Assembly (NCBI RefSeq): GCF_002104515.1
Contig: NZ_NBOE01000010.1
Span: forward strand, 1 to 64,000
Origin: Colwellia polaris
GTDB lineage: Bacteria > Pseudomonadota > Gammaproteobacteria > Enterobacterales > Alteromonadaceae
Direction: 5' to 3'
Length of the DNA stretch: 64,000 nt
Numbering within the stretch: position 1 is the stretch's first letter; every line of letters starts with the position of its first letter. Of the stretch, positions 1 through 64,000 are shown piece by piece. The notes under the pieces were generated by a model that did not search any database, was not told where the DNA came from, and saw nothing but the letters and a program-made list of their open reading frames with translations. The position numbers and the translations under genes were made by a program.

Positions 1-8
1 ACCTTTTT

Positions 9-127
9 TGTCTAGCGACAATAGCGACATGGCCCCACCTGATCCCATTCCGAACTCAGAAGTGAAACGTGTTAGCGCCGATGGTAGTGTGGGAGTTCCC
101 ATGTGAGAGTAGGACATTGCTAGGCTT
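9..127 (+). rRNA. rrf: 5S ribosomal RNA
   Basis: The sequence has the conserved 5S core: GGCCCCACCTGATCCCAT, CCGAACTCAGAAGTGAAACG, TTAGCGCCGATGGTAGTGTG and GAGAGTAGG. The 5' strand TGTCTAGC pairs with the 3' strand GCTAGGC to close helix I, so this copy looks complete. It lies at the very start of the window and is therefore the last gene of an rRNA operon whose 23S gene lies just outside. Ends are set by the helix I pairing and may be off by a few bases. Confidence 0.93.
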
Positions 128-138
128 CTATTGAGAAG

Positions 139-167
139 AGCCCGTTACTAAAGTGACGGGCTTTTTG
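139..167 (+). terminator. Intrinsic terminator after the 5S rRNA
   Basis: A GC-rich stem (AGCCCGTTAC, loop TAAA, GTGACGGGCT) is followed directly by TTTTT. This is a textbook rho-independent terminator and would end the rRNA operon. A nearly identical terminator follows the second 5S-like copy. Confidence 0.9.
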
Positions 168-193
168 CTATCTGGAATTTGATAAAATACATA

Positions 194-362
194 TAGCGAA
201 ATGGCCCCACCTGATCCCATTCCGAACTCAGAAGTGACCGCTCTTAGACAGCCTGTCTTCGCGGAATTAGTGCATCCATGCACGTCAACGTGTTAGCGCC
301 GGTGGTAAAGAGCGTGTGGGTGTTCTTCTCTTTTATGTGAGAGTAGGACATTGCTAGGCTTC
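194..362 (+). pseudogene. Disrupted second 5S rRNA copy with hairpin-rich insertions
   Basis: This segment repeats the 5S sequence but is altered. About 47 extra bases follow GAAGTGA; they contain the hairpins GACAGCCTGTC and GTGCATCCATGCAC. Six more bases sit after GGTGGTA, and the helix IV loop is replaced by a longer pyrimidine-rich stretch. The 5' strand of helix I is missing, whereas the 3' half (from ATGTGAGAGTAGG through the terminator) is nearly identical to the first copy. CGCTCTT in the large insertion can pair with AAGAGCG in the small one, making a new stem. A normal 5S RNA fold is not possible, so I call it a pseudogene. It could still be transcribed as a structured RNA. Confidence 0.75.
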
Positions 363-372
363 TATTGAGAAG

Positions 373-402
373 AGCCCGTTACGAAAGTGACGGGCTTTTT
401 GC
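373..402 (+). terminator. Intrinsic terminator after the disrupted 5S copy
   Basis: Stem AGCCCGTTAC / GTGACGGGCT with loop GAAA, followed by TTTTT. It is the same terminator as the one at 139-167 apart from one loop base, which shows that the 5S-terminator block was duplicated as a unit. Confidence 0.88.
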
Positions 403-420
403 TGTCTAAAATCCGCAAAA

Positions 421-516
421 AATAGCTATCAGTTTTGAGCTGTCAGCTGTCAGTTTAAGACATCAAATAATAGCTATCAGTTTTGAACTATCAGCTGTCA
501 GTTTAAAAACTAAAGT
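421..516. repeat. Two tandem copies of a 48-bp repeat
   Basis: Two copies of a unit beginning AATAGCTATCAGTTTTGA start at 421 and 469. Each contains TATCAGCTGTCAG or GTCAGCTGTCAG, the inverse of the CTGACAGCT core in the adjacent array, so the two arrays together form a large inverted structure. Confidence 0.85.
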
Positions 517-532
517 TACTAAAAGATTTTTA

Positions 533-745
533 CTGAAAGCTGACAGCTTAGAACTTACAGCTTTGACTAAAGTTATTTAATAGACCTTTACTGAAAGCTG
601 ACAGCTTAGAACTTACAGCTTTGACTAAAGTCACTAATAGATCTTTACTGAAAGCTGACAGCTTAGAACTTACAGCTTTGACTAAAGTCACTAATAGATC
701 TTTACTGAAAGCTGACAGCTTGGAACTTACAGCTTTGACTAAACT
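533..745. repeat. Tandem array of four 57-58-bp repeats
   Basis: The unit begins CTGAAAGCTGACAGCTT and continues with GAACTTACAGCTTTGACTAAA. Copies start at 533, 591, 648 and 705. The third and fourth are identical over most of their length, which indicates recent expansion. There are no unique spacers, so it is not a CRISPR. The stretch between the 5S copy and the cyclase gene (404-952) holds only these two arrays and AT-rich DNA that probably carries the cyclase promoter. Confidence 0.88.
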
Positions 746-963
746 TACTTAAATCTTACAGTTCGTCCCCACATCTCCTACCAACAATTTTATGCTGAAA
801 TAATTAACCATTTAATCATTAGTATAAAGATGAATGATAAGTTAAATTTTTTATTACTTGTTGAATGAATTGAATTTAGATATTCTAATTTTAATAGCGC
901 AATCTCTAGGGAGACTGTGTTATTAAACAATAATAATAAAACATAGACTCTCAAGGAGCGCTT

Positions 964-1965
964 GTGCTTATTAAAGATAACTTTGATGAGGCACTGAAGT
1001 ACAGTGCATCAACTAATGAATTTTTATCTCATTATCAAATACCACCAAGCCCAGTTAATTATTCCGTCATTTATCTACACATTAGTAACCGTAATGAAAA
1101 ACTAAGTGCAGAGCTGGAAAGACATGTTCAAACATTTCAAGAAGTCGACTTAACGTTTATTGAAGGCCTATTTGAAAAGTACATTTCTAATTCTCATGCT
1201 ATTGATAAGCAAATATTAGATCCCATTGAAAAGTCTTTAACAGCAACGTTAGAAAAAATTAATCTACAAGTCGACAGTGATAAAACAGTAGCTTCAAATC
1301 TAAAAAAAGCTGAAAAAGCGTTAACTAAGCATGAATACCATAAATCCATGCAAAATATTGTTTCATTTTTAATGAACAATATAACTGCCTCACAGCAACA
1401 ACACAGTGATCTTTCTCTGGAGTTAACACGCACTTGTGGTGAAGTTAGTTTCTTAAAAGCGAAGCTTGAGGCGGCACGTCATGAGGCAATACTAGATTCT
1501 TTAACTGGTTTATATAATCGACGTGGCTGTGATATAAAGCTAAAAGAGCTCGATATAGAACAAGTCCACTCATCGTTAGCAATTGATATTGACCATTTTA
1601 AAAATATAAACGATCAATTCGGTCACTTTATTGGTGACAAGGTTATAGAGCGCATTGCGAAAGTAATTAAAACATCAATATCAGCTCAAGATATTGCTGT
1701 TCGCTTTGGTGGGGAAGAATTTATTGTTGTAATGGTTAATAAAACTATGTCACAAGCGCATGAGGTAGCAGAAAAAATTAGGCTAGCCATTTCGCAATTG
1801 AAGTTAATGCAACGAGACTCTAAAGCTTACTTACCCAAAATTTCAGTATCTATTGGTATTGCTGAGCGCCAAGAAGAATTAAATTGGACTGCAGTATTTG
1901 AACAAGCGGATACCGCTTTGTATCAAGCTAAAAACAGTGGCAGGAATAGAAGCGTGTGCTTATGA
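964..1965 (+). CDS. Diguanylate cyclase (GGDEF domain)
   Basis: A 333-residue cytoplasmic protein that should make cyclic di-GMP from two GTP. It starts with GTG, chosen because AAGGAG lies at 953-958. The N-terminal 160 residues are a helical region with the PPSPVNY pattern seen in many GGDEF proteins. The GGDEF domain follows, with DSLTGLYNRRG near residue 180 and the active-site GGEEF at 249-253. The inhibitory I-site RxxD is incomplete: serine 240 stands where arginine is expected, although Asp243 remains, so product inhibition is probably weak. There are no membrane segments. It is a single gene behind the rRNA region and converges on the next gene with only 24 bases between. Confidence 0.9.
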   Translation: MLIKDNFDEALKYSASTNEFLSHYQIPPSPVNYSVIYLHISNRNEKLSAELERHVQTFQEVDLTFIEGLFEKYISNSHAIDKQILDPIEKSLTATLEKINLQVDSDKTVASNLKKAEKALTKHEYHKSMQNIVSFLMNNITASQQQHSDLSLELTRTCGEVSFLKAKLEAARHEAILDSLTGLYNRRGCDIKLKELDIEQVHSSLAIDIDHFKNINDQFGHFIGDKVIERIAKVIKTSISAQDIAVRFGGEEFIVVMVNKTMSQAHEVAEKIRLAISQLKLMQRDSKAYLPKISVSIGIAERQEELNWTAVFEQADTALYQAKNSGRNRSVCL

Positions 1966-1989
1966 TTTTGGTGTAATGTACTTAGGTTA

Positions 1990-2379
1990 TTACGGGCTCT
2001 CGCCAAACTCCAATACATCAATAACTCTTCTAGCTTCTGCTATGGTGCAATCTGTGCGTTGCATTAACTCTGACACAGTAATTCCTGAATTCTTTTTAGC
2101 AATTGCTAATAACATATCAAAGCCTAAGTTTTTACTCTGTTTGGATATATGAACAGCAACCCATTGCCAACTTGATTCTTCACTTTGTTCTATGAGGCTG
2201 GTTATATTTTCTAGTTGTTCGAAAGTAGCTTTTAACTGCCAATTGCGTGAGCGTCCAATACGATTAAGTTCGCAACCTTGCGCTCTTATTAATGATTTAA
2301 GTGCGTAAGCTTTTAATACTCGGCGTAAAAAAGACGGTAGCGTTATATAAGGAATGTTGCTTTTAGGTGTTTTCATCAT
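1990..2379 (-). CDS. Small conserved protein, ribosome-recycling-factor-family-like
   Basis: 129 residues with no signal peptide or membrane segment. The N-terminal half (TLPSFLRR, GCELNRIGRSRNWQL) resembles a small gammaproteobacterial family usually annotated as ribosome recycling factor family; that name does not imply proven RRF activity. The C-terminal half (ITVSELMQRTDCTIAEARRV) looks like a helix-turn-helix-like segment. It lies downstream of the 254-residue gene on the same strand, separated by a perfect inverted repeat. The family call is from memory of the motif and is tentative. Confidence 0.6.
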   Translation of the reverse strand: MMKTPKSNIPYITLPSFLRRVLKAYALKSLIRAQGCELNRIGRSRNWQLKATFEQLENITSLIEQSEESSWQWVAVHISKQSKNLGFDMLLAIAKKNSGITVSELMQRTDCTIAEARRVIDVLEFGESP

Positions 2380-2385
2380 TAGCTA

Positions 2386-2419
2386 GAAGTAAAACCAATG
2401 TATTTATTGGTTTTACTTC
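2386..2419. repeat. Perfect 14-bp inverted repeat between two minus-strand genes
   Basis: Arms GAAGTAAAACCAAT (2386-2399) and its exact reverse complement (2406-2419) flank the loop GTATTT. No T-run follows on the minus strand, so it is not a classic terminator. It could stabilise or attenuate the transcript from the 254-residue gene into the 129-residue gene. Confidence 0.75.
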
Positions 2420-2429
2420 AGTGTATTGT

Positions 2430-3194
2430 TTACCACTTTTTCTTTGGCTGGAATAATAAATCTAAATCATCTTCTTCAGATTTTGCTTTTTTAGCGGCAT
2501 CTTTCGCATTAGTATTTTTTAAAGCAGAGGTTATTTCTTCGAGTATATTACTGATTTCTTGTTTCTTTACAGTGCAATACTCGGTTTGAATTGGGTTTTC
2601 AGCGATTGTTTGAAGTGCTTTCTCTAAATACTGTCTAGATGAACCTAACATTTCTTTTTGGTACGCGATCATGCCTCTTTTTTGTAAGGTTTCAACACCT
2701 ATTTTAAGTTGCATTGCAGATAGCTTATTATCTTCTTGCGTAAAAGTTTGTGGATCTAAGTTGCCTTTAGTTTGCTCAGATTTTAATGTTATTCGTAATT
2801 TTTTTATGCACTGTAAAACGCTAACAAGTTGTTGTTCACTGTCGGGTAAGGTAAAACTTTGCTCGCTTGCGGCTTCAGCTTTATTGGATTTACTCGCATT
2901 AACTCGAGTTTCCATTTCTTTAACACGGGCTATTAATTGTTTATTCTCTGGCAATATCTCCGCCATGGTTTTGGCAGCATTTAGGCTTCGATTATTTAAT
3001 ATAACAACTAAATTTGGGTTGCTAGGTAAATTAGCAATACTTAGTAGGAGTTCTTCTGTTTCATCGATAATAGCTTTTTGTTTAGCTGCTTTTCCGCGCT
3101 TTTCTTGCTCTACTTTTTCTCTATGTTGCTGTATAGCACTCACTACCACTACAATGATAATTAAAGCGATAATTAAAGCGATGATAATGCCCAT
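2430..3194 (-). CDS. Membrane-anchored coiled-coil protein of unknown function
   Basis: 254 residues. The N-terminus is a single very hydrophobic segment (IIIALIIALIIIVVVVSAI, about residues 3-21), followed at once by a charged region rich in lysine and glutamate (about 22-60). The rest is predicted to be helical, with likely coiled coils, and ends in a basic tail (QPKKKW). This suggests a protein tethered in the inner membrane with a cytoplasmic helical body. I do not recognise a catalytic motif. Similar proteins in related marine bacteria carry only vague names. It probably shares a transcript with the 129-residue gene downstream. Confidence 0.65.
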   Translation of the reverse strand: MGIIIALIIALIIIVVVVSAIQQHREKVEQEKRGKAAKQKAIIDETEELLLSIANLPSNPNLVVILNNRSLNAAKTMAEILPENKQLIARVKEMETRVNASKSNKAEAASEQSFTLPDSEQQLVSVLQCIKKLRITLKSEQTKGNLDPQTFTQEDNKLSAMQLKIGVETLQKRGMIAYQKEMLGSSRQYLEKALQTIAENPIQTEYCTVKKQEISNILEEITSALKNTNAKDAAKKAKSEEDDLDLLFQPKKKW

Positions 3195-3448
3195 GTTTAA
3201 TACTCAGTTTTTTGAAAATACAAATTCTAATACAGCAGTTTACAAAAATTGTTAGGTGAAGCAAAGCACAAAGCGTTTTCTTTTGATTATTTCTCTAAAT
3301 GGTTACCTTAGTTTGATTTTATTCGTTCATTAATGCGATCTGATTTAAGTCTATATAGGTGAATTTAGAATATTATTTACGCAAATTTTAAAAAAATATG
3401 GAATAAATGTGCAATTAAGTATATATTTTTCGTCTAAGAAAACTCTGA

Positions 3449-4432
<984 letters not shown>

Positions 4433-4462
4433 TAGCTAGGCAACTGATTAAGTTTACATCAT

Positions 4463-4493
4463 AAAAAAACCGTATTTTAAATACGGTTTTTTT
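4463..4493. terminator. Bidirectional terminator after cysB
   Basis: A run of A, then CCGTATTT, a short loop, AAATACGG and a run of T. It can stop transcription on either strand: rightward from cysB and leftward from sdaA. Confidence 0.85.
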
Positions 4494-4601
4494 ATTGTTT
4501 TTTAAGAGGAATATTGGGCGAATTATCGTGCATTATAACTCGACATTAGTTGATAAGATTTTACACGCTATGTTTATAAATAGCCGAATGCAATATTGTA
4601 T

Positions 4602-4641
4602 TTAACTTATTAACTTATTAACTTATTAACTTATTAACTTA
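4602..4641. repeat. Five tandem copies of an 8-bp repeat
   Basis: TTAACTTA repeated five times head to tail, ending five bases before the sdaA stop codon. A slippage-prone microsatellite in the 3' untranslated region. It is not in a coding frame. Confidence 0.9.
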
Positions 4642-4646
4642 ACACG

Positions 4647-6023
4647 TTAACATTCTGTAATATTAACCGCTAAACCGCCGCGCGATGTTTCTTTATATTT
4701 AGTCTTCATATCATTACCTGTATCCCACATAGTTTTAATTACTTTGTCTAATGATACCTTTTGTACTCCTGTGCCTCTAAGAGCCAAACGAGAAGCGTTA
4801 ATTGCCTTTACTGAGCCCATAGCGTTTCGCTCAATGCAAGGAACTTGTACCAAACCGCCAACAGGGTCACAAGTTAAGCCTAAATTGTGTTCCATGCCAA
4901 TTTCTGCAGCATTTTCTACCTGTTGAGGTGTGCCACCCATTATTTCGGTTAGTGCACCTGCAGCCATTGAACATGCTACACCTACTTCTGCTTGGCAACC
5001 GCCTTCTGCACCTGAAATGGTTGCATTGGTTTTGTATAAAATACCAATTGCCGCAGCGGTTAATAAATAACGAATACAGTCTTGATCATTAACCGGCTTA
5101 ATAAATTTATCGTAGTAAGATAAAACTGCAGGTAATATACCTGCTGCACCATTTGTTGGTGCTGTTACCACTCTGCTGCCAGCGGCATTTTCTTCATTAA
5201 CTGCTAAAGCAAATAGGTTAACCCAATCCATAGCTGAAAGAGGATCCGTGTTTTTTTCAACGCACAGTGCTCTATGCAATGCGGGTGCTCTTCGCGTAAC
5301 TTTTAAACCACCGGGTAAAATTCCTTCTGTTACTATGCCTCGAGAAATACTAGCCTTCATAGCATCCCATATTTCTATAAGACCTGAACGTATGCTTGAC
5401 TCGTCTTGCAAACATTTCTCGTTGTCCATCATAATAGTACTTATACTTAGGCCTTTTTCATTCGCTAGTTTCAATAGCTCATCGGCGCTAGAAAATCGAT
5501 GTGGGCGGTCAATGTTGGCATGGGTTGATAATGCTTTATCTTTTTCTTTTTCAAAGTCGCAGTCTTTAACAATAAAGCCGCCACCAATTGAATAATAGGT
5601 TTCTTCAAAGATCACCTCATCATTACTGTATGCAAAAAATGTCATTGCGTTAGCGTGTGCAGGTAAGGTTTTTCTTCGATGATAAATAATAGCGTTCGAT
5701 TTAGGAAACGAGATTAAATGTTCTTTGTTGAGGTTTATTTTCTCGCTTGCAACCACATCAGCCAGTATAGACTCAATAGAATCTACAGGAATAGTTTCTG
5801 GACTTTCTCCAGTTAATCCTAAAATAACAGCTTTACCAGTACCGTGGCCTATACCTGTTTGGCCTAACGAACCAAACAGCTCACACTTCACACGATCCGT
5901 TTTAACTAGCTTATTTTCAGCTATAAGGTTATCAACAAATAATTTTGCTGCTTTCATTGGACCAACGGTATGAGAACTGGATGGACCAATTCCGATTGAA
6001 AACATATCAAATACACTAATCAT
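4647..6023 (-). CDS. sdaA: L-serine ammonia-lyase (iron-sulfur type)
   Basis: Deaminates L-serine to pyruvate and ammonia using an oxygen-sensitive 4Fe-4S cluster. The single-chain form is 458 residues: a beta domain (SIGIGPSSSHTVGPMKAA, about 9-26) followed by the catalytic alpha domain. Cysteines fall at 343 (AEGGCQAEVG), 385 (LTCDPVGG) and 396 (VPCIERN), and the last residue is Cys458 (ITEC). This is the exact arrangement described for the Legionella enzyme, where the C-terminal cysteine caps the cluster (tail-in-mouth). It lies downstream of pabB and nudL on the same strand, the same order as in E. coli, with 175 bases between nudL and sdaA, so it probably has its own promoter. Confidence 0.96.
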   Translation of the reverse strand: MISVFDMFSIGIGPSSSHTVGPMKAAKLFVDNLIAENKLVKTDRVKCELFGSLGQTGIGHGTGKAVILGLTGESPETIPVDSIESILADVVASEKINLNKEHLISFPKSNAIIYHRRKTLPAHANAMTFFAYSNDEVIFEETYYSIGGGFIVKDCDFEKEKDKALSTHANIDRPHRFSSADELLKLANEKGLSISTIMMDNEKCLQDESSIRSGLIEIWDAMKASISRGIVTEGILPGGLKVTRRAPALHRALCVEKNTDPLSAMDWVNLFALAVNEENAAGSRVVTAPTNGAAGILPAVLSYYDKFIKPVNDQDCIRYLLTAAAIGILYKTNATISGAEGGCQAEVGVACSMAAGALTEIMGGTPQQVENAAEIGMEHNLGLTCDPVGGLVQVPCIERNAMGSVKAINASRLALRGTGVQKVSLDKVIKTMWDTGNDMKTKYKETSRGGLAVNITEC

Positions 6024-6198
6024 AAGAAAACCTGAATAAATACTGTTAAATGTAGAGGTAAATAAAATTTTGTTCGGTTATTGTAGCTGAAAGAATTCAG
6101 CATTGATAACAAAATGTATATTTAGGTGGAATGTATTATAGCTAAAATTAATGACTAGGCTGTAAAATAACTCAATGAATGACATAGCCTAAACGGGA

Positions 6199-6777
6199 TT
6201 AATTGTCTTGATTTAGTAGGGTACTTAAATCATGTAACATAGCGGCGGTTGCGCCCCAAATATTATATTTTTTATAAGGCATAAAATGTACGTTATGTTG
6301 TTTACCATAATGATATACAGGTATTTGAATATGATGTTGTCGGTGTAGAAAGTGTGTTAAAGGCACATGGAAAACTTCTGCTACTTCGTTTTTGTCAATG
6401 TGATAACTTTTTTGGTTAGAAACCATCGCAATGATAGGCGTTACTTCATAACCTGAAATGGTTTGATAAGGCTGAAGTTGACCAATAACATCTATACAAG
6501 AAGGTTCTAGCCCTATTTCTTCATGTGTTTCTCGCAGCGCTGTTGCGGTTATATCTAGATCAAACTTTTCGACTTTTCCGCCCGGAAAACTCACTTGCCC
6601 AGGGTGATGAGTTAAGTGACTAGCACGTTTCGTTAATACTACTTCTAGCTGATTGTTATAACTCAAAATAGGGATCAATACAGCCGCACTTTTTAACTGT
6701 TGTTGATAACGAAATTTATGCGCTGAAACAGGCAAAGATTGCATTTGAAAGCGCTGAATAAATTCTTCTTTTGTCAT
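6199..6777 (-). CDS. nudL: CoA pyrophosphatase, Nudix hydrolase
   Basis: 192 residues. Hydrolyses CoA-type dinucleotides to phosphopantetheine and adenosine 3',5'-bisphosphate; the physiological role is uncertain. The CoA-Nudix signature LTKRASHLTHHPGQVSFPGG runs straight into a Nudix box (GGKVEKFDLDITATALRETH, then EEIGL). The first acidic residue of the box is aspartate, as in other NudL proteins. It is 80 bases downstream of pabB on the same strand, the pairing found in E. coli, so the two are probably co-transcribed. Confidence 0.9.
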   Translation of the reverse strand: MTKEEFIQRFQMQSLPVSAHKFRYQQQLKSAAVLIPILSYNNQLEVVLTKRASHLTHHPGQVSFPGGKVEKFDLDITATALRETHEEIGLEPSCIDVIGQLQPYQTISGYEVTPIIAMVSNQKSYHIDKNEVAEVFHVPLTHFLHRQHHIQIPVYHYGKQHNVHFMPYKKYNIWGATAAMLHDLSTLLNQDN

Positions 6778-6857
6778 ACAACGTTTGTCACTTAAGTATA
6801 GCTATAGCGATAGCAGGAAATAATTGATGAGAGCTTCAGTAAATAAACTTATTATAG

Positions 6858-8336
6858 TTATTCTGACAAGTTTAACTTACTTAGTATCGGTAAAATTTTA
6901 TTCACTTTATCGTAAGTTTCCTGGTACTCACTGTCAACGTTTGAATCTATCACCACACCGCCGCCTGCCCAACAGTGAATTTGTTGTTGATGACAAACTA
7001 AGGTGCGAATAGTTATGCTAGTATCCATATTGCCACAAGCTGATATATAACCAATTGATCCACAATAAACGCTGCGTTGATTTGGCTCTAACTCTTCAAT
7101 AATGTCCATGGCCCTTATTTTGGGAGCACCCGTAATTGAACCCCCTGGAAATGCTGCGCGAAGTAGGTCATTTGCATCATATTTTGGGTTGAGTTCGCCT
7201 TCTACTGTGCTCACTAAATGATGTACTGCCGGAAAACTTTCAATAACAAATAATGCTGGGACCTTGACCGAACCCGGTGTGCAAACTCGGCTGATGTCGT
7301 TACGCAATAGGTCAACGATCATCAAGTTTTCTGCTTTATCTTTACTGGCATTTTGGAGTTCGTCAGCATTGGCTTGATCGATTGCAGCATTTTCATGGCG
7401 AGGCCGAGTGCCTTTAATCGGTTTACTTTGTACTTTATTATCAACTAATCTTAAAAAACGCTCAGGTGAAATACTTAAAATAGCACTATTTTCAAAGCGT
7501 AGAAAAGCGGAGAAAGGAGCCTTGTTTTCTTGTCTTAAGGCACAATAGGCTTGAAATTCATTGCCCGTATATTCTGCACTGAAACGCTGCGCTAAGTTGA
7601 TTTGATAACAATCACCTGAGAGCAAATAGTTTTGCACTTGTTCGAATTTTTCGTGATATTGTTCAGGCTGCATATTTGACTGCCAAGGTGTGGTAAGTTG
7701 AAAATCAGTTTGGTGTAAATTTTCGGTTCTTACTTTATCGCTGTTAAGGTTTTTACTTAATAAGCCATTAATAAGTGTTTCTATTTCTGATCTTTTTTCG
7801 TCAAGGCATAGCAACCAAACTTGTTGAGATTTTCGCTCAAAAATAATCGCTTGTTGATAAATACCAACAGACATTTCGGGTATAGCTATATCTTTATTAT
7901 TTTTTTGTTTTATTACTTCAAAACGTTTACCTAAATCGTAAGAAAAATAACCTACAGCTCCACCTTTGAATGGTAATTCAATTGACGGTAGCTTAATGTT
8001 ATTAAAGCACGTCTTTTGTTCTTGCTGCACAATGAATAGTGGGTCTTGATCACTTTGATATTGTTTATTAGTGTGAAGATTTTTAACCGTGGTTATTTTA
8101 TCCAAGGTAGTTACTGTGATAGTAGGTTGCCAAACTAAAATATCGTAACAGCTATCAATATGCTCACTTTCACTAGAGTCTAACCACATAGCCCAAGGCT
8201 GATCGGCAATAGAGGCAAAAAGAGATTGACTATTAAACGCTAATATATTTGTTAACGGTTTAGCTGATAACGTACTTGATAGTTTATTTACTGGTTTGGC
8301 TGGCAAAGTATTCTCACACAATTTATATTTAGTCAT
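6858..8336 (-). CDS. pabB: Aminodeoxychorismate synthase component I
   Basis: Converts chorismate plus ammonia to 4-amino-4-deoxychorismate, the first step to p-aminobenzoate and folate; the glutaminase subunit PabA is not in this window. The N-terminal domain (about 1-230) is followed by the chorismate-binding domain, with the KPIKGTRPR motif that distinguishes PabB from anthranilate synthase, FPGGSITGAPKIRAMDIIEE, and the C-terminal GGGVVIDSNVDSEYQET. I chose the ATG at 8336 because it has a weak AGG five bases upstream. An in-frame ATG at 8357 would add seven residues. It heads the pabB-nudL unit and diverges from fumarase. Confidence 0.93.
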   Translation of the reverse strand: MTKYKLCENTLPAKPVNKLSSTLSAKPLTNILAFNSQSLFASIADQPWAMWLDSSESEHIDSCYDILVWQPTITVTTLDKITTVKNLHTNKQYQSDQDPLFIVQQEQKTCFNNIKLPSIELPFKGGAVGYFSYDLGKRFEVIKQKNNKDIAIPEMSVGIYQQAIIFERKSQQVWLLCLDEKRSEIETLINGLLSKNLNSDKVRTENLHQTDFQLTTPWQSNMQPEQYHEKFEQVQNYLLSGDCYQINLAQRFSAEYTGNEFQAYCALRQENKAPFSAFLRFENSAILSISPERFLRLVDNKVQSKPIKGTRPRHENAAIDQANADELQNASKDKAENLMIVDLLRNDISRVCTPGSVKVPALFVIESFPAVHHLVSTVEGELNPKYDANDLLRAAFPGGSITGAPKIRAMDIIEELEPNQRSVYCGSIGYISACGNMDTSITIRTLVCHQQQIHCWAGGGVVIDSNVDSEYQETYDKVNKILPILSKLNLSE

Positions 8337-8512
8337 TATACCTATAGCGAATGCCATTGGCGTTATGACAAGACTTTAAATCTCATAACAATATTACAAT
8401 GTAAATTAATAGAGCATTTGATACTGGTAGCTATTTAACAAGCAAGGTATGATATCGGCAAATTTATAACTTTCAACTTTTCTCGCGCCCAATTAATAAA
8501 AAAGAGACCGTT

Positions 8513-10039
8513 ATGGCTATTATTAAACAACAAGATTTAATCGAAAGCGTTGCAGATGCATTGCAATATATTTCTTACTACCACCCGCTAGATTTTATTC
8601 AAGCGCTAGAAAAGGCGTATCATAAAGAAGAAAGTCAGGCAGCTAAAGATGCTATTGCGCAAATACTGATAAATTCGCGTATGTCAGCTCATGGTAAACG
8701 ACCTATCTGTCAAGATACTGGCATTGTAACTTGCTTTGTAAAAGTCGGTATGGCTGTACAGTGGGACAATACTGATTTAACAGTACAACAAATGGTAGAT
8801 GAAGGAACGCGTCGTGCATATTTAAATCCTGATAATCCATTACGTGCTTCAATTGTTGCAGACCCTGCCGGTAAACGTATTAACACAAAAGATAACACGC
8901 CAACTGTAGTGCATATTGAGATGGTGCCAGGTGATCACATTGAAGTGATGATCGCAGCAAAAGGCGGCGGTAGTGAAAATAAATCGAAAATGGCGATGCT
9001 AAACCCAAGTGACTCTATTGCTGATTGGGTTGTTAAAACGCTACCAACAATGGGGGCAGGTTGGTGTCCACCAGGCATGTTAGGTATAGGCATTGGTGGT
9101 ACGGCTGAAAAAGCCGGTGTTTTAGCCAAAGAAAGTTTGATGGAGCCGGTAAATATTCAAGAGCTTATTGATCGTGGTCCAGAGAATGCTGAAGAAGAAT
9201 TACGTTTAGAAATTTACGATCGTGTAAACAAATTAGGTATTGGTGCTCAGGGACTAGGTGGCTTAACAACGGTTGTTGATATTAAAATTATGTCGGTACC
9301 AACACATGCTGCCTCTAAACCGGTTGTAATGATCCCTAACTGTGCTGCAACGCGCCATGTACACTTTCACCTCGACGGCTCAGGCCCAGCAGATTTAACA
9401 CCGCCTAAACTAGAAGATTGGCCTGAAATTACTTGGGAAGTTGGCGAAAATGTTCGCCGAGTTAATGTCGATGAGCTTTCAAAAGCAGATATTAGCGACT
9501 GGAAAACAGGTGAAACCGTGCTACTTAGCGGTACTATTTTAACGGGTCGCGACGCTGCGCATAAACGAATTCAAGAAATGTTAGCTGCGGGCGAAAAACT
9601 GCCGGTTGATTTCACCGACAAGTTCATTTATTACGTTGGCCCGGTTGACGCTATTGGAACAGAAGCAGTAGGTCCTGCAGGCCCAACAACAGCAACTCGT
9701 ATGGATAAGTTCACTGAAATGATGCTTTCTCAAACGGGCTTGTTAGGTACTATTGGTAAAGCAGAGCGTGGTCCTGAAACTGTTGAATCTATTAAAAATC
9801 ACAAATCGGTCTATCTTATGGCCGTTGGTGGCGCAGCATATCTAGTATCTAAAGCAATTAAGAAAGCGAAAGTTGTTGCTTTTGAAGATATGGGGATGGA
9901 AGCCATTTATGAATTTGTAGTTGAAGATATGCCTGTAACAGTTGCTGTTGATAGCCAAGGTGAGTCAGCGCATGTAACTGGCCCTGCTATTTGGCAAGCA
10001 AAAATTGAAGATCTTGACAGTAAATTAAAAGGTAAATAA
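8513..10039 (+). CDS. Fumarate hydratase, class I (iron-sulfur)
   Basis: Interconverts fumarate and malate in the citric acid cycle using a 4Fe-4S cluster. At 508 residues it is the single-chain class I form. The N-terminal alpha domain carries HGKRPICQDTGI (about 60-71) and the cluster-linked cysteines in GAGWCPPGMLGIGIGG and IPNCAATRH. The beta domain starts near residue 320 with LLSGTILTGRDAAHKR and includes YYVGPVD and GPTTATRMD. It is a single gene, starting at an ATG 176 bases from the divergent pabB and followed by a terminator. Gene names fumA/fumB differ between genera, so none is assigned. Confidence 0.95.
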   Translation: MAIIKQQDLIESVADALQYISYYHPLDFIQALEKAYHKEESQAAKDAIAQILINSRMSAHGKRPICQDTGIVTCFVKVGMAVQWDNTDLTVQQMVDEGTRRAYLNPDNPLRASIVADPAGKRINTKDNTPTVVHIEMVPGDHIEVMIAAKGGGSENKSKMAMLNPSDSIADWVVKTLPTMGAGWCPPGMLGIGIGGTAEKAGVLAKESLMEPVNIQELIDRGPENAEEELRLEIYDRVNKLGIGAQGLGGLTTVVDIKIMSVPTHAASKPVVMIPNCAATRHVHFHLDGSGPADLTPPKLEDWPEITWEVGENVRRVNVDELSKADISDWKTGETVLLSGTILTGRDAAHKRIQEMLAAGEKLPVDFTDKFIYYVGPVDAIGTEAVGPAGPTTATRMDKFTEMMLSQTGLLGTIGKAERGPETVESIKNHKSVYLMAVGGAAYLVSKAIKKAKVVAFEDMGMEAIYEFVVEDMPVTVAVDSQGESAHVTGPAIWQAKIEDLDSKLKGK

Positions 10040-10066
10040 ATGCTAATTTAGTGATTTACTAGCAAT

Positions 10067-10094
10067 AAAAACGCTCATTATGGGCGTTTTTTTA
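10067..10094 (+). terminator. Intrinsic terminator after fumarase
   Basis: AAAAACGCTC, a short loop, GGGCGTTTTTTT. The short stem includes a G-T pair and ends in seven T residues. Confidence 0.8.
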
Positions 10095-10234
10095 TGTCAT
10101 TAATTTATCAAAGTAGTAAAGACTATTATGCAAGATATTATTTCATTACCCACCTATACAAAGTAAATAACTATTAACCTTATCAATAAAGTATGCTTTA
10201 ATAACTGTTCATATTTACAGTGTTTGGCTGCGTA

Positions 10235-11683
10235 ATGACTTCTTTATTAAATTCTCCATGGTTAGCATTAGAAAACTTCCCTATTTTAATCTTTACTGCG
10301 TTAATGTTATTGGTGAGCGTTGTTATCACCATATTACTACTGCTTAGACAGATTAAAACTCAGCAAAACTCATTTAATGCACAGCAACAACTTTTGCAGC
10401 AGTTAACTGATAAAGTAAACCTGAGCTATGAAGTAAATACCAGTCACCAACAACAATTACAGCAACAATTAAACTTTAATCATCAACAGTTAGCTACTCA
10501 ACAAAGCGAGCTAAAAACTTACTTTGAACAGCAAATTTCAGATTTTAAATTAAAATTATTACGCCAACATGGTGAGCAAGGTGAAAAACAAGTACAACAA
10601 TTGTTTAGCCACAATGAAGCGTTGAAAAAAACCTTATACGAGCACCATATTGCTTTTAGCGATAATCAGCGTAAAGCTACCGAGCAACTTATCACCCAAC
10701 TCACTGAAACGGCCAAACTTGGGCGTGAAGAAATGGCTAAGTCTTTGCATTTATCCAGTGAGCAAATGGCGAAAAGAATTGATGAACTTACCGTTTCAAC
10801 AGATAATCGTCTGAAAGATATTAGTGGCCAAGTTGAAAAACGATTAGCTGATGGCTTTGAAAAAACCACTAAAACCTTTAATGATATTCTCCAGCGTTTA
10901 GCGTTAATTGATGACGCGCAGAAAAAAATTACTGAACTCTCTACTAATGTGGTTAGCTTACAAGAAGTATTGTCAGACAAACGTTCGCGTGGAGCGTTTG
11001 GTGAGGTACAACTTAATGCCTTAATTCGCAATGTTTTACCAGAGCAACACTTCGCGCTGCAGCACACCTTGTCAAACGGTAAAATAGCCGACTGTATTTT
11101 ATTTTTACCTGCGCCAACAGGGAATGTGGTGGTTGACTCTAAATTCCCTCTCGAAAGTTACAAAAAAATGGCTGATAACACGCTAGGTGAATTTGAACGA
11201 AAAGCGGCTGAACGCCAATTTAAGCTAGACATTAAAAAGCATATTAATGATATTAGTGCTAAATATTTAATTGAAAAGGAAACGGCTGATGGCGCGGTAA
11301 TGTTCATTCCGGCTGAAGCTATTTTTGCCGAAATTCATGCGCATCATAGTGATTTGGTTGATTATGCTAATAAAAAGCGTGTTTGGTTAGCTTCGCCAAC
11401 AACCTTAATGGCGATTTTAACAACGGCGCGTTCAGTGCTAAAAGATGAAGCAACCCGGAAACAAATTCATGTTATTCAAGCGCATTTATCACATCTTTCT
11501 GCAGATTTCGCTCGTTTTAAAGGCCGTTTCGCAAATTTAGCAAAACATATAGATCAAGCCGCCAGTGACGTGAAGCAAATTCATACCTCGGCCGATAAAA
11601 TTAGTAGTCGTTTTGAGAAAATAGAGCAGGTAGAATTGAAACAAGAAAAAAAAGAATCAGGTATTGCATTACCTTCAGATTAA
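10235..11683 (+). CDS. rmuC: DNA recombination protein RmuC
   Basis: RmuC-family protein. In E. coli the gene limits recombination at short inverted repeats, and the conserved core is predicted to have a PD-(D/E)XK nuclease fold. There is one N-terminal membrane helix (about 12-34), a long glutamine-rich coiled coil (about 40-250), and then the RmuC core with RSRGAFGEVQL, DSKFPLESYKKM and the following conserved blocks to about residue 440. I prefer the ATG at 10235; a GTG at 10220 is in frame. Neither has a convincing ribosome binding site. The gene stands between fumarase and a membrane cyclase on the same strand. Confidence 0.92.
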   Translation: MTSLLNSPWLALENFPILIFTALMLLVSVVITILLLLRQIKTQQNSFNAQQQLLQQLTDKVNLSYEVNTSHQQQLQQQLNFNHQQLATQQSELKTYFEQQISDFKLKLLRQHGEQGEKQVQQLFSHNEALKKTLYEHHIAFSDNQRKATEQLITQLTETAKLGREEMAKSLHLSSEQMAKRIDELTVSTDNRLKDISGQVEKRLADGFEKTTKTFNDILQRLALIDDAQKKITELSTNVVSLQEVLSDKRSRGAFGEVQLNALIRNVLPEQHFALQHTLSNGKIADCILFLPAPTGNVVVDSKFPLESYKKMADNTLGEFERKAAERQFKLDIKKHINDISAKYLIEKETADGAVMFIPAEAIFAEIHAHHSDLVDYANKKRVWLASPTTLMAILTTARSVLKDEATRKQIHVIQAHLSHLSADFARFKGRFANLAKHIDQAASDVKQIHTSADKISSRFEKIEQVELKQEKKESGIALPSD

Positions 11684-11783
11684 CTGCAAAGCCTTGTTCA
11701 ATAAAATATTGTTATTAACGTTTAGCTGCTGATGTTAGCAGCGTATAGCTCGCACTTTTCGACATTATATCTTGGAGTTACGC

Positions 11784-12974
11784 TTGATTCAGTTTTTCAG
11801 CGGTTTTAGAAATAGCATTGTCAGCTTAATTATTTTTTGTATTGCCTTTATATTTATTAGTGAATTTCAACATTACTGGTTTGCAAAAATTAATCTTATA
11901 GAGCAAGTATTATATGGTTTATTTTGCATTACGATTATACTTGCAAGTTACTTCAATCGCAGTCGTCTCGCTTTAGCTGCTATCACGCTTTTTATTTTTT
12001 ATCTCACTTTGTCGCATGATGTCCCTTGGCAATCTTGGGTTTTCTCTAACGGCCCATGGTTAGTGCTTGTTGGTGCTGCTGTGTTTTCGGTATTAAGTGT
12101 GATTAAAGATCGAGGTTTATTGTCAGTTCATGGCATTTTCCGCTTAATTCTGATCCTAGTTGTTATAGGGGGCTGTTATGTTTGGTCAGATAATGCTGAT
12201 ATCCTTATCCGCGAATTAATTGCGATTAAGTGGCTTGAACCTTGGTTAAAGTACCTAACGTTAGAGCTACCATTAGCATGTTTTTCGCTTTTACTATTTT
12301 GGCGTTTTTTAAGAGAAAAAAGTTTAGTAACGACAGCATTGCTAACAAGTTTTTGTATTTGGCTTGGCCAATACTATCAGTTAGTTACATTACCGTGGAG
12401 CGTGTTATTAACCTTGATGTTAATGCATTATTTATTTGCGGTTGTCGTTGATTCCTATTTTTTAGCATATCGTGATGAATTAACAACCTTGCCTTCGAGA
12501 CGAGCGCTTAATCAATTGTCTTTATCGTTAGGGCGAAAATATACCTTGGCCATGTTAGACATTGATCACTTTAAAAAATTTAACGATACCTATGGTCATG
12601 ATATTGGCGATCAGGTGTTGAAGTTAGTAGCAAGTAAGCTGGCACAAGTTAAAGGCTCAGGCAAAGTATTTCGCTATGGCGGTGAAGAGTTTACGATTGT
12701 ATTTCCAGGTAAAACCATTGAACAATCTCTGCCGGCGTTAGAAGCGGTTAGGCAGGCGGTGCAAGACTATGACATTGTTATTCGTCAAGAGCAGCGTAAA
12801 ACCAAAGAAGCGCGTTCTAAAAAGAAAAATAGCCAAGTTAAAACGGTCAGTGTAACTATTTCTATAGGGCTTGCCGCGAGAAAATCAAAATTAAGTTTTG
12901 ATCAAACGTTAAAGTTAGCTGATCAAGCTCTCTATAGAGCGAAAAAATCTGGCCGTAATAACGTGAGTGAATAA
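11784..12974 (+). CDS. Membrane-bound diguanylate cyclase
   Basis: A c-di-GMP synthase of about 396 residues with a multi-helix N-terminal membrane domain (roughly six or seven hydrophobic segments up to residue 225) and a cytoplasmic GGDEF domain. DELTTLPSRRALNQL opens the domain and GGEEF is at about 299-303. The I-site RxxD is absent: the segment before FRYGGEEF reads KGSGKV. A basic insert (about 335-350, rich in K and R, including RKTKEARSKKKN) interrupts the domain near its C-terminal third. Start choice: TTG at 11784, because GGAG lies six bases upstream. A TTG at 11772 is in frame but has no such site. The membrane domain may sense an unknown signal. Confidence 0.9.
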   Translation: MIQFFSGFRNSIVSLIIFCIAFIFISEFQHYWFAKINLIEQVLYGLFCITIILASYFNRSRLALAAITLFIFYLTLSHDVPWQSWVFSNGPWLVLVGAAVFSVLSVIKDRGLLSVHGIFRLILILVVIGGCYVWSDNADILIRELIAIKWLEPWLKYLTLELPLACFSLLLFWRFLREKSLVTTALLTSFCIWLGQYYQLVTLPWSVLLTLMLMHYLFAVVVDSYFLAYRDELTTLPSRRALNQLSLSLGRKYTLAMLDIDHFKKFNDTYGHDIGDQVLKLVASKLAQVKGSGKVFRYGGEEFTIVFPGKTIEQSLPALEAVRQAVQDYDIVIRQEQRKTKEARSKKKNSQVKTVSVTISIGLAARKSKLSFDQTLKLADQALYRAKKSGRNNVSE

Positions 12975-13093
12975 GTTGAAACATTACCAAGGCAACTAAG
13001 TTATTAAAACTACATTAACAGTATTGCTTATACTTTAAATAGTTGAACCTAAAGAGTGATTTGCAATACGTTTTGATATTAATCAGCAAGTAA

Positions 13094-13400
13094 TACCAAT
13101 TGAAATAAATAATCGAACATTTTAAGGCTGTTTAAATCGTCAATAACTGCGTTGTTTTCAATTCCAATAGCCCGCTATTACTCGACAATATGCTCCTGCA
13201 TTGTGCTAATGACTTACATCCAGTAAGAGTCAATCAAACCCTTGCCTGCAGGGACGCAGGTACTTATGTTTAGTCTGGAACAATAAACATGTGCCTGCAG
13301 GGACGCAGGTACTTATGTTTAGTCTGGAACAATAAAGATGTATTATTGAACAATTTATCCGCGCTTAAAATTGGTCAATAACTTATTACGTTTGGTATAA
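13094..13400. repeat. Dispersed element with ATACCAATTG inverted ends, long copy
   Basis: The left end ATACCAATTGAAATAAATAA and the right end (TTATTACGTTTGGTATAA read inwards) form an imperfect inverted repeat of about 45 bases. The left 55-60 bases recur almost unchanged at 53465, where the two ends are joined directly. There is no coding capacity. A miniature non-autonomous element or REP-like family is the likely explanation. Confidence 0.7.
13243..13336. repeat. Two direct copies of a 49-bp repeat with an internal hairpin
   Basis: Copies start at 13243 and 13292. Each begins TGCCTGCAGGGACGCAGGTA and continues CTTATGTTTAGTCTGGAACA. The hairpin CCTGC/GCAGG with loop AGGGAC is in both. The copies are identical over about 44 bases, so the duplication is recent. 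Confidence 0.9.
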
Positions 13401-13409
13401 ATCTGACAT

Positions 13410-13448
13410 AAAAAAGCCCGAGATAACCTAATTATCTCGGGCTTTTTT
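13410..13448. terminator. Strong bidirectional terminator
   Basis: A perfect 17-bp stem (AAAAAAGCCCGAGATAA and its complement) with loop CCTAA, bounded by A and T runs. It lies between the rightward cyclase gene and the leftward transporter and can serve both. Confidence 0.93.
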
Positions 13449-13556
13449 GTAGTAATTATTTTGGGGTAATTGTTTTAAGGCGATTTAATACCAATTGATA
13501 TAATACTTTTAACTCAATGAAGAAGTTATTAATTTTGCTCTAAAAAAATCCATTTT

Positions 13557-14894
13557 TTAGTTTAAAATTGCGACATTAACAAAAACAATGGTTAACAACA
13601 GCGGACAAACAAAACGTAAATAATTGCCCCAAATTGGTAGCCATTTTCTACCTTCTTGCAAAGACACATCTCGCAATTTATTACCACGTTTCCATAACCA
13701 ACCAACCACTATAAAATAAAAGAGGCAGCTTAACGGTTGTAAAATAGTGGTAAGTAGTCGAATAACCAAGCCAAAAAGGCTATCAAAAAATGCGATTAAG
13801 GTCATACTAGCAACGAGTACAATCGCTGAAACCAACCAAGTTGCTTTAGGGCGAGAAAGTTTTTTTTCTTCAACTAGGTAGGCCACCGGAACTTCGGTTG
13901 AAGAAATTGTCGAAGTTAGTGCGGCAATAGATAATAACGAGAAAAAGCCAATTGCCACCAACATACCAATGCTACCCATAGAGTTAAAAAGCTCTGGTAA
14001 AATGTTGAATATTAACTGACCTTCACCAATTAATTTGTCGCCTTGAAACACTTGTTGCCCAGCCGCTTCTGCTACATATAGTGCGGGGATAATTAATAAA
14101 CCCGCCATAAAAGCGATGAAGGTATCAAGCGCGGTGATCGAAATAGCGAGTTTACCTATATCACGGTCTTTTTTCATATAAGAGCCGTATATCATCATGC
14201 CACCTACACCAATTGACAATGAAAAGAAGGCTTGTCCCATTGCCGATATAATTAACTTTGGATTAGTTACTTGCGTAAAATCTGGAATTAAATAAGTTTT
14301 TAAGCCTTTTTCTGCACCGGGTTGTTGCAGTATATAAATGATCAGTGCTACTAACATGATCAACAAAACAGGCATTAATCGTGATGACCATTTTTCTATT
14401 CCGGCGTTAACCCCTTGATGAATAATAGCCGCCCCCAGTAATATAAATATCGGCGTAAACATTAAGTTTCGTGAGGTGCTTGAAGTGGCAAGCCATTGTG
14501 AGGTTTCATGATAGCCAAGTAATTCAGCTACCGGCGATATAGCATGCGAGAGCATCCAGCCGGCAACTATGGTATAAAAACTCAACATCATAATTGCGCC
14601 ACATAAACCAATTAAACCAGCATATTTACCCAGTTTAGGTGAGGTGTCTCTACAGGCATCTTCTAATGCAGAAACCGGATTTTTTTGGGCTTGGTTACCT
14701 ATATACACTTCTGCATAAAGCGCTGGAAATGCCAATAAAATCGTCACGACAAGGTAAACAAATAAAAATGCACCACCGCCATTGTTTGCAGCTTGAGTAG
14801 GGAAACCCCAAATGTTACCTAGTCCGATTGCTGATCCTGCTGCTGCGAGCACAAAGCCAATGCGCGAATGAAATGAATCTCTAATATTGCTCAT
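13557..14894 (-). CDS. Sodium-dependent transporter, NSS family
   Basis: A 445-residue inner-membrane protein with about eleven hydrophobic segments. It couples sodium entry to uptake of an amino acid or related compound; the substrate cannot be told from sequence. The first helix carries the family signature GSAIGLGNIWGFPTQAANNG (residues 16-35), including the unwound glycine-rich sodium site. Later helices contain GQAFFSLSIGVGGMMIYGSY. Length and topology fit the bacterial 11-helix subgroup (LeuT/MhsT relatives). The gene is monocistronic with a strong terminator behind it. Confidence 0.92.
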   Translation of the reverse strand: MSNIRDSFHSRIGFVLAAAGSAIGLGNIWGFPTQAANNGGGAFLFVYLVVTILLAFPALYAEVYIGNQAQKNPVSALEDACRDTSPKLGKYAGLIGLCGAIMMLSFYTIVAGWMLSHAISPVAELLGYHETSQWLATSSTSRNLMFTPIFILLGAAIIHQGVNAGIEKWSSRLMPVLLIMLVALIIYILQQPGAEKGLKTYLIPDFTQVTNPKLIISAMGQAFFSLSIGVGGMMIYGSYMKKDRDIGKLAISITALDTFIAFMAGLLIIPALYVAEAAGQQVFQGDKLIGEGQLIFNILPELFNSMGSIGMLVAIGFFSLLSIAALTSTISSTEVPVAYLVEEKKLSRPKATWLVSAIVLVASMTLIAFFDSLFGLVIRLLTTILQPLSCLFYFIVVGWLWKRGNKLRDVSLQEGRKWLPIWGNYLRFVCPLLLTIVFVNVAILN

Positions 14895-15311
14895 AAATAA
14901 TAATTATTATTGTGGTTAATTCTTTGGTTTGAGCTTACCTAGTTCAGACTCGTTAGCAAAGCGTTTTTAACGATTAGTTACCTTAGATTTTCCAAATATC
15001 GCAAATAACTCTGAGATATATGCTTTTAGCAGAATAAATTAGACAAAAATGAAATGTATCATGCCCATTCTTAACGCATTTATAAGGAAGTAATACTTCT
15101 TGTGTATTTACTTATTTCGGCTTAATCGTGTCTCTTGGCCGAGCATAGACATTATTTTAGGTAAAAAAAACAGAAAACGTTTATGGTAAACCCATTTTAC
15201 GTTTTCTGTTTATAGTGTTGAGCAAAGCCAATACCCATTTAGTTAATTTATTGTGCTACTTGTATTTTACCTATTAAAGCGAATAGCTAATTAATCAACG
15301 TGATATAAACA
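14895..15311. other. Intergenic region, transporter promoter side to proA 3' end
   Basis: No gene is visible in 417 bases. It holds the presumed promoter of the transporter, including a 16-bp AATAATAATTATTATT palindrome just before its start, and the proA terminator at 15168-15211. Confidence 0.7.
15168..15211. terminator. Hairpin terminator downstream of proA
   Basis: AAACAGAAAACGT and its exact complement ACGTTTTCTGTTT flank an 18-base loop that can pair further inside. It lies 100 bases beyond the proA stop codon. Confidence 0.75.
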
Positions 15312-16580
15312 TTAAGGACGAATTTGTCCTTGACCAGCTACGCGATATTTAAAAATTGTTAATTGTTCTAAACCAACAGGTCCACGGGCATGTATTTTTC
15401 CTGTAGCAATACCTATTTCGGCGCCCATGCCAAACTCACCGCCATCAGCGAACTGGGTTGATGCATTATGCATAACAATAGCTGAATCAACGGCGCGCAT
15501 AAATACTTCTGCGACGTCTTGGTTTTCTGTGATGATGGCATCAGTATGTTTTGATGAATGTTCATCAATAAAGTTTAATGCTTCTTCTAATCCTGAAACA
15601 ACTTTGACAGATATAATGGCATCAAGGTACTCAGTACCCCAATCAGCATCGTTAGCTGCATTTATTCTATTGTCACAAGCTTGTGCTGTTTTATCACCTC
15701 TAATTTCGCAACCTAAGAGAGTGTCAACAAGTTGAGGCAGAAATTCATTTGCTATTGCTTGGTCCACGACAAGGCTTTCAGTTGCCCCACAAACTCCAGT
15801 TCTGCGCAGTTTAGCATTATTAACCACGCTCAAAGCTTTGGTTAAATCAGCATCTTTATCAATGTAAATGTGATTATTACCATCTAAGTGCAGTAATGTT
15901 GGAACTTGGGCTTCATTTCTGACTAACTCAACAAGGCCACGACCACCACGAGGAATCACTAAATCCACATATTTAGCACAACGTAATAAAGCAGCAACGG
16001 CTGAACGGTCATCAGTATCAACAAGTTGTATACATGTTGCAGGCAAATTAGCAGCACGTAGACCTGTAGCCATGCAATCAACAATAATGCGAGTTGAGTT
16101 CAGGCTTTCAGAGCCGCCACGTAAAATAACACTATTGCCAGACTTTAAGCACAAAGCGCCTGCATCGGCACCGACATTTGGACGTGATTCATAGATCATA
16201 CCAATAACACCTATAGGTGTTGATACGCGAGATATTTTAAGTCCGTTTGGACGATCAAATTCAGCTAATGAACGGCCAACAGGATCAGGTAGCTTTGCAA
16301 TATCTTCAAGAGCAACAGCCATAGCTTCAACTCTTTCAGGCGTGAGTTTTAATCGGTCAATAAAAGAGTCTGCTTTTCCCGCTTGCTTAACACTGAGTAC
16401 ATCAAGTGCATTTGCTTCAAGTAAAGCAGGGGTATTTTGGCGCAGGGCATCAGCTGCTACGGTTAATGCTTGATTCTTTTGTTCAGTGCTTGCACTGGCC
16501 AGCGCCTTTGCTGCTGCTTTAGCTTGTTTGCCAAGGGTGTTGATCATAGTTTCAATATCGTTCACTGTACTGTCTGACAT
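15312..16580 (-). CDS. proA: Gamma-glutamyl phosphate reductase
   Basis: NADPH-dependent reduction of gamma-glutamyl phosphate to glutamate 5-semialdehyde, the second step of proline synthesis. The aldehyde-dehydrogenase fold shows [20 protein letters not shown], the NAD(P) region [13 protein letters not shown] and the catalytic cysteine in [13 protein letters not shown]. It is 422 residues from the chosen ATG, close to E. coli ProA (417). I chose 16580 because AGGAAA lies six bases upstream. The frame is open 17 codons further, to an ATG at 16631 without such a site. It lies 241 bases downstream of proC on the same strand. Confidence 0.96.
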
Positions 16581-16821
16581 AAAATTTCCTGTTTCTTTTC
16601 GATTACTTGTAAACTGTTTAGTAAAATTCAATGTGTTTGAATTGAGTCAATTTTTGATTGATTATTAATAACATTTATACTTTAAAATTGTTAAAAGCAA
16701 TATTAAAAATTCAGTTTATTTAAAATAACAATATGGCTTTTTAGCATACTGTTGAGAATGTTCTATTAATGGCTGTTGATTAAAAACGTGACTAAAACAA
16801 CGTATAATAACGTGTTAATCA

Positions 16822-17580
16822 TTACCTCAAAGTTATTGCGCGTTCGTAGGCCGACAACACTGTCGAATCAAGTAAGCTTTCTAATGTTGAGCTTTTCATT
16901 AAGGTATCTAGACCTGCTTGAGTAGCGCCATTTTTACTGGTAACTTTACTTTTACTTTCTATGGCTAGCTCAATTGAACCGCCCAGTGTGTTGAGCACCA
17001 AAGCTTTAGCTGCTTTAGGAGAAAAAACCAAGTTAATCGCTGAGTTAATCCAGCAACGGGCAATTTCGAAAGTGTAGCCTGGGCCACTTCTGGCAACGGC
17101 CGTTACTCTATCAAGTTCATCTTCGTTATCAGTAATATGTGTATAACCTACCGCATCTGTTAATTGTTTTGCGATGGTTAACTGAGCATCACTGCAGATT
17201 GCATTAGCGTATATTCCACTAACACCACGGCCAATTTGTGCCGGTAAACTCGGCATTACGCGCACAATAGCACGTTCGCCGATGAGCTTTACTAATGAAG
17301 TAACCGAGTAGCCAGCAGCAATAGAAATTACACAGGCATTACTTTTGAGATAAGCTTGATAAGCAGGTAGTAAGTGCGCTATTAATTGTGGCTTAATGGC
17401 AATAACAACAAAATCGAAACGTTGGCCAGAAAGTTCTTCAAGGGTTTGTGTAACTTTAACACCAGCAGGTGCTTTAACTAATGAAGGATTAATGATGGTG
17501 ATATTTTGATCTGTAGAGGTTGCCCAGCGAGACAGTAAAGCACTGCCCATTTTCCCACAACCAATCATAAGTAAAGACAT
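16822..17580 (-). CDS. proC: Pyrroline-5-carboxylate reductase
   Basis: Last step of proline synthesis: reduces 1-pyrroline-5-carboxylate with NAD(P)H. The 252-residue protein begins with a Rossmann fold (MIGCGKMGSALLSRW, residues 5-19) and carries the family signature near residues 155-170 (TAVARSGPGYTFE) and the helical dimerisation domain (GGSIELA, TLMKSSTLESLLDSTVLSAYERA). It is slightly shorter than E. coli ProC (269). The start has TAGGAGA six bases upstream. It diverges from proB across 391 bases, so all three proline genes lie together. Confidence 0.93.
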   Translation of the reverse strand: MSLLMIGCGKMGSALLSRWATSTDQNITIINPSLVKAPAGVKVTQTLEELSGQRFDFVVIAIKPQLIAHLLPAYQAYLKSNACVISIAAGYSVTSLVKLIGERAIVRVMPSLPAQIGRGVSGIYANAICSDAQLTIAKQLTDAVGYTHITDNEDELDRVTAVARSGPGYTFEIARCWINSAINLVFSPKAAKALVLNTLGGSIELAIESKSKVTSKNGATQAGLDTLMKSSTLESLLDSTVLSAYERAITLR

Positions 17581-17971
17581 AAATCTCCTATTGTTTTAGC
17601 TCACTTTCAAAGTGCTATAAATAGCTTTGAAGCACTGAATGTAAACTTTATTGAAAGCTTAAAGCTCAAATTTTCATGAGACAATTTTAAGTTCAATTGA
17701 AAAAAAAGGGTGATTAGTATATGATCTCCAAACTCATTTGTCGATTGTTGTCAATTAATAACGTTTATTTTCAACATTTTTAGATCTTTTTTTCTTATTT
17801 AACGTGGAAAGTACCAGTAAACTTTTAAAGTGTTAAGAAAATTACTGAGCGATAATCGAGTTAGAGAAAGTTTCCAGAGAATAATTGTAGCTCCTTTAGC
17901 AACAAGCCTTATTAGATGATGTTATTGCCGGTGCAGTTATTTATTTTAATTAATCAAAGTACGGAGTCATT
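17581..17971. other. Divergent control region between proC and proB
   Basis: 391 AT-rich bases with no gene. It must carry promoters for proC (left) and proB (right). I see no clear operator or riboswitch. Confidence 0.6.
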
Positions 17972-19150
17972 TTGCCCACATTAGAACAACCAAAATCAGA
18001 AAGTAAACCACGAAACAAACCTCGCATAGTTATTAAAGTCGGCTCTAGCCTGCTAGCAAATGTCAAAAATTTAACCCCTAGCTTTGCTTTTATGCATGGC
18101 TTACTCAGCGATATTGCTAATCTTCGCGACCAAGGCTATGAAGTTGTATTGACTTCATCAGGCTCTGTAGCTTTAGGGCTAAATACCATTGGCAGCACAA
18201 TTGAAAACGCAAGTGTTCAAGATAAGCAAGCGGCCGCTGCTTGCGGACAACCTATTTTAATGCACGCATACAAGCAAATAGCATTAGAGTATGGTTTTGA
18301 TATTGCACAAGTTTTAGTTACCCTAGATGATCTGGAAAACAGACGTCGATTCCTTAATGTTAAAAACACGGTTCATCGTTTAATCAAACAAGGTGTAATG
18401 CCAATTGTTAATGAAAACGATACCGTAACCACCGAAGAAATTCGTGTTGGCGACAACGACCGATTAGCCGCTAAAGTAGCGCAAATGATCGGCGCTGAAC
18501 AATTATTTATCCTGACTTGTATTGATGGTGTTTATGACCGCGACCCTTCTGAAGAGGGGGCTATTTTCGTAGACTCTATTGAAGATGTAAGTAGTTATAT
18601 GGAAGCTGCTAGCGGCACAAGTTCTTTAGGAACTGGCGGTATGCTTACAAAATTACAAGCGGCAAACATGGCGCAAAATGCTGGTTGTACTACTATTATT
18701 GCCCGAGGAACCATGGAAGCACCTGTAACAGGCGTATTAAATGGTGATCGTAAACACACTAAGTGTATTGCACACTCATCACCTTCTTCTGCCTGGAATA
18801 TTTGGTTAACTGATCGCCTTCAAATGGCAGGTAGCTTAGTCATAAAGCAAGAAGTAGCAGACGCATTGTTTGGTGGCGATGACGGGTTTTATTGTCATGA
18901 TGTAGTTTCAATTCATGGCAATTTTGAACGTGCTGATGTCCTTCATGTCTATGACGAAAAAGGTGAAGAAGTCGCTCGCGGTTTATGTAATTTTTCATCA
19001 GATGAAACTGCAATTATTTCAAGCCGTCCAGATGAAACAGTAAAGACCATACTTGGATATACGGCATCACAGCGTTTGATCAATAGTGAAAATCTAGTTG
19101 TTTTAGGTGATCATCATCTTTCTTGGGATGAACCCATACAAAGTGAATAA
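17972..19150 (+). CDS. proB: Glutamate 5-kinase
   Basis: Phosphorylates glutamate, the first committed and proline-inhibited step of proline synthesis. The 392-residue protein has an amino-acid kinase domain (VIKVGSSLLAN near residue 20; IVNENDTVTTEEIRVGDND near 145-163; GTGGMLTKLQAA near 218) and a C-terminal PUA domain (about 290-385), like E. coli ProB. A 15-residue basic leader (KSESKPRNKPR) precedes the kinase core. The start is TTG with CGGAGT upstream. Its product is used by ProA, encoded in the divergent unit. Confidence 0.95.
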   Translation: MPTLEQPKSESKPRNKPRIVIKVGSSLLANVKNLTPSFAFMHGLLSDIANLRDQGYEVVLTSSGSVALGLNTIGSTIENASVQDKQAAAACGQPILMHAYKQIALEYGFDIAQVLVTLDDLENRRRFLNVKNTVHRLIKQGVMPIVNENDTVTTEEIRVGDNDRLAAKVAQMIGAEQLFILTCIDGVYDRDPSEEGAIFVDSIEDVSSYMEAASGTSSLGTGGMLTKLQAANMAQNAGCTTIIARGTMEAPVTGVLNGDRKHTKCIAHSSPSSAWNIWLTDRLQMAGSLVIKQEVADALFGGDDGFYCHDVVSIHGNFERADVLHVYDEKGEEVARGLCNFSSDETAIISSRPDETVKTILGYTASQRLINSENLVVLGDHHLSWDEPIQSE

Positions 19151-19181
19151 TTGATCACGCTGATTTAAAAATATTTGTTAG

Positions 19182-19214
19182 GGCCGCTGTTGACTTGATT
19201 AATAGCGGCCTTAA
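19182..19214 (+). terminator. Terminator after proB
   Basis: Stem GGCCGCT / AGCGGCC with a 15-base loop, followed by TTAATTTT. The stem is GC-rich and the T-run imperfect. Confidence 0.75.
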
Positions 19215-19387
19215 TTTTATGCTTCTAACCTTTACGTATCTAAATTAAAAGTCTGTAAAATACAGTTCGCAATAACTCCACTGTAGTGGCTTTTCTTGGT
19301 GTTTTATTAATTACTAGAGCTGAACTAATAATACTTAAGGTCTTTATAAGTGCAACTTACATCATTTGTTGTACTAATGAAACGCGG

Positions 19388-20182
19388 CTATTTAGCTTTA
19401 TCGTTAAGTTGTATAACAAGGCTCTTGAGTTCAGAAATTTCTTGTTTTAGCTCGCCTAAAGTTGGCTCAGTTTTCTTTTTCTCTCTTGAGCGTTCTTCTT
19501 CCATAACGTTCACAACAATACCGATAACCATATTTAAAAATGCAAATGCGGTGAAAAAGATGAAGGTCATATAATATATCCAACTATAAGGATATACCTC
19601 CATTGTTTCATATTGAATATCGGTCCAATCCTCAAAGGTCATCACCCTAAAAAGTGTTAACATAGATATTGCTATATCGCCCCATAACTTTGGATTAATC
19701 GCATTAAATAAGAAGCTGCCGATAGCGGCATAGATGTAGAAAATAATAAACATAAGCAGCAAAACATAACCTAATTGTGGCATGGCTTTTATCAATGAAT
19801 TTATTAATATTCTCAGCTCCGGCACTACAGATACCATACGTAATACGCGAAATACTCGCACTAGCCTTGCGAGTAAGGCCATTTCAGAATCATTAATGGG
19901 TATAAGGCTTATTACTACCACTAGCGTATCGAAGACATTCCATGCTGACTTAAAAAAATGTTTTTTGTTTTCTTCTGTTAGAAAGCGTAAAGATATTTCA
20001 AATAAGAAAAACAGTGTGATGAATGTATCTAGCACTGATGTTACAGAGACAGCAGTATTGGAAAGCGGGAAGGTTTTTGCGCCAATTTCAAGAGCAGAAA
20101 TTATGATCACACAGATCACCGATAACTCGAAAATCTTATTGTTTCTTAACTTAGTAAAAGTCGTTTTAATATTTTGATACAT
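19388..20182 (-). CDS. Voltage-gated cation channel, BacNav family, with acidic filter
   Basis: A 264-residue, six-helix channel subunit expected to form a homotetramer in the inner membrane. The voltage sensor S4 has arginines at 106, 109, 112 and 115 (ARLVRVFRVLRM). The pore loop reads LFRVMTFEDWTD, so the selectivity filter is Thr182-Phe-Glu184-Asp185-Trp186-Thr-Asp188. Known sodium channels of this family have TLESWSM, while the engineered calcium-selective CavAb has TLDDWSD. Two of the three acidic changes that made CavAb are present naturally here. After S6 (about 203-226) comes a charged neck and a heptad-like coiled coil (about 242-262), as in BacNav channels. It is a single gene that converges on proB. 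Confidence 0.92.
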   Translation of the reverse strand: MYQNIKTTFTKLRNNKIFELSVICVIIISALEIGAKTFPLSNTAVSVTSVLDTFITLFFLFEISLRFLTEENKKHFFKSAWNVFDTLVVVISLIPINDSEMALLARLVRVFRVLRMVSVVPELRILINSLIKAMPQLGYVLLLMFIIFYIYAAIGSFLFNAINPKLWGDIAISMLTLFRVMTFEDWTDIQYETMEVYPYSWIYYMTFIFFTAFAFLNMVIGIVVNVMEEERSREKKKTEPTLGELKQEISELKSLVIQLNDKAK

Positions 20183-20493
20183 TGAGGTAATTAAATTAAA
20201 TTCGTTACAAATAGCTTAGGGGTCGGATTATATGCTTTTTGTCGTCGTTTTAGCTAAGATTTTAATAAAATTTTTAGTAACAACTTATGAAAAATGTTAA
20301 GACTACATTTTTTTACAACTTGTGCCATTAAGCTAATTTATGATCGAAATAGCCATAGCGTTGTTTGTACAATTTTAAAATGCTATAAATGACTTATAAA
20401 AATAAATTTATCAATTGAAATAATAGATTACAGTTAATAGCTAAAAAAATAACGATATTGATAATAAAAAAATTGCATTTTAAGGTGTTATGA
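20183..20493. other. Divergent promoter region between the channel and kinase genes
   Basis: 311 very AT-rich bases with no gene or recognisable operator. AAGGTG eight bases before the kinase ATG is a plausible ribosome binding site. Confidence 0.6.
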
Positions 20494-23370
20494 ATGGCTG
20501 TACCTCACCGAACATTTTTATTCTACTTGCTTATTATACTTTCTAACTTCTTAATTAATAATTCTGCACAAAGTCAAAGTAAACACTCATTTCAATACTT
20601 AGGTAAAAATTTAGGTCAGCAATTGTTAGTCATTGAGGCATTGGAAGACCAAAATAAAGCCTTGAATCTAATTACAGTGCTTTGTGAAGATGAAAGGCTA
20701 TCAACATTAGAAAAACTTTCTGCCTTAGCCAGTAAAGGGAGAATTCTGCATAAATTAGGTCAACTTGAAAACGCGATTAAAGTAGCGCAACAAGAACAAC
20801 AATTAGCAAACCAATTTGAGTTAACTCGAATAGAAGCCGATGCCTATAAAAGAGTGGGTGTTTATGCTTATTATAATGGCAAAAATCAGTTGGCACTTCT
20901 CTCTTATCAGCAAGCTCTTAATTATTACCTCACCCTCGATGAACCTATTGCTCAAGCAAATTTATACAATAATATCGCTTTAGTTTATGGCCGAACTTCT
21001 CAACCTCAACGTGAATTGGCTATTTACCAAAAAATTCAACCTATTTATCAAAAATATGGCAGTAAGAAAGATAACATCGATGTGCTAAGTAATATTGCTA
21101 ATTTGCACTTACGCTTAAAACGGTTTGATACTTCAATACCTATGTATTATGACATTATTGAAAAGCTGTCAGAAACGTCAGATAAAGTCGCCATTGCCAA
21201 AGCTTATAGTGATTTAGGTTCGTCTTATAAAAATGCCGGAGACTATCAACAAGCTGAACATTACATGATATTAGCATTAAGTCTTCATCGGAAAAATAAA
21301 GATGACTATAACGCCGCATCAACATTACATAATTTAGCCGAGTTAAATAATTTTCTTCATAATATTGAGCAAGCGATAAATTACGCACAAGAAAGTATTA
21401 CGCTTGCGCTTGCTCAAGGTCATAGCCTTGCTTATGTTGGTGCTAAATATAGTTTAGCTATCGCTTATTTTTATCAAGGGAAATATGAGTTAGCATTAAA
21501 GCACATTGAAGAATCTACTAAGGTAATCGAAACAATAGATTACAAAGAGCAACTTAAATTTAACTTGTCGTTGCAAGCGCTTATTTATGCTGCACAGAAT
21601 AAAAGTTTTGAGGCGGTTGCCAGCCACCGAGCATTTTTACAAACACAACTTGAATTAGAAAATAAGCAACTTAACACCCAGTTAGCACTTTTTGATTCTG
21701 AACAACTTAAGCAACAAGTTGCGCAATTAAAACAACAAAAATTATTACAGCAATTTGAAGTTGAAGGGGCGTTTCAATCACGTATGATTATTATCATTCT
21801 TGTTATAGCGAGCTCGGTTATAGCATTTTTGGTAGCAAGACGTGGAATAGAAAATCGTTCGAAAATTGCTTTAGAGTCAAAAGTTAAATTGCGTACGACT
21901 GAACTTGAATATTTAATGCAAGAATTGCAAAGCGCCAATAATATTAAAAGCCAATTTTTAGCGAATATGAGCCATGAAATAAGAACCCCGTTAACCACGG
22001 TTATTGGTCAAGCTGAAGCAATAATAAATGGCGATGTTGAAGAAGCTTATATCAGTAAAGAAGTGGAGATAATCCTCGGAAATAGTTTACATTTATTAGA
22101 ACTCACCAATAATATTCTCGACTTAAGCAAAATTGAAGCGAACAAAATTGAGCTTGAAATACAAAATCAAAACTTGCATGACATATTACAAGAGTTGGCC
22201 AATATGTTTTGTTTGCAGGCGAAATCTAAAGGCTTAACATTTGACATTGTTCATCGCTTACCAGAGCCATTTTTTATCGATATTGACAGTGTTCGTGTTA
22301 AACAAATTTTAATTAATCTTTGTGCCAATGCCATTAAATTTACACCCAAAGGGCATGTTGAATTAAATATAAGTCAAACGGCAACACATTTGATGTTTAA
22401 AATTACCGACAGTGGTATTGGGATGAGTAGCTCACAATTACAGCACTTATTTGAAAGCTTTACTCAAGGCGATAGTAGCATTAACCGTCGTTTTGGCGGC
22501 TCAGGGCTAGGCTTATGTTTATCTGATCAATTAGCTAAAATTATGGGGGGGGAAATTGAAGTAGAAAGTGAGCTAAATCAAGGCAGTGTTTTTGCTTTTA
22601 GTCTACCTTGTAAAAATAAATTTAATGAGCAACTTATTGAGAACAAAATATCGGTAATTGACACTTATGTTAATACCGATATTAGCACTGTAGTATCGCC
22701 GAAAAATCTAACAGGCACCATATTACTTGCTGACGATCACAATGATAACCGCCGACTCATAGCAAGGCTACTAGCTTCTATAGGACTAGATGTAATTACC
22801 GCTCGAAATGGACATGAAACAATTACGTTATTTAAACAGCATAATCCAACTTTAGTACTAATGGACATACAAATGCCTGAAATGGATGGAATTGAGGCGT
22901 TTAAAGTTTTACGTCAACAAGGCTTTCAAACTCCTGTGATTGCACTAACTGCTAATGCTATGTCTCATGAAATAGAACACTATTTATCATTAGGTTTTGA
23001 CGATCATTTATCAAAACCCATTGAACGAGATGTGTTTATAAACACAGTTGCAAAGTATTACGATGGTAGTATTACGTTGGAAATAGCGAATGAAGGTTTC
23101 AATAGTGTTGATATGACCGATTTAGCTGAAGAGTTTAAATCGAATTTAGTATTAGAGCAGCAAGATTTAATACTACATATAAACAATCAAAACTTTGAGA
23201 AGCTTTCAAAACTATCGCATCGTATTGCTGGCGCAGCACAAATGTTTGGTTTTGCTGAACTTTCTCAATATGCTATTAAACTAGAAGCTGCGATTAAAAA
23301 TAATAAGAGCGTAGAAGTTAATGAATATACTCAAAAACTACTTAACGAAATAGACCAAGTATTATGGTAA
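20494..23370 (+). CDS. TPR hybrid sensor histidine kinase (HisKA-HATPase-REC-Hpt), copy 1
   Basis: A 958-residue phosphorelay protein. It has a signal-anchor N-terminus (about 8-28), tetratricopeptide repeats (about 70-380), a coiled coil, a membrane helix (about 430-450), then HisKA with His494 (MSHEIRTPL), the HATPase domain (N-box LCANAIKF, DSGIGMSS, GGSGLGLCLS), a receiver with Asp791 (LVLMDIQMPEMDG) and an Hpt domain with His909 (HRIAGAAQMFGF). The TPR region probably faces the periplasm and senses a ligand or partner protein. The relay should run His494-Asp791-His909 to an unlinked regulator; no output protein is adjacent. It is a paralogue of the next gene. Confidence 0.93.
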   Translation: MAVPHRTFLFYLLIILSNFLINNSAQSQSKHSFQYLGKNLGQQLLVIEALEDQNKALNLITVLCEDERLSTLEKLSALASKGRILHKLGQLENAIKVAQQEQQLANQFELTRIEADAYKRVGVYAYYNGKNQLALLSYQQALNYYLTLDEPIAQANLYNNIALVYGRTSQPQRELAIYQKIQPIYQKYGSKKDNIDVLSNIANLHLRLKRFDTSIPMYYDIIEKLSETSDKVAIAKAYSDLGSSYKNAGDYQQAEHYMILALSLHRKNKDDYNAASTLHNLAELNNFLHNIEQAINYAQESITLALAQGHSLAYVGAKYSLAIAYFYQGKYELALKHIEESTKVIETIDYKEQLKFNLSLQALIYAAQNKSFEAVASHRAFLQTQLELENKQLNTQLALFDSEQLKQQVAQLKQQKLLQQFEVEGAFQSRMIIIILVIASSVIAFLVARRGIENRSKIALESKVKLRTTELEYLMQELQSANNIKSQFLANMSHEIRTPLTTVIGQAEAIINGDVEEAYISKEVEIILGNSLHLLELTNNILDLSKIEANKIELEIQNQNLHDILQELANMFCLQAKSKGLTFDIVHRLPEPFFIDIDSVRVKQILINLCANAIKFTPKGHVELNISQTATHLMFKITDSGIGMSSSQLQHLFESFTQGDSSINRRFGGSGLGLCLSDQLAKIMGGEIEVESELNQGSVFAFSLPCKNKFNEQLIENKISVIDTYVNTDISTVVSPKNLTGTILLADDHNDNRRLIARLLASIGLDVITARNGHETITLFKQHNPTLVLMDIQMPEMDGIEAFKVLRQQGFQTPVIALTANAMSHEIEHYLSLGFDDHLSKPIERDVFINTVAKYYDGSITLEIANEGFNSVDMTDLAEEFKSNLVLEQQDLILHINNQNFEKLSKLSHRIAGAAQMFGFAELSQYAIKLEAAIKNNKSVEVNEYTQKLLNEIDQVLW

Positions 23371-23376
23371 TTATTT

Positions 23377-23607
23377 AACCTGAACTCTGGATAATGAGTG
23401 CTTGAAACTCAAGTGAACCAAAAGCTTAGGTAATAAAGTAAATGCTATAGCCAGGTGAACATCACGAATAGATATCATCAATGCTTCATTTTATGCCATT
23501 TCCAAGGCAAAACGTTTATGAATAGCGCGCTATTTATCGACGTTTTAACGCAGAAAATGGATTAAAAGGGAACATTGAGCAAGTGCTGCTTATCCAGAGT
23601 TCAGGTT
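23377..23607 (-). mobile_element. 231-bp miniature inverted-repeat element, copy 1
   Basis: Ends AACCTGAACTCTGGATAA and TTATCCAGAGTTCAGGTT are exact inverted repeats. ATTT flanks both sides, equal to AAAT in element orientation. This copy is inverted relative to those at 29702 and 59036. Internal sequence is palindromic (AAAACGTC..., GCGCGC region) and has no coding capacity. It begins six bases after the stop codon of kinase copy 1 and separates the two kinase genes. Confidence 0.88.
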
Positions 23608-23944
23608 ATTTAACAATATGTGAATTGTTTAACCAGGGGGAAGTACATATTTAAAGCATTTAGAAATTAAAAACGTGCGAGCGTATTTATTTGTATACGC
23701 CACATGCATTAATTATTTTTTATAAAAATTATTAATGCGTCTTATAAATAATGTTGAGAATACCTCTGAAAACCCTAGAACAAGCGTTTAGCCATTGAGC
23801 TAAATAAATAACATTGAACCTAACACGGTATCATTGTGAATATATCAATGCCAGTTTCGTACAGCATTGTTAGTAGAAACGTAAAGTGATATAACTTACA
23901 GATAGTTAAATTATAATAAAAATAAAGTATTTAAGGTGTCATAG
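23608..23944. other. Intergenic region before kinase copy 2
   Basis: 337 AT-rich bases with no gene. It presumably holds a separate promoter for the second kinase. AAGGTG eight bases before its ATG matches the site in front of copy 1. Confidence 0.6.
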
Positions 23945-26803
23945 ATGACGATTTCCAATAGTAGGGTGTTAACTACTGCATTATTTTTATTTGTTACTTT
24001 TTTCGTCAGCTTTACAGCACATAGCCAAAATAAAAATTCACTTCCTGATAGAGAAAACAACTTCAATCAACGGCTACTAGCGATTGAAAACATGAAGGAT
24101 AATAATGAAGCTTTACAGTTAATTACCACGCTAAGCGAAGATAATTCATTACCGATACTCAATAAACTGGCTGTATTAGCAACTAAAAGCAGAGTGCTAC
24201 AGCAACTAGGTCAACTAGAAAATGCCATCACTGTTGCTCAAAAAGAACAAGAGCTAGCTAAAAAGTTTCACTTTAACCGACTCGAAGCTGACGCCTATAA
24301 AAGGGTAGGAGTTTATGCCTATTATAAGGGGAATAATGAGCTAGCTTTAAGCGCTTATCAACAAGCACTAAATTATTACCTAACCATTAATGAACCTATT
24401 GCCCAAGCCAATTTATACAATAATATAGCCTTAGTACATGCCGTTACTAGTGAATTTGAAAGTGCGTTACTTAGCTACCAAAAAGCTGAGAAAATATATC
24501 AGGTATATGGTAGTGAAGCCGATAAAATCGATGTTAAATTTAATATTGCCGGTTTTCATTTAGAATTAAAACGTTACGATATTGCTATATCTATGTACCT
24601 CGATGTAATAGAAAGACGAACAGAAATTGGCGATTTTCAAGGCCTTGTGATGGCCTATTGTGACTTAGGTACTTCTTATCGCTATAAAGGAGATTTTGTA
24701 AAAGCAGAGTACTACTTGCTCTTGTCGCTAAATTCTTCACGAAAAAACAAAGACGACTTTTATCTTGCTACAGTCTTACATAATTTAGCTGAATTGCACA
24801 ATGCTCTTCAAAATTCCGACAAAGCAATGGCTTATGCAAAAGAGGGAATTAAACTCAGTATTGAACAAGGGCATGACAATGCTTATGCAGGCACATTATA
24901 TAGCCTAGCTAAAGCTAACTTTTATCAAGGAAATTATGAATCTGCACTTACGTTAGTAGAGCAGTCAAACGAGGTTGCTGAAAAGCGACAAATCAAAGAC
25001 CAAATACAATATAACCTTTCGTTAAAAGCACTAATATACGCAGCGCTTCATCAAAATTATAAAGCAGTATCTAGCCAGTATGACTTTTTGAAAGCACAAT
25101 TTGAATTGTCTAATAGTGAACTTAACTCCAAATTAGCCTTATTTAACTCTAAGCAGCTAAAGCAACAGGTGCAACAACTAAAGCAGCAAAAGCGCTTACA
25201 AGAGCTTGAAATGGAACGAGCATCACAGGCTCGAACTATTATTATTATTGCCATTGTTGCCACACTATTAATAAGTTTTTTAATAACCCACCGTATTATT
25301 GAGCGTCGTTCTAAAAGCGCGCTTGAAACAAAAGTTAAACAACGTACCACCGAGCTTGAATATTTGATGCAAGAGTTGCAAAACGCCAATAATATTAAAA
25401 GCCAGTTTTTAGCGAATATGAGTCATGAAATAAGAACCCCGTTGACCACAGTTATTGGACAAGCTGAAGCTATTATTGATGGCGATGTTGAAGAGGAGTT
25501 TATCGGTAAAGAGGTGGAAATAATTCTTGGTAACAGCCTACATTTATTGGAACTTACCAACAATATTCTCGATTTAAGTAAAATTGAAGCGAACAAAATA
25601 GAACTTGAAATACAAAGGCAAAACTTACATAACATTTTGCAAGAGCTCGCTAATATGTTTTCTTTGCAAGCTAAGTCTAAAGGCTTAACATTCGATATTG
25701 TACATTGCTTACCTCAGCCATTTTTAATCGATATTGATGGTTTTCGGGTCAAACAAATTTTGATCAATCTATGTGCTAATGCCATTAAATTTACGCCTAA
25801 AGGGCATGTGGAATTAAAAATAAGCCAGAGTGAAACGCATTTAATGTTTAAAATTACCGACAGTGGCATCGGCATGAGTAGCTCACAGCTACAACACTTA
25901 TTCGAAAGCTTTACTCAAGGCGACAGTAGCATTAATCGACGTTTTGGTGGCACAGGCCTAGGTTTATGTTTATCTGATCAATTAGCCAAAATTATGGGGG
26001 GAGAAATTGAAGTAGAGAGTGAGTTAAACCAAGGCAGTGTTTTTGTTTTTAGCTTACCTTGTAATGCAAGTATCAGTGAACATTGTAGCGAAGAAAAAAT
26101 ATCATCGAACCAAATAGCTAAAGATAAACTTGAGCTACAATTGCAAGGTACCATACTTTTGGCAGAAGACCACAACGACAATCGTCGGCTTATTGCTCGT
26201 TTGCTTGCCTCAATAGGGCTAGATGTTATAACCGCACGTAATGGTTATGAAGCTATTACACTATATCAGCAGCATCAACCATGCTTAGTACTAATGGATA
26301 TTCAAATGCCAGAAATGGATGGTATTGAAGCGTTTAAAATTTTACGCCAGAAAGGTTATCAAACCCCGATTATTGCCTTAACAGCGAATGCAATGTCGCA
26401 TGAAATAGCGCACTACTTATCATTAGGGTTTAATGGGCATTTGTCTAAGCCGATTGAACGAAATATATTTATCCCCACCATCGCAAAATACTATGACGGC
26501 AGTATCACACAAGAGCAAGCTAACGAAAGTTTTGATCAGGTTGATATGTCAGATCTAGTTAAAGAGTTTAAATCTAACCTAGTGTTAGAGCAGCAAGATC
26601 TTATTCTGCATATTAACAATAATGACAATGACAAGCTTTCAAAGTTATCGCATCGCATTGCCGGCGCCGCACAAATGTTTGGTTTTGCTGACTTATCTAA
26701 ATATGCTATTGGCCTAGAGTCGGCGATTAAGAATAACGATAGTGATGGCATTAACAAGCACACCCAAGAGTTACTTAATGAGATAGACAAAGTGCTGTGG
26801 TAA
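23945..26803 (+). CDS. TPR hybrid sensor histidine kinase (HisKA-HATPase-REC-Hpt), copy 2
   Basis: A 952-residue paralogue of the preceding kinase with the same domain order: N-terminal hydrophobic segment, TPRs, coiled coil, one membrane helix, HisKA with His494, HATPase, receiver with Asp785 and Hpt with His903. The kinase core is almost identical to copy 1 (from LEYLMQELQ through LFESFTQGDSSINRRFGG), whereas the TPR sensor and the linker before the receiver differ clearly. The two proteins may therefore feed one pathway from different signals, and could cross-phosphorylate or form mixed dimers. The receiver begins ILLAEDHNDN here and ILLADDHNDN in copy 1, both with the acidic pair. Confidence 0.93.
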   Translation: MTISNSRVLTTALFLFVTFFVSFTAHSQNKNSLPDRENNFNQRLLAIENMKDNNEALQLITTLSEDNSLPILNKLAVLATKSRVLQQLGQLENAITVAQKEQELAKKFHFNRLEADAYKRVGVYAYYKGNNELALSAYQQALNYYLTINEPIAQANLYNNIALVHAVTSEFESALLSYQKAEKIYQVYGSEADKIDVKFNIAGFHLELKRYDIAISMYLDVIERRTEIGDFQGLVMAYCDLGTSYRYKGDFVKAEYYLLLSLNSSRKNKDDFYLATVLHNLAELHNALQNSDKAMAYAKEGIKLSIEQGHDNAYAGTLYSLAKANFYQGNYESALTLVEQSNEVAEKRQIKDQIQYNLSLKALIYAALHQNYKAVSSQYDFLKAQFELSNSELNSKLALFNSKQLKQQVQQLKQQKRLQELEMERASQARTIIIIAIVATLLISFLITHRIIERRSKSALETKVKQRTTELEYLMQELQNANNIKSQFLANMSHEIRTPLTTVIGQAEAIIDGDVEEEFIGKEVEIILGNSLHLLELTNNILDLSKIEANKIELEIQRQNLHNILQELANMFSLQAKSKGLTFDIVHCLPQPFLIDIDGFRVKQILINLCANAIKFTPKGHVELKISQSETHLMFKITDSGIGMSSSQLQHLFESFTQGDSSINRRFGGTGLGLCLSDQLAKIMGGEIEVESELNQGSVFVFSLPCNASISEHCSEEKISSNQIAKDKLELQLQGTILLAEDHNDNRRLIARLLASIGLDVITARNGYEAITLYQQHQPCLVLMDIQMPEMDGIEAFKILRQKGYQTPIIALTANAMSHEIAHYLSLGFNGHLSKPIERNIFIPTIAKYYDGSITQEQANESFDQVDMSDLVKEFKSNLVLEQQDLILHINNNDNDKLSKLSHRIAGAAQMFGFADLSKYAIGLESAIKNNDSDGINKHTQELLNEIDKVLW

Positions 26804-26825
26804 TAGCCGCTATATTTACAAGACT

Positions 26826-27032
26826 TTATTTATACTGAAATACTGTATCTAAAGGCTCCTGAAAAAACTCGGCTATTTTAAACGCCACTTCTAAAGACGG
26901 TGAGTATTTATCTTTTTCTATGGCAACAATTGTTTGTCTAGAAACCCCCACTACATCGGCCAACATTTGTTGGGTCATTTCATCGTTATTAAATCGCAAG
27001 CGTCTAATATTATTGGTTATTTTTTTCGACAC
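26826..27032 (-). CDS. XRE-family helix-turn-helix regulator
   Basis: A 68-residue DNA-binding protein of the small YozG-like class: ITNNIRRLRF, then the HTH (MTQQMLADVVGVSRQTIVAIE, residues about 19-39), and ending PLDTVFQYK. I set the start at GTG 27032, one base after the stop codon of the upstream membrane gene. This gives the usual family length and implies translational coupling. A longer reading frame to an ATG at 27131 would run back through the upstream gene and is unlikely. It probably controls its own operon together with the membrane protein. Confidence 0.82.
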   Translation of the reverse strand: MSKKITNNIRRLRFNNDEMTQQMLADVVGVSRQTIVAIEKDKYSPSLEVAFKIAEFFQEPLDTVFQYK

Positions 27033-27033
27033 C

Positions 27034-27492
27034 TTAAAAGCCTTTTCGGTAATAAAATACTTGTGTGGCAAACTTTGAAATCTCGGCAATAAGCGCACCA
27101 ATAATGATAATATTGATGATGACATACTCATTGGGTAGATTAATTAGTGCTTCTATATGATGGCTCATAAAAGGAAAAAGTAAGTGCACCACAGCAACAA
27201 TGGTCGTAAAGCTTAAAATGTAATAAGCGTTATTAGCACCAAGAAGTGCTATTTTTTTATCTCGCTCATCTTCATCATAATTGGCATTTTTATTATCAAT
27301 TATTGCTATCACTATATGATGTAAAATCTCTAAAACAACAGTCATTATTACAACACTTAACAAGGCTGACTGCATAATACTAATGGTTAAGTTTTGACTT
27401 TGAACTGAATGATAAATAGTTGAAAAGTAATTGAACCAAATATATATCGTGATGGCCAATGAGACCCAAATACTTCTTTCTTTGTATGACAT
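27034..27492 (-). CDS. Four-helix membrane protein paired with an XRE regulator
   Basis: About 152 residues with four hydrophobic segments and a short charged loop (NKNANYDEDERDKKIALLG) in the middle, a layout typical of DUF2178-like membrane proteins. Such proteins are commonly encoded just before a small XRE regulator, as here. I prefer the ATG at 27492, since GGAAGGG sits at a better distance from it than from the ATG at 27498. The function is unknown; a signal-transmitting or regulator-sequestering partner is possible. Confidence 0.75.
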   Translation of the reverse strand: MSYKERSIWVSLAITIYIWFNYFSTIYHSVQSQNLTISIMQSALLSVVIMTVVLEILHHIVIAIIDNKNANYDEDERDKKIALLGANNAYYILSFTTIVAVVHLLFPFMSHHIEALINLPNEYVIINIIIIGALIAEISKFATQVFYYRKGF

Positions 27493-27768
27493 AACCATTT
27501 CCCTTCCATAAATTATCGCCAGATAAAAATACTACCACGCTATAACTCCGCTTAAACGAGTACAAAATATTTGACATGATGTCATGTAATTTTGACTTTA
27601 GTTGAAGGTGGAATTTAAGTCAAATACTTTATACTTGATGTTAAAAATATTTGACTTGGCATGATGCGATAGTACTTAATGCTATGACAATAATTTTGAT
27701 AAGAAAGATTTTACGAGATAATTACCTAGTGGGTACTTAGCTATTTAGCGCTAAACTCAAATAAAGTG

Positions 27769-28089
27769 CTAAAACTTGAGTTTACCTATAAGTAGATCTT
27801 TATACATAACCCAGTCGCCTATAAAGCTATAAACGGGGTAGGTAAATGTTGCGGGTTTATTCTTCTCGAAAAAGAAATGCCCAACCCAAGCAAAGCCATA
27901 ACCCAATAAAGGTATTGTCCAAAGTAACACCCAAGAAGCACTTATAAATATATAGGCTAATGTTATTAGGATTAAACTAGAGCCAATAAAATGCAATAAC
28001 CTACAGGTTGTATTTTGATGTTGGCTTAAATAAAAAGGGTAGAAAGACTTAAAATCACTATATTCTTTAGTTGTTGTATTGGTAGACAT
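27769..28089 (-). CDS. Mpo1-like (DUF962) membrane protein
   Basis: 106 residues with the family motifs FYLSQHQNTTCRLLHFIG (about 18-35) and GHFFFEKNKPATFTYP, and two or three hydrophobic helices. The yeast relative Mpo1 is an iron-dependent dioxygenase acting on 2-hydroxy fatty acids; the conserved histidines (QHQN, LLHF, GHFF) fit a metal site. The bacterial role is not established. It lies nine bases downstream of the LysE gene on the same strand and is likely co-transcribed. Confidence 0.85.
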   Translation of the reverse strand: MSTNTTTKEYSDFKSFYPFYLSQHQNTTCRLLHFIGSSLILITLAYIFISASWVLLWTIPLLGYGFAWVGHFFFEKNKPATFTYPVYSFIGDWVMYKDLLIGKLKF

Positions 28090-28098
28090 AATAATTCC

Positions 28099-28734
28099 CT
28101 AATGTATTTTGCTAGTAAGTACTTTTAAGCCTATTAATATCATAGCGCCGCCAAGTATGCGATCGATCCAATGACCTAAACGTTGAAATTTTTCATTAAC
28201 ACTAGGCCTAGACAATAAAACTACCACGGTAGAAAACCAAAGTAGTTGTAAAAACATCATCCACGCACCATAAATAACCAAATGTAATAATGGTAAATTA
28301 GGTGATAACACCACAGTAAATAATGCGACAAAATATATTGGCGCTTTCGGATTTAGTGCATTGCATAAAAAGCCTTTCGCTATCGCTTTGATACTTGAAT
28401 GTTTTACAATTTTTTTCGTTGTTAATGAACTCTCAACCTTACTTTGAGGTTGAGCTCTTAAGCCTTGCACTCCTAAATAAAGTAAATAACAGCCACCAAT
28501 TATTTTTATCACCCATAAAGCGGTTGCTGAACTGGCAATTACCGCGGCCAAGCCTAAAGCTGAGTAAATTATATGTACCGATAAGCCTAAGGCGATACCA
28601 ATGCTGACCATAAAACCAGAGCGTTTGCCATTAGACAAGGTTTGTTGCGACACTAAAATGAAATCAGGCCCAGGAGATGCCGCAGCCAACAAATGAATGG
28701 AAGTGATCAGTATTAAACCTTGCATTAAATCCAT
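28099..28734 (-). CDS. LysE/RhtB-family amino acid exporter
   Basis: A 211-residue inner-membrane protein with about six helices. The family signature AAASPGPDFILVSQQTLSNG (residues 17-36) is followed by KRSGFMVSIGIALGLSVH. It exports amino acids such as homoserine, threonine, lysine or relatives; the substrate is unknown. AAGGAAA five bases before the ATG supports the start. It is first in a two-gene unit with the DUF962 gene. Confidence 0.9.
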   Translation of the reverse strand: MDLMQGLILITSIHLLAAASPGPDFILVSQQTLSNGKRSGFMVSIGIALGLSVHIIYSALGLAAVIASSATALWVIKIIGGCYLLYLGVQGLRAQPQSKVESSLTTKKIVKHSSIKAIAKGFLCNALNPKAPIYFVALFTVVLSPNLPLLHLVIYGAWMMFLQLLWFSTVVVLLSRPSVNEKFQRLGHWIDRILGGAMILIGLKVLTSKIH

Positions 28735-29087
28735 AAATTTCCTTAACAGTTACTCATTGCTCAGCAATTTTAAATTGTTTGTTATTAACTTAAATCAATT
28801 CTGTAACTTTAAATAACTTAATAACAAGTGCTTATATATTTTTTTGTCAGTATATCAGCTAGTTAATGTACAGTGATTACATTACTTGTAAAGTCTATGT
28901 AATAAAAAACTACTGACAATGTTTTGAACATATCCAAGAAACTAAGTCATTGAAGTCATTATGTAAGCGCTGTATATTTACTTAAATAACTAAATGCTAA
29001 TCGTACTGTTAACAATTGAAATTTCAGTTAATTATATTTTTAGCACAAAAATATTTGACTATAACTTTAAACAAGTTTGGAGCGAAA
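28735..29087. other. Intergenic region, divergent
   Basis: 353 AT-rich bases with no convincing gene or motif. It contains the presumed promoters for the leftward LysE unit and the rightward small membrane proteins. Confidence 0.55.
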
Positions 29088-29279
29088 ATGAATAATAAAA
29101 TTATTGGTATAGTGCTAGTTGTTGTTGGTGTAGCTTTAGCACTGTGGGGCTATAACATTTATGATTCTGCAACCTCGCAAGTTACTCGGGTAGTAAGTGG
29201 CGATACGCCTATTGAAGCTTGGGGTGGAATGGTTGGTGGCGTTATTGCGCTTTTAATTGGCATTTCAAAACTAAAGTAA
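29088..29279 (+). CDS. Small two-helix membrane protein, DUF3185-like
   Basis: 63 residues: helix 1 (IIGIVLVVVGVALALWGYNIY, about 4-24), a short outside loop (DSATSQVTRVVSGDTP) and helix 2 (MVGGVIALLIGISKL). This layout fits DUF3185. I chose the ATG at 29088 for its GGAG site. The frame is open upstream to 29016, but that extension has no binding site. It lies 39 bases before the DUF4870-like gene. The function is unknown. Confidence 0.75.
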   Translation: MNNKIIGIVLVVVGVALALWGYNIYDSATSQVTRVVSGDTPIEAWGGMVGGVIALLIGISKLK

Positions 29280-29318
29280 AGCTGACGAAAATAAAAACAT
29301 CATAAAAGGGGAAAATAA

Positions 29319-29672
29319 ATGAGTGAAGTTGTTATAAACGAGGGGCCTTCAACTGAGGGTACAGCTAAGATTGTATATATACTGTATATGGTAGGTATCT
29401 TTTTTGGTATCACAGGCATTATTGGTGTCGTTATGGCTTATATCAATAAAGATGATGCACCCGAATGGCTTAGAACACATTATCAATTTCAAATTAGAAC
29501 ATTCTGGATAGGAGCTTTGTATATTATTCTTGGTTCTATACTTTCTATTATTCTTGTTGGCTGGTTAGTGCTTTTATTTTGGGTTATTTGGCTTATTGTC
29601 AGGTGTGTAAAAGGCATGAAGTCATTAGATGCAAAAACTGCACATCCCGATCCCACGGGTTGGTTTTTCTAA
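29319..29672 (+). CDS. DUF4870-like membrane protein
   Basis: 117 residues with three hydrophobic helices and the YINKDDAPEWLRTHYQFQIR segment typical of this small family, followed by GMKSLDAKTAHPDP and ending GWFF. It has a strong AAAAGGGG ribosome binding site. The biochemical role is unknown. It probably shares a transcript with the preceding small protein. A miniature element begins 29 bases after its stop. Confidence 0.8.
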   Translation: MSEVVINEGPSTEGTAKIVYILYMVGIFFGITGIIGVVMAYINKDDAPEWLRTHYQFQIRTFWIGALYIILGSILSIILVGWLVLLFWVIWLIVRCVKGMKSLDAKTAHPDPTGWFF

Positions 29673-29701
29673 AATTTAATCAATAGGGTAGGTGTATAAA
29701 T

Positions 29702-29932
29702 AACCTGAACTCTGGATAAGCAGTACTTGCTCAATCCTCCCTTTTAAGCCATTACCTGCGTTAAAACGTTGATAAATAGCTCGCTATTCATCAACGTTTT
29801 GCCTTGGAAATGGCATAAAATGAAGCATTGATGGTGTAAATTAGTGATGTTCACCTTGCTATAGCATTTACTTTACCACCTAAGCTTTTGATTCACTTGA
29901 GTATCAAGCACTCATTATCCAGAGTTCAGGTT
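29702..29932 (+). mobile_element. 231-bp miniature inverted-repeat element, copy 2
   Basis: Same ends as copy 1 (AACCTGAACTCTGGATAA inverted at the right end), opposite orientation, with AAAT on both flanks. The interior includes the palindromic AAAACGTTGATAAATAGC... and its complement. No coding capacity. Confidence 0.88.
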
Positions 29933-30107
29933 AAATACTCTATCTACCCTTTTTCTATCACCTACTATATTACCTTGTTATAAATTTTTGATTAAAAATG
30001 TAATACACCTAAAGGTTATATTTTAATTTTATATTAAGCTCGTTAGCGTGTTACGATAAATTATTAATAAGGGAAGTCGCTTATCAATTACAACAAAAGG
30101 AATATCG

Positions 30108-30980
30108 ATGAAAGCTAAAATTTTGATCAGTATATTGAGTGTATTATGCATCACATCGTGTAGCGCTTTCTTGAGCAACAATACAGGTAAGAAAACTCAA
30201 TCAAGTAGTTTAATGGACTTTCTTTACCCTAATCACGAGAGCAGGGCTGCACATAAGCCTGAAATTCCGGTGTTAACTTTACCCGTTAAAGTGGGTTTAG
30301 CTTTTGTGCCATCAAAAAATTGGCAACGAGATGGTATTCATAACAAAGATCAAATTGAACTACTCGAAAAAGTAAAAAAAACATTCCTTAAATATGATTA
30401 CATCGATCGCATTGAAATTATCCCAAGCAGCTATTTAAATGGCGGAGAAGGTTTTACCACATTAGAGCAAGTTGGCCGCCTTTACGATGTTGATGTTATG
30501 GCACTAGTTTCATACGACCAAGTTACTCAATCGCTAGAGAATAATGCCGCTTTGTTATATTGGACTATTGTTGGCATGTACATAATTCCGGGTAATGAAA
30601 ACTCAGTTCAAACGTTTGTTGATACTGCGGTTTTTGATATTAAAAGTAAAAAAATGCTTTTTAGAGCGCCAGGTTTAAACAAACTTGAAAAACGTACCAC
30701 AGCAGTTGGCGTTGACGACACCTTAACGCAAAAGTCATTAGAAGGTTTTGGTTTAGCTGTTACCGATATGACCAGCAACTTAGAAGCTGAATTAGCAAAC
30801 TTTAAAATCCGAGTAAAAGAAGAAAAAATTGCTAAAGTTGAGCACAGAGCAGGCTATAGTGGCGGGTCAATTAGTTATTACTTCATATTTTTACTCTTAA
30901 TTTTTTGTACAAGAGTTTACTTTAGCCAAGCAAATAAAGTTCAGCAACACGGTACTTTACTAAGAAAAACCTTAAAATGA
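30108..30980 (+). CDS. Rhombotarget lipoprotein with GlyGly-CTERM tail
   Basis: 290 residues. The N-terminal signal ends in a lipobox (LCITSC, Cys18). The body is a conserved domain (about 55-240) containing VKVGLAFVPSKNW, YDVDVMALVSYDQV and TFVDTAVFDIKSKKMLFRAPG. The C-terminus carries GGS followed by a hydrophobic helix (YYFIFLLLIFC) and a basic residue, which is the GlyGly-CTERM sorting signal processed by rhombosortase. The combination matches the family named rhombotarget lipoprotein. Final anchoring is probably lipid-mediated after the tail is removed. No rhombosortase lies in the window. It overlaps the next gene by four bases (ATGA). Confidence 0.85.
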   Translation: MKAKILISILSVLCITSCSAFLSNNTGKKTQSSSLMDFLYPNHESRAAHKPEIPVLTLPVKVGLAFVPSKNWQRDGIHNKDQIELLEKVKKTFLKYDYIDRIEIIPSSYLNGGEGFTTLEQVGRLYDVDVMALVSYDQVTQSLENNAALLYWTIVGMYIIPGNENSVQTFVDTAVFDIKSKKMLFRAPGLNKLEKRTTAVGVDDTLTQKSLEGFGLAVTDMTSNLEAELANFKIRVKEEKIAKVEHRAGYSGGSISYYFIFLLLIFCTRVYFSQANKVQQHGTLLRKTLK

Positions 30981-31189
30981 ACGAACAGAATAAACCACTA
31001 AAGTCAGAAGATGAAACCGGTGTTAGTGCCGAAATAAATAAAGAAATAAAAGCAAAATGGCGCTATTGGCTTAACATTAAAAGCAAGAAAAAAAAAGCGT
31101 TGCTCATCTTAATATGTATAGCTTTGGTTGGCTTAAAAATTTTTACAACCGTGTTAACCTTTGATTGGTTAGCAAGCTTTTTTAACTAA
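30977..31189 (+). CDS. Small single-pass membrane protein coupled to the rhombotarget lipoprotein
   Basis: 70 residues: a hydrophilic N-terminal half (NEQNKPLKSEDETG...), a basic cluster (NIKSKKKK) and one membrane helix (about 43-65). The start codon overlaps the stop of the lipoprotein gene, so translation is probably coupled and the two products may work together. I do not recognise a family. Confidence 0.7.
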   Translation: MNEQNKPLKSEDETGVSAEINKEIKAKWRYWLNIKSKKKKALLILICIALVGLKIFTTVLTFDWLASFFN

Positions 31190-31313
31190 GCTTGACTAAA
31201 AATAAGACTTAAGCTTCGATTAATTTCCCGTTATTTTAAGGTCGAGTTCATAGTCAGCTAAGCTAAAGTTTACTTAAGGTAATTCAACATACTTCAACTC
31301 ATCTCAATTCAAA

Positions 31314-31355
31314 AAATGGGCGACTTCCACTTCTAATGAAGTCGTTATCCCATTT
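31314..31355. terminator. Hairpin between convergent genes
   Basis: Nested arms AAATGGG/CCCATTT and CGACTTC/GAAGTCG around a 10-base loop, with a TTAT bulge. There is no T-run, so terminator activity is uncertain. Its position between a rightward and a leftward gene suits one. Confidence 0.5.
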
Positions 31356-31431
31356 GGCAATAGTGCTTAACTGTTAGTGCTGATAAAAACCTCGATTACA
31401 CCGCTGTGCTGCTAATAGCTTATAACTGACA

Positions 31432-31459
31432 GCTTAAAGCTTAAAGCTTAAAGCTTAAA
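31432..31459. repeat. Four tandem copies of GCTTAAA
   Basis: A 7-bp microsatellite just past the secF stop codon, preceded by ACTGACA, echoing the CTGACAGCTT core of the repeat array at 533-745. Confidence 0.85.
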
Positions 31460-31468
31460 GTTAATCAC

Positions 31469-32389
31469 TTACGGTAAAGTACAAATTTCTTGTGCCTGTT
31501 TATGATAATGATCAGGGCTTAAACCTAAAAGCTGTGGAATAGTTGCCGACAAAGCAATTGAAGAATACGTACCGACTAATATTCCGCTAAACAATGCGAT
31601 AGCAAAGCCTTGTAAAGACTCCCCAGCGAATAAACCTATGGCTAGAACAGTAGCTAGCGTTGTACCCGAAGTAATTAAAGTGCGCACTAAGGTTGATTTA
31701 ATCGCTAAGTTAATTGTGGTATCAACATTACTGTTTTTGTTACGCATGATAATTTCTCTGACCTTATCGCCAACAATTATTGAGTCATTCAGCGAATAAC
31801 CAATAATAGCCAATAAGCTCGCCAAAATGGTTAAATCAAAAGAGATTTCAAACCAAGCAAATATGCCCAATACCACCACTACGTCATGCATAAGTGCTAC
31901 CACTGAGCCTGCCGCTAGTCGCCATTCAAACCTTAGCGATAAATACACCAAAATTACTATTGCCGCGGTCAGTAATGCTAAGCCACCTTGCTCGATTAAT
32001 TCATCGCCAACTTGGCTACCAATATACATGGCATCTTGTGGGGTTATCGATAAGCCACTGCTTTGAGTAAACTCGGTTAACCAAGTACTATTTTGTTGCC
32101 CAGCATTATTGTCCGCTTGTCGCACACTCCAATGGGTGCCGTTGTCAGCAGACGATAATTGAAAATCTTCTGATAAGTAACTGCTTAGCTTTTGTTGCAT
32201 CTCGGCTTGTTCAAACGATTGCTCGGTTGAAAACTCGGTTATATAACCGCCGGTAAAATCTAAACCAAGGTTTAAGCCTTTGGTAAATAATCCGACTAAA
32301 GAAATAACAATAAGTGCGGCGGCAAAATAAAAACTCGCAAAGCGAAGCTTACTGATAATAGATGTTGGTTTTACCTTGGTATTGTTCAT
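31469..32389 (-). CDS. secF: Protein translocase subunit SecF (probable second copy)
   Basis: A 306-residue inner-membrane protein that works with SecD to pull secreted proteins outward using the ion gradient. It shows the first membrane helix, FTKGLNLGLDFTGGYITEF (about 29-47), a periplasmic domain, then five helices with the RND-type block YSLNDSIIVGDKVREIIMRN. It overlaps secD by four bases (ATGA), so translation is coupled. The usual tgt-yajC-secD-secF neighbours are missing here, which suggests an accessory SecDF pair. Confidence 0.92.
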   Translation of the reverse strand: MNNTKVKPTSIISKLRFASFYFAAALIVISLVGLFTKGLNLGLDFTGGYITEFSTEQSFEQAEMQQKLSSYLSEDFQLSSADNGTHWSVRQADNNAGQQNSTWLTEFTQSSGLSITPQDAMYIGSQVGDELIEQGGLALLTAAIVILVYLSLRFEWRLAAGSVVALMHDVVVVLGIFAWFEISFDLTILASLLAIIGYSLNDSIIVGDKVREIIMRNKNSNVDTTINLAIKSTLVRTLITSGTTLATVLAIGLFAGESLQGFAIALFSGILVGTYSSIALSATIPQLLGLSPDHYHKQAQEICTLP

Positions 32390-34335
32390 GAATTAGCTCC
32401 TAAGTCGGTAAGTTGCTCTGTTTTACTTTTAGTTGTTTTTTTAGATTTGTTTTTAGTGTTTAGTTTTGTAGAAGATTGAGCTATTCGTGAAGCTTTAGTG
32501 TCGTCTTCTAGCGCAATACCCATAAGTTGTTTTTTATTATCTCGAATAACCATATTGGTTAATGCTTTTGCAACGAATACGCCGGTAAACATACTGGTGA
32601 GAATGCCTAAGCACAAAATAATGGCAAAGCCTTTTACCGGCCCATAACCTATGGTGTATAAAATAATGCCGGTGATCATAGTGGTAATGTTAGCGTCTAA
32701 AATAGTGGCAAAGGCACTTTTATATCCAACCTCAATCGCCGATAAAGTTTTACGTCCTCTTCTTAACTCTTCTTTAATACGCTCAAAAATAAGTACATTT
32801 GCATCAACCGCCATACCAACCGTAAGCACTAAACCTGCAATACCGGGTAAGGTTAAAACAGCGCCGGGTAATAAAGACATTAACCCTAATAAGCTGACTA
32901 AATTTAGCGCTAAAGCAACATTAGCAATAAGCCCTAAAGTGCGGTACCAAACGGCCATAAACAACAAGGTAAATGCAATACCTATACTGAGCGCTTTAAC
33001 ACCATTATCAATATTGTCAGCGCCTAGTGTTGCTTCAATATTACGTTGCATTACTATGGTTACGGGTGCATTTAATGAACCTGCTCGCAACAAAAGTGAC
33101 AGTTCTTGCGCGGCTTGTGGACTCGACATGTTGGTGATACTAAATTGTGAACCTAAGTGCTGAGAAATATTGGCAACATTAATAATTTTACTTTTTTTAA
33201 CAATCTCATTATTGCTGTCACGATGAAATTCAGAAAACAGCGTTACCATGGGCTTACCAATATTTTCTTTTGAAAAAGCCGACATTTTTTTACCGCCGAC
33301 ACTATCCAAGGTTAAATTTACCAGTGGCATACCCATTTCATCTTGTCCTGCGCGCGCATTTTTAATGCTACTGCCAGAAAAAACAACTTTGCTATTTAGG
33401 ATGAACTTACGGCCGCTGCTATCGGCCATTTGTAAAACGCCAGCAGTATGTGAACCATCAGCAAGTTGATAAAAATCAAGTGTAGCGGTAGCACCAATAA
33501 TACGTTTAGCTTCTTCAGGATCATGCACACCAGGTAGCTCAATGCGTATTCTATTTTTACCTTGTTGCTGGGTAATCGCTTCACTAATGCCTAGTTCTTC
33601 AATACGTCCACGCATAGTTTTCAAGGTTTGTTTCATGGTGGCTTGTCTAAAGCTTACTTGCTCTTGAGGCGAGTAAAATAATGATTTATGCGTATTACCA
33701 ATATTTTTAACACTCAGCTCAGGCGACTGTTTGGTGATATCACTAAGCAGAGATTCAACTTTATTCTGCATAGAAATCGGAAAACTAAGTTCAATTGAGT
33801 TGTTATTCGTTTGAGTAAAATTAACGCCGCGTATACGTTTTTCTATACTTTGAGTCTTTAAGTCGTTACCAAGCCCTTTTAAGTGTTCGAACATTGCTCT
33901 GTCGGTATCAACATCTAAAACAAATAATACGCCGCCACTTAAATCTAAACCTAATTTTATTGGCTCCATTTTCATCGATTTAAACCAAGCTGGGGCATCA
34001 CTTGTCGTACTGCTGCTTACGCTATATTTACCGTCTAGCGCTTTGCTTAAAAGTGCTTTAGCGGCTTGTTCATCTGATTTGTTTTTAAGGGTAATTACCG
34101 TGCCGGTGGCATTGGTAATTATCTGCTCTGAAGCTAAGTGGTTATTTAGCAAGAGCGTGTTTAATTGCTCTGGAGTCGTTTGCTCAATGTCGTTGCCACT
34201 GCTGATTAACTGAATGTTTGATTTTTCAGGGTACAAATTTGGTAATGCACTGACGATCATAAATATCAGCGTGATAAGTATGACAATGTTTCGCCAGCTA
34301 AAGCTTTTAATAGTTGATTTGTTGCGTGTGTTCAT
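32386..34335 (-). CDS. secD: Protein translocase subunit SecD (probable second copy)
   Basis: 649 residues; E. coli SecD has 615. There is an N-terminal helix (about 14-31), P1-type periplasmic region with GLDLSGGVLFVLDVDTDRAM (about 130-149), and the six-helix RND core with VGMAVDANVLIFERIKEELR and NITTMITGIILYTIGYGPVKG. The C-terminal tail is long, basic and low-complexity (TKNKSKKTTKSK). The periplasmic part is rich in glutamine and serine. The position outside the tgt-yajC operon points to a paralogue. Marine gammaproteobacteria often have two SecDF pairs, sometimes using sodium instead of protons. Confidence 0.92.
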   Translation of the reverse strand: MNTRNKSTIKSFSWRNIVILITLIFMIVSALPNLYPEKSNIQLISSGNDIEQTTPEQLNTLLLNNHLASEQIITNATGTVITLKNKSDEQAAKALLSKALDGKYSVSSSTTSDAPAWFKSMKMEPIKLGLDLSGGVLFVLDVDTDRAMFEHLKGLGNDLKTQSIEKRIRGVNFTQTNNNSIELSFPISMQNKVESLLSDITKQSPELSVKNIGNTHKSLFYSPQEQVSFRQATMKQTLKTMRGRIEELGISEAITQQQGKNRIRIELPGVHDPEEAKRIIGATATLDFYQLADGSHTAGVLQMADSSGRKFILNSKVVFSGSSIKNARAGQDEMGMPLVNLTLDSVGGKKMSAFSKENIGKPMVTLFSEFHRDSNNEIVKKSKIINVANISQHLGSQFSITNMSSPQAAQELSLLLRAGSLNAPVTIVMQRNIEATLGADNIDNGVKALSIGIAFTLLFMAVWYRTLGLIANVALALNLVSLLGLMSLLPGAVLTLPGIAGLVLTVGMAVDANVLIFERIKEELRRGRKTLSAIEVGYKSAFATILDANITTMITGIILYTIGYGPVKGFAIILCLGILTSMFTGVFVAKALTNMVIRDNKKQLMGIALEDDTKASRIAQSSTKLNTKNKSKKTTKSKTEQLTDLGANS

Positions 34336-34503
34336 TTTGAAATCTCGTTATCTACACTTTTTTCAAACGTTAAGCTAAAAAACTAAACGCATGCGATAAG
34401 TGACTAAATACCATCAATGGCATTAGTAATTTAAAAGTAAAATTTTCGATTTGTGCTCAGCCAATAAAGCTAATGTTTAAGGCTTGTGCAGAAGATAAAT
34501 GAA

Positions 34504-34923
34504 CTAGCTGTGATAGGTTAATGTTGCAGTGTATAAAAAGTTACCGTCTTTCCAGCCGGAAATACGCGATGAACTTGCTTGATTATGCAGTTGTTCAAAC
34601 CAACTAACTAATAAAGGTGGTGGGGCTAAACTCTTATATTCTCTAGCGCTGCTCTCGGTTTTAAAAAACTCGATAACCAAAACATAAATTGGCGCTGTTT
34701 GCGCTTCAACTGAAAAGGTAGCAGGGCTGAAGGTATTAATTCTAGGTAAATTAAACAAATGCTCTGGCTGATGCTCGTCTAAATTTACATTAACGTGTTG
34801 CTCATCTTGGGCAAGGTTGCTTTGTTGTATGCTATGTTTTTGAGCATATTCTGCGTTCGATAAAGCGCTAGCATTTTGTACTAGAAAAAATAACACCAAA
34901 GTTATTGTGATAAAACGCCACAT
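34504..34923 (-). CDS. Secreted protein of unknown function upstream of secD
   Basis: 139 residues with a clear signal peptide (WRFITITLVLFFLVQNASA, cleavage near residue 21). The mature part is hydrophilic with no cysteines and ends GWKDGNFLYTATLTYHS. I do not recognise a family. It lies 168 bases upstream of secD on the same strand and may be transcribed with the translocase pair. Confidence 0.65.
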   Translation of the reverse strand: MWRFITITLVLFFLVQNASALSNAEYAQKHSIQQSNLAQDEQHVNVNLDEHQPEHLFNLPRINTFSPATFSVEAQTAPIYVLVIEFFKTESSAREYKSLAPPPLLVSWFEQLHNQASSSRISGWKDGNFLYTATLTYHS

Positions 34924-35164
34924 ATCGATAAGTTAAATTGCCATGAATAAGCCTAATATTAGGGCGTTAATTTTTTTTTCAAGCGGGCAGTAAGATATTT
35001 TAATAAAAATATATGCTTTGTATGCAAACTTAATGTAAAAGCCCACACAAACTTTACATTATAAAACAAACGCAATTGCATAATAAGGTTGCTGTTACAG
35101 TGAGTAGTCCCCATATCAATCATTGTGGTTATAAATACCGTAATGCTTTTAATTAGGAGTAATA

Positions 35165-35758
35165 ATGCAAGATTTAGAGCAGCAATTAAATTTCATCTTA
35201 GAGTTAGACCGTCTCAAAGCCGTTTATCGACAAGTCACGGTAAAGTCTGATAATAACAGACGTGAAAACAGTGCTGAGCATAGTTGGCATATTGCATTAA
35301 TGGCACAAACATTAAACGGTTATGCTGCAGAGCCGGTAAATGTTGCACGAGTGACTATTATGCTTCTTATTCATGACATCGTTGAGATTGATGCTGGTGA
35401 CACATTTGCCTTTGCACAGCAGGCTGATCTTGATGCCCAAGAAGCGAAAGAGCTAGCGGCCGCAGAACGTATTTTTGGTTTATTGCCTGCAAAGCAATAT
35501 CAAGAAATGTTAAACCTTTGGTTAGAGTTTGAAGCAGCAGAAACCAACGACGCAAAATTTGCTAAAGCCATGGACCGAGTTTTACCATTATTACAAAATA
35601 TGAAAAATAACGGTGGCAGCTGGGCAAAACATAAAGTAAGTAAATCTGAAGTTATTGCCCGTAATAATTTATTAGATGGGCTAGCCCCAAAACTTTGGAC
35701 TTATGTCTCTAAGCAAATTGATTTAGCCGTAGAAAACGGTTGGTTACGCGACGCATAA
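35165..35758 (+). CDS. HD-domain phosphohydrolase, YfbR/HDDC2-like
   Basis: A 197-residue cytoplasmic protein. The metal site is visible as His in AEHSWHIALMAQ (about 38-49), HD plus acidic partner in LLIHDIVEIDAGD (about 67-79), and a later Asp in KAMDRVLPLLQN. Relatives are 5'-deoxynucleotidases or related nucleotide phosphohydrolases; the exact substrate cannot be assigned. The TTAGGAGTAATA before the ATG is a strong ribosome binding site. It is transcribed alone. Confidence 0.85.
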   Translation: MQDLEQQLNFILELDRLKAVYRQVTVKSDNNRRENSAEHSWHIALMAQTLNGYAAEPVNVARVTIMLLIHDIVEIDAGDTFAFAQQADLDAQEAKELAAAERIFGLLPAKQYQEMLNLWLEFEAAETNDAKFAKAMDRVLPLLQNMKNNGGSWAKHKVSKSEVIARNNLLDGLAPKLWTYVSKQIDLAVENGWLRDA

Positions 35759-35826
35759 GCAGTTTAAACTTTAGCTTGGGAGCTTGTTTTTTTAAGGCAA
35801 GCATCTTTAGCTAAACTTCTGTTTCA

Positions 35827-36186
35827 TTACTTAGCTAACCAGCTTTCGGGTAACCGGTAATAAAAGGTATATTTTAGCGCTTCTTTGCTTGTTATCTTGC
35901 CTAAGATACACAAAATAGACGTTGTAATACCTAGCACTAAAAATTGTCCAAGATAATAAAAAATAAAAATTGTGCTGATATAAGTCGACCAAAATAATAT
36001 GTCGCTGAATTCTTTTAAATCAGTGACATAATAACCAAAAGACGAATCTAGCAGTATAGAAAAAGATTTAACAAACAATAAACCACCACAAACAATGCTT
36101 GTAACATTTAAAGTATCAGTTATAACTTTGAGCTTTTTTGAAAGCGATTTTCGTTCTCGCCTAATTATTCGAATGTACTCGAACAT
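35827..36186 (-). CDS. Small membrane protein of unknown function
   Basis: 119 residues: a basic N-terminus (RIIRRERKSLSKKLK), then two or three hydrophobic segments (about 27-47, 66-100) and a C-terminal tail ending LPESWLAK. It has no recognisable family. AAGG lies close before the ATG. Confidence 0.55.
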   Translation of the reverse strand: MFEYIRIIRRERKSLSKKLKVITDTLNVTSIVCGGLLFVKSFSILLDSSFGYYVTDLKEFSDILFWSTYISTIFIFYYLGQFLVLGITTSILCILGKITSKEALKYTFYYRLPESWLAK

Positions 36187-36309
36187 CGCCTTACTATATA
36201 TCGTTGATATAACGATCCCTGAAATAACTTATTATTAATCATTTAGCTAAATTCGCATAGCAATAGCCATACTTTTTAGTTCTGTCTAATTTGCTAGCTC
36301 GTTGATTAT

Positions 36310-36810
36310 TCAATCTTTACAATGCCCATAATATGTAAAGTCAACGGGTATAGCGATATCAGTAATTTCATTATAAGTGTATAATTCTGCCTTACACATA
36401 TTGCCGCTTAAGCCTAAAACCCCAGAAACATTCATTTTATAGTACTGATTAATTTCCGGATTGAATGATGCGTAAATAGTACAATTATCCATGCCTGCCA
36501 CCGACATAATCATGAAACTGTACTTGTTGCCAACTGAAAGCTTTACACCATCAGGGTTCAATTCAGAAATTAGTGGGTTGCTATCATCTAGTACAATTAA
36601 TTTTGCAGCACTCTTCGAACCAAATGATTTACCGCATGTATCTTCTTCAGTGTGAACATTTATAAATGTAGAATATCCAAGAAAAGGAGCATCAAAGTTG
36701 CTAATTACTGTTAACTGCGCTGATGGTGTGTTTGTTGGCGGCTCAATATATGTTGGCAAACCTGCACACCCTGAAAGTAATAATGGTATTAATAAAAAAC
36801 TAACTCTCAT
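36310..36810 (-). CDS. Lipoprotein of unknown function
   Basis: 166 residues with a signal peptide ending in the lipobox LLLSGC (Cys15). The mature protein has four further cysteines (EDTCGKSF, MDNCTIY, NMCKAEL, GHCKD) that could form two disulphides in the periplasm. No family recognised. Confidence 0.7.
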   Translation of the reverse strand: MRVSFLLIPLLLSGCAGLPTYIEPPTNTPSAQLTVISNFDAPFLGYSTFINVHTEEDTCGKSFGSKSAAKLIVLDDSNPLISELNPDGVKLSVGNKYSFMIMSVAGMDNCTIYASFNPEINQYYKMNVSGVLGLSGNMCKAELYTYNEITDIAIPVDFTYYGHCKD

Positions 36811-36916
36811 AATATCTCCTTTTAATAGTTATCATTGATGCTGAAGCTCTTTTAACAAAGCTTGTTAATATTCACCAAATTAATGATGATTTTTTAGTGG
36901 GTTTGAGTAACTTATT

Positions 36917-37636
36917 TTATTTTTTATGCACATCTTTATATACAAGCATATCAGCTAAACGCTCCTCTCTTTCTGGCGTAAAGCCACAAGAGTGCTTCCA
37001 TTCTTTAGGGTTTTCATAAGTACCGAAAAGCATATCCCACCAGACAATATCGCCATAGTTGTTTTTATGACGACCTGTTTGATGATGTATTCTATGCATT
37101 TCAGGACGCTGAAAGATATAACCAATCCAACGAGGTGTTTTTACATTAGTGTGGTAAAAGAACTCACCAATAGCAGTAAAAAAAGTGTAAATTGCAGCAG
37201 CTTCTAGTGAAAGCCCAAGTAATGTATAAACCAATAAACTACCGAGTATTGAATTTACAATCATTTCGCCAGGATGCTTATAGAATGAAGTTATAACCTC
37301 TAACCTTCTCGGGCTATGGTGAATTTGGTGGAAACCAACCCATAATAAATCAAACTCATGACGCCATCTGTGCCACCAATAAAAAACAAATGTAGCAATA
37401 AAATAAGCTATAAATCCATCTAAAGCAGGAGGAACCGATTCCGATAAGTTAAAAACGGACCAAGATGCCAGCCATAACTCCCATGATACACCTGCCAATA
37501 ATACAACACCTATTTGAACTGCATTAATTAATAACACACGAATAGGCCATGTTTTAATATGTGGTAAGGGCCAGCCAGGCATTATTCTTTCAAGAATAAA
37601 GCAAGCGCAAAAAATAAACATAATGGTTGGAAGCAT
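36917..37636 (-). CDS. Sterol desaturase / fatty acid hydroxylase family protein
   Basis: A 239-residue integral membrane protein with the di-iron histidine clusters of this superfamily: HRWRH (about 88-92), HQIHH (about 102-106), FYHTN and HRIHH (about 180-184). It probably oxidises a lipid C-H bond; the substrate is unknown because bacterial members act on varied lipids. Four hydrophobic segments are visible. AGGAGA precedes the ATG. The gene is solitary. Confidence 0.87.
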   Translation of the reverse strand: MLPTIMFIFCACFILERIMPGWPLPHIKTWPIRVLLINAVQIGVVLLAGVSWELWLASWSVFNLSESVPPALDGFIAYFIATFVFYWWHRWRHEFDLLWVGFHQIHHSPRRLEVITSFYKHPGEMIVNSILGSLLVYTLLGLSLEAAAIYTFFTAIGEFFYHTNVKTPRWIGYIFQRPEMHRIHHQTGRHKNNYGDIVWWDMLFGTYENPKEWKHSCGFTPEREERLADMLVYKDVHKK

Positions 37637-37759
37637 CCGTACTCTCCTAAAAATATAGCATCTAATATAGCAGACTAAATAATGTTGGCTGATATTTGTT
37701 TGAAAACTAGGTGGAGCGAATTATGAGTAGTCTCGATTAATTTTCGGCATGTTAAAAAC

Positions 37760-38152
37760 TCAATTAATGTTCAGTTCTACAAGCATAGCTTTGCCGCCAA
37801 AGCCGTGCTGATTGCACTTTGCACGTACGATAACTTTAGAGATGTTTGCGGGTATGTTTATATTACATTGGCTACGTGTAAAGGGCTGTTCATTAACATG
37901 GGGGTGATGAAGCTTGCGAGTGCCTAGTTGATTACCTTCTAGATCTATTATCTCCCAGCCATTTGCGTAATGCTCCCAACCTTCATCATTATGTATTACA
38001 GACGTTCCAAAGCACCAACTACCATTTGCTTCTTGGGTAGCCAAAACTTCCTTAACTTGTGCAAAGTCAGTAGATGTAGAATAGGTTTCTAGATCAAACT
38101 GTGTAGCTGAAACTGATGATGCAAAAATTGATAAAATTAATAGTAGTCTCAT
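37760..38152 (-). CDS. Secreted protein of unknown function
   Basis: 130 residues with a signal peptide (LLLILSIFASSVSA). The mature protein contains three cysteines (GSWCFG, RSQCNIN, RAKCNQHG) and a beta-rich pattern. No family recognised. The mRNA start has a GGAG-type site (rc of CTCCAT, about seven bases before the ATG). Confidence 0.65.
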   Translation of the reverse strand: MRLLLILSIFASSVSATQFDLETYSTSTDFAQVKEVLATQEANGSWCFGTSVIHNDEGWEHYANGWEIIDLEGNQLGTRKLHHPHVNEQPFTRSQCNINIPANISKVIVRAKCNQHGFGGKAMLVELNIN

Positions 38153-38268
38153 GTAAACTCCATTTTATATAATGATAGGTTAAGTGATAAGAGTTATTGG
38201 CTAAAATAACGTAAAGGCTCACTTCTTTTTAATTCTGTTTAATTATCGTTTAACCCTGTTTTAGCTTA

Positions 38269-38714
38269 TTAAATTGTTACTTTATCTGAGCCTTGGTTTA
38301 TTTTATGTTGCATATAAATCACATGAAAAATTGATGTTATATATGGATTTAACCAAAGCTTGTCACCTTTTTTAACTCCTGCAATCATATTCATATTCAT
38401 ATTCATATTCATACGATTACGTACCATTATTATCCAAGTTACATCAAAAACACTTGAGATCATATGAATACCAATCGAGCTTTTTAAAATAGTGAGGTCA
38501 TGAAAATTAGCCAAACCGTAAATTAAGCTCCCTAATGAAATTATAAATAACGCAATACTGGTAGCCATAAATAGTGGAGATATTTTAAACGTTGTTAGAT
38601 TATTTATTTGGTAAGAAAAACGGTAAAGTTTATATATTAAATAAGCCCCGATAGTAAGTACACAAAGTGCTAGCGTCTTAGGTACTGAATCGGCTCTGTA
38701 AATCCATTTTGCAT
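38269..38714 (-). pseudogene. Membrane protein gene with an apparent 1-base frameshift near its start
   Basis: An ATG at 38714 has a good TTAGGA site, but its frame stops after 14 codons. The frame shifted by one base is open from there to 38269 and encodes a plausible protein: KWIYRADSVPKTLAL, a membrane helix (VLTIGAYLIYKLYRF), and two more hydrophobic segments. Adding one A to the CAAAA run at codons 2-3 would join them as MQKWIYRAD and give about 148 residues. In the sequence as given only a 99-residue part from the ATG at 38568 can be made. It also contains an in-frame (Asn-Met) run from a 6-bp repeat. A sequencing error in the A-run cannot be excluded. Confidence 0.6.
38389..38412. repeat. 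Four tandem copies of ATTCAT
   Basis: A hexanucleotide repeat inside the frameshifted membrane gene, read on the minus strand as alternating Met-Asn codons. Length changes would stay in frame. Confidence 0.9.
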
Positions 38715-38727
38715 TTATTGTCCTAAT

Positions 38728-38735
38728 TGACGTCT
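38728..38735. promoter_or_regulatory. Possible isolated met box
   Basis: TGACGTCT matches the AGACGTCT met box at seven of eight positions. It lies 64 bases upstream of the main operator and next to the start of the leftward membrane gene. One box alone would bind MetJ weakly. Confidence 0.35.
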
Positions 38736-38798
38736 GAGATTATTACATCGCTATATATTATATAAGAAGGTAGTAGTTTATTAAATTATACTTATTTT

Positions 38799-38822
38799 AG
38801 ACGTCTATACGTTTAGAGGTTG
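38799..38822. promoter_or_regulatory. Tandem MetJ operator (met boxes) upstream of metA
   Basis: A perfect AGACGTCT box at 38799-38806 is followed directly by ATACGTTT (six of eight matches) and a weaker third octamer, the head-to-tail arrangement that MetJ dimers need for cooperative binding. It abuts a TTGACA -35-like sequence at 38820-38825. The predicted effect is repression of metA-metH when S-adenosylmethionine is plentiful. Confidence 0.8.
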
Positions 38823-38853
38823 ACATAGCTAGAAATCCAAGTCACATTATACT
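38820..38853 (+). promoter_or_regulatory. Probable metA promoter
   Basis: TTGACA at 38820-38825 matches the -35 consensus. Downstream, CATTAT (38845-38850, spacing 19) or TATACT (38848-38853, spacing 22) could be the -10; neither spacing is ideal. The overlap with the met boxes supports its role. Confidence 0.5.
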
Positions 38854-38962
38854 GAGATAAAATTAGTAAATATAAAAGCTGTTTCTCAGCGTTATTTTAT
38901 ACTGATTAAGTCCACTTATAATTAATACAGCTATAACGGTTTTCAGATATTAGGTTAGTGCT

Positions 38963-39913
38963 ATGCCCATAAAAATCCCCAATGAATTACCTGCTTTAAC
39001 GATTTTAGACAAAGAAAATATTTTCGTCATGTCTGAACGTCGTGCCGCCGATCAAGAAATTCGTCCTATGGAAGTGGCAATTCTTAACCTAATGCCGAAT
39101 AAAATTGAAACCGAAGTGCAAATTCTGCGTATGCTGGCGAATACGCCACTGCAAATAAATGTTGAGTTCGTTCGTATTCATGCAAACGAATCTAAAAATA
39201 CACCGCAAGCGCATTTAGATAATTTTTATCGCTTATTCGATGATATTAAACACAAACAATATGATGGTTTGCTTATTACAGGTGCACCGCTAGCGTTATT
39301 AGATTATCAGCAAGTAACCTTTTGGGATAAAATTTGCGAAGTGTTTGACTGGGCAGAACAAAACGTTACCTCAACCATGTTCTCTTGTTGGGCAGCTCAT
39401 GCCGCGCTTTATCATCATTATGGTTTGAAGCGACATTTGCGAAAGCAAAAGCTATCAGGTGTTTATCGCCATCGTTGTTTAAAGCCAGATGAACAGCTTA
39501 CTCGCGGTTTTGATGAAACTTTTAGTGTACCGCACTCTCGTTATGGTTATATCGACAAGGCTGATTATCAGTCACTTGAACATATTGAAATATTAGCTGA
39601 ATCTGCAGAGGGTGGAGTTTACTTAGCCGCGAGTAAAAATAAACAGCAGGTCTATTTAACTGGCCACCCAGAATACGATGCAAGCACACTCAGCGAAGAA
39701 TACTTTCGAGATATTGCCGCTGGCGGCGATGTTACAATACCGGTTAATTATTTTACCGATAATGACCCAGAAAAAGAAGCAATTAACATGTGGCGCAGCC
39801 ATGGCAGCTTACTTTACACCAACTGGTTAAACTACTACGTTTATCAAATTACGCCGTATCAATTAGATGCAGACCATATTAAAGCCATTCACCCAGGAAA
39901 ATCTCGTGTCTAA
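38963..39913 (+). CDS. metA: Homoserine O-succinyltransferase
   Basis: Transfers succinyl from succinyl-CoA to homoserine, the first committed step of methionine synthesis. The 316-residue protein is close to E. coli MetA (309). The catalytic Cys142 is in [11 protein letters not shown], and the His-Glu pair is in [10 protein letters not shown]. Whether a MetA enzyme uses succinyl- or acetyl-CoA depends on one active-site residue and cannot be settled by eye; gammaproteobacterial context favours succinyl. It is first in a two-gene operon, overlapping metH by eight bases, behind a MetJ operator. Confidence 0.96.
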
Positions 39914-42900
39914 GCAATCAAACACTCAATTAAAAACCTCAGTAGTTCAATCAGCTTCTTATGGCTTATTACAAGCGCAGTTAGATAAACGTATTCTTAT
40001 TTTAGATGGCGCAATGGGTACTATGATCCAAGCGTATAAATTTGAAGAGCAAGACTATCGCGGCGAACAGTTTGCCGACTGGCATAGTGATGTAAAAGGC
40101 AATAACGATATGTTAGTGCTAACGCAACCGGAGGTGATTAAAGCCATTCATCGTGAATATTTAGTCGCTGGCGCTGATATTCTTGAAACTAACACCTTTA
40201 ATGCCACCACCATTGCCATGGCTGATTACGACATGGAAGGTTACAGCGCAGCTATTAACTTAGCGGCAGCGCAATTAGCGCGTGAAGTTGCTGACGAATT
40301 TACTGCACAAAACCCTGATAAACCGCGCTTTGTTGCTGGTGTGTTAGGGCCAACAAACCGTACCTGTTCAATATCGCCTGATGTAAACGACCCAGCGTAT
40401 CGTAATGTCACTTTTGATGAACTTAAAGACGCTTATATTGAATCAACTAATGCTTTGCTTGATGGCGGCAGTGACATTATTTTAATTGAAACTATATTCG
40501 ATACTTTAAACGCAAAAGCAGCTATTTTTGCTATTGAAACCGTATTTGAAGCACGTGGTGAGCGCTTTCCTGTGATGATTTCAGGTACGATCACCGATGC
40601 CTCAGGGCGCACATTGTCGGGCCAAACCACCGAAGCTTTTTATAACTCGCTGCGCCACGCTAAGCCGATTTCATTTGGTTTAAACTGTGCACTTGGTCCG
40701 GTTGAGTTACGCCAATATGTTGAAGAATTAAGCCGTATTTCAGACGCGGCTGTGTCTGCTCATCCTAATGCCGGTTTACCTAATGCCTTTGGTGAATATG
40801 ACTTTACCGTTGAAGACATGGACAAACATGTTGCTGAATGGGCAAACTCTGGCTTTTTAAATATTATTGGCGGCTGTTGTGGCACTACGCCTGATCACAT
40901 TAAAGGCATGGCTGAAGCCGTGGCTAACATTGCGCCGCGTGAAATTAAGCCGAAAGAAATTGCCTGTCGCTTATCAGGCTTAGAAGCGCTAACCATTAAA
41001 GAAGACAGTTTGTTTGTTAACGTGGGTGAACGTACTAATGTGACTGGCTCGGCTATTTTTAAACGCTTAATTACCGAAGAAAACTACGACCAAGCCATTG
41101 CTGTTGCCTTGCAACAAGTGGAAAACGGCGCGCAAATTATTGATATCAACATGGACGAAGGCATGTTGGATTCAAAATCCGCCATGGTACGCTTTTTAAA
41201 CTTAATTGCCGGCGAGCCAGATATTGCTAAAGTGCCGATTATGCTCGACTCGTCTAAATGGGATATTTTAGAAGCCGGCTTAAAGTGCATTCAAGGTAAA
41301 GGGGTGGTTAACTCCATTAGCTTAAAAGAAGGCGAAGACAACTTTCGCGAACAAGCCGAATTGCTACGTCGTTATGGTGCAGCGGTTATTATTATGGCGT
41401 TTGACGAAAAAGGCCAAGCTGACACTCGCGAGCGTAAATACGAAATATGTAAGCGTGCTTATCAAATTTTGGTGCATGAAATTGGCTTCCCAGCAGAAGA
41501 TATTATTTTCGACCCGAATATTTTTGCCGTAGCCACCGGTATTGAAGAGCACAACAACTATGCGCGCGACTTTATTGAAGCCGTAGGCGATATTAAGCAA
41601 AACTTACCCCATGCGATGATCTCAGGCGGCGTATCTAACGTGTCGTTTTCGTTTCGTGGTAACAACCCGGTACGTGAAGCGATTCATGCGGTATTTCTTT
41701 ATCATGCAATAAAAAATGGCATGGATATGGGCATAGTTAACGCTGGGCAATTAGCAATTTATTCTGATATTCCTGACAACCTTCGCTTAGCGGTTGAAGA
41801 TGTTATTCAAAACTCAGACGATGGCGCAACCGAGCGTTTATTAGATATCGCCCAAGAATTTCGCGGCCAAGCCGGTAGCCAAAACAGTAAAGCCGATCTT
41901 TCATGGCGTGAATTAGCAGTTAATAAACGCCTAGAATACTCATTGGTGAAAGGCATAAACGAATTCATTATTGAAGATACCGAAGCCGCAAGGTTAGAGG
42001 CTAAACGACCTTTAGATGTTATTGAAGGGCCGTTAATGGACGGCATGAATGTCGTTGGCGATTTATTTGGCGCTGGTGAAATGTTTCTGCCGCAAGTGGT
42101 AAAATCAGCACGAGTAATGAAACAAGCGGTAGCGCATTTAAACCCGTTTATTGAAGCTGAAAAAACCGAAGTTAAATCGAACGGTAAAATATTACTGGCA
42201 ACCGTAAAAGGCGATGTTCACGACATTGGCAAAAACATTGTTGGTGTAGTACTGCAATGTAATAACTACGAAATTATCGACCTAGGCGTAATGGTGTCGT
42301 GTGAAGATATTTTGCGGGTTGCCCGGGAAGAAAAGGTCGATATTATCGGCTTGTCGGGCTTAATTACGCCATCGCTTGACGAAATGGTGCATGTTGCCAA
42401 AGAAATGAAGCGACAAAACTTCGAGTTGCCGTTATTAATTGGTGGCGCGACTACTTCAAAAGCACATACTGCGGTAAAAATAGCGCCGCAGTATGATCAT
42501 CCTGTAGTGTATGTACCTAATGCATCGCGCTCAGTATCGGTTGTTAGTACGCTACTTTCAGACGAGCACAGAGACGCTTTTGTTGAACGCCAAAATGCTG
42601 AATACGTAAAAGTGCGCGAACGTCATTATAAAAAAGGCCCACGCTCAAGTTTAATTTCATTAAAAGACGCTCGCGCCAATGCCGTGCCAATTACATTTGA
42701 GAACTATACGCCAACCGTGCCAAACAAGTTAGGCGTCAGTGTGCTTGATAATATCGATTTAAACATTGTTCGAGGTTATATCGATTGGACGCCATTTTTC
42801 ATGACTTGGCAGTTATCAGGTAAGTATCCGTTAATTTTGAAACATGAAGTTATCGGCGAAGAAGCAACTAAATTGTTTAATGACGCCAACGCCATGTTAG

Positions 42901-43634
42901 ACGATGTTATCAACAACAAAAAACTAACCGCAAAAGCCGTTTTTGGTTTGTTTCCAGCGAATCGCGAGCAAGACGATTTACAACTTTATACTGATGAAAC
43001 ACGCTCAGAGCCATTAATGAAGCTGCATCAGTTACGCCAACAAAGTAAAAAACCAAGCGGGCAATATAATCGCTGTTTAGCCGATTACGTGGCCGATAAA
43101 GCCTCGGGTATTAACGATTATGTTGGCGCATTTGCGGTATCGGCAGGTTTTGGCGTAGAAGATTTAGTCAAAGCCTTTGACGCCGATCACGACGACTACA
43201 ACAGCATTTTAATTAAAGCCGTAGCCGACCGATTAGCCGAAGCAAGCGCTGAGTATCTACACGAGAAAATCCGTAAAGAATATTGGGGCTACGCACCAGA
43301 CGAAAACCTAGAGAACGACGATTTAATTCGTGAAAAATACCAGGGCATTCGACCAGCTCCCGGCTATCCTGCTTGCCCAGAACATACCGAAAAAGGCTTG
43401 TTGTGGCAGCTGCTTAATGTTGAAGAAAACATTGGTATGGAATTAACCTCAAGCTTTGCCATGTGGCCAGGCGCAGCGGTAAGCGGTTGGTACTTTGCCC
43501 ACCCAGAATCTAAATACTTCGCGGTAGCCAAAGTAGCGCAAGACCAAGTAGAAAGTTACGCCGCCCGTAAAGAAATGACCATGCCACAAGCTGAACGTTG
43601 GCTGTCGGCTAATTTGGATTATGAGCCATCGTAG
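39906..43634 (+). CDS. metH: Cobalamin-dependent methionine synthase
   Basis: Transfers a methyl group from methyltetrahydrofolate to homocysteine through cobalamin. The protein has 1,242 residues from GTG 39906, close to E. coli MetH (1,227). I chose this start because AGGAAAA precedes it; an ATG at 39867 inside metA has no such site. Domains in order: homocysteine-binding with zinc cysteines ([17 protein letters not shown]), pterin-binding (about 355-620), cobalamin cap and B12 domain with [12 protein letters not shown], and a reactivation domain with [12 protein letters not shown]. It is coupled to metA by an eight-base overlap and needs B12 uptake or synthesis encoded elsewhere. Confidence 0.97.
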
Positions 43635-43681
43635 GTTGTTTTCTAGAAACCTTAGATTTATGGTTTTTGTAATAACAATAG

Positions 43682-43719
43682 AAAGTGACATAGCTTAAGT
43701 GGTTATGTCACTTTTTTTT
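43682..43719 (+). terminator. Terminator after metH
   Basis: AAAGTGACATA and TATGTCACTTT form an 11-bp stem with an 11-base loop, followed by a run of T. A strong rho-independent terminator closing the metA-metH operon. Confidence 0.88.
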
Positions 43720-43941
43720 AATGTGCTTTTTTATATAAATTCCGTGTGTTTCCTGTTTTCTTGACAAGGCAAGTTAATCCGCTTTTTTACATAGGATATT
43801 CAACGGACGGTATTAACTTATTGAATGTAAAAGGTTGGTTATGTATATTGATTTGAATAAATATTCATTAGTTGGGTTGTCTTGCTTGTGGACGTGGGAT
43901 CTGATCTGTCTAATAAGCTATTATGCCTAAAGGATTAAGCA

Positions 43942-44967
43942 ATGGAGTCAATTCCAGCATATAAAGGAAAGCCTACCGTTTATCTTGATCAGAATATTCT
44001 AGATTTTTTCACCAAAGAAGGGTTGGGGAAATTTGGTCAGATTTTAATAAACGACTATCAAGTAGTTTATTCAGATGAAACGCTCAAAGAAATTAGACGT
44101 TCAAAAGGCTTTGAAGAATGCTTCCTCAAGGTACTTAAAGACCTAAAAGCAAACTATTTGAAATTAATTGTTGAACAGCCTAGTTTTACGATCACAGATA
44201 AAGCCTTAATAAGTAATCGTGACCCTTTTGAAGTATACACAGAGTATTGTGACAATGCCGATGATGGTATCGACATGGAACATGCAATGCAACAATGGCT
44301 ATTCAAATTCTCAGGTGGAAGAAAAGGCGATAGTATTGCAGATATTAACAGCGAACAAGTCTCTGCATTTTCTGAGTTAATGAAATCAATAATGGATAAC
44401 TCTGACGAATTATCCCCAGAGATTCAAAGTCAGTTGAGTGTTTATACTCAGGAAATGACTACTCAATTTAAAACAGCTTTAGAAAAAACAGAAAGTATGA
44501 TGATTGAAAATATTGAAGATGATAAAAATTGGGATGGTATTAAAGATTTTCGTTCACAAGTAGGTATTGGTCCCAAACAACTAAATAATATTGAGCCGCC
44601 AAATGTACTTATCAAAATTTGGGATACGTTAAAAGAACTCCCAACTTATAGCCAAAAAAATCTTGATGTAGACGGTTTGTTTCAATTAAATAAAAACCCA
44701 ATTAATCCAGAACAGCCATATTATAAACACCAAAAAATAATCGGTATTTATAATATGTTGAATACTTTGGGGTATTATCCTGACTCAAAAGTTCATAAAG
44801 AAAGGAGGTTTATTGCTGCCGTTAGTGATAATAGCCATGCATCTATAGCTTCATTCTGTCATATTTTGATGTCTAATGATGAAAACTTTATTAAAAAAGT
44901 TAATGCGGCATACGAATACCTTGAAGTACCAACACTAGCTCAACATGTAGTGTTAAATTATGCATAA
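43942..44967 (+). CDS. PIN-like domain protein, orphan
   Basis: A 341-residue soluble protein of unrecognised family. Its ends look like the two halves of a PIN nuclease fold: VYLDQNILDFF (about 13-23) with Asp, VVYSDETLKEI (about 41-51) with an acidic pair, and near the C-terminus DNSHASIASFCHILMSNDEN followed by FIKKVNAAYEYL. Between them is a helical insert of about 230 residues. PIN domains cut RNA with three or four acidic residues, which are present in plausible places. There is no small antitoxin gene beside it, and codon use is AT-rich. An orphan RNase with a defence or toxin role is possible but unproven. Confidence 0.6.
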   Translation: MESIPAYKGKPTVYLDQNILDFFTKEGLGKFGQILINDYQVVYSDETLKEIRRSKGFEECFLKVLKDLKANYLKLIVEQPSFTITDKALISNRDPFEVYTEYCDNADDGIDMEHAMQQWLFKFSGGRKGDSIADINSEQVSAFSELMKSIMDNSDELSPEIQSQLSVYTQEMTTQFKTALEKTESMMIENIEDDKNWDGIKDFRSQVGIGPKQLNNIEPPNVLIKIWDTLKELPTYSQKNLDVDGLFQLNKNPINPEQPYYKHQKIIGIYNMLNTLGYYPDSKVHKERRFIAAVSDNSHASIASFCHILMSNDENFIKKVNAAYEYLEVPTLAQHVVLNYA

Positions 44968-45001
44968 GATTAATTTGGACACTTAGATTAATTTGGACAC
45001 T
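44967..45001. repeat. Two direct copies of AGATTAATTTGGACACT
   Basis: Copies begin at 44967 and 44985 (period 18), starting at the last base of the stop codon of the PIN-like gene. Their origin is unclear; the end of a lost insertion sequence is one possibility. The rest of the region to 45268 holds no gene I can support. Confidence 0.75.
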
Positions 45002-45268
45002 CACTCTAAATAAAGTATTACAACATTAATAAAAAGGTAATCATTGATTACATTTAGATTAGTGCAATCAACACATATAAGAAAATTAAGCGGGTCTGCT
45101 AGAGTTAATTTCAATAACCTTGGCCTCAGCTATTCAGTGTCTAAACCAATGAAAGATATGTTATCTTTTGTCATGCTAGCCTCTGCTTTATATTGTTGAT
45201 ACATATATTATGGCTCTGGTTTGTAAAATTAACCCACGTTCAGAAGCTAGCACTTTTTGGAGGTCATT

Positions 45269-45475
45269 GTGTCTATAATGCTAGGGAAAATTTGGTGTAT
45301 GCGTAAACTTTTAATATTTATTTTAGTAGGCTTCACTTTTTTACAGTGGTCAAATTTTTCAAATTCTAGATCTCTTAATGAAGCTTATAAAAATCATAAA
45401 AGTAATGTTCAAGTTCAAGGCTCTGGCAAAGTTATTAGTATACTAAGCGATGATAATCAAGGAAGAATTTATTAA
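45269..45475 (+). pseudogene. Truncated DUF3465 protein
   Basis: The frame encodes a hydrophobic signal segment (RKLLIFILVGFTFLQW), then SLNEAYKNHKSNVQVQGSGK and VISILSDDNQGRIY before a stop. This matches the N-terminal half of DUF3465 proteins, which normally continue from DDNQG into a conserved RHQRF block and a histidine-rich second half. That second half is missing here; the downstream DNA does not encode it in another frame as far as I can see. GGAGG before the GTG at 45269 favours this start. The product is probably non-functional. Confidence 0.65.
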
Positions 45476-45763
45476 GCCACCCATAATAAATTGTTAATGA
45501 GCCATAATATCAGGCAAGAGTTTGAATAGTGCCAAGACCTGCGCCTTTAATAGTCACTTTATGACATTATTTTGTACAAAACCAGAAAAAAAATAAAACT
45601 AAATATCAATATAACACATTGATTTTTATTTGATAATTTTATTTTTTATTGTTTATGATAAATTTTGTTGCTGTCTAACTAATATTCAATAATAATTGCT
45701 CGCTTTTTTTGTAACGTAAGACGATAGTTGGCGCCCAGTCAACTCGGTGAATTGGAGTAAAAC

Positions 45764-47074
45764 ATGAGTGATTTATTAGGTATTGCCATATTGATATTAT
45801 TTGGTGCCTTGTTTGCTATGTCGGAGATTTCCATCGCCGCTGCGCGGAAAATCAAATTAAGAGTTATGGCTGATGAAGGCAATGAAAAGGCCAAAGCTGT
45901 TGTTCGCTTGCAAGAGCAGCCCGGAAATTTCTTCGCCATGATCCAAATCGCCCTCAATGCCATCGCTATCCTAGGCGGTATTATTGGTGAACAAACTCTA
46001 ACGCCTTATACCGCTAAATTAGTGGCGCTGGTGTATACCGGCGCACTGGCAGAACAAATTAGCTTCGTGCTGTCTTTTTTAGCCATTACATCGTTATTTA
46101 TCTTGTTCGCTGATTTATTGCCGAAACGCATTGCTATGATCATGCCTGAGGCCGTTGCTGTAAAAATCGTTGGTTTGATGAATACAATCACCTACGCGTT
46201 AAAGCCATTTGTGATGTTATTTAACAGCATTACGAACCTGATCTTACGTATTTTTAAGGTGCCGACAGTACGTGAAGACGTGGTTACTACCGAAGATATC
46301 GTCGCCATGATGGACGCAGGGGCAGAGCACGGCTCGTTGCAACAACAGGAATATCATCTTCTGGGTAATGTGTTCGAACTTGAAGGGCGTACTCTGCCTA
46401 CTGCGATGACGACACGAGATTCTATCGTTTATTTTGACATTAATGATGACAGCGAAACCATCAGCGCTAAAATCCTAGAACACCCGCATAATAACTTCTT
46501 AGTATGTGATGGTCATTTAGAACGCGTTATAGGTTCGGTTGAGTCGAAACAAATATTACGCCAACTGCTTAAGGGCGAATCCGCTCATTTGAAAGACAGT
46601 ATGATCCAAACTGAACTGTTTTACTTACCGGAAACCTTAACCCTGTCAGAAGCGCTTAACGAGTTTAAAACAGCGCTGCAGCCTTTTGCGATAGTGGTTA
46701 ACGAATATGGTATGGTCGTTGGTCTAGTGACGTTAAAAGACTTAATGAGTAGTTTTATGGGTAACCTAGTGACGATGCACGGCGAAGAGCAAATTGTTGA
46801 ACGTGATGCCAACTCTTGGTTAGTTGACGGCGTAACGCCGATAGTCGATTTGATGAAGCTGTTAGAGATAGATATATTTCCCAACGCTAACCAGTATGAA
46901 ACTCTTGCCGGGTTTTTGATCTATACATTGAAACGTCTACCAAAACGTACTGATTATGTGATCCTCGACGGTTATAAATTTGAAGCCATAGACGTTGATG
47001 GTTTCAAAGTCGAGCAGCTTTTAGTTACACGCCTGACAGAGCCTACAGTAATACATACAGGTGACACGAACTGA
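45764..47074 (+). CDS. paeA: PaeA/YtfL-like CNNM-CBS transporter
   Basis: A 436-residue inner-membrane protein very like E. coli PaeA (YtfL), reported to export cadaverine and putrescine. It has an N-terminal DUF21 membrane domain with four helices (GALFAMSEISIAAARKIKLR, ALNAIAILGGIIGEQ, ADLLPKRIAMI), a CBS pair (about 200-330, including FAIVVNEYGMVVGLVTLKDL) and a C-terminal CorC_HlyC domain (ERDANSWLVDGVTPI, LPKRTDYVILDGYKFE). The gene is visibly richer in GC and in CTG leucine codons than its neighbours, which suggests transfer. It sits between a truncated gene and remnants. Confidence 0.87.
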   Translation: MSDLLGIAILILFGALFAMSEISIAAARKIKLRVMADEGNEKAKAVVRLQEQPGNFFAMIQIALNAIAILGGIIGEQTLTPYTAKLVALVYTGALAEQISFVLSFLAITSLFILFADLLPKRIAMIMPEAVAVKIVGLMNTITYALKPFVMLFNSITNLILRIFKVPTVREDVVTTEDIVAMMDAGAEHGSLQQQEYHLLGNVFELEGRTLPTAMTTRDSIVYFDINDDSETISAKILEHPHNNFLVCDGHLERVIGSVESKQILRQLLKGESAHLKDSMIQTELFYLPETLTLSEALNEFKTALQPFAIVVNEYGMVVGLVTLKDLMSSFMGNLVTMHGEEQIVERDANSWLVDGVTPIVDLMKLLEIDIFPNANQYETLAGFLIYTLKRLPKRTDYVILDGYKFEAIDVDGFKVEQLLVTRLTEPTVIHTGDTN

Positions 47075-47400
47075 GCACCCTAAGCTCTCGAAGGATACTT
47101 GAATTAAAGTTTACTCAAGTATCCATCACGCAGCAGCAATGTCCTGTGGCACTGCTGCTAAGTAAACAGGCGCATGACGCTATTAAAGCACAGCTTTTCT
47201 GCATAATTTTGCCATTAAGTACATAGATTTCACCATCAAAACTGCTCTGAGTCGTCAATCCTTGCCCTGCCAACTCTTTCATGGTTTCTGCGGGGCCAGG
47301 TTGGTTGAAATGTCTCAACATACGGGTATGAAGTTGTTGGTTACAATGTTGAGTAACGAAAAAGCTAACTGTTTTTTCTTGTTAATTAGCTTGTATGGTT
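47075..47400. other. Remnant-rich intergenic region
   Basis: No gene I can support. A perfect stem (GGATACTTGA / TCAAGTATCC, 47093-47124) follows paeA and may terminate it. A second hairpin built on CAGCAGCAATG / CACTGCTGCT lies at about 47132-47162. The minus strand has an open stretch (47115-47321) with slightly higher GC, possibly a decayed gene acquired with paeA. Confidence 0.5.
47093..47124. terminator. Hairpin after paeA
   Basis: A perfect 10-bp stem with a 12-base loop and no T-run. Its place 18 bases after the stop codon supports a 3'-end role. Confidence 0.55.
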
Positions 47401-47907
47401 TTATTGAATTGCTGCAACTTTCCAAACATTTTTCTCTTTTTTCATTAATACAGTTTTAACTGTTCCGTCTGGAAGTTTAGACCTAAAAAATGCCTTAGTT
47501 TCTTGTACTAGCTCCTTACTAATATTATCCATACTAGCACGAGCATTTGTTGCCTCATCGGCCAAATTCATCTTAATACAAGTATTAAACATCATTTCTT
47601 CATCTGAAATAGATAACAATTTGGTGATTTCAGTTTCTGTAAGTTGACCGTTTGTTTTTTGTTGTTTGTAGTGCTCTTTAGCTACGTCATGCAATTTTTT
47701 TAGGTGTGCGCTGTAAGTTAAACTAACCATAAATTTACATGCATAAGTTTCATTAAAAGAAGCATACTCTATTAGTTTATTAGCTCCAGTTACATATGAC
47801 TCACTTGGCTTCATACCGAGAGTTAACTCCTCATATGAGATATACCTTTCTTCTGCGAGAGATAAAAATGCTATAAAAATAAAAAGCAGAATGGCTAAGT
47901 TTTTCAT
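47401..47907 (-). CDS. Secreted protein of unknown function
   Basis: 168 residues with a signal peptide (NLAILLFIFIAFLSLA, cleavage near residue 18). The mature part is helical and charged, with two cysteines (YACKF and NTCIKM) that could form a disulphide. The C-terminus KTVLMKKEKNVWKVAAIQ resembles the closing strands of NTF2-like folds, but this is only an impression. Confidence 0.65.
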   Translation of the reverse strand: MKNLAILLFIFIAFLSLAEERYISYEELTLGMKPSESYVTGANKLIEYASFNETYACKFMVSLTYSAHLKKLHDVAKEHYKQQKTNGQLTETEITKLLSISDEEMMFNTCIKMNLADEATNARASMDNISKELVQETKAFFRSKLPDGTVKTVLMKKEKNVWKVAAIQ

Positions 47908-48024
47908 TTTAAGTCGTAATTCCTTGTAAAAAATAACTGAATAGGTGGTAACTTGTCTATTTTCCTCATTACGTGACTTGGGAGGAAATGAGATCTAGCT
48001 GCAAATATGTAACTTAGTGCTTTC

Positions 48025-49014
48025 TTATTTAATATACCCAACTTCAACAAACCAATCATGAGCTTTTTGAATGGCTTCTTTTATTGAGTGGGTGGTCTTA
48101 AAGCCAAGTTCTTTTTGTGCTTTAGTGCCATCTAAAAATTGTCCTGAGGACATCACTGCTATGGCCGTATCACTAATTTTAGGTAAATCTGCATTACTAT
48201 GCTTGTATTTAAAGTACTGAATTTTCGCTATAATTTTTGCAACAAACAAAGGTGTGCTTTTAAGAATTGGGGCTTTACTGACTTTAGCCATTAACGACAC
48301 TAAATCATCCATAGCGATATTGTTGCCAGTAAATAAATATCTTGCCCCCGGCACACCTTTTTCACAAGCAAGGGTAAGGCCTAAGCCGGCGTCGCCAGCA
48401 TAAATTAGATTACGGTCGCCTTTTACATAACCCGGTAACGATTGATTCGCTACGCCCACCAGTAATTGCCCCGTAGAAGGGCCATAGTCGTATTCTCCAA
48501 AGGTCATTGAAGGAATGCCAATAACGACAGGTAATCCTGCTTTTGCTTTGTTCATTGCTTGCACATCCATGGCCCATTTAGCTTGAATGTAAGGGTTTTT
48601 ATTAGCAGGTGCCGTTGAGTACTCTAGCGTTTCATTGGCTGGTAAACCTTCAGGATGTTTTTTTAACGCAATAGCAGCGCCCAAATACACTATTTTTTGA
48701 AGGTGCTTTTGCTCGCAAGCGTTGTAAAAGCTTTCCATTTTGGCAAGTGAGTTTTTAACTTCCTCTTGCCATGGAATAGGAACCGTTGGATAGGGAGCAG
48801 CACAGTTAATTACCGCATCAACATTTGCAAAGGCTTCTCTTAAGGCTTTTTCATCAGATAAATCTGCTATCGCAGAGGTATAAGGTAAGTGTTGGACTTT
48901 ACTCATATCTGAAGACTCACGATGAACAATGGTTAGCTCATGGCCTCTTGCGACAACGGCTATAGCGGTATGATGTCCAATCATCCCTGTTGCCCCTAAT
49001 ACGGCTATTCTCAT
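48025..49014 (-). CDS. NAD(P)-dependent epimerase/dehydratase family protein
   Basis: A 329-residue extended short-chain dehydrogenase. The Rossmann motif GATGMIGHHTA is at residues 7-17, an NCAAPYP segment near 70, and the active-site YxxxK is YIQAKW near 143. Members act on nucleotide sugars, dihydroflavonols or similar compounds; the substrate here is unknown. It is a single gene preceded by GGAAG. Confidence 0.85.
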   Translation of the reverse strand: MRIAVLGATGMIGHHTAIAVVARGHELTIVHRESSDMSKVQHLPYTSAIADLSDEKALREAFANVDAVINCAAPYPTVPIPWQEEVKNSLAKMESFYNACEQKHLQKIVYLGAAIALKKHPEGLPANETLEYSTAPANKNPYIQAKWAMDVQAMNKAKAGLPVVIGIPSMTFGEYDYGPSTGQLLVGVANQSLPGYVKGDRNLIYAGDAGLGLTLACEKGVPGARYLFTGNNIAMDDLVSLMAKVSKAPILKSTPLFVAKIIAKIQYFKYKHSNADLPKISDTAIAVMSSGQFLDGTKAQKELGFKTTHSIKEAIQKAHDWFVEVGYIK

Positions 49015-49144
49015 TTAACTTCCTTTTATAATATTGAACACCCAAATAATGGGCTACTGTAATTTATATTGCGCTAATATCAATCAAATGGCGCTGAATA
49101 CGAGTTTTTATAATCAGTAATCATGCCACTCATTTTCTAAAGCG

Positions 49145-50533
49145 CTACTTAATCAACTCAATTAATTCATGAATAGTTTTAACTGGGGTGATTTTAGCCC
49201 CTAAACCTTCCATTGATTTATGATAGTTTCGAAATGGAATAAATATCTCTTGAAAGCCATGTTGGGCGGCTTCTTTTACTCGTGGTACGCCGCTGTCTAT
49301 TGGGCGCACATCTCCATTTAAACTAAGTTCACCCATAATGCAGGTGGTTCTTGGAATAACAAATTCATTTAAGCTGCTTAGAAGCGCGGTGACTAAGGCA
49401 AGATCAATACAGGTTTCTGACTCATCTATTTTTAAGCCGCCAATAATGTTGAAAAAGGTATCGTGATAAATTTTTGTTTTGGTGTGTTTACGCAAAATAC
49501 CGGTTAACATTTTTATGCGATTCATATTCAAGCCAACACAAACACGTTGTGGAAACTCAGCCTCAGTTTCAGTGGTTAAACACTGAATTTCGAGCAATAA
49601 GTTACGGTTACCTTTGCGAATACACGTTATGGCAGAGCCTGGGGATTCAGTGCTTGAGCCCGATAAAAATATCTCACTTGGGTTATCAACACTGAGCATG
49701 CCGCGCTCACACATTTTGAAAATACCAACGGTATCAATATCACCAAAGCGGTTTTTATTAGCGCGTAAGGTACGTATTTGGCCGTCGTTAGTGTCAATGT
49801 GGAGCAGGGCATCAACAATGTGTACTAAAGTTTGTGGGCCAGCAATTTCGTTGTTTTTATTCACATGGGCAATTAAAAACATAGTAACGTTATTTTGTTT
49901 ACAGTATTGGGTTAATGCTTGCGCCGCGCCTTTAACTTGTGAAGGTGAGCCTGGGCTACCATTGGCATTGTCGGTAACTACCGCTTGAATGGAGTCAATT
50001 ACCGCGAACTTGATTTTCTTTTGCTCTAGCTCTTCAATAATCGCTTCAACACTGGTTTCAGATAATAAATATAATTCTTCAGGATTATAATCAAGCTTTA
50101 AGCGCTGCACTCTGTTTTTAAACTGCGACAGCGACTCTTCTGCGGTACAGTAAAGCGACGGCATTAATTGTGACATGCGAGCCACTAAATCCGAAAGTAG
50201 GGTGGTTTTACCTGCACCCGGATCCCCTGAAATAATATTGACAGAGCCGGTGGTAACGCCGCCACATAATACGCGGTCAAGCTCGCCTATGCCGGTTAAC
50301 TGCTTTTCAGCCTCGGTGGTTTCAACATCGTTTATTTTCTTTGAACCGCCACCCGTGCCGCCTGCATAACCAGCAGATACCGTACGACTTTTGGTGGCAC
50401 TTTTACTTTGATTTGGCGAGATTTTCATTTCTGCCAAGGTATTCCATGCGCCGCATCGACACTGACCTTGCCAACGCGGGTAGTTCATGCCGCAATCGGT
50501 ACAAACGAATTCTATTTTTGCTAACTTTGCCAT
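49145..50533 (-). CDS. radA: DNA repair protein RadA
   Basis: A RecA-like ATPase and branch-migration helicase for recombination intermediates. The 462-residue protein has a zinc finger (CTDCGMNYPRWQGQCRCG, residues 11-28), Walker A GDPGAGKTT (about 104-112), the RadA-specific KNRFGDIDTVG motif and a C-terminal Lon-protease-like domain (about 310-460, including GELSLNGDVRPI). In many gammaproteobacteria radA adjoins serB. Here a PilZ gene and a TonB-receptor pair lie between them. Confidence 0.96.
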   Translation of the reverse strand: MAKLAKIEFVCTDCGMNYPRWQGQCRCGAWNTLAEMKISPNQSKSATKSRTVSAGYAGGTGGGSKKINDVETTEAEKQLTGIGELDRVLCGGVTTGSVNIISGDPGAGKTTLLSDLVARMSQLMPSLYCTAEESLSQFKNRVQRLKLDYNPEELYLLSETSVEAIIEELEQKKIKFAVIDSIQAVVTDNANGSPGSPSQVKGAAQALTQYCKQNNVTMFLIAHVNKNNEIAGPQTLVHIVDALLHIDTNDGQIRTLRANKNRFGDIDTVGIFKMCERGMLSVDNPSEIFLSGSSTESPGSAITCIRKGNRNLLLEIQCLTTETEAEFPQRVCVGLNMNRIKMLTGILRKHTKTKIYHDTFFNIIGGLKIDESETCIDLALVTALLSSLNEFVIPRTTCIMGELSLNGDVRPIDSGVPRVKEAAQHGFQEIFIPFRNYHKSMEGLGAKITPVKTIHELIELIK

Positions 50534-50887
50534 TTGGCTGCCTATTTCTTAAATTATTTTCTTTCTGATTTAAGGTAGTCAAAATGATGACAATACCATT
50601 TATTAATCAATAACGACTTTTTGTATTGCGTGTAAAATTTATTTTTCACTTTGTAATTAATAACTTAAAAGCTTTTTGTTATACTTTTAGGTATTAAGTT
50701 TATATTTATTGTTTCTCGGCTTCTATAATAATTTAAAAGGTATGGTTATTGCTTTAAAACAGTTAAATATAAACGAGTTACTTTTCAATATTGTGCACAG
50801 CGGGTAGTGAATATTTACTACAAGCCGCATATACTAGCGCAATATTTGATGAGTAGTTTTCTTTATTGTAAAGATATTGAAGTGTAA
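50534..50887. other. Divergent control region between radA and the PilZ gene
   Basis: 354 AT-rich bases with no gene. TATACT at about 50677-50682 could be a -10 element, but no matching -35 is convincing. Confidence 0.5.
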
Positions 50888-53335
50888 ATGAATAAAGATT
50901 TTTCAAAATACCAAAAAATTATTACTGAACTTAGCGGCCAAGTCTTAAATAATGACTTTGAAGCTAGGTTTAATGCTGTCACAAAAGATATTCCTAAAAC
51001 TGAGCGTTTTCTTTTAAAAATGGAAATAAAGCGTTTAGCTACACCTTGTAGTCGTTTGATTGATTTAAGAGGCTATGTTGATGGAGAGTGCAAATCCTTT
51101 GAGCATGAAGGCAGAGTTCACTACCTAGACAGTTTGGCTATTTCGGTGTTTACCTCCGCATTTTCTCGCTACGGTGCTTATACTTTAGGCGTCTACGAAG
51201 AAGTTATGAATACAGAGAATAACTTTCGAGTTATCTATCAAAAAGAAAAAACGAATACGGCAAAAAGCCAACCTGCCGATAATAATAAGATATTTGAAAA
51301 GTCGCAATTTCCAGCCAAATTTCATCGTTTTGGCGCATATCATGATCGTAATGAAGAACGAATGAATTTTGTTATTTCGATTAAGGTCATGCTAGATACA
51401 ACAAACGAATTTAAATGCTCAACCTCGGATATGAGTGTACATGGCTGTAAGTTCAGAATTAACGACTCTAGCGCCATCGAAATAGGGCAAAAAATTACGC
51501 TGCGTTTTATCGGCTTAGAAGAACAACATCAACTTACTGAAGACAGCGAATTTCTCTACGAAGTTAAAAATGTAACTGTTTTAGATAATATGCAGCTCGT
51601 TGGCGTGCAAAGAATTATCGAAGATAGAACAGAGTCAGAAAACTTTACAAAATATTTAATGAGTTTTATTCGAACGAATAAGCGTCGTTATAAAATTAAT
51701 TTAGACAATACCATTCGGGCTTTGCAAACACGTAGTTTTGAACAGTTTGTTTTACCAAAGTCAAATGAACTACCTGTTTTTATAGAAAAGAATGTAAATG
51801 TATTATCGCCAAAATATGCACTTACTTGTAATAACAATCAAAATTTATATCAGTATTGGCAAGACGAAAAACGCTACTCAACACTTTACTGCTTACTTTC
51901 TCCTGAGCGCATCGTGAGACTAAAAAAATTAGCCTTGAGAAAAAAATCTTTATTGGTTTTTAGCTTTATTCATCGTAGCCAAGGTAAGTTTTATTTTTAT
52001 ACCGCTGATGAGTTACAACTGAGTGAAGACCCAGAGTTTATGTTGCAATTTTTAGGTTTTGCGGCAAATAAAGAAAACTTTTTAGTTACCCAGTTAAATT
52101 TAGTCGATATAGCGCCTGACCGTGCAGAGTCACATTTTACTTTAGCCAATAGCACCACTAAACAAAACGAATACTTAAATGCTCCCATACCTGAAGACAT
52201 TAGCGCCTTAATAAGCCAAACACCTTATATGGTTGTTGTAAAAGATGTAACGCATGCCGACAGCACTATAGCTTATCAGTCGCTCTCTTATGAAGGCGTT
52301 AATACGGTAAAACTAAAAAGGTTTGGACATAAACGTTTAAGTAAACCTTTTAGTGTTGATGAAGTGGGTATTAATTATAGAAATAAACGACAAGAGTTGC
52401 GTTTTACTTATAAAACCCCTGCTAATGTAAACATAAATGGTGTTACTTCAAAGGGCGTTTCAATCAACTTTTCTACTTCTGGTTTAAAAGTTGAATTAGA
52501 ACAAAGTACAAGTTTAATTGTTGGTGATATTGTTTATTTAGCACTTCCTAAGTTGCAAAAAATAACCTCAAGCTTTGATTTAAGCGCTTTGCCTTATGAA
52601 GTCATGCGGATTAATCGCGCTAAAACTACTGTTAATTTACGTGTTTTTGTTGAAAAACATCAGCATATTGGCCGTAAGTTTTTTAAAGCTCTAATTGATA
52701 AGAACCGTGATAAATTAACCTCAGATGAGTATGTAATGGCCAGCCCAGGCTTAGCTAAAGCATTAAGAAATATTTACAGTGCAAGCTCTACTATTCCGGC
52801 CTTGGTAATACAAACAAGTGGTAGTCGTTATAAAACAGAAGTTATTGCTAGTGGCGACTCTAGTAGTAAATTTATGGCTGAAATGGCGCAATTGAGCGAA
52901 CGTAAATCTCATTATAATTTATACCCTATATTGGGTCATGCCGGGTTTATGGCGAGTTTGACCGCTAAACTCAAAAAAATGCAACAAAGTGAAACTGCCA
53001 GTAATGAAATACTTTATATTGCGATAGACCCAAGTATTGAACTGGTAGAAAAAGCCGTAAAAATAAAACTCTCGACTGAACTTAATACCGAAGCGTTAAA
53101 ACAAAGGTTTATTCATCAAGCATTGAAAAGCGGACAATTCTTTTGCGTGATGGTAAAACTTTCGCGCGCAGCGGAGCCTGATATGAGTCACCTTCACCCT
53201 GAGCTTAATTATATTAGTGGTTATGCCATTCACCGTGGTAAACAGATAGAGCAAGAAATATGGAGTGTTGCAGGCATAGCGCAAATTTTCGATATAACTC
53301 AAGAAGTGGTTTTTCGTTATAGGTTAATGCGATAA
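50888..53335 (+). CDS. Double PilZ-domain protein, predicted c-di-GMP receptor
   Basis: A large cytoplasmic protein of 815 residues. The first PilZ region has RNEER (about 154-158) and later TSDMSVHGCKF (about 178-188), matching the RxxxR and DxSxxG c-di-GMP ligands. A second PilZ region near residues 500-540 has RQELRF and NFSTSGLKVE, with asparagine for the usual aspartate. The N-terminal 130 residues and the C-terminal 250 are of unknown fold. There is no membrane segment. The gene may respond to c-di-GMP from the two cyclases in this window. Its position beside radA is shared with some other marine genomes as far as I recall. Confidence 0.85.
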   Translation: MNKDFSKYQKIITELSGQVLNNDFEARFNAVTKDIPKTERFLLKMEIKRLATPCSRLIDLRGYVDGECKSFEHEGRVHYLDSLAISVFTSAFSRYGAYTLGVYEEVMNTENNFRVIYQKEKTNTAKSQPADNNKIFEKSQFPAKFHRFGAYHDRNEERMNFVISIKVMLDTTNEFKCSTSDMSVHGCKFRINDSSAIEIGQKITLRFIGLEEQHQLTEDSEFLYEVKNVTVLDNMQLVGVQRIIEDRTESENFTKYLMSFIRTNKRRYKINLDNTIRALQTRSFEQFVLPKSNELPVFIEKNVNVLSPKYALTCNNNQNLYQYWQDEKRYSTLYCLLSPERIVRLKKLALRKKSLLVFSFIHRSQGKFYFYTADELQLSEDPEFMLQFLGFAANKENFLVTQLNLVDIAPDRAESHFTLANSTTKQNEYLNAPIPEDISALISQTPYMVVVKDVTHADSTIAYQSLSYEGVNTVKLKRFGHKRLSKPFSVDEVGINYRNKRQELRFTYKTPANVNINGVTSKGVSINFSTSGLKVELEQSTSLIVGDIVYLALPKLQKITSSFDLSALPYEVMRINRAKTTVNLRVFVEKHQHIGRKFFKALIDKNRDKLTSDEYVMASPGLAKALRNIYSASSTIPALVIQTSGSRYKTEVIASGDSSSKFMAEMAQLSERKSHYNLYPILGHAGFMASLTAKLKKMQQSETASNEILYIAIDPSIELVEKAVKIKLSTELNTEALKQRFIHQALKSGQFFCVMVKLSRAAEPDMSHLHPELNYISGYAIHRGKQIEQEIWSVAGIAQIFDITQEVVFRYRLMR

Positions 53336-53464
53336 CAATTAAGGGTGTTGTAATTAATGCGAGGGTAAGTTTATATTACGGCCTTTTACCTTAAAGTACA
53401 TATAATGCAGTAATGACTTTCATTAAAATTGGCCGCTAGTTTTAACCGTTAATTTTTAGGGCTT

Positions 53465-53535
53465 ATACCAATTGAAATAAATAATCGATCATTTTAGGCG
53501 GTTTAAATCGTCAATAATTTATTACATTTGATATT
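53465..53535. repeat. Dispersed element with ATACCAATTG ends, short copy
   Basis: The left arm ATACCAATTGAAATAAATAA and what follows repeat the 13094 copy almost exactly for about 55 bases. The right arm is an imperfect reverse complement (ends TACATTTGATAT), so the 71 bases can fold as one long hairpin. There is no interior as in the long copy. Confidence 0.75.
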
Positions 53536-53561
53536 AGTTTTTAGCATTTATTTTCAAAAGC

Positions 53562-53602
53562 TTATAAGAGTTTATTCACATATAGAAAATATAAACTTAT
53601 AA
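53562..53602. promoter_or_regulatory. Imperfect inverted repeat before the Cys-rich gene
   Basis: TTATAAGAGTTTAT and ATATAAACTTATAA are near-complementary arms about 14 bases apart, 30 bases before the start codon. This could be an operator for a metal-responsive repressor or only AT-rich promoter DNA. It does not match a textbook Zur or Fur box. Confidence 0.35.
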
Positions 53603-53631
53603 TGTAGCCTCGATAGTAAGCAGAGTTTTTT

Positions 53632-54015
53632 ATGATCAAAGCAATTTCACGAGTTTTATTTACAGCGTTTATGCTTATTGCCTTTGTTGGTCAAGCAATT
53701 GCTTTTAATAGCGCTATGTCTTGTGAAACATCAGAAAATACTACTTCTGCATCTGCTCATACAAATAGTGCACAAGCGCAACATAAAAGCTCAGCGGCAT
53801 CAGACTCAAAAAGCTCAGAAGATTGCTGTGGAATTGACTGTTGTGATCTCGATTGTAACTGCATTGCTAATGCGTGTTCATCATTCATGTATGTTGAAAC
53901 TGAAGGTTATGCGGCTAAAAATTTTTCATTAAATGAAGCGGTTAGGTTACCACTGGCAAACCAGCCAAAAACCATGACGAGTTTACTTTATCGCCCCCCC
54001 ATTTTTACCTCGTAA
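53632..54015 (+). CDS. Secreted Cys-rich protein next to a TonB receptor
   Basis: 127 residues with a signal peptide (VLFTAFMLIAFVGQAIA). The mature protein has a Ser/Ala/Lys-rich linker and then a dense cysteine cluster (EDCCGIDCCDLDCNCIANAC), a likely metal-binding site. It recalls CopL-type proteins, which are linked to copper handling, but the match is only in general character. It lies 105 bases upstream of the TonB-dependent receptor on the same strand and is probably in the same operon. Confidence 0.75.
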   Translation: MIKAISRVLFTAFMLIAFVGQAIAFNSAMSCETSENTTSASAHTNSAQAQHKSSAASDSKSSEDCCGIDCCDLDCNCIANACSSFMYVETEGYAAKNFSLNEAVRLPLANQPKTMTSLLYRPPIFTS

Positions 54016-54120
54016 ATACTTATCCTACTAGCTATATAACAGCTATATACAACTTAAAAAAACAGTAAGTTAATTCACAGTATTGTGCTGATTAACTGCT
54101 AAGTATTACCTGAGGTTAAC

Positions 54121-56178
54121 ATGTTTGAAAAGTCATTAATTACACCCGCAGCATTACTGTTAATACCTGCTTTTGCCTGCGCAGATGAAAAAAACAATGA
54201 ACATAAGCATGAGCATAAAACTGAGCAAACTAGTGCTCATAACAATGTTCAGAATAAAGAACACGACCAGCATGATAAAGCTGAACATCATGATCATCAT
54301 GATGCGCCAATTGAAAGAATCCAAGTCAGTGCTTCTCGTTTGGGGCGTATTGTTACTGAGTCGGCAACACGCACTGAAATTATTAGCGGTGAAGAAATAC
54401 AAGAAAAAGCCCTTATGCGCCCAGGCAATATTTCTATGTTAGTCGCTGAAACAGGTGGTGTAAGAGTACAAAACACTTCGCCAGCTTTAGGTAGCGCTAA
54501 TATTCGATTGCAAGGTTTGTTTGGTCGTTACACACAACTATTAAGTGACGGTTTACCTTTATATGGTGGCCAAACGGCTTCAATTGGTTTGTTACAAATT
54601 CCACCCACAGACCTTGCCAATGTTGAAATAATTAAAGGCTCTGCTTCTTCTCTTTATGGCGGCTCAGCACTTGGCGGGGTAATTAACTTAATATCGAGAA
54701 CGCCTTCGAATGAATATGAAGGTGAGGTATTGGTCAATGCTACTTCAAAAAATGGCCAAGATATTACCTCGTATTTTGCATCACCATTAACTGATAGTTT
54801 AAGCGCATCAGTAACTACCGGAATTCATCACCAAGAAGAGCAAGATTTCGATGACGATGGCTGGATTGATTTAGCTGGGTATGAACGAGGCAGTATTCGC
54901 CCTCGGCTTTATTGGCAAAACGACAGTGGTGCAAACTTATACTTAACCTTAGGTGTAATGAAAGAGCAAAGAGATGGTGGTACTTTAGATGGTGTTGAGC
55001 TAAGCGATGGCAATGAATTTCCGCTGACTCAGAACACGCTAAGAACCGATATTGGTTTTATTTATGACCAACCTCTGGGCGAGGTATTAAATTTAAATTG
55101 GCGTGGCTCAGCAATGAATCAAGACCACGAGCATCAGTATGGTGCTGTGCTCGAAGATGATAGTCACGAAAGCTACTTAATTGAGACTAGTTTATCGGGG
55201 TATTCAGACAAAACAGCATGGTTGGTCGGCTTGGCGTTACAATCTGAAAAGTTCGCTTCTGATACCTTTGCTGAATTTGATTATTCTTATCAAGTACCAG
55301 GTTTGTTTTCGCAACTCGATTATGAAGCAAGTGATGTTGTTTCAATGTCATTCAGTGCTCGTACTGACTGGCACAGTGAATATGGCACACAAGTAAGTCC
55401 GCGTATTTCAGTGTTATATAGCCCCGAAAACTGGACGTTTAGAGGCGCATACGGGCAGGGCTTTTTCGCGCCTAGCCCATTTATTGAAGATCTTGATGAA
55501 ACCGGATTATCGCGCCTCGAATCACTAGAAAAACTTGAAGAGGAGCAAGCATCTACAGCTTCTTTAGATATTAGTTATGTGATGGATGGTTTAGAAACTA
55601 GCCTGACATTATTTTCTTCAACAATTGATAATGTTACAGAGTTAGAAGTTATTGACGCCGCGGAGCAAGTTTCTGGTAAACAAGTTCGTATTGTTAATGC
55701 TATTGGTGAAAGTGAAATAAGCGGTGCTGAAGTATTGCTGCGTTATCGCTGGCGAGATATTAAGTTTACTGGCAGTTATTTATATACCGATGCGACGAAA
55801 GAAAGTAACGAAGGTTTTAATCGAGTACCTTTAGCATTAACACCTCAACACTCGGCAGGCCTAGTGGTTATGTGGGAAGAACACGGCAGTCATTTGCTAG
55901 GCTTTGAAGCCTACTATACCGGCACACAACAGCTTGAAAACAACCCATATCGTGAGCGAAGCGAAGCTTATTGGCATTTAGGTTTGTTAGGTCAAATAAC
56001 GGTGGGTAAAGTTAGCTTCTTTGTTAATGCTGAAAACCTGCTTAATGTGCGACAAACTAAAGAAGATTCTTTGTTGTTACCTGAACAAGCACCTAGCGGC
56101 AGATGGACAACTGATATTTGGTCAAGAAATGATGGCTTTACCGTTAACGCAGGCTTTCGGTTTCAATTTGGTGATTAA
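54121..56178 (+). CDS. TonB-dependent receptor with His-rich N-terminus, probable metal uptake
   Basis: A 685-residue outer-membrane receptor. The signal peptide ends at ACA near residue 20. It is followed by a histidine/acid-rich stretch (about 24-62, for example HKHEHK, HHDHHD), a TonB-box-like segment (IERIQVSAS), the plug (about 70-190, with GLFGRYTQLLSDGLPLYGG and GSASSLYGGSALGGVINLIS) and a beta barrel to the C-terminus (FRFQFGD). The histidine run and the Cys-rich partner suggest a metal such as zinc or copper, as in ZnuD or OprC, rather than a siderophore. The metal is inferred, not shown. Confidence 0.88.
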   Translation: MFEKSLITPAALLLIPAFACADEKNNEHKHEHKTEQTSAHNNVQNKEHDQHDKAEHHDHHDAPIERIQVSASRLGRIVTESATRTEIISGEEIQEKALMRPGNISMLVAETGGVRVQNTSPALGSANIRLQGLFGRYTQLLSDGLPLYGGQTASIGLLQIPPTDLANVEIIKGSASSLYGGSALGGVINLISRTPSNEYEGEVLVNATSKNGQDITSYFASPLTDSLSASVTTGIHHQEEQDFDDDGWIDLAGYERGSIRPRLYWQNDSGANLYLTLGVMKEQRDGGTLDGVELSDGNEFPLTQNTLRTDIGFIYDQPLGEVLNLNWRGSAMNQDHEHQYGAVLEDDSHESYLIETSLSGYSDKTAWLVGLALQSEKFASDTFAEFDYSYQVPGLFSQLDYEASDVVSMSFSARTDWHSEYGTQVSPRISVLYSPENWTFRGAYGQGFFAPSPFIEDLDETGLSRLESLEKLEEEQASTASLDISYVMDGLETSLTLFSSTIDNVTELEVIDAAEQVSGKQVRIVNAIGESEISGAEVLLRYRWRDIKFTGSYLYTDATKESNEGFNRVPLALTPQHSAGLVVMWEEHGSHLLGFEAYYTGTQQLENNPYRERSEAYWHLGLLGQITVGKVSFFVNAENLLNVRQTKEDSLLLPEQAPSGRWTTDIWSRNDGFTVNAGFRFQFGD

Positions 56179-56353
56179 CCCGTTAACTGTTTAGTTAAGA
56201 GTTGAAATAAGACTATAGCTATTGCAGCGTTGGTTAACAAGTTAGGCTAAAATGTTAAAGCAAGGCTCTGTGCATTTTAGCTTATAACCTAAAACCTAAA
56301 ACTTAATGAGTAGCTACAATAAGTGGCTACTGCTGTTTTCTTATTTATATGCC

Positions 56354-57388
56354 TTACTTAAGCCAATGTAATAAACAGTCTAAACCTGATTTAGTAATAC
56401 AAGCGTCTGCTTGAGCGAGCACTAATGGTTTTGCATGAAAGGCGACACCTAAATGTGCTGCTGCCATCATCACTAAATCGTTAGCGCCATCGCCCATGGC
56501 AACAGTTTGCGTTGGCGCAATGTTAAACTCGCTAGTGAGTTGCACTAAGGTATCTGCTTTAGCTTGTGCGTCAATTACATTGCCTAAAACTTTACCGGTT
56601 AGTTTGTTGTCTTTTATTTCCAACACGTTAGCTACAGCGGCATCAAGTGATAGCATGTTTTTTAAATGATCGGCAAAATAGGTAAAGCCACCTGAAGCAA
56701 TAGCAACACGCCATTGATGTTGTTTTAATGCAGTAACTAAAGTCTCTAAACCTTCCATAAGCGGAATGTTATCTGCAACTTGCGCTAAAATATCTTCTGA
56801 TGAGTTTTGCAATTTCCCCACCCGTTGATGCAAACTTTGGCTAAAATCTAATTCGCCTTGCATGGCGAGTTCAGTTACCGCAGCAACTTCTTCACCAACA
56901 CCCGCTAGCGCAGCTATTTCATCGATGCACTCAATTTTAATGGTGGTTGAATCCATATCCATCACTAACAAACCGGGTGTAGAAAGTGTTGGTGCGTTTA
57001 TTAATAATGCTGCTTCAATTTTTGCTGCAATATTAAAAGCAGATAAACGGTTTCTCGCCTGTTTTATGTCATTGGTTTTTACACTAAAGCGATAGCTTGT
57101 GGCGTTATTTCGTTGATTAATTGCGTGCAAACTATTTAAGCTTATTTCACACTCGTTAAGTAAATTAACTAAGTTGACTAGGCTTATATCATTAAAAACA
57201 ACCAATTCAATTAATTCTGATAAGTTACTGTCTGCTGTTATTTCATTTGCATCATTTAAGATAAAAGCTTGCTGTGCTTGATCAAACTCAATTGCCATTT
57301 CGTTACTGACTGAGTCAGCAGGTAACCATTGTGCTAAGTTTAAGTGTTGGATATCGTTCAAAGGAATAATTTTTTGTTGCATTGTCAC
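56354..57388 (-). CDS. serB: Phosphoserine phosphatase
   Basis: Final step of serine synthesis, hydrolysing phosphoserine. The HAD phosphatase core has the catalytic DMDSTT (about 145-150), a later SGG motif (AIASGGFTYFAD) and the metal-binding GDGANDLVMM. The N-terminal 130 residues form an ACT-like domain. At 344 residues it is slightly longer than E. coli SerB (322). The GTG at 57388 has AAGG seven bases upstream; an ATG two codons later (57382) is the alternative. It is divergent from ytjB, as in E. coli. Confidence 0.95.
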   Translation of the reverse strand: MTMQQKIIPLNDIQHLNLAQWLPADSVSNEMAIEFDQAQQAFILNDANEITADSNLSELIELVVFNDISLVNLVNLLNECEISLNSLHAINQRNNATSYRFSVKTNDIKQARNRLSAFNIAAKIEAALLINAPTLSTPGLLVMDMDSTTIKIECIDEIAALAGVGEEVAAVTELAMQGELDFSQSLHQRVGKLQNSSEDILAQVADNIPLMEGLETLVTALKQHQWRVAIASGGFTYFADHLKNMLSLDAAVANVLEIKDNKLTGKVLGNVIDAQAKADTLVQLTSEFNIAPTQTVAMGDGANDLVMMAAAHLGVAFHAKPLVLAQADACITKSGLDCLLHWLK

Positions 57389-57492
57389 GGAAATACCTTA
57401 TTTGAAAAACACGCTTTTAAACGATTATCCTAGTATAAAATGTTTAAATTTAGTTCTATACTGTCATTATAAAAATGTAGGAAAAAATTCGT

Positions 57493-58098
57493 TTGATGAA
57501 GCAAATAGAACAGCCTTTATACCCTAAATTATCGTCGATTTATAATAAAATATTGCAATTAGCTATAGCGATTTTGTTGATTGTGTTGGTGATGGACTTT
57601 TGGGTTAGCAGTCGTGACACACAACAAATGCACATTCAAGCTCATGCCAATAAAATTGGTAAGCTTTATTTAGCACAAGCCGCAACAAGCGCAATGCCAT
57701 ATTTAGCGCAAAAACCTAATGAATTACAACAATATGCCGACTCTTTAATGCAACAACCTTTAGTTAAAAGTGTGCACATTTATGATACTACAGGTCAAGC
57801 TATGGCGAGTTCAGAGCAGGCAGAATCAATTAATGATTTATTTGGTATTAGCCTTAGGAAAATAAACAAAACTGACGATATATTCCCATTTGTTCAAGAG
57901 CTTAGAAGTGACCAGTTATACGGTTACATTAGGTTATCGCTGCATCGTTCATTGTTAGCCGATGATCTGGCCGAAAATAGCCGTTCACAATTCGACATTA
58001 TGCGAATACTTATGATAGTGGCAGGTGTTATAGGGTTTCTCTTAACTCGTGGTTTAAATCGTTTTAGTCGACAAGGTTACAGACCTCCAACGAAGTAA
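57493..58098 (+). CDS. ytjB: AhpA/YtjB family membrane protein
   Basis: 201 residues: a helix (about 20-40), a periplasmic domain (about 42-165) containing VKSVHIYDTTGQAMASSEQA, then a second helix (about 167-185) and a basic tail. The layout and the position divergent from serB match E. coli YtjB (Smp). The periplasmic region looks like a degenerate sensor domain. The molecular function is unknown. Confidence 0.82.
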   Translation: MMKQIEQPLYPKLSSIYNKILQLAIAILLIVLVMDFWVSSRDTQQMHIQAHANKIGKLYLAQAATSAMPYLAQKPNELQQYADSLMQQPLVKSVHIYDTTGQAMASSEQAESINDLFGISLRKINKTDDIFPFVQELRSDQLYGYIRLSLHRSLLADDLAENSRSQFDIMRILMIVAGVIGFLLTRGLNRFSRQGYRPPTK

Positions 58099-58176
58099 TA
58101 TTCGTTAAGCTAGTGACTCCTACCTCAGCCCTTATGTACTCCCTAAAGAATATCTTAGGGATTTACTATTAATAAC

Positions 58177-58989
58177 CTATGATTTATTAAGCTTAGGGAA
58201 AATGGCGGTTATATTCTCTTGCAGTGCATAGGCAAGTTCTTCAGGAGTTTCGGTGCGAATATTCGCTAAAGCTTGAAAAACATTAATCACTTGTAACGGC
58301 GAGTTATCTTGGCCCTGAAAACCGTATAATGGCATGGAGGGAGCGTCGGTTTCTAACACTAAACTCGTTAGCGGTAATCGCTTAATTGCCTTTATGGTTT
58401 TTTCTGCTCTGGGGTAGGTAATAGTGCCGCCAATACCTAATTTAAAGCCTAAATCAATGTACTGGCAAGCTTGCTGATAACTGCCCGAGAACGCATGAAC
58501 AATGCCTCCTTGAGTTAGTTTTTTTGCTCTAAGAATGCGGGTTATATCTTGATGTGTTCTCCGGTGATGAACAATGATGGGTAATTTGAATTTTTTTGCT
58601 ATATCAATTTGTTGTTCAAACACTTGAATTTGTAATGATAAATTATTTTGCTCTTTATCAATAACGCCATCAAGGCCTGCTTCACCAATTGCTACAATAT
58701 CGTTGATATTGCCTTGTACTAAGTGTGCTAAATCATCCAAACTGTTTGCTGTTAAATCATTAAGAAACCAAGGATGAATGCCCAAGCAGGGGGACAAGGT
58801 TAATTGTTGTGTGCTGTGTTGATTTGCTAATGTAAGCACTTTTTGCCAGTTTTTAGGACCAATACTGGGGATTATTATGTTGTTAATATTGGCTTGCTGG
58901 CATTGCTTTAGTAGCTTGGGAAAATTGGCATTAAATTGTTCAAAGTCAAGATGACAATGACTGTCGGTAAAGCGTAAAGAGTTTGTCAT
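58177..58989 (-). CDS. yjjV: TatD-family metal-dependent hydrolase
   Basis: A 270-residue TIM-barrel hydrolase. The metal ligands are seen in TDSHCHLDF (about 8-16), GEAGLDG (about 97-103), IVHHRR (about 140-145), HAFSGS (about 166-171) and ETDAPSMP (about 215-222). TatD proteins are metal-dependent deoxyribonucleases; YjjV is the paralogue encoded near serB/ytjB in E. coli, so I use that name from context. The true subclass needs a tree. The ATG lies 46 bases from the third miniature element. Confidence 0.87.
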   Translation of the reverse strand: MTNSLRFTDSHCHLDFEQFNANFPKLLKQCQQANINNIIIPSIGPKNWQKVLTLANQHSTQQLTLSPCLGIHPWFLNDLTANSLDDLAHLVQGNINDIVAIGEAGLDGVIDKEQNNLSLQIQVFEQQIDIAKKFKLPIIVHHRRTHQDITRILRAKKLTQGGIVHAFSGSYQQACQYIDLGFKLGIGGTITYPRAEKTIKAIKRLPLTSLVLETDAPSMPLYGFQGQDNSPLQVINVFQALANIRTETPEELAYALQENITAIFPKLNKS

Positions 58990-59035
58990 GTTAATTACCT
59001 TGGTTACTTTAGTATGCCACTATTAGATTAAATAA

Positions 59036-59263
59036 CCTTAACTCTGGATAAGCAGCAATTGTTCAATGCTCCCTTTTACCCCATTATCTGCGTTAAAACG
59101 TCGATAAATAACTCGCTATTCATAAACGTTTTGCCTTGAAAATGCCATTAAGTGAAGCATTGATGGTGTCTATTTGTGCAGTTCACCTTGCTATAGTATT
59201 TACTTTACCGCCTAAGCTTTTCAGTCACTTGAGTATCAAGCACTCATTATCCAGAGTTCAGGT
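59036..59263 (+). mobile_element. 228-bp miniature inverted-repeat element, copy 3
   Basis: Left end AACCTTAACTCTGGATAA (one mismatch to the other copies), right end TTATCCAGAGTTCAGGTT, AAAT on both flanks. Same orientation as copy 2. The right end contributes two bases of the stop codon of the adjacent HDOD gene. Coordinates may be off by one. Confidence 0.87.
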
Positions 59264-60378
59264 TAAATTAGTTTTTTTGCCCGCAGCGTAAGCGCATCAA
59301 TAACACTAGCGAGTTTATAATGGTTTATAAAGGCTTCATCTGGTGTTTGTTGATGAACAAGTACATTGGCAAGGTAAACAGCTTGCGCCACGCCAAAGGT
59401 TTTGTGTAATAGCTTTTCTGGTCGGTGATGCAAAATAGTGGCTTCAATAATTTGATATGAAAACCCCCACATGTGCAGTAAATAACCACCTACATGGCAG
59501 TGATCACTAGCAAATATTTTATTTTCTAATTCGATGTTGTTTTCTTGGTTAATACGATGAGTGAAAAATGATGCCGTTAATCTTTCATTTATCTCAAACA
59601 GTACAACCTTGCCAATGTCGTGCAATAAACCAGCAATCATGGTGTCTTGTTTTAATTGCGGTTTTACCATCGAAGCCGCTAATTTTGCCGTAGCTAAACA
59701 ATGCATTTGCTCGTCTTGAAGCGAAAAACCTTTAATTTTTGGTGTATAAGAGAAGAGCTCTGAGGTCATCACGATACAGCACAGAGTATCAATGCCCATT
59801 TTTGTTATCGCCTCAGTAATATTCAGCATAGGTTTTGCGCCAGTTGGAAAGGCATTATTCGAAAACTGTAATACTTTGGCGGTTAGCGCAGGGTCTTGTT
59901 GAATAATTTGGGCAATTTTTTGTGAGTCAGTATTATTCTCTTTTAAAACCGCATTAAGTTGCATGTAAACTTTAGGTGGGCTAGGTAACGTTTTAGTATT
60001 AGCAACGGTTTTAACAATAATATCTTTAGTGATTGCTTTATTGTTATTCGCTAAATTGGCAATAGTGCTAATAATTGTTTTACATTCTATTGGCTGAGCG
60101 AAACGATAATGCGCACTGGTATTGGCTTGTTGTTCATTATCGTTAATTAAAATCCGAACAATCGTTGGGAATTTTTTCGCGATCATGTCAAGTATCGTAT
60201 CGCCATCGTTTTTTTCTACGATGGCGGCACATATTACGACATTAAAATTGTATTTTGAAAGGGCTGAAATCGCTGAATTTAAACCGTTTACATGAGCAAG
60301 TTTAGCTCGAGATCTAACGAATTCTTGTTTAAGTTCGAGCAGTTGGTTCTCGTTGTTATCAATGAGTAATATTTTCAT
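59263..60378 (-). CDS. HDOD-domain protein with a degenerate receiver domain
   Basis: 371 residues. The N-terminal receiver-like fold (1-115) lacks the phosphorylation site: the usual aspartate at the end of beta-3 is Ala51 (VVICAAIVEKNDG), and the acidic pair near residue 8 reads Asp-Asn. It therefore probably works by protein contact. The HDOD domain (about 130-330) contains LPSPPKVYMQL, IAQIIQQDPALTAKVLQFSN and AGLLHDIGKVVLFE; the HD pair is present, although HDOD domains usually lack activity. The stop codon is made at the junction with the miniature element, so the C-terminus may differ from the ancestral one. Confidence 0.87.
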   Translation of the reverse strand: MKILLIDNNENQLLELKQEFVRSRAKLAHVNGLNSAISALSKYNFNVVICAAIVEKNDGDTILDMIAKKFPTIVRILINDNEQQANTSAHYRFAQPIECKTIISTIANLANNNKAITKDIIVKTVANTKTLPSPPKVYMQLNAVLKENNTDSQKIAQIIQQDPALTAKVLQFSNNAFPTGAKPMLNITEAITKMGIDTLCCIVMTSELFSYTPKIKGFSLQDEQMHCLATAKLAASMVKPQLKQDTMIAGLLHDIGKVVLFEINERLTASFFTHRINQENNIELENKIFASDHCHVGGYLLHMWGFSYQIIEATILHHRPEKLLHKTFGVAQAVYLANVLVHQQTPDEAFINHYKLASVIDALTLRAKKLI

Positions 60379-60402
60379 CTACAGCTTATATTTCCGTGAA
60401 AT

Positions 60403-62142
60403 TTACATACGTTCCATTACGTCGATACCTAAAATATCTAAACCTTGTTTAAGGGTGTTCGCAATGATGTAACTCAGTGCTAATCGTGATTGTTTAACCT
60501 CAAGTGCAATATCATCTTTTAATATCGGGCAAGCTTCGTAAAAACTCATGTACAGACTGGCAAGTTCATACAAGTAATTACAAAGTAAGTTAGGAGTACA
60601 TTCGCTAATAACCGAGTCGATAACATTCTCTAATTGTAATAGTTTTAGTGCTAAAGCCTTTTCTTGTGGTTCGTTAATATCAATAGCAGGGATATTATCT
60701 GCAATAGCAAAACTTGCTTTGGTGAAAATGCTTTGAATACGAGAATAAGCATATTGTAAGTAAGGCGCTGTAGCACCTTCAAAGCTCAGCATGGTTTTCC
60801 AGTTGAAAATATAATCGCTGGTGCGGTTTTTCGATAAATCAGCAAACTTAACTGCGCCAATACCTACTTTTTCAGCAATTTCAGTTAAATGAGCTTCTGA
60901 ATAATCTGGATTTTTTTCTGCGATTACCGCTTTGGCTCTAACTACAGCTTCATCAAGTAATTCAGCCAGTTTAATGGTGCCACCAGTACGGGTTTTAAAT
61001 GGCTTGCCATCGTCTCCCATCATCATACCAAATGGGCAATGGTCGTAACCTACATGTTCAGGTAAGAAACCTGCTTTGCGGGCAACAATTTCGACTTGTT
61101 TAAAGTGTAGAGCTTGGCGAGCATCAGTAAAAATAATAATACGGTCTGCTTTTAATTCACCAACACGGTAACGACAGGCTGAAAGGTCGGTTGTGGCATA
61201 TAAATAACCGCCACCTGATTTTTGTACGATAAATACCGAAGGGTCGCCGTCTTTATTCGCCATTTCATTGATGAAAACAACTTTAGCACCTTGATCTTCT
61301 ACCGCTATTTTTTGTGCCATTAATTCATCAATAACATTTGATAAGTCATCGTTGTAAGCACTTTCACCCATAATGTCTTTACGCGCTAACGTAACATTAA
61401 GTTTTTTGTAAATGTCTTCACTGTGAGCAATAGAGATGTCGATAAATTGTTGCCAAAGTACCGCACATTGCGCTTCACCACTTTGCAGTTTTACTACGTA
61501 GTCGCGGGCACGGTCAGCAAAACCTTCTTCGTCGTCGAAACGAACTTTTGCTTCACGGTAAAAGTTTTCTAAATCAGCTAGCGCTGTTTCAGCAACTTCA
61601 TTTGACGCTAATTTATCACTTAAGTGCGCAAGCAACATACCAAACTGTGTGCCCCAATCACCCATGTGATTTTGACGAATAACATGTTCACCACGAAACT
61701 CAAGTGCACGAACAACTGCATCGCCAATAATGGTTGAGCGTAAATGACCAACGTGCATTTCTTTAGCTAAGTTAGGCGCTGAATAATCAACAACCACATT
61801 TTGTGGCACTTCTGCTTGGCTAACACCTAAGTTTGCATCGGTTGATATATTATTTAACTGCTCAGCTAACCAATCTTTGGCTAAATGAATATTAATAAAG
61901 CCAGGGCCTGCTAATTCAACTTTTTCAGCAATACCTGTTAAATCAAGCGCTTCAACAACCTTTGTTGCTAACTCACGCGGATTAGTTTTTAATTTTTTAG
62001 CCGCACCCATAACACCGTTAGCTTGGTAGTCACCAAAATTTGCACGGTTAGATAAACTTATTGCAGGGTTTGTGCCTTCAGGTAAACCTGCTGCTGTCAT
62101 TGCTGCACTAACTTTTTCACTTAGGATGTTACTAATATTCAT
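60403..62142 (-). CDS. argS: Arginyl-tRNA synthetase
   Basis: Charges tRNA-Arg with arginine. The 579-residue class I enzyme (E. coli 577) has the N-terminal Add1 domain (1-110), the HIGH-type motif HVGH in [14 protein letters not shown] (about 125-138), the catalytic core and the anticodon-binding DALR domain near the C-terminus, ending [15 protein letters not shown]-like loop is replaced by FKTRTGG, as in most ArgS. It is essential. It lies 182 bases downstream of prfC on the same strand and 24 bases upstream of the HDOD gene. Confidence 0.97.
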
Positions 62143-62168
62143 TTTATTTAACTCTTATTCAATTTAGG

Positions 62169-62223
62169 TTCAAGTTAGTGGTGTTAACTTGAATGAATAA
62201 GCCTAATGATAGGCATTAGGCTT
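62169..62223. terminator. Two adjacent hairpins between prfC and argS
   Basis: Hairpin 1: TTCAAGTTA / TTAACTTGAA (62169-62193). Hairpin 2: AAGCCTAATG / CATTAGGCTT (62199-62223). Neither has a clear T-run on the minus strand. They may end prfC transcripts partly or affect the argS leader. Confidence 0.55.
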
Positions 62224-62324
62224 ATAGGTAAATTACGTGATTGACTTTGTTTTGTCATCAGTTACTTATCGTTAAGTTTGGCATCAGACATTATTCACTG
62301 ATGCTTAACTTAATATGCAGCAAA

Positions 62325-63905
62325 TTAGTGCTCACGTGTTTTGTGAAACACAATATCCGGATGACGTTCCTGCGCTAGGCTTAAGTTCACCATAGTTGGC
62401 GCGATGTAAGTTAAGTTATCGCCGCCATCAAGAGCAAGGTTGTCATAAGCTTTCTTTTGAAATTGCTCTAATGTGCGTTCATCATCACATTTACACCAAC
62501 GTGCGGTTGCTACGCTAATAGGTTCGTAAATTGCGTCTACTTTGTATTCGGTTTTTAAGCGTTGTACTACAACCTCAAACTGCAATACACCAACCGCACC
62601 AACGATCATGTCGTTAGAATTGAATGGTCTAAATACTTGTACTGCACCTTCTTCAGATAACTGAATTAAGCCTTTTTGCAATTGCTTAGCTTTTAAAGGA
62701 TCGCGTAAACGAATACGGCGGAACATTTCAGGCGCAAAGTTTGGAATACCACTGAATTTCATATCTTCACCAGCGGTAAAGGTATCACCAATTTGAATGC
62801 TACCGTGGTTATGTAAACCAATAATATCGCCAGCGTATGCTTGCTCTACGTTAGAGCGATCACCAGCCATAAAAGTTACCGCATCAGCAATTTTTACGTC
62901 TTTGCCAATACGTACTTGTTTCATTTTCATGCCTTTTTCATACTTGCCTGAACAAATACGCATAAAGGCAATACGGTCACGATGTTTCGGGTCCATGTTG
63001 GCTTGAATTTTAAAAACAAAACCAGAAAACTTTTCTTCTTCGGCATTTACAGTGCGAGTAGAGGTTTCACGAGGTAATGGTTTAGGTGCCCATTGTGTTA
63101 AACCGTCAAGCATATGGTCAACACCAAAGTTACCTAATGCGGTACCAAAAAATACTGGCGTTAGTTCACCTTTTAAGAATTCTTCTTGATTAAATTCATG
63201 TGAAGCTCCAACAACAAGCTCTAACTCTTCACGTAAATCTTCAGCATAGTTACCAATAACTTTATCAAGCTCAGGGTTATCAATACCTTTAATAACGCGC
63301 TTTTCTTGAATTGTGTGGCCTTGACCTGTTTGATATAAAAATATCTCATCAGTTAACAGGTTATAAACGCCTTTAAACTCTTTACCCATGCCAATTGGCC
63401 AAGTAATAGGGGCGCACTTAATCTTTAGTACGTCTTCAACTTCATCCATGACTTCCATTGGGTCGCGCACGTCGCGGTCCATTTTGTTCATGAAGGTAAT
63501 AATAGGGGTATCACGCAGGCGCGTAACTTCCATTAATTTAATGGTTCGGGCTTCAACACCTTTTGCTACATCGATAACCATTAAACAAGAGTCAACAGCG
63601 GTTAGCGTTCGGTAAGTATCTTCCGAGAAGTCTTCATGGCCTGGAGTATCAAGCAAGTTTACCAAACAGTCATTATACGGAAACTGCATAACCGAGGTAG
63701 TAATTGAAATACCACGGTCTTTTTCCATTTCCATCCAGTCAGATTTTGCATGTTGGCCAGATTTTTTACCTTTTACGGTACCGGCTTTTTGTAACGCTTG
63801 ACCGAAAAGTAAAACTTTTTCAGTGATCGTTGTTTTACCCGCATCGGGATGACTAATAATAGCGAAGGTGCGTCGTAGGTCGACTTCCTGCTGTTGTACA
63901 GACAT
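62325..63905 (-). CDS. prfC: Peptide chain release factor 3
   Basis: A GTPase that removes RF1 or RF2 from the ribosome after termination. The 526-residue protein (E. coli 529) has the P-loop SHPDAGKTT (about 18-26), the switch motif [14 protein letters not shown] (about 86-99), NKMD (about 142-145) and the C-terminal domain with [14 protein letters not shown]. The start is ATG with no strong purine run visible upstream (GTAATTTGC). It is upstream of argS on the same strand. Confidence 0.97.
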
Positions 63906-64000
63906 GCAAATTACCTGTTTAAAGTGGATGAAAAATTAGCTTAAATTTGAGCGCGCAACATTATAGCGAAAACGAGTGCGAAGGGCAGTAACAATATCGA

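Follow-up and report, generated by a model that had tools for sequence, protein, structure and literature searches.

The gene at 19388..20182 on the minus strand of the window, the 64,000-nucleotide stretch of Colwellia polaris DNA analysed here, raises the question of which ion a voltage-gated channel would admit when its selectivity filter reads T-F-E-D-W-T-D. The filter occupies residues 182-188 of the translated ORF (T182 F183 E184 D185 W186 T187 D188; 19619..19639, on the minus strand, as are all channel features given below). An earlier note, made from the letters alone, had read it in this form, had pointed out that Glu184 is kept and that two of the three aspartates of the calcium channel CavAb are in place (D185 and D188), and had predicted permeability to calcium or to both ions. 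These readings of the residues hold, and the calcium prediction stands only in part. The explanation that we favour, with confidence evenly balanced between right and wrong, is that of a sodium-preferring channel that would be inhibited by calcium and weakly permeable to it.

The ORF runs from an ATG start to its stop over 264 aa and encodes a one-domain six-helix voltage-gated cation channel. It matches the Pfam Ion_trans domain (E-value 1.6e-46; 158.9 bits, where the cut-off is 25), with all six helices and the pore loop of that domain present, and in a sequence search the top one-domain solved structure is NavRh (4dxw, 3.1e-59). The AlphaFold2 model (mean pLDDT 67.9, pTM 0.42), which is of middling confidence, resembles NavAb, CavAb, NavMs, NaChBac and NavRh in fold, at TM-scores of roughly 0.5-0.7 (0.5-0.65 for the first four). 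The S1 helix (residues 16-36; 20075..20137), the S4 voltage sensor (residues 99-118; 19829..19888), S6 with its neck (residues 200-236; 19475..19585) and a C-terminal coiled coil of three heptads (residues 242-263; 19394..19459) are all helical in this model. The four gating arginines noticed earlier (R106, R109, R112 and R115 of S4) and their S2/S3 partners (E62, N82 and D85) do not vary in either of two alignments, of 24 and of 30 sequences. The coiled-coil tail, likewise part of the first description, is confirmed by its a/d residues (L242, L245, I249, L252, V256 and L259) and the model helix, and L245, E248 and K253 are nearly invariant in the 30-sequence alignment. On its sequence, the protein is a one-domain voltage-gated-type channel, predicted to form a homotetramer with a depolarisation-opened current.

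The 4.43-Mb, 28-contig genome of the window channel contains no other Ion_trans match at E <= 0.001, and close named relatives of the channel are from Colwellia and Cognaticolwellia. Each of the 16 same-genus genomes sampled contains one channel match, 11 of them at 87-94% identity and five at 59-61%; with a single match in each genome, the notion that the ~60% homologue is a second copy was rejected. Wider sampling found matches in 49 of 60 relatives (E <= 0.001), in 52 of 369 genomes over the class (E <= 1e-60) and, with the family profile, in 128 of 398 genomes over the phylum (E <= 1e-15), the last figure indicating that the observation is not due to chance. In the named collection at least 576 of the 594 pattern-matched stretches encode a relative, and the best 80 of these were analysed as named loci. 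A plasmid search returned 39 records with weaker relatives of the channel. Three phylum-sample rows (G436, G308 and G392) were left out of the locus set, as were G035, G023, G051 and eleven weak matches (3.0e-9 to 7.1e-4) from the relatives' set.

The resulting census, which leans toward the bacterial class of the window and is thus an uneven sample of the family, comprised 308 loci and 290 distinct channels (distinct meaning a difference within residues 21-200). By profile score these fall into three groups: A, window-like (178); B, with NavRh (47); and C, with every TLESWSM channel (65). The filters of group A are TFEDWTD in 165 channels, TFESWAT in five, TFESWTS in four, TLEDWTD in two, and TLEGWTD and TFDNWAH in one each; those of group B are TLEDWTD in 42, with one each of TFEDWTD, TLSSWET (NavRh), TLESWTS, TLEGWTQ and TMSSWEN; and those of group C are TLESWSM in 46, with 19 others. 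The counts from the 80 named loci are biased, as the filter itself was part of one of the six patterns used to find them; when these loci are removed from group A, TFEDWTD still accounts for 96 of 108 channels. The pattern xxEDWTD is present in 210 of the 225 distinct channels of groups A and B, the window channel included. It is the ordinary state of these groups, and the filter is not rare.

Phylogenetic analysis, with filter columns masked, was performed on 91 rows, namely the window channel and 90 representatives chosen by similarity and filter from 241 loci. Groups A and B are split from group C (55 rows, 36 of them TLESWSM) at 99/98. With midpoint rooting the window clade of 26 rows is supported at 97/95; it joins NavRh, flagged as a long branch, at 100/99, and these two together join, at 99/98, a clade made up mainly of TLEDWTD channels. 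In a second tree of 74 rows with a TLESWSM outgroup the set of NavRh plus the window clade is again recovered at 100/99; here NavRh pairs with another channel, L284, and the window side has only 83/87 without these two. NavRh is itself represented among the loci by a channel (L157) with one difference from 4dxw in 223 aligned residues. Canonical channels are represented in the trees by relatives with the TLESWSM filter, among them L235, which has NavMs as its best match of known structure, and the rows contain no stand-in for NaChBac. A tree mapped by filter had been suggested with the first description; the trees made here set the channel apart from TLESWSM, and by the census TFEDWTD is the commonest filter of its own group, with the window channel no exception. 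The label "BacNav-type" that the channel had been given is loose, since its placement falls outside the TLESWSM clade. A group of such channels, the AnclNavs, has been published as separate from the canonical BacNavs (PMC7041947). The window channel fits this group in standing apart from the canonical NavAb-like branch and in having a TLESW-like filter with extra acidic residues, an assignment drawn from sequence and from trees in which NavPp and CavMr do not figure. It is an unexceptional member of a large group from which few recordings exist.

The channel shares with NavAb, CavAb, NavMs and NaChBac the fold, the S4 arginines and the tail helix, but differs from NavAb-type channels around the filter. 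It has neither the CavAb nor the CavMr type of filter (TLDDWSD, or Gly at position 4), with Glu at position 3 and Asp at position 4, nor the canonical signature of TLESWSM with Gln in the P1 pore helix and Arg in P2; in their places are R179 and Y191. The distance from the filter tryptophan to the next tryptophan is 16 in 42 of the 46 TLESWSM channels and 14 in the other four; among the 210 xxEDWTD channels it is 15 in 186 and 13 in 23, with no further tryptophan in one. In the 23 we take an earlier tryptophan, as seen in L149, to stop the count. P2 is accordingly one residue shorter in xxEDWTD channels than in TLESWSM channels, and the canonical channels have in addition their separate clade. 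Counting from the filter threonine, D185 and D188 correspond to NavAb S178 and M181, as the earlier note had it; the equivalence of D188 to M181 becomes ambiguous by alignment because of the shorter P2. NavRh, although it is 40% identical in the fold search and stands beside the window clade in the trees, departs from the window channel in its TLSSWET filter and in a P1 Gln instead of Arg, and the NavRh-like L157 frame stops directly after S6 without the coiled coil.

The residues behind the filter also separate the two kinds of channel. R179 (19646..19648) lies in the P1 pore helix three residues before the filter threonine, at the place of NavAb Gln172, and this place is R in 210/210 xxEDWTD channels and Q in 46/46 TLESWSM channels. 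In P2 a Y at W+5 is found in 210/210 xxEDWTD channels and an R at W+6 in 46/46 TLESWSM channels; Y191 (19610..19612) aligns with NavAb Arg185 if a one-residue gap is placed directly after the filter tryptophan. Both R and Y are retained in all five ESWTS channels and in the single TLEGWTD and TLEGWTQ channels. The five TFESWAT channels have Q, a Y at W+6 followed by P, and a longer P2, and Q also stands at the P1 place in NavRh and in the TMSSWEN and TFDNWAH channels. Of the other 19 group C channels 17 have Q, and only two have R at W+6, which indicates that the Q-R pair marks TLESWSM channels and not the whole of group C. In NavAb, Gln172 bonds to the backbone of Glu177 and is held by Arg185, and the Q172N mutant gave no current, with five cells recorded per mutant (PMC12919392). 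We read the R179/Y191 pair as a different lock behind the filter, of which the sequence signature is observed and the geometry and effect are predicted. The sections of the AnclNav and NavAb literature used here make no mention of this signature, which appears to be new. As R/Y replaces the Gln172-Arg185 network and P2 is a residue shorter, the logic of CavAb need not carry over. The same lock may explain why canonical calcium filters fail in NavPp and why filter swaps between CavMr and NavAb, which gave no current, are silent (PMC7041947). The pair alone would not exclude calcium selectivity, since it also occurs with a Gly-4 filter (L241, TLEGWTD).

Other Gly-4 filters were encountered in adjacent same-strand channel pairs, found in four genomes (L191/L201 in G091, L196/L202 in G128, L181/L210 in G152 and L229/L184 in G239). 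The members of a pair carry different filters, T[MS]EGWPD and TTEGWP[TS], and the pairs occur in two families. The eight channels form one clade (100/100) that divides according to pair member, which makes the pair an old one, and they are candidates for a two-subunit bacterial channel with a CavMr-like glycine. A further four channels (L231-L234, f73) have the filter TMDGWRF, with a positive residue in the filter, and stand on a long stem of the tree.

Plesiocystis pacifica, the source of NavPp, belongs to a different phylum from the organism of the window, and Halomonas elongata and Teredinibacter turnerae are Gammaproteobacteria. No recording of any TFEDWTD channel came up in searches of open-licence PMC papers, and the nearest case, judged from the sections of the papers used here, is NavPp. 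This one-domain AnclNav has the filter TLEDWTD (PMC8002053), identical to that of the window channel at six of seven positions with L instead of F at position 2, the comparison being one of filters. NavPp prefers sodium and is inhibited by calcium: in its T232A form PCa/PNa is 0.308, PK/PNa is 0.16 and the value for caesium relative to sodium is 0.005, and calcium permeates while lowering the current and shifting the gating (PMC7041947). The difference at position 2 is not expected to create or remove calcium block, because L176F at this position of NavAb (N49K form) showed none (PMC10349818). Set against the NavPp record, the CavAb-based argument for calcium permeability of the window channel is weak. 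For NavRh, the neighbour in the trees, block by external calcium has likewise been described (PMC4444806), though its filter is TLSSWET. These likenesses favour the sodium-preferring, calcium-inhibited channel proposed above, which builds on the observed fold, filter, S4 arginines, clade and R179/Y191 signature; the presence of the channel in all 16 same-genus genomes was also counted in its favour. Against it, the body of the window channel is different from those of both NavPp and CavMr. As the nearest recorded filter prefers sodium, ion preference must be measured and not read from the filter. Absence of current would be uninformative, given that two AnclNavs with NavPp-like filters, from H. 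elongata and T. turnerae, are reported as silent (PMC7041947).

The same records bear on whether the channel could be natively calcium-selective, with D185 and D188 acting as in CavAb or the body favouring calcium as in CavMr. A roughly 100-fold gain in calcium over sodium is reported for NavAb with TLEDWSM (PMC10120453), and CavMr carrying the NavPp filter has a PCa/PNa of 13.8 (PMC7041947), from which it follows that the channel body outweighs the filter; these two records, with the permeation of calcium through NavPp, still speak for the calcium prediction. The T-type calcium channels are the top phmmer matches among solved structures, a weak point because their multi-domain chains sum several matches. 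NavPp with the very same acidic residues nevertheless prefers sodium, and TLEDWSD and TLEDWAD, which made canonical channels calcium-selective, did not make NavPp (T6S, T6A) calcium-permeable (PMC7041947). CavMr, from Meiothermus ruber and proposed as a member of the AnclNav group, resembles the window channel in E at position 3 and D at position 7, but has Gly 4 and Val 6, both important for its calcium selectivity; its D7M mutant retains a calcium selectivity of 144, against 218 for the parent form G240A, so that Asp 7 is not the source (PMC7041947). At position 4 the window channel has Asp in place of the Gly on which CavMr depends and with which NavPp-D4G gained calcium (PMC7041947), and its shorter P2 and the residues behind its filter are unlike those of NavAb. 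The L6 loop of CavMr is also extended and carries a disulfide (PMC10120453), an addition for which the window channel, with its short P2-S6 stretch, appears to have no space. Judged by the nearest recorded channel, calcium selectivity would be less probable than a preference for sodium combined with inhibition by calcium, and we consider it doubtful.

A cation channel of weak selectivity that admits sodium, potassium and calcium to a like extent, in the manner of several NavPp or CavMr mutants, of NaChBac mutants or of the diatom EukCatA, is unlikely to a similar degree. In its favour, NavPp T6V has a PCa/PNa of 1.72 and a PK/PNa of 0.99; CavMr with the NavPp filter has a PK/PNa of 0.95 (PMC7041947), and NaChBac with LEDWAS or LEDWAD is described as non-selective (PMC8002053). 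The low potassium and caesium values of NavPp T232A speak against such a channel. A plain sodium-selective channel like the canonical BacNavs, in which the extra aspartates have no effect on permeation, would agree with the shared fold and with the neutral filters that recur in the clade; the 99/98 split from the TLESWSM clade and the different surroundings of the filter make it very improbable.

For the sodium-preferring, calcium-inhibited channel the following mechanism can be proposed. Four subunits, held together by the coiled coil, would form a voltage-opened pore, in which depolarisation moves the S4 arginines and thereby opens S6. The pore would prefer sodium modestly. Calcium at millimolar external concentration would bind the ring of E184 and D185, pass weakly and inhibit the sodium current, as in NavPp. 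R179, in the place of the filter-bracing Gln172 of NavAb, would reshape and partly neutralise the filter and may tie up D188; with R179 present the extra aspartates would not yield a CavAb-like calcium pore. These contacts of R179 with the filter are proposed from sequence, alongside a model of the middling confidence given above. Physiologically, the channel might serve as a depolarisation-triggered inlet for sodium, and some calcium, in sea water.

Conserved gene neighborhoods were surveyed around the best 80 of the at least 576 named loci, in flanks of up to 6 kb, some of which are cut by contig ends. In the window the channel gene lies near genes of the proA type (15312-16631, minus strand), proC type (16822-17580, minus strand) and proB type (17972-19150, plus strand), names read from their Pfam domains, and near two tandem TPR-hybrid histidine kinases on the plus strand (20494-23370 and 23945-26803; TPR, HisKA, HATPase, receiver and Hpt domains). 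The two kinases are similar to each other, and a relative flanks the channel in close kin; a family like the adjacent kinase is found at six of the 80 loci, all from Colwellia or Cognaticolwellia. A conserved link to proline or osmolyte synthesis was rejected, as relatives of both proA and proB occur in the flanks of only three of the 80 (L033, L034 and L036). No dedicated operon partner was found around the 80 loci; the commonest neighbor family is present at 22, with a representative that resembles, on our reading, a TolC-type outer-membrane protein. With no neighbor shared more widely than this, the channel probably functions without any fixed partner. In five loci of the same genus (L028, L029, L030, L031 and L307) the channel is only ~60% identical to that of the window. 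In three of these (L028, L029 and L031) it lies between relatives of the sodium:neurotransmitter-symporter-type gene and of the TPR histidine kinase of the window, and in L030 it lies near the symporter-gene relative only, within the flanks; in these four loci the diverged channel looks like a replacement in place.

The census further points to a paired loss of the filter aspartates. Positions 4 and 7 are D/D in 210 of the 225 channels of groups A and B and S with S or T in 11, NavRh (TLSSWET) included; the other four are S/N, G/D, G/Q and N/H. None of the 225 combines D at position 4 with any other residue at position 7, or S at position 4 with D at position 7. On the 74-row tree the state with S at 4 and S or T at 7 requires seven changes with NavRh, five of them forced by starred branches; six remain without NavRh and the odd rows, and four if L148 and L149, which lie within the TFESWAT part, are also set aside. 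The neutral filters ESWTS and ESWAT recur within the window clade, among D/D channels, which suggests that a NaChBac-like neutral filter probably arose several times, if the direction of change is as it appears. Among the best 80 named loci the sole neutral filter (TFESWTS) is that of Vibrio sp. 10N.261.55.A7 (L106). ESWTS pore loops otherwise resemble those of their own EDWTD neighbors.

A more abrupt difference was observed within genus g76, where L149 (G443) is identical to L153 and L154 (G364 and G106) at 113 and 107 of 124 residues of the voltage-sensor part and at only 21 of 34 in the pore loop. L149 has TFEDWTD, Arg and a short P2, and the other two have TFESWAT, Gln and a long P2. At the protein level this looks like a mosaic with a swapped pore-loop cassette, and the DNA windows contain no sharp breakpoint. 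Recombination as the only cause of the paired D-to-S changes is unsupported, in view of this and of the likeness of ESWTS loops to their EDWTD neighbors. Taken together, these observations allow a broader proposal, which we put forward tentatively and think somewhat more apt to fail than to hold: that the R179/Y191 lock makes the extra aspartates calcium-inhibiting and not calcium-conducting, that within this part of the family these aspartates were lost pairwise on several occasions, leaving a NaChBac-like neutral filter, with the lock residue and the P2 length switching as well in one case, and that nature has thereby repeated the sodium/calcium filter swap.

The filter of the window channel is exactly the one on which a published rule and a recording conflict. 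In its strict wording the beacon review holds that an aspartate at position 4 confers calcium selectivity in every case; its wider wording allows either calcium selectivity or a calcium-blocked sodium conductance, and neither NavPp nor Plesiocystis is named in its main text (PMC10120453). As the window channel belongs to a large set of Gammaproteobacterial channels with this filter, recording one or two of them would show which rule holds beyond NavPp, and since TFEDWTD and TFESWAT both occur naturally in a single genus, the comparison can be made between channels of similar body. Of the present findings, the two that merit pursuit are the R179/Y191 signature and the recurrent loss of the aspartates in pairs; the former offers a concrete, testable reason why mutagenesis results from canonical channels did not carry over to NavPp.
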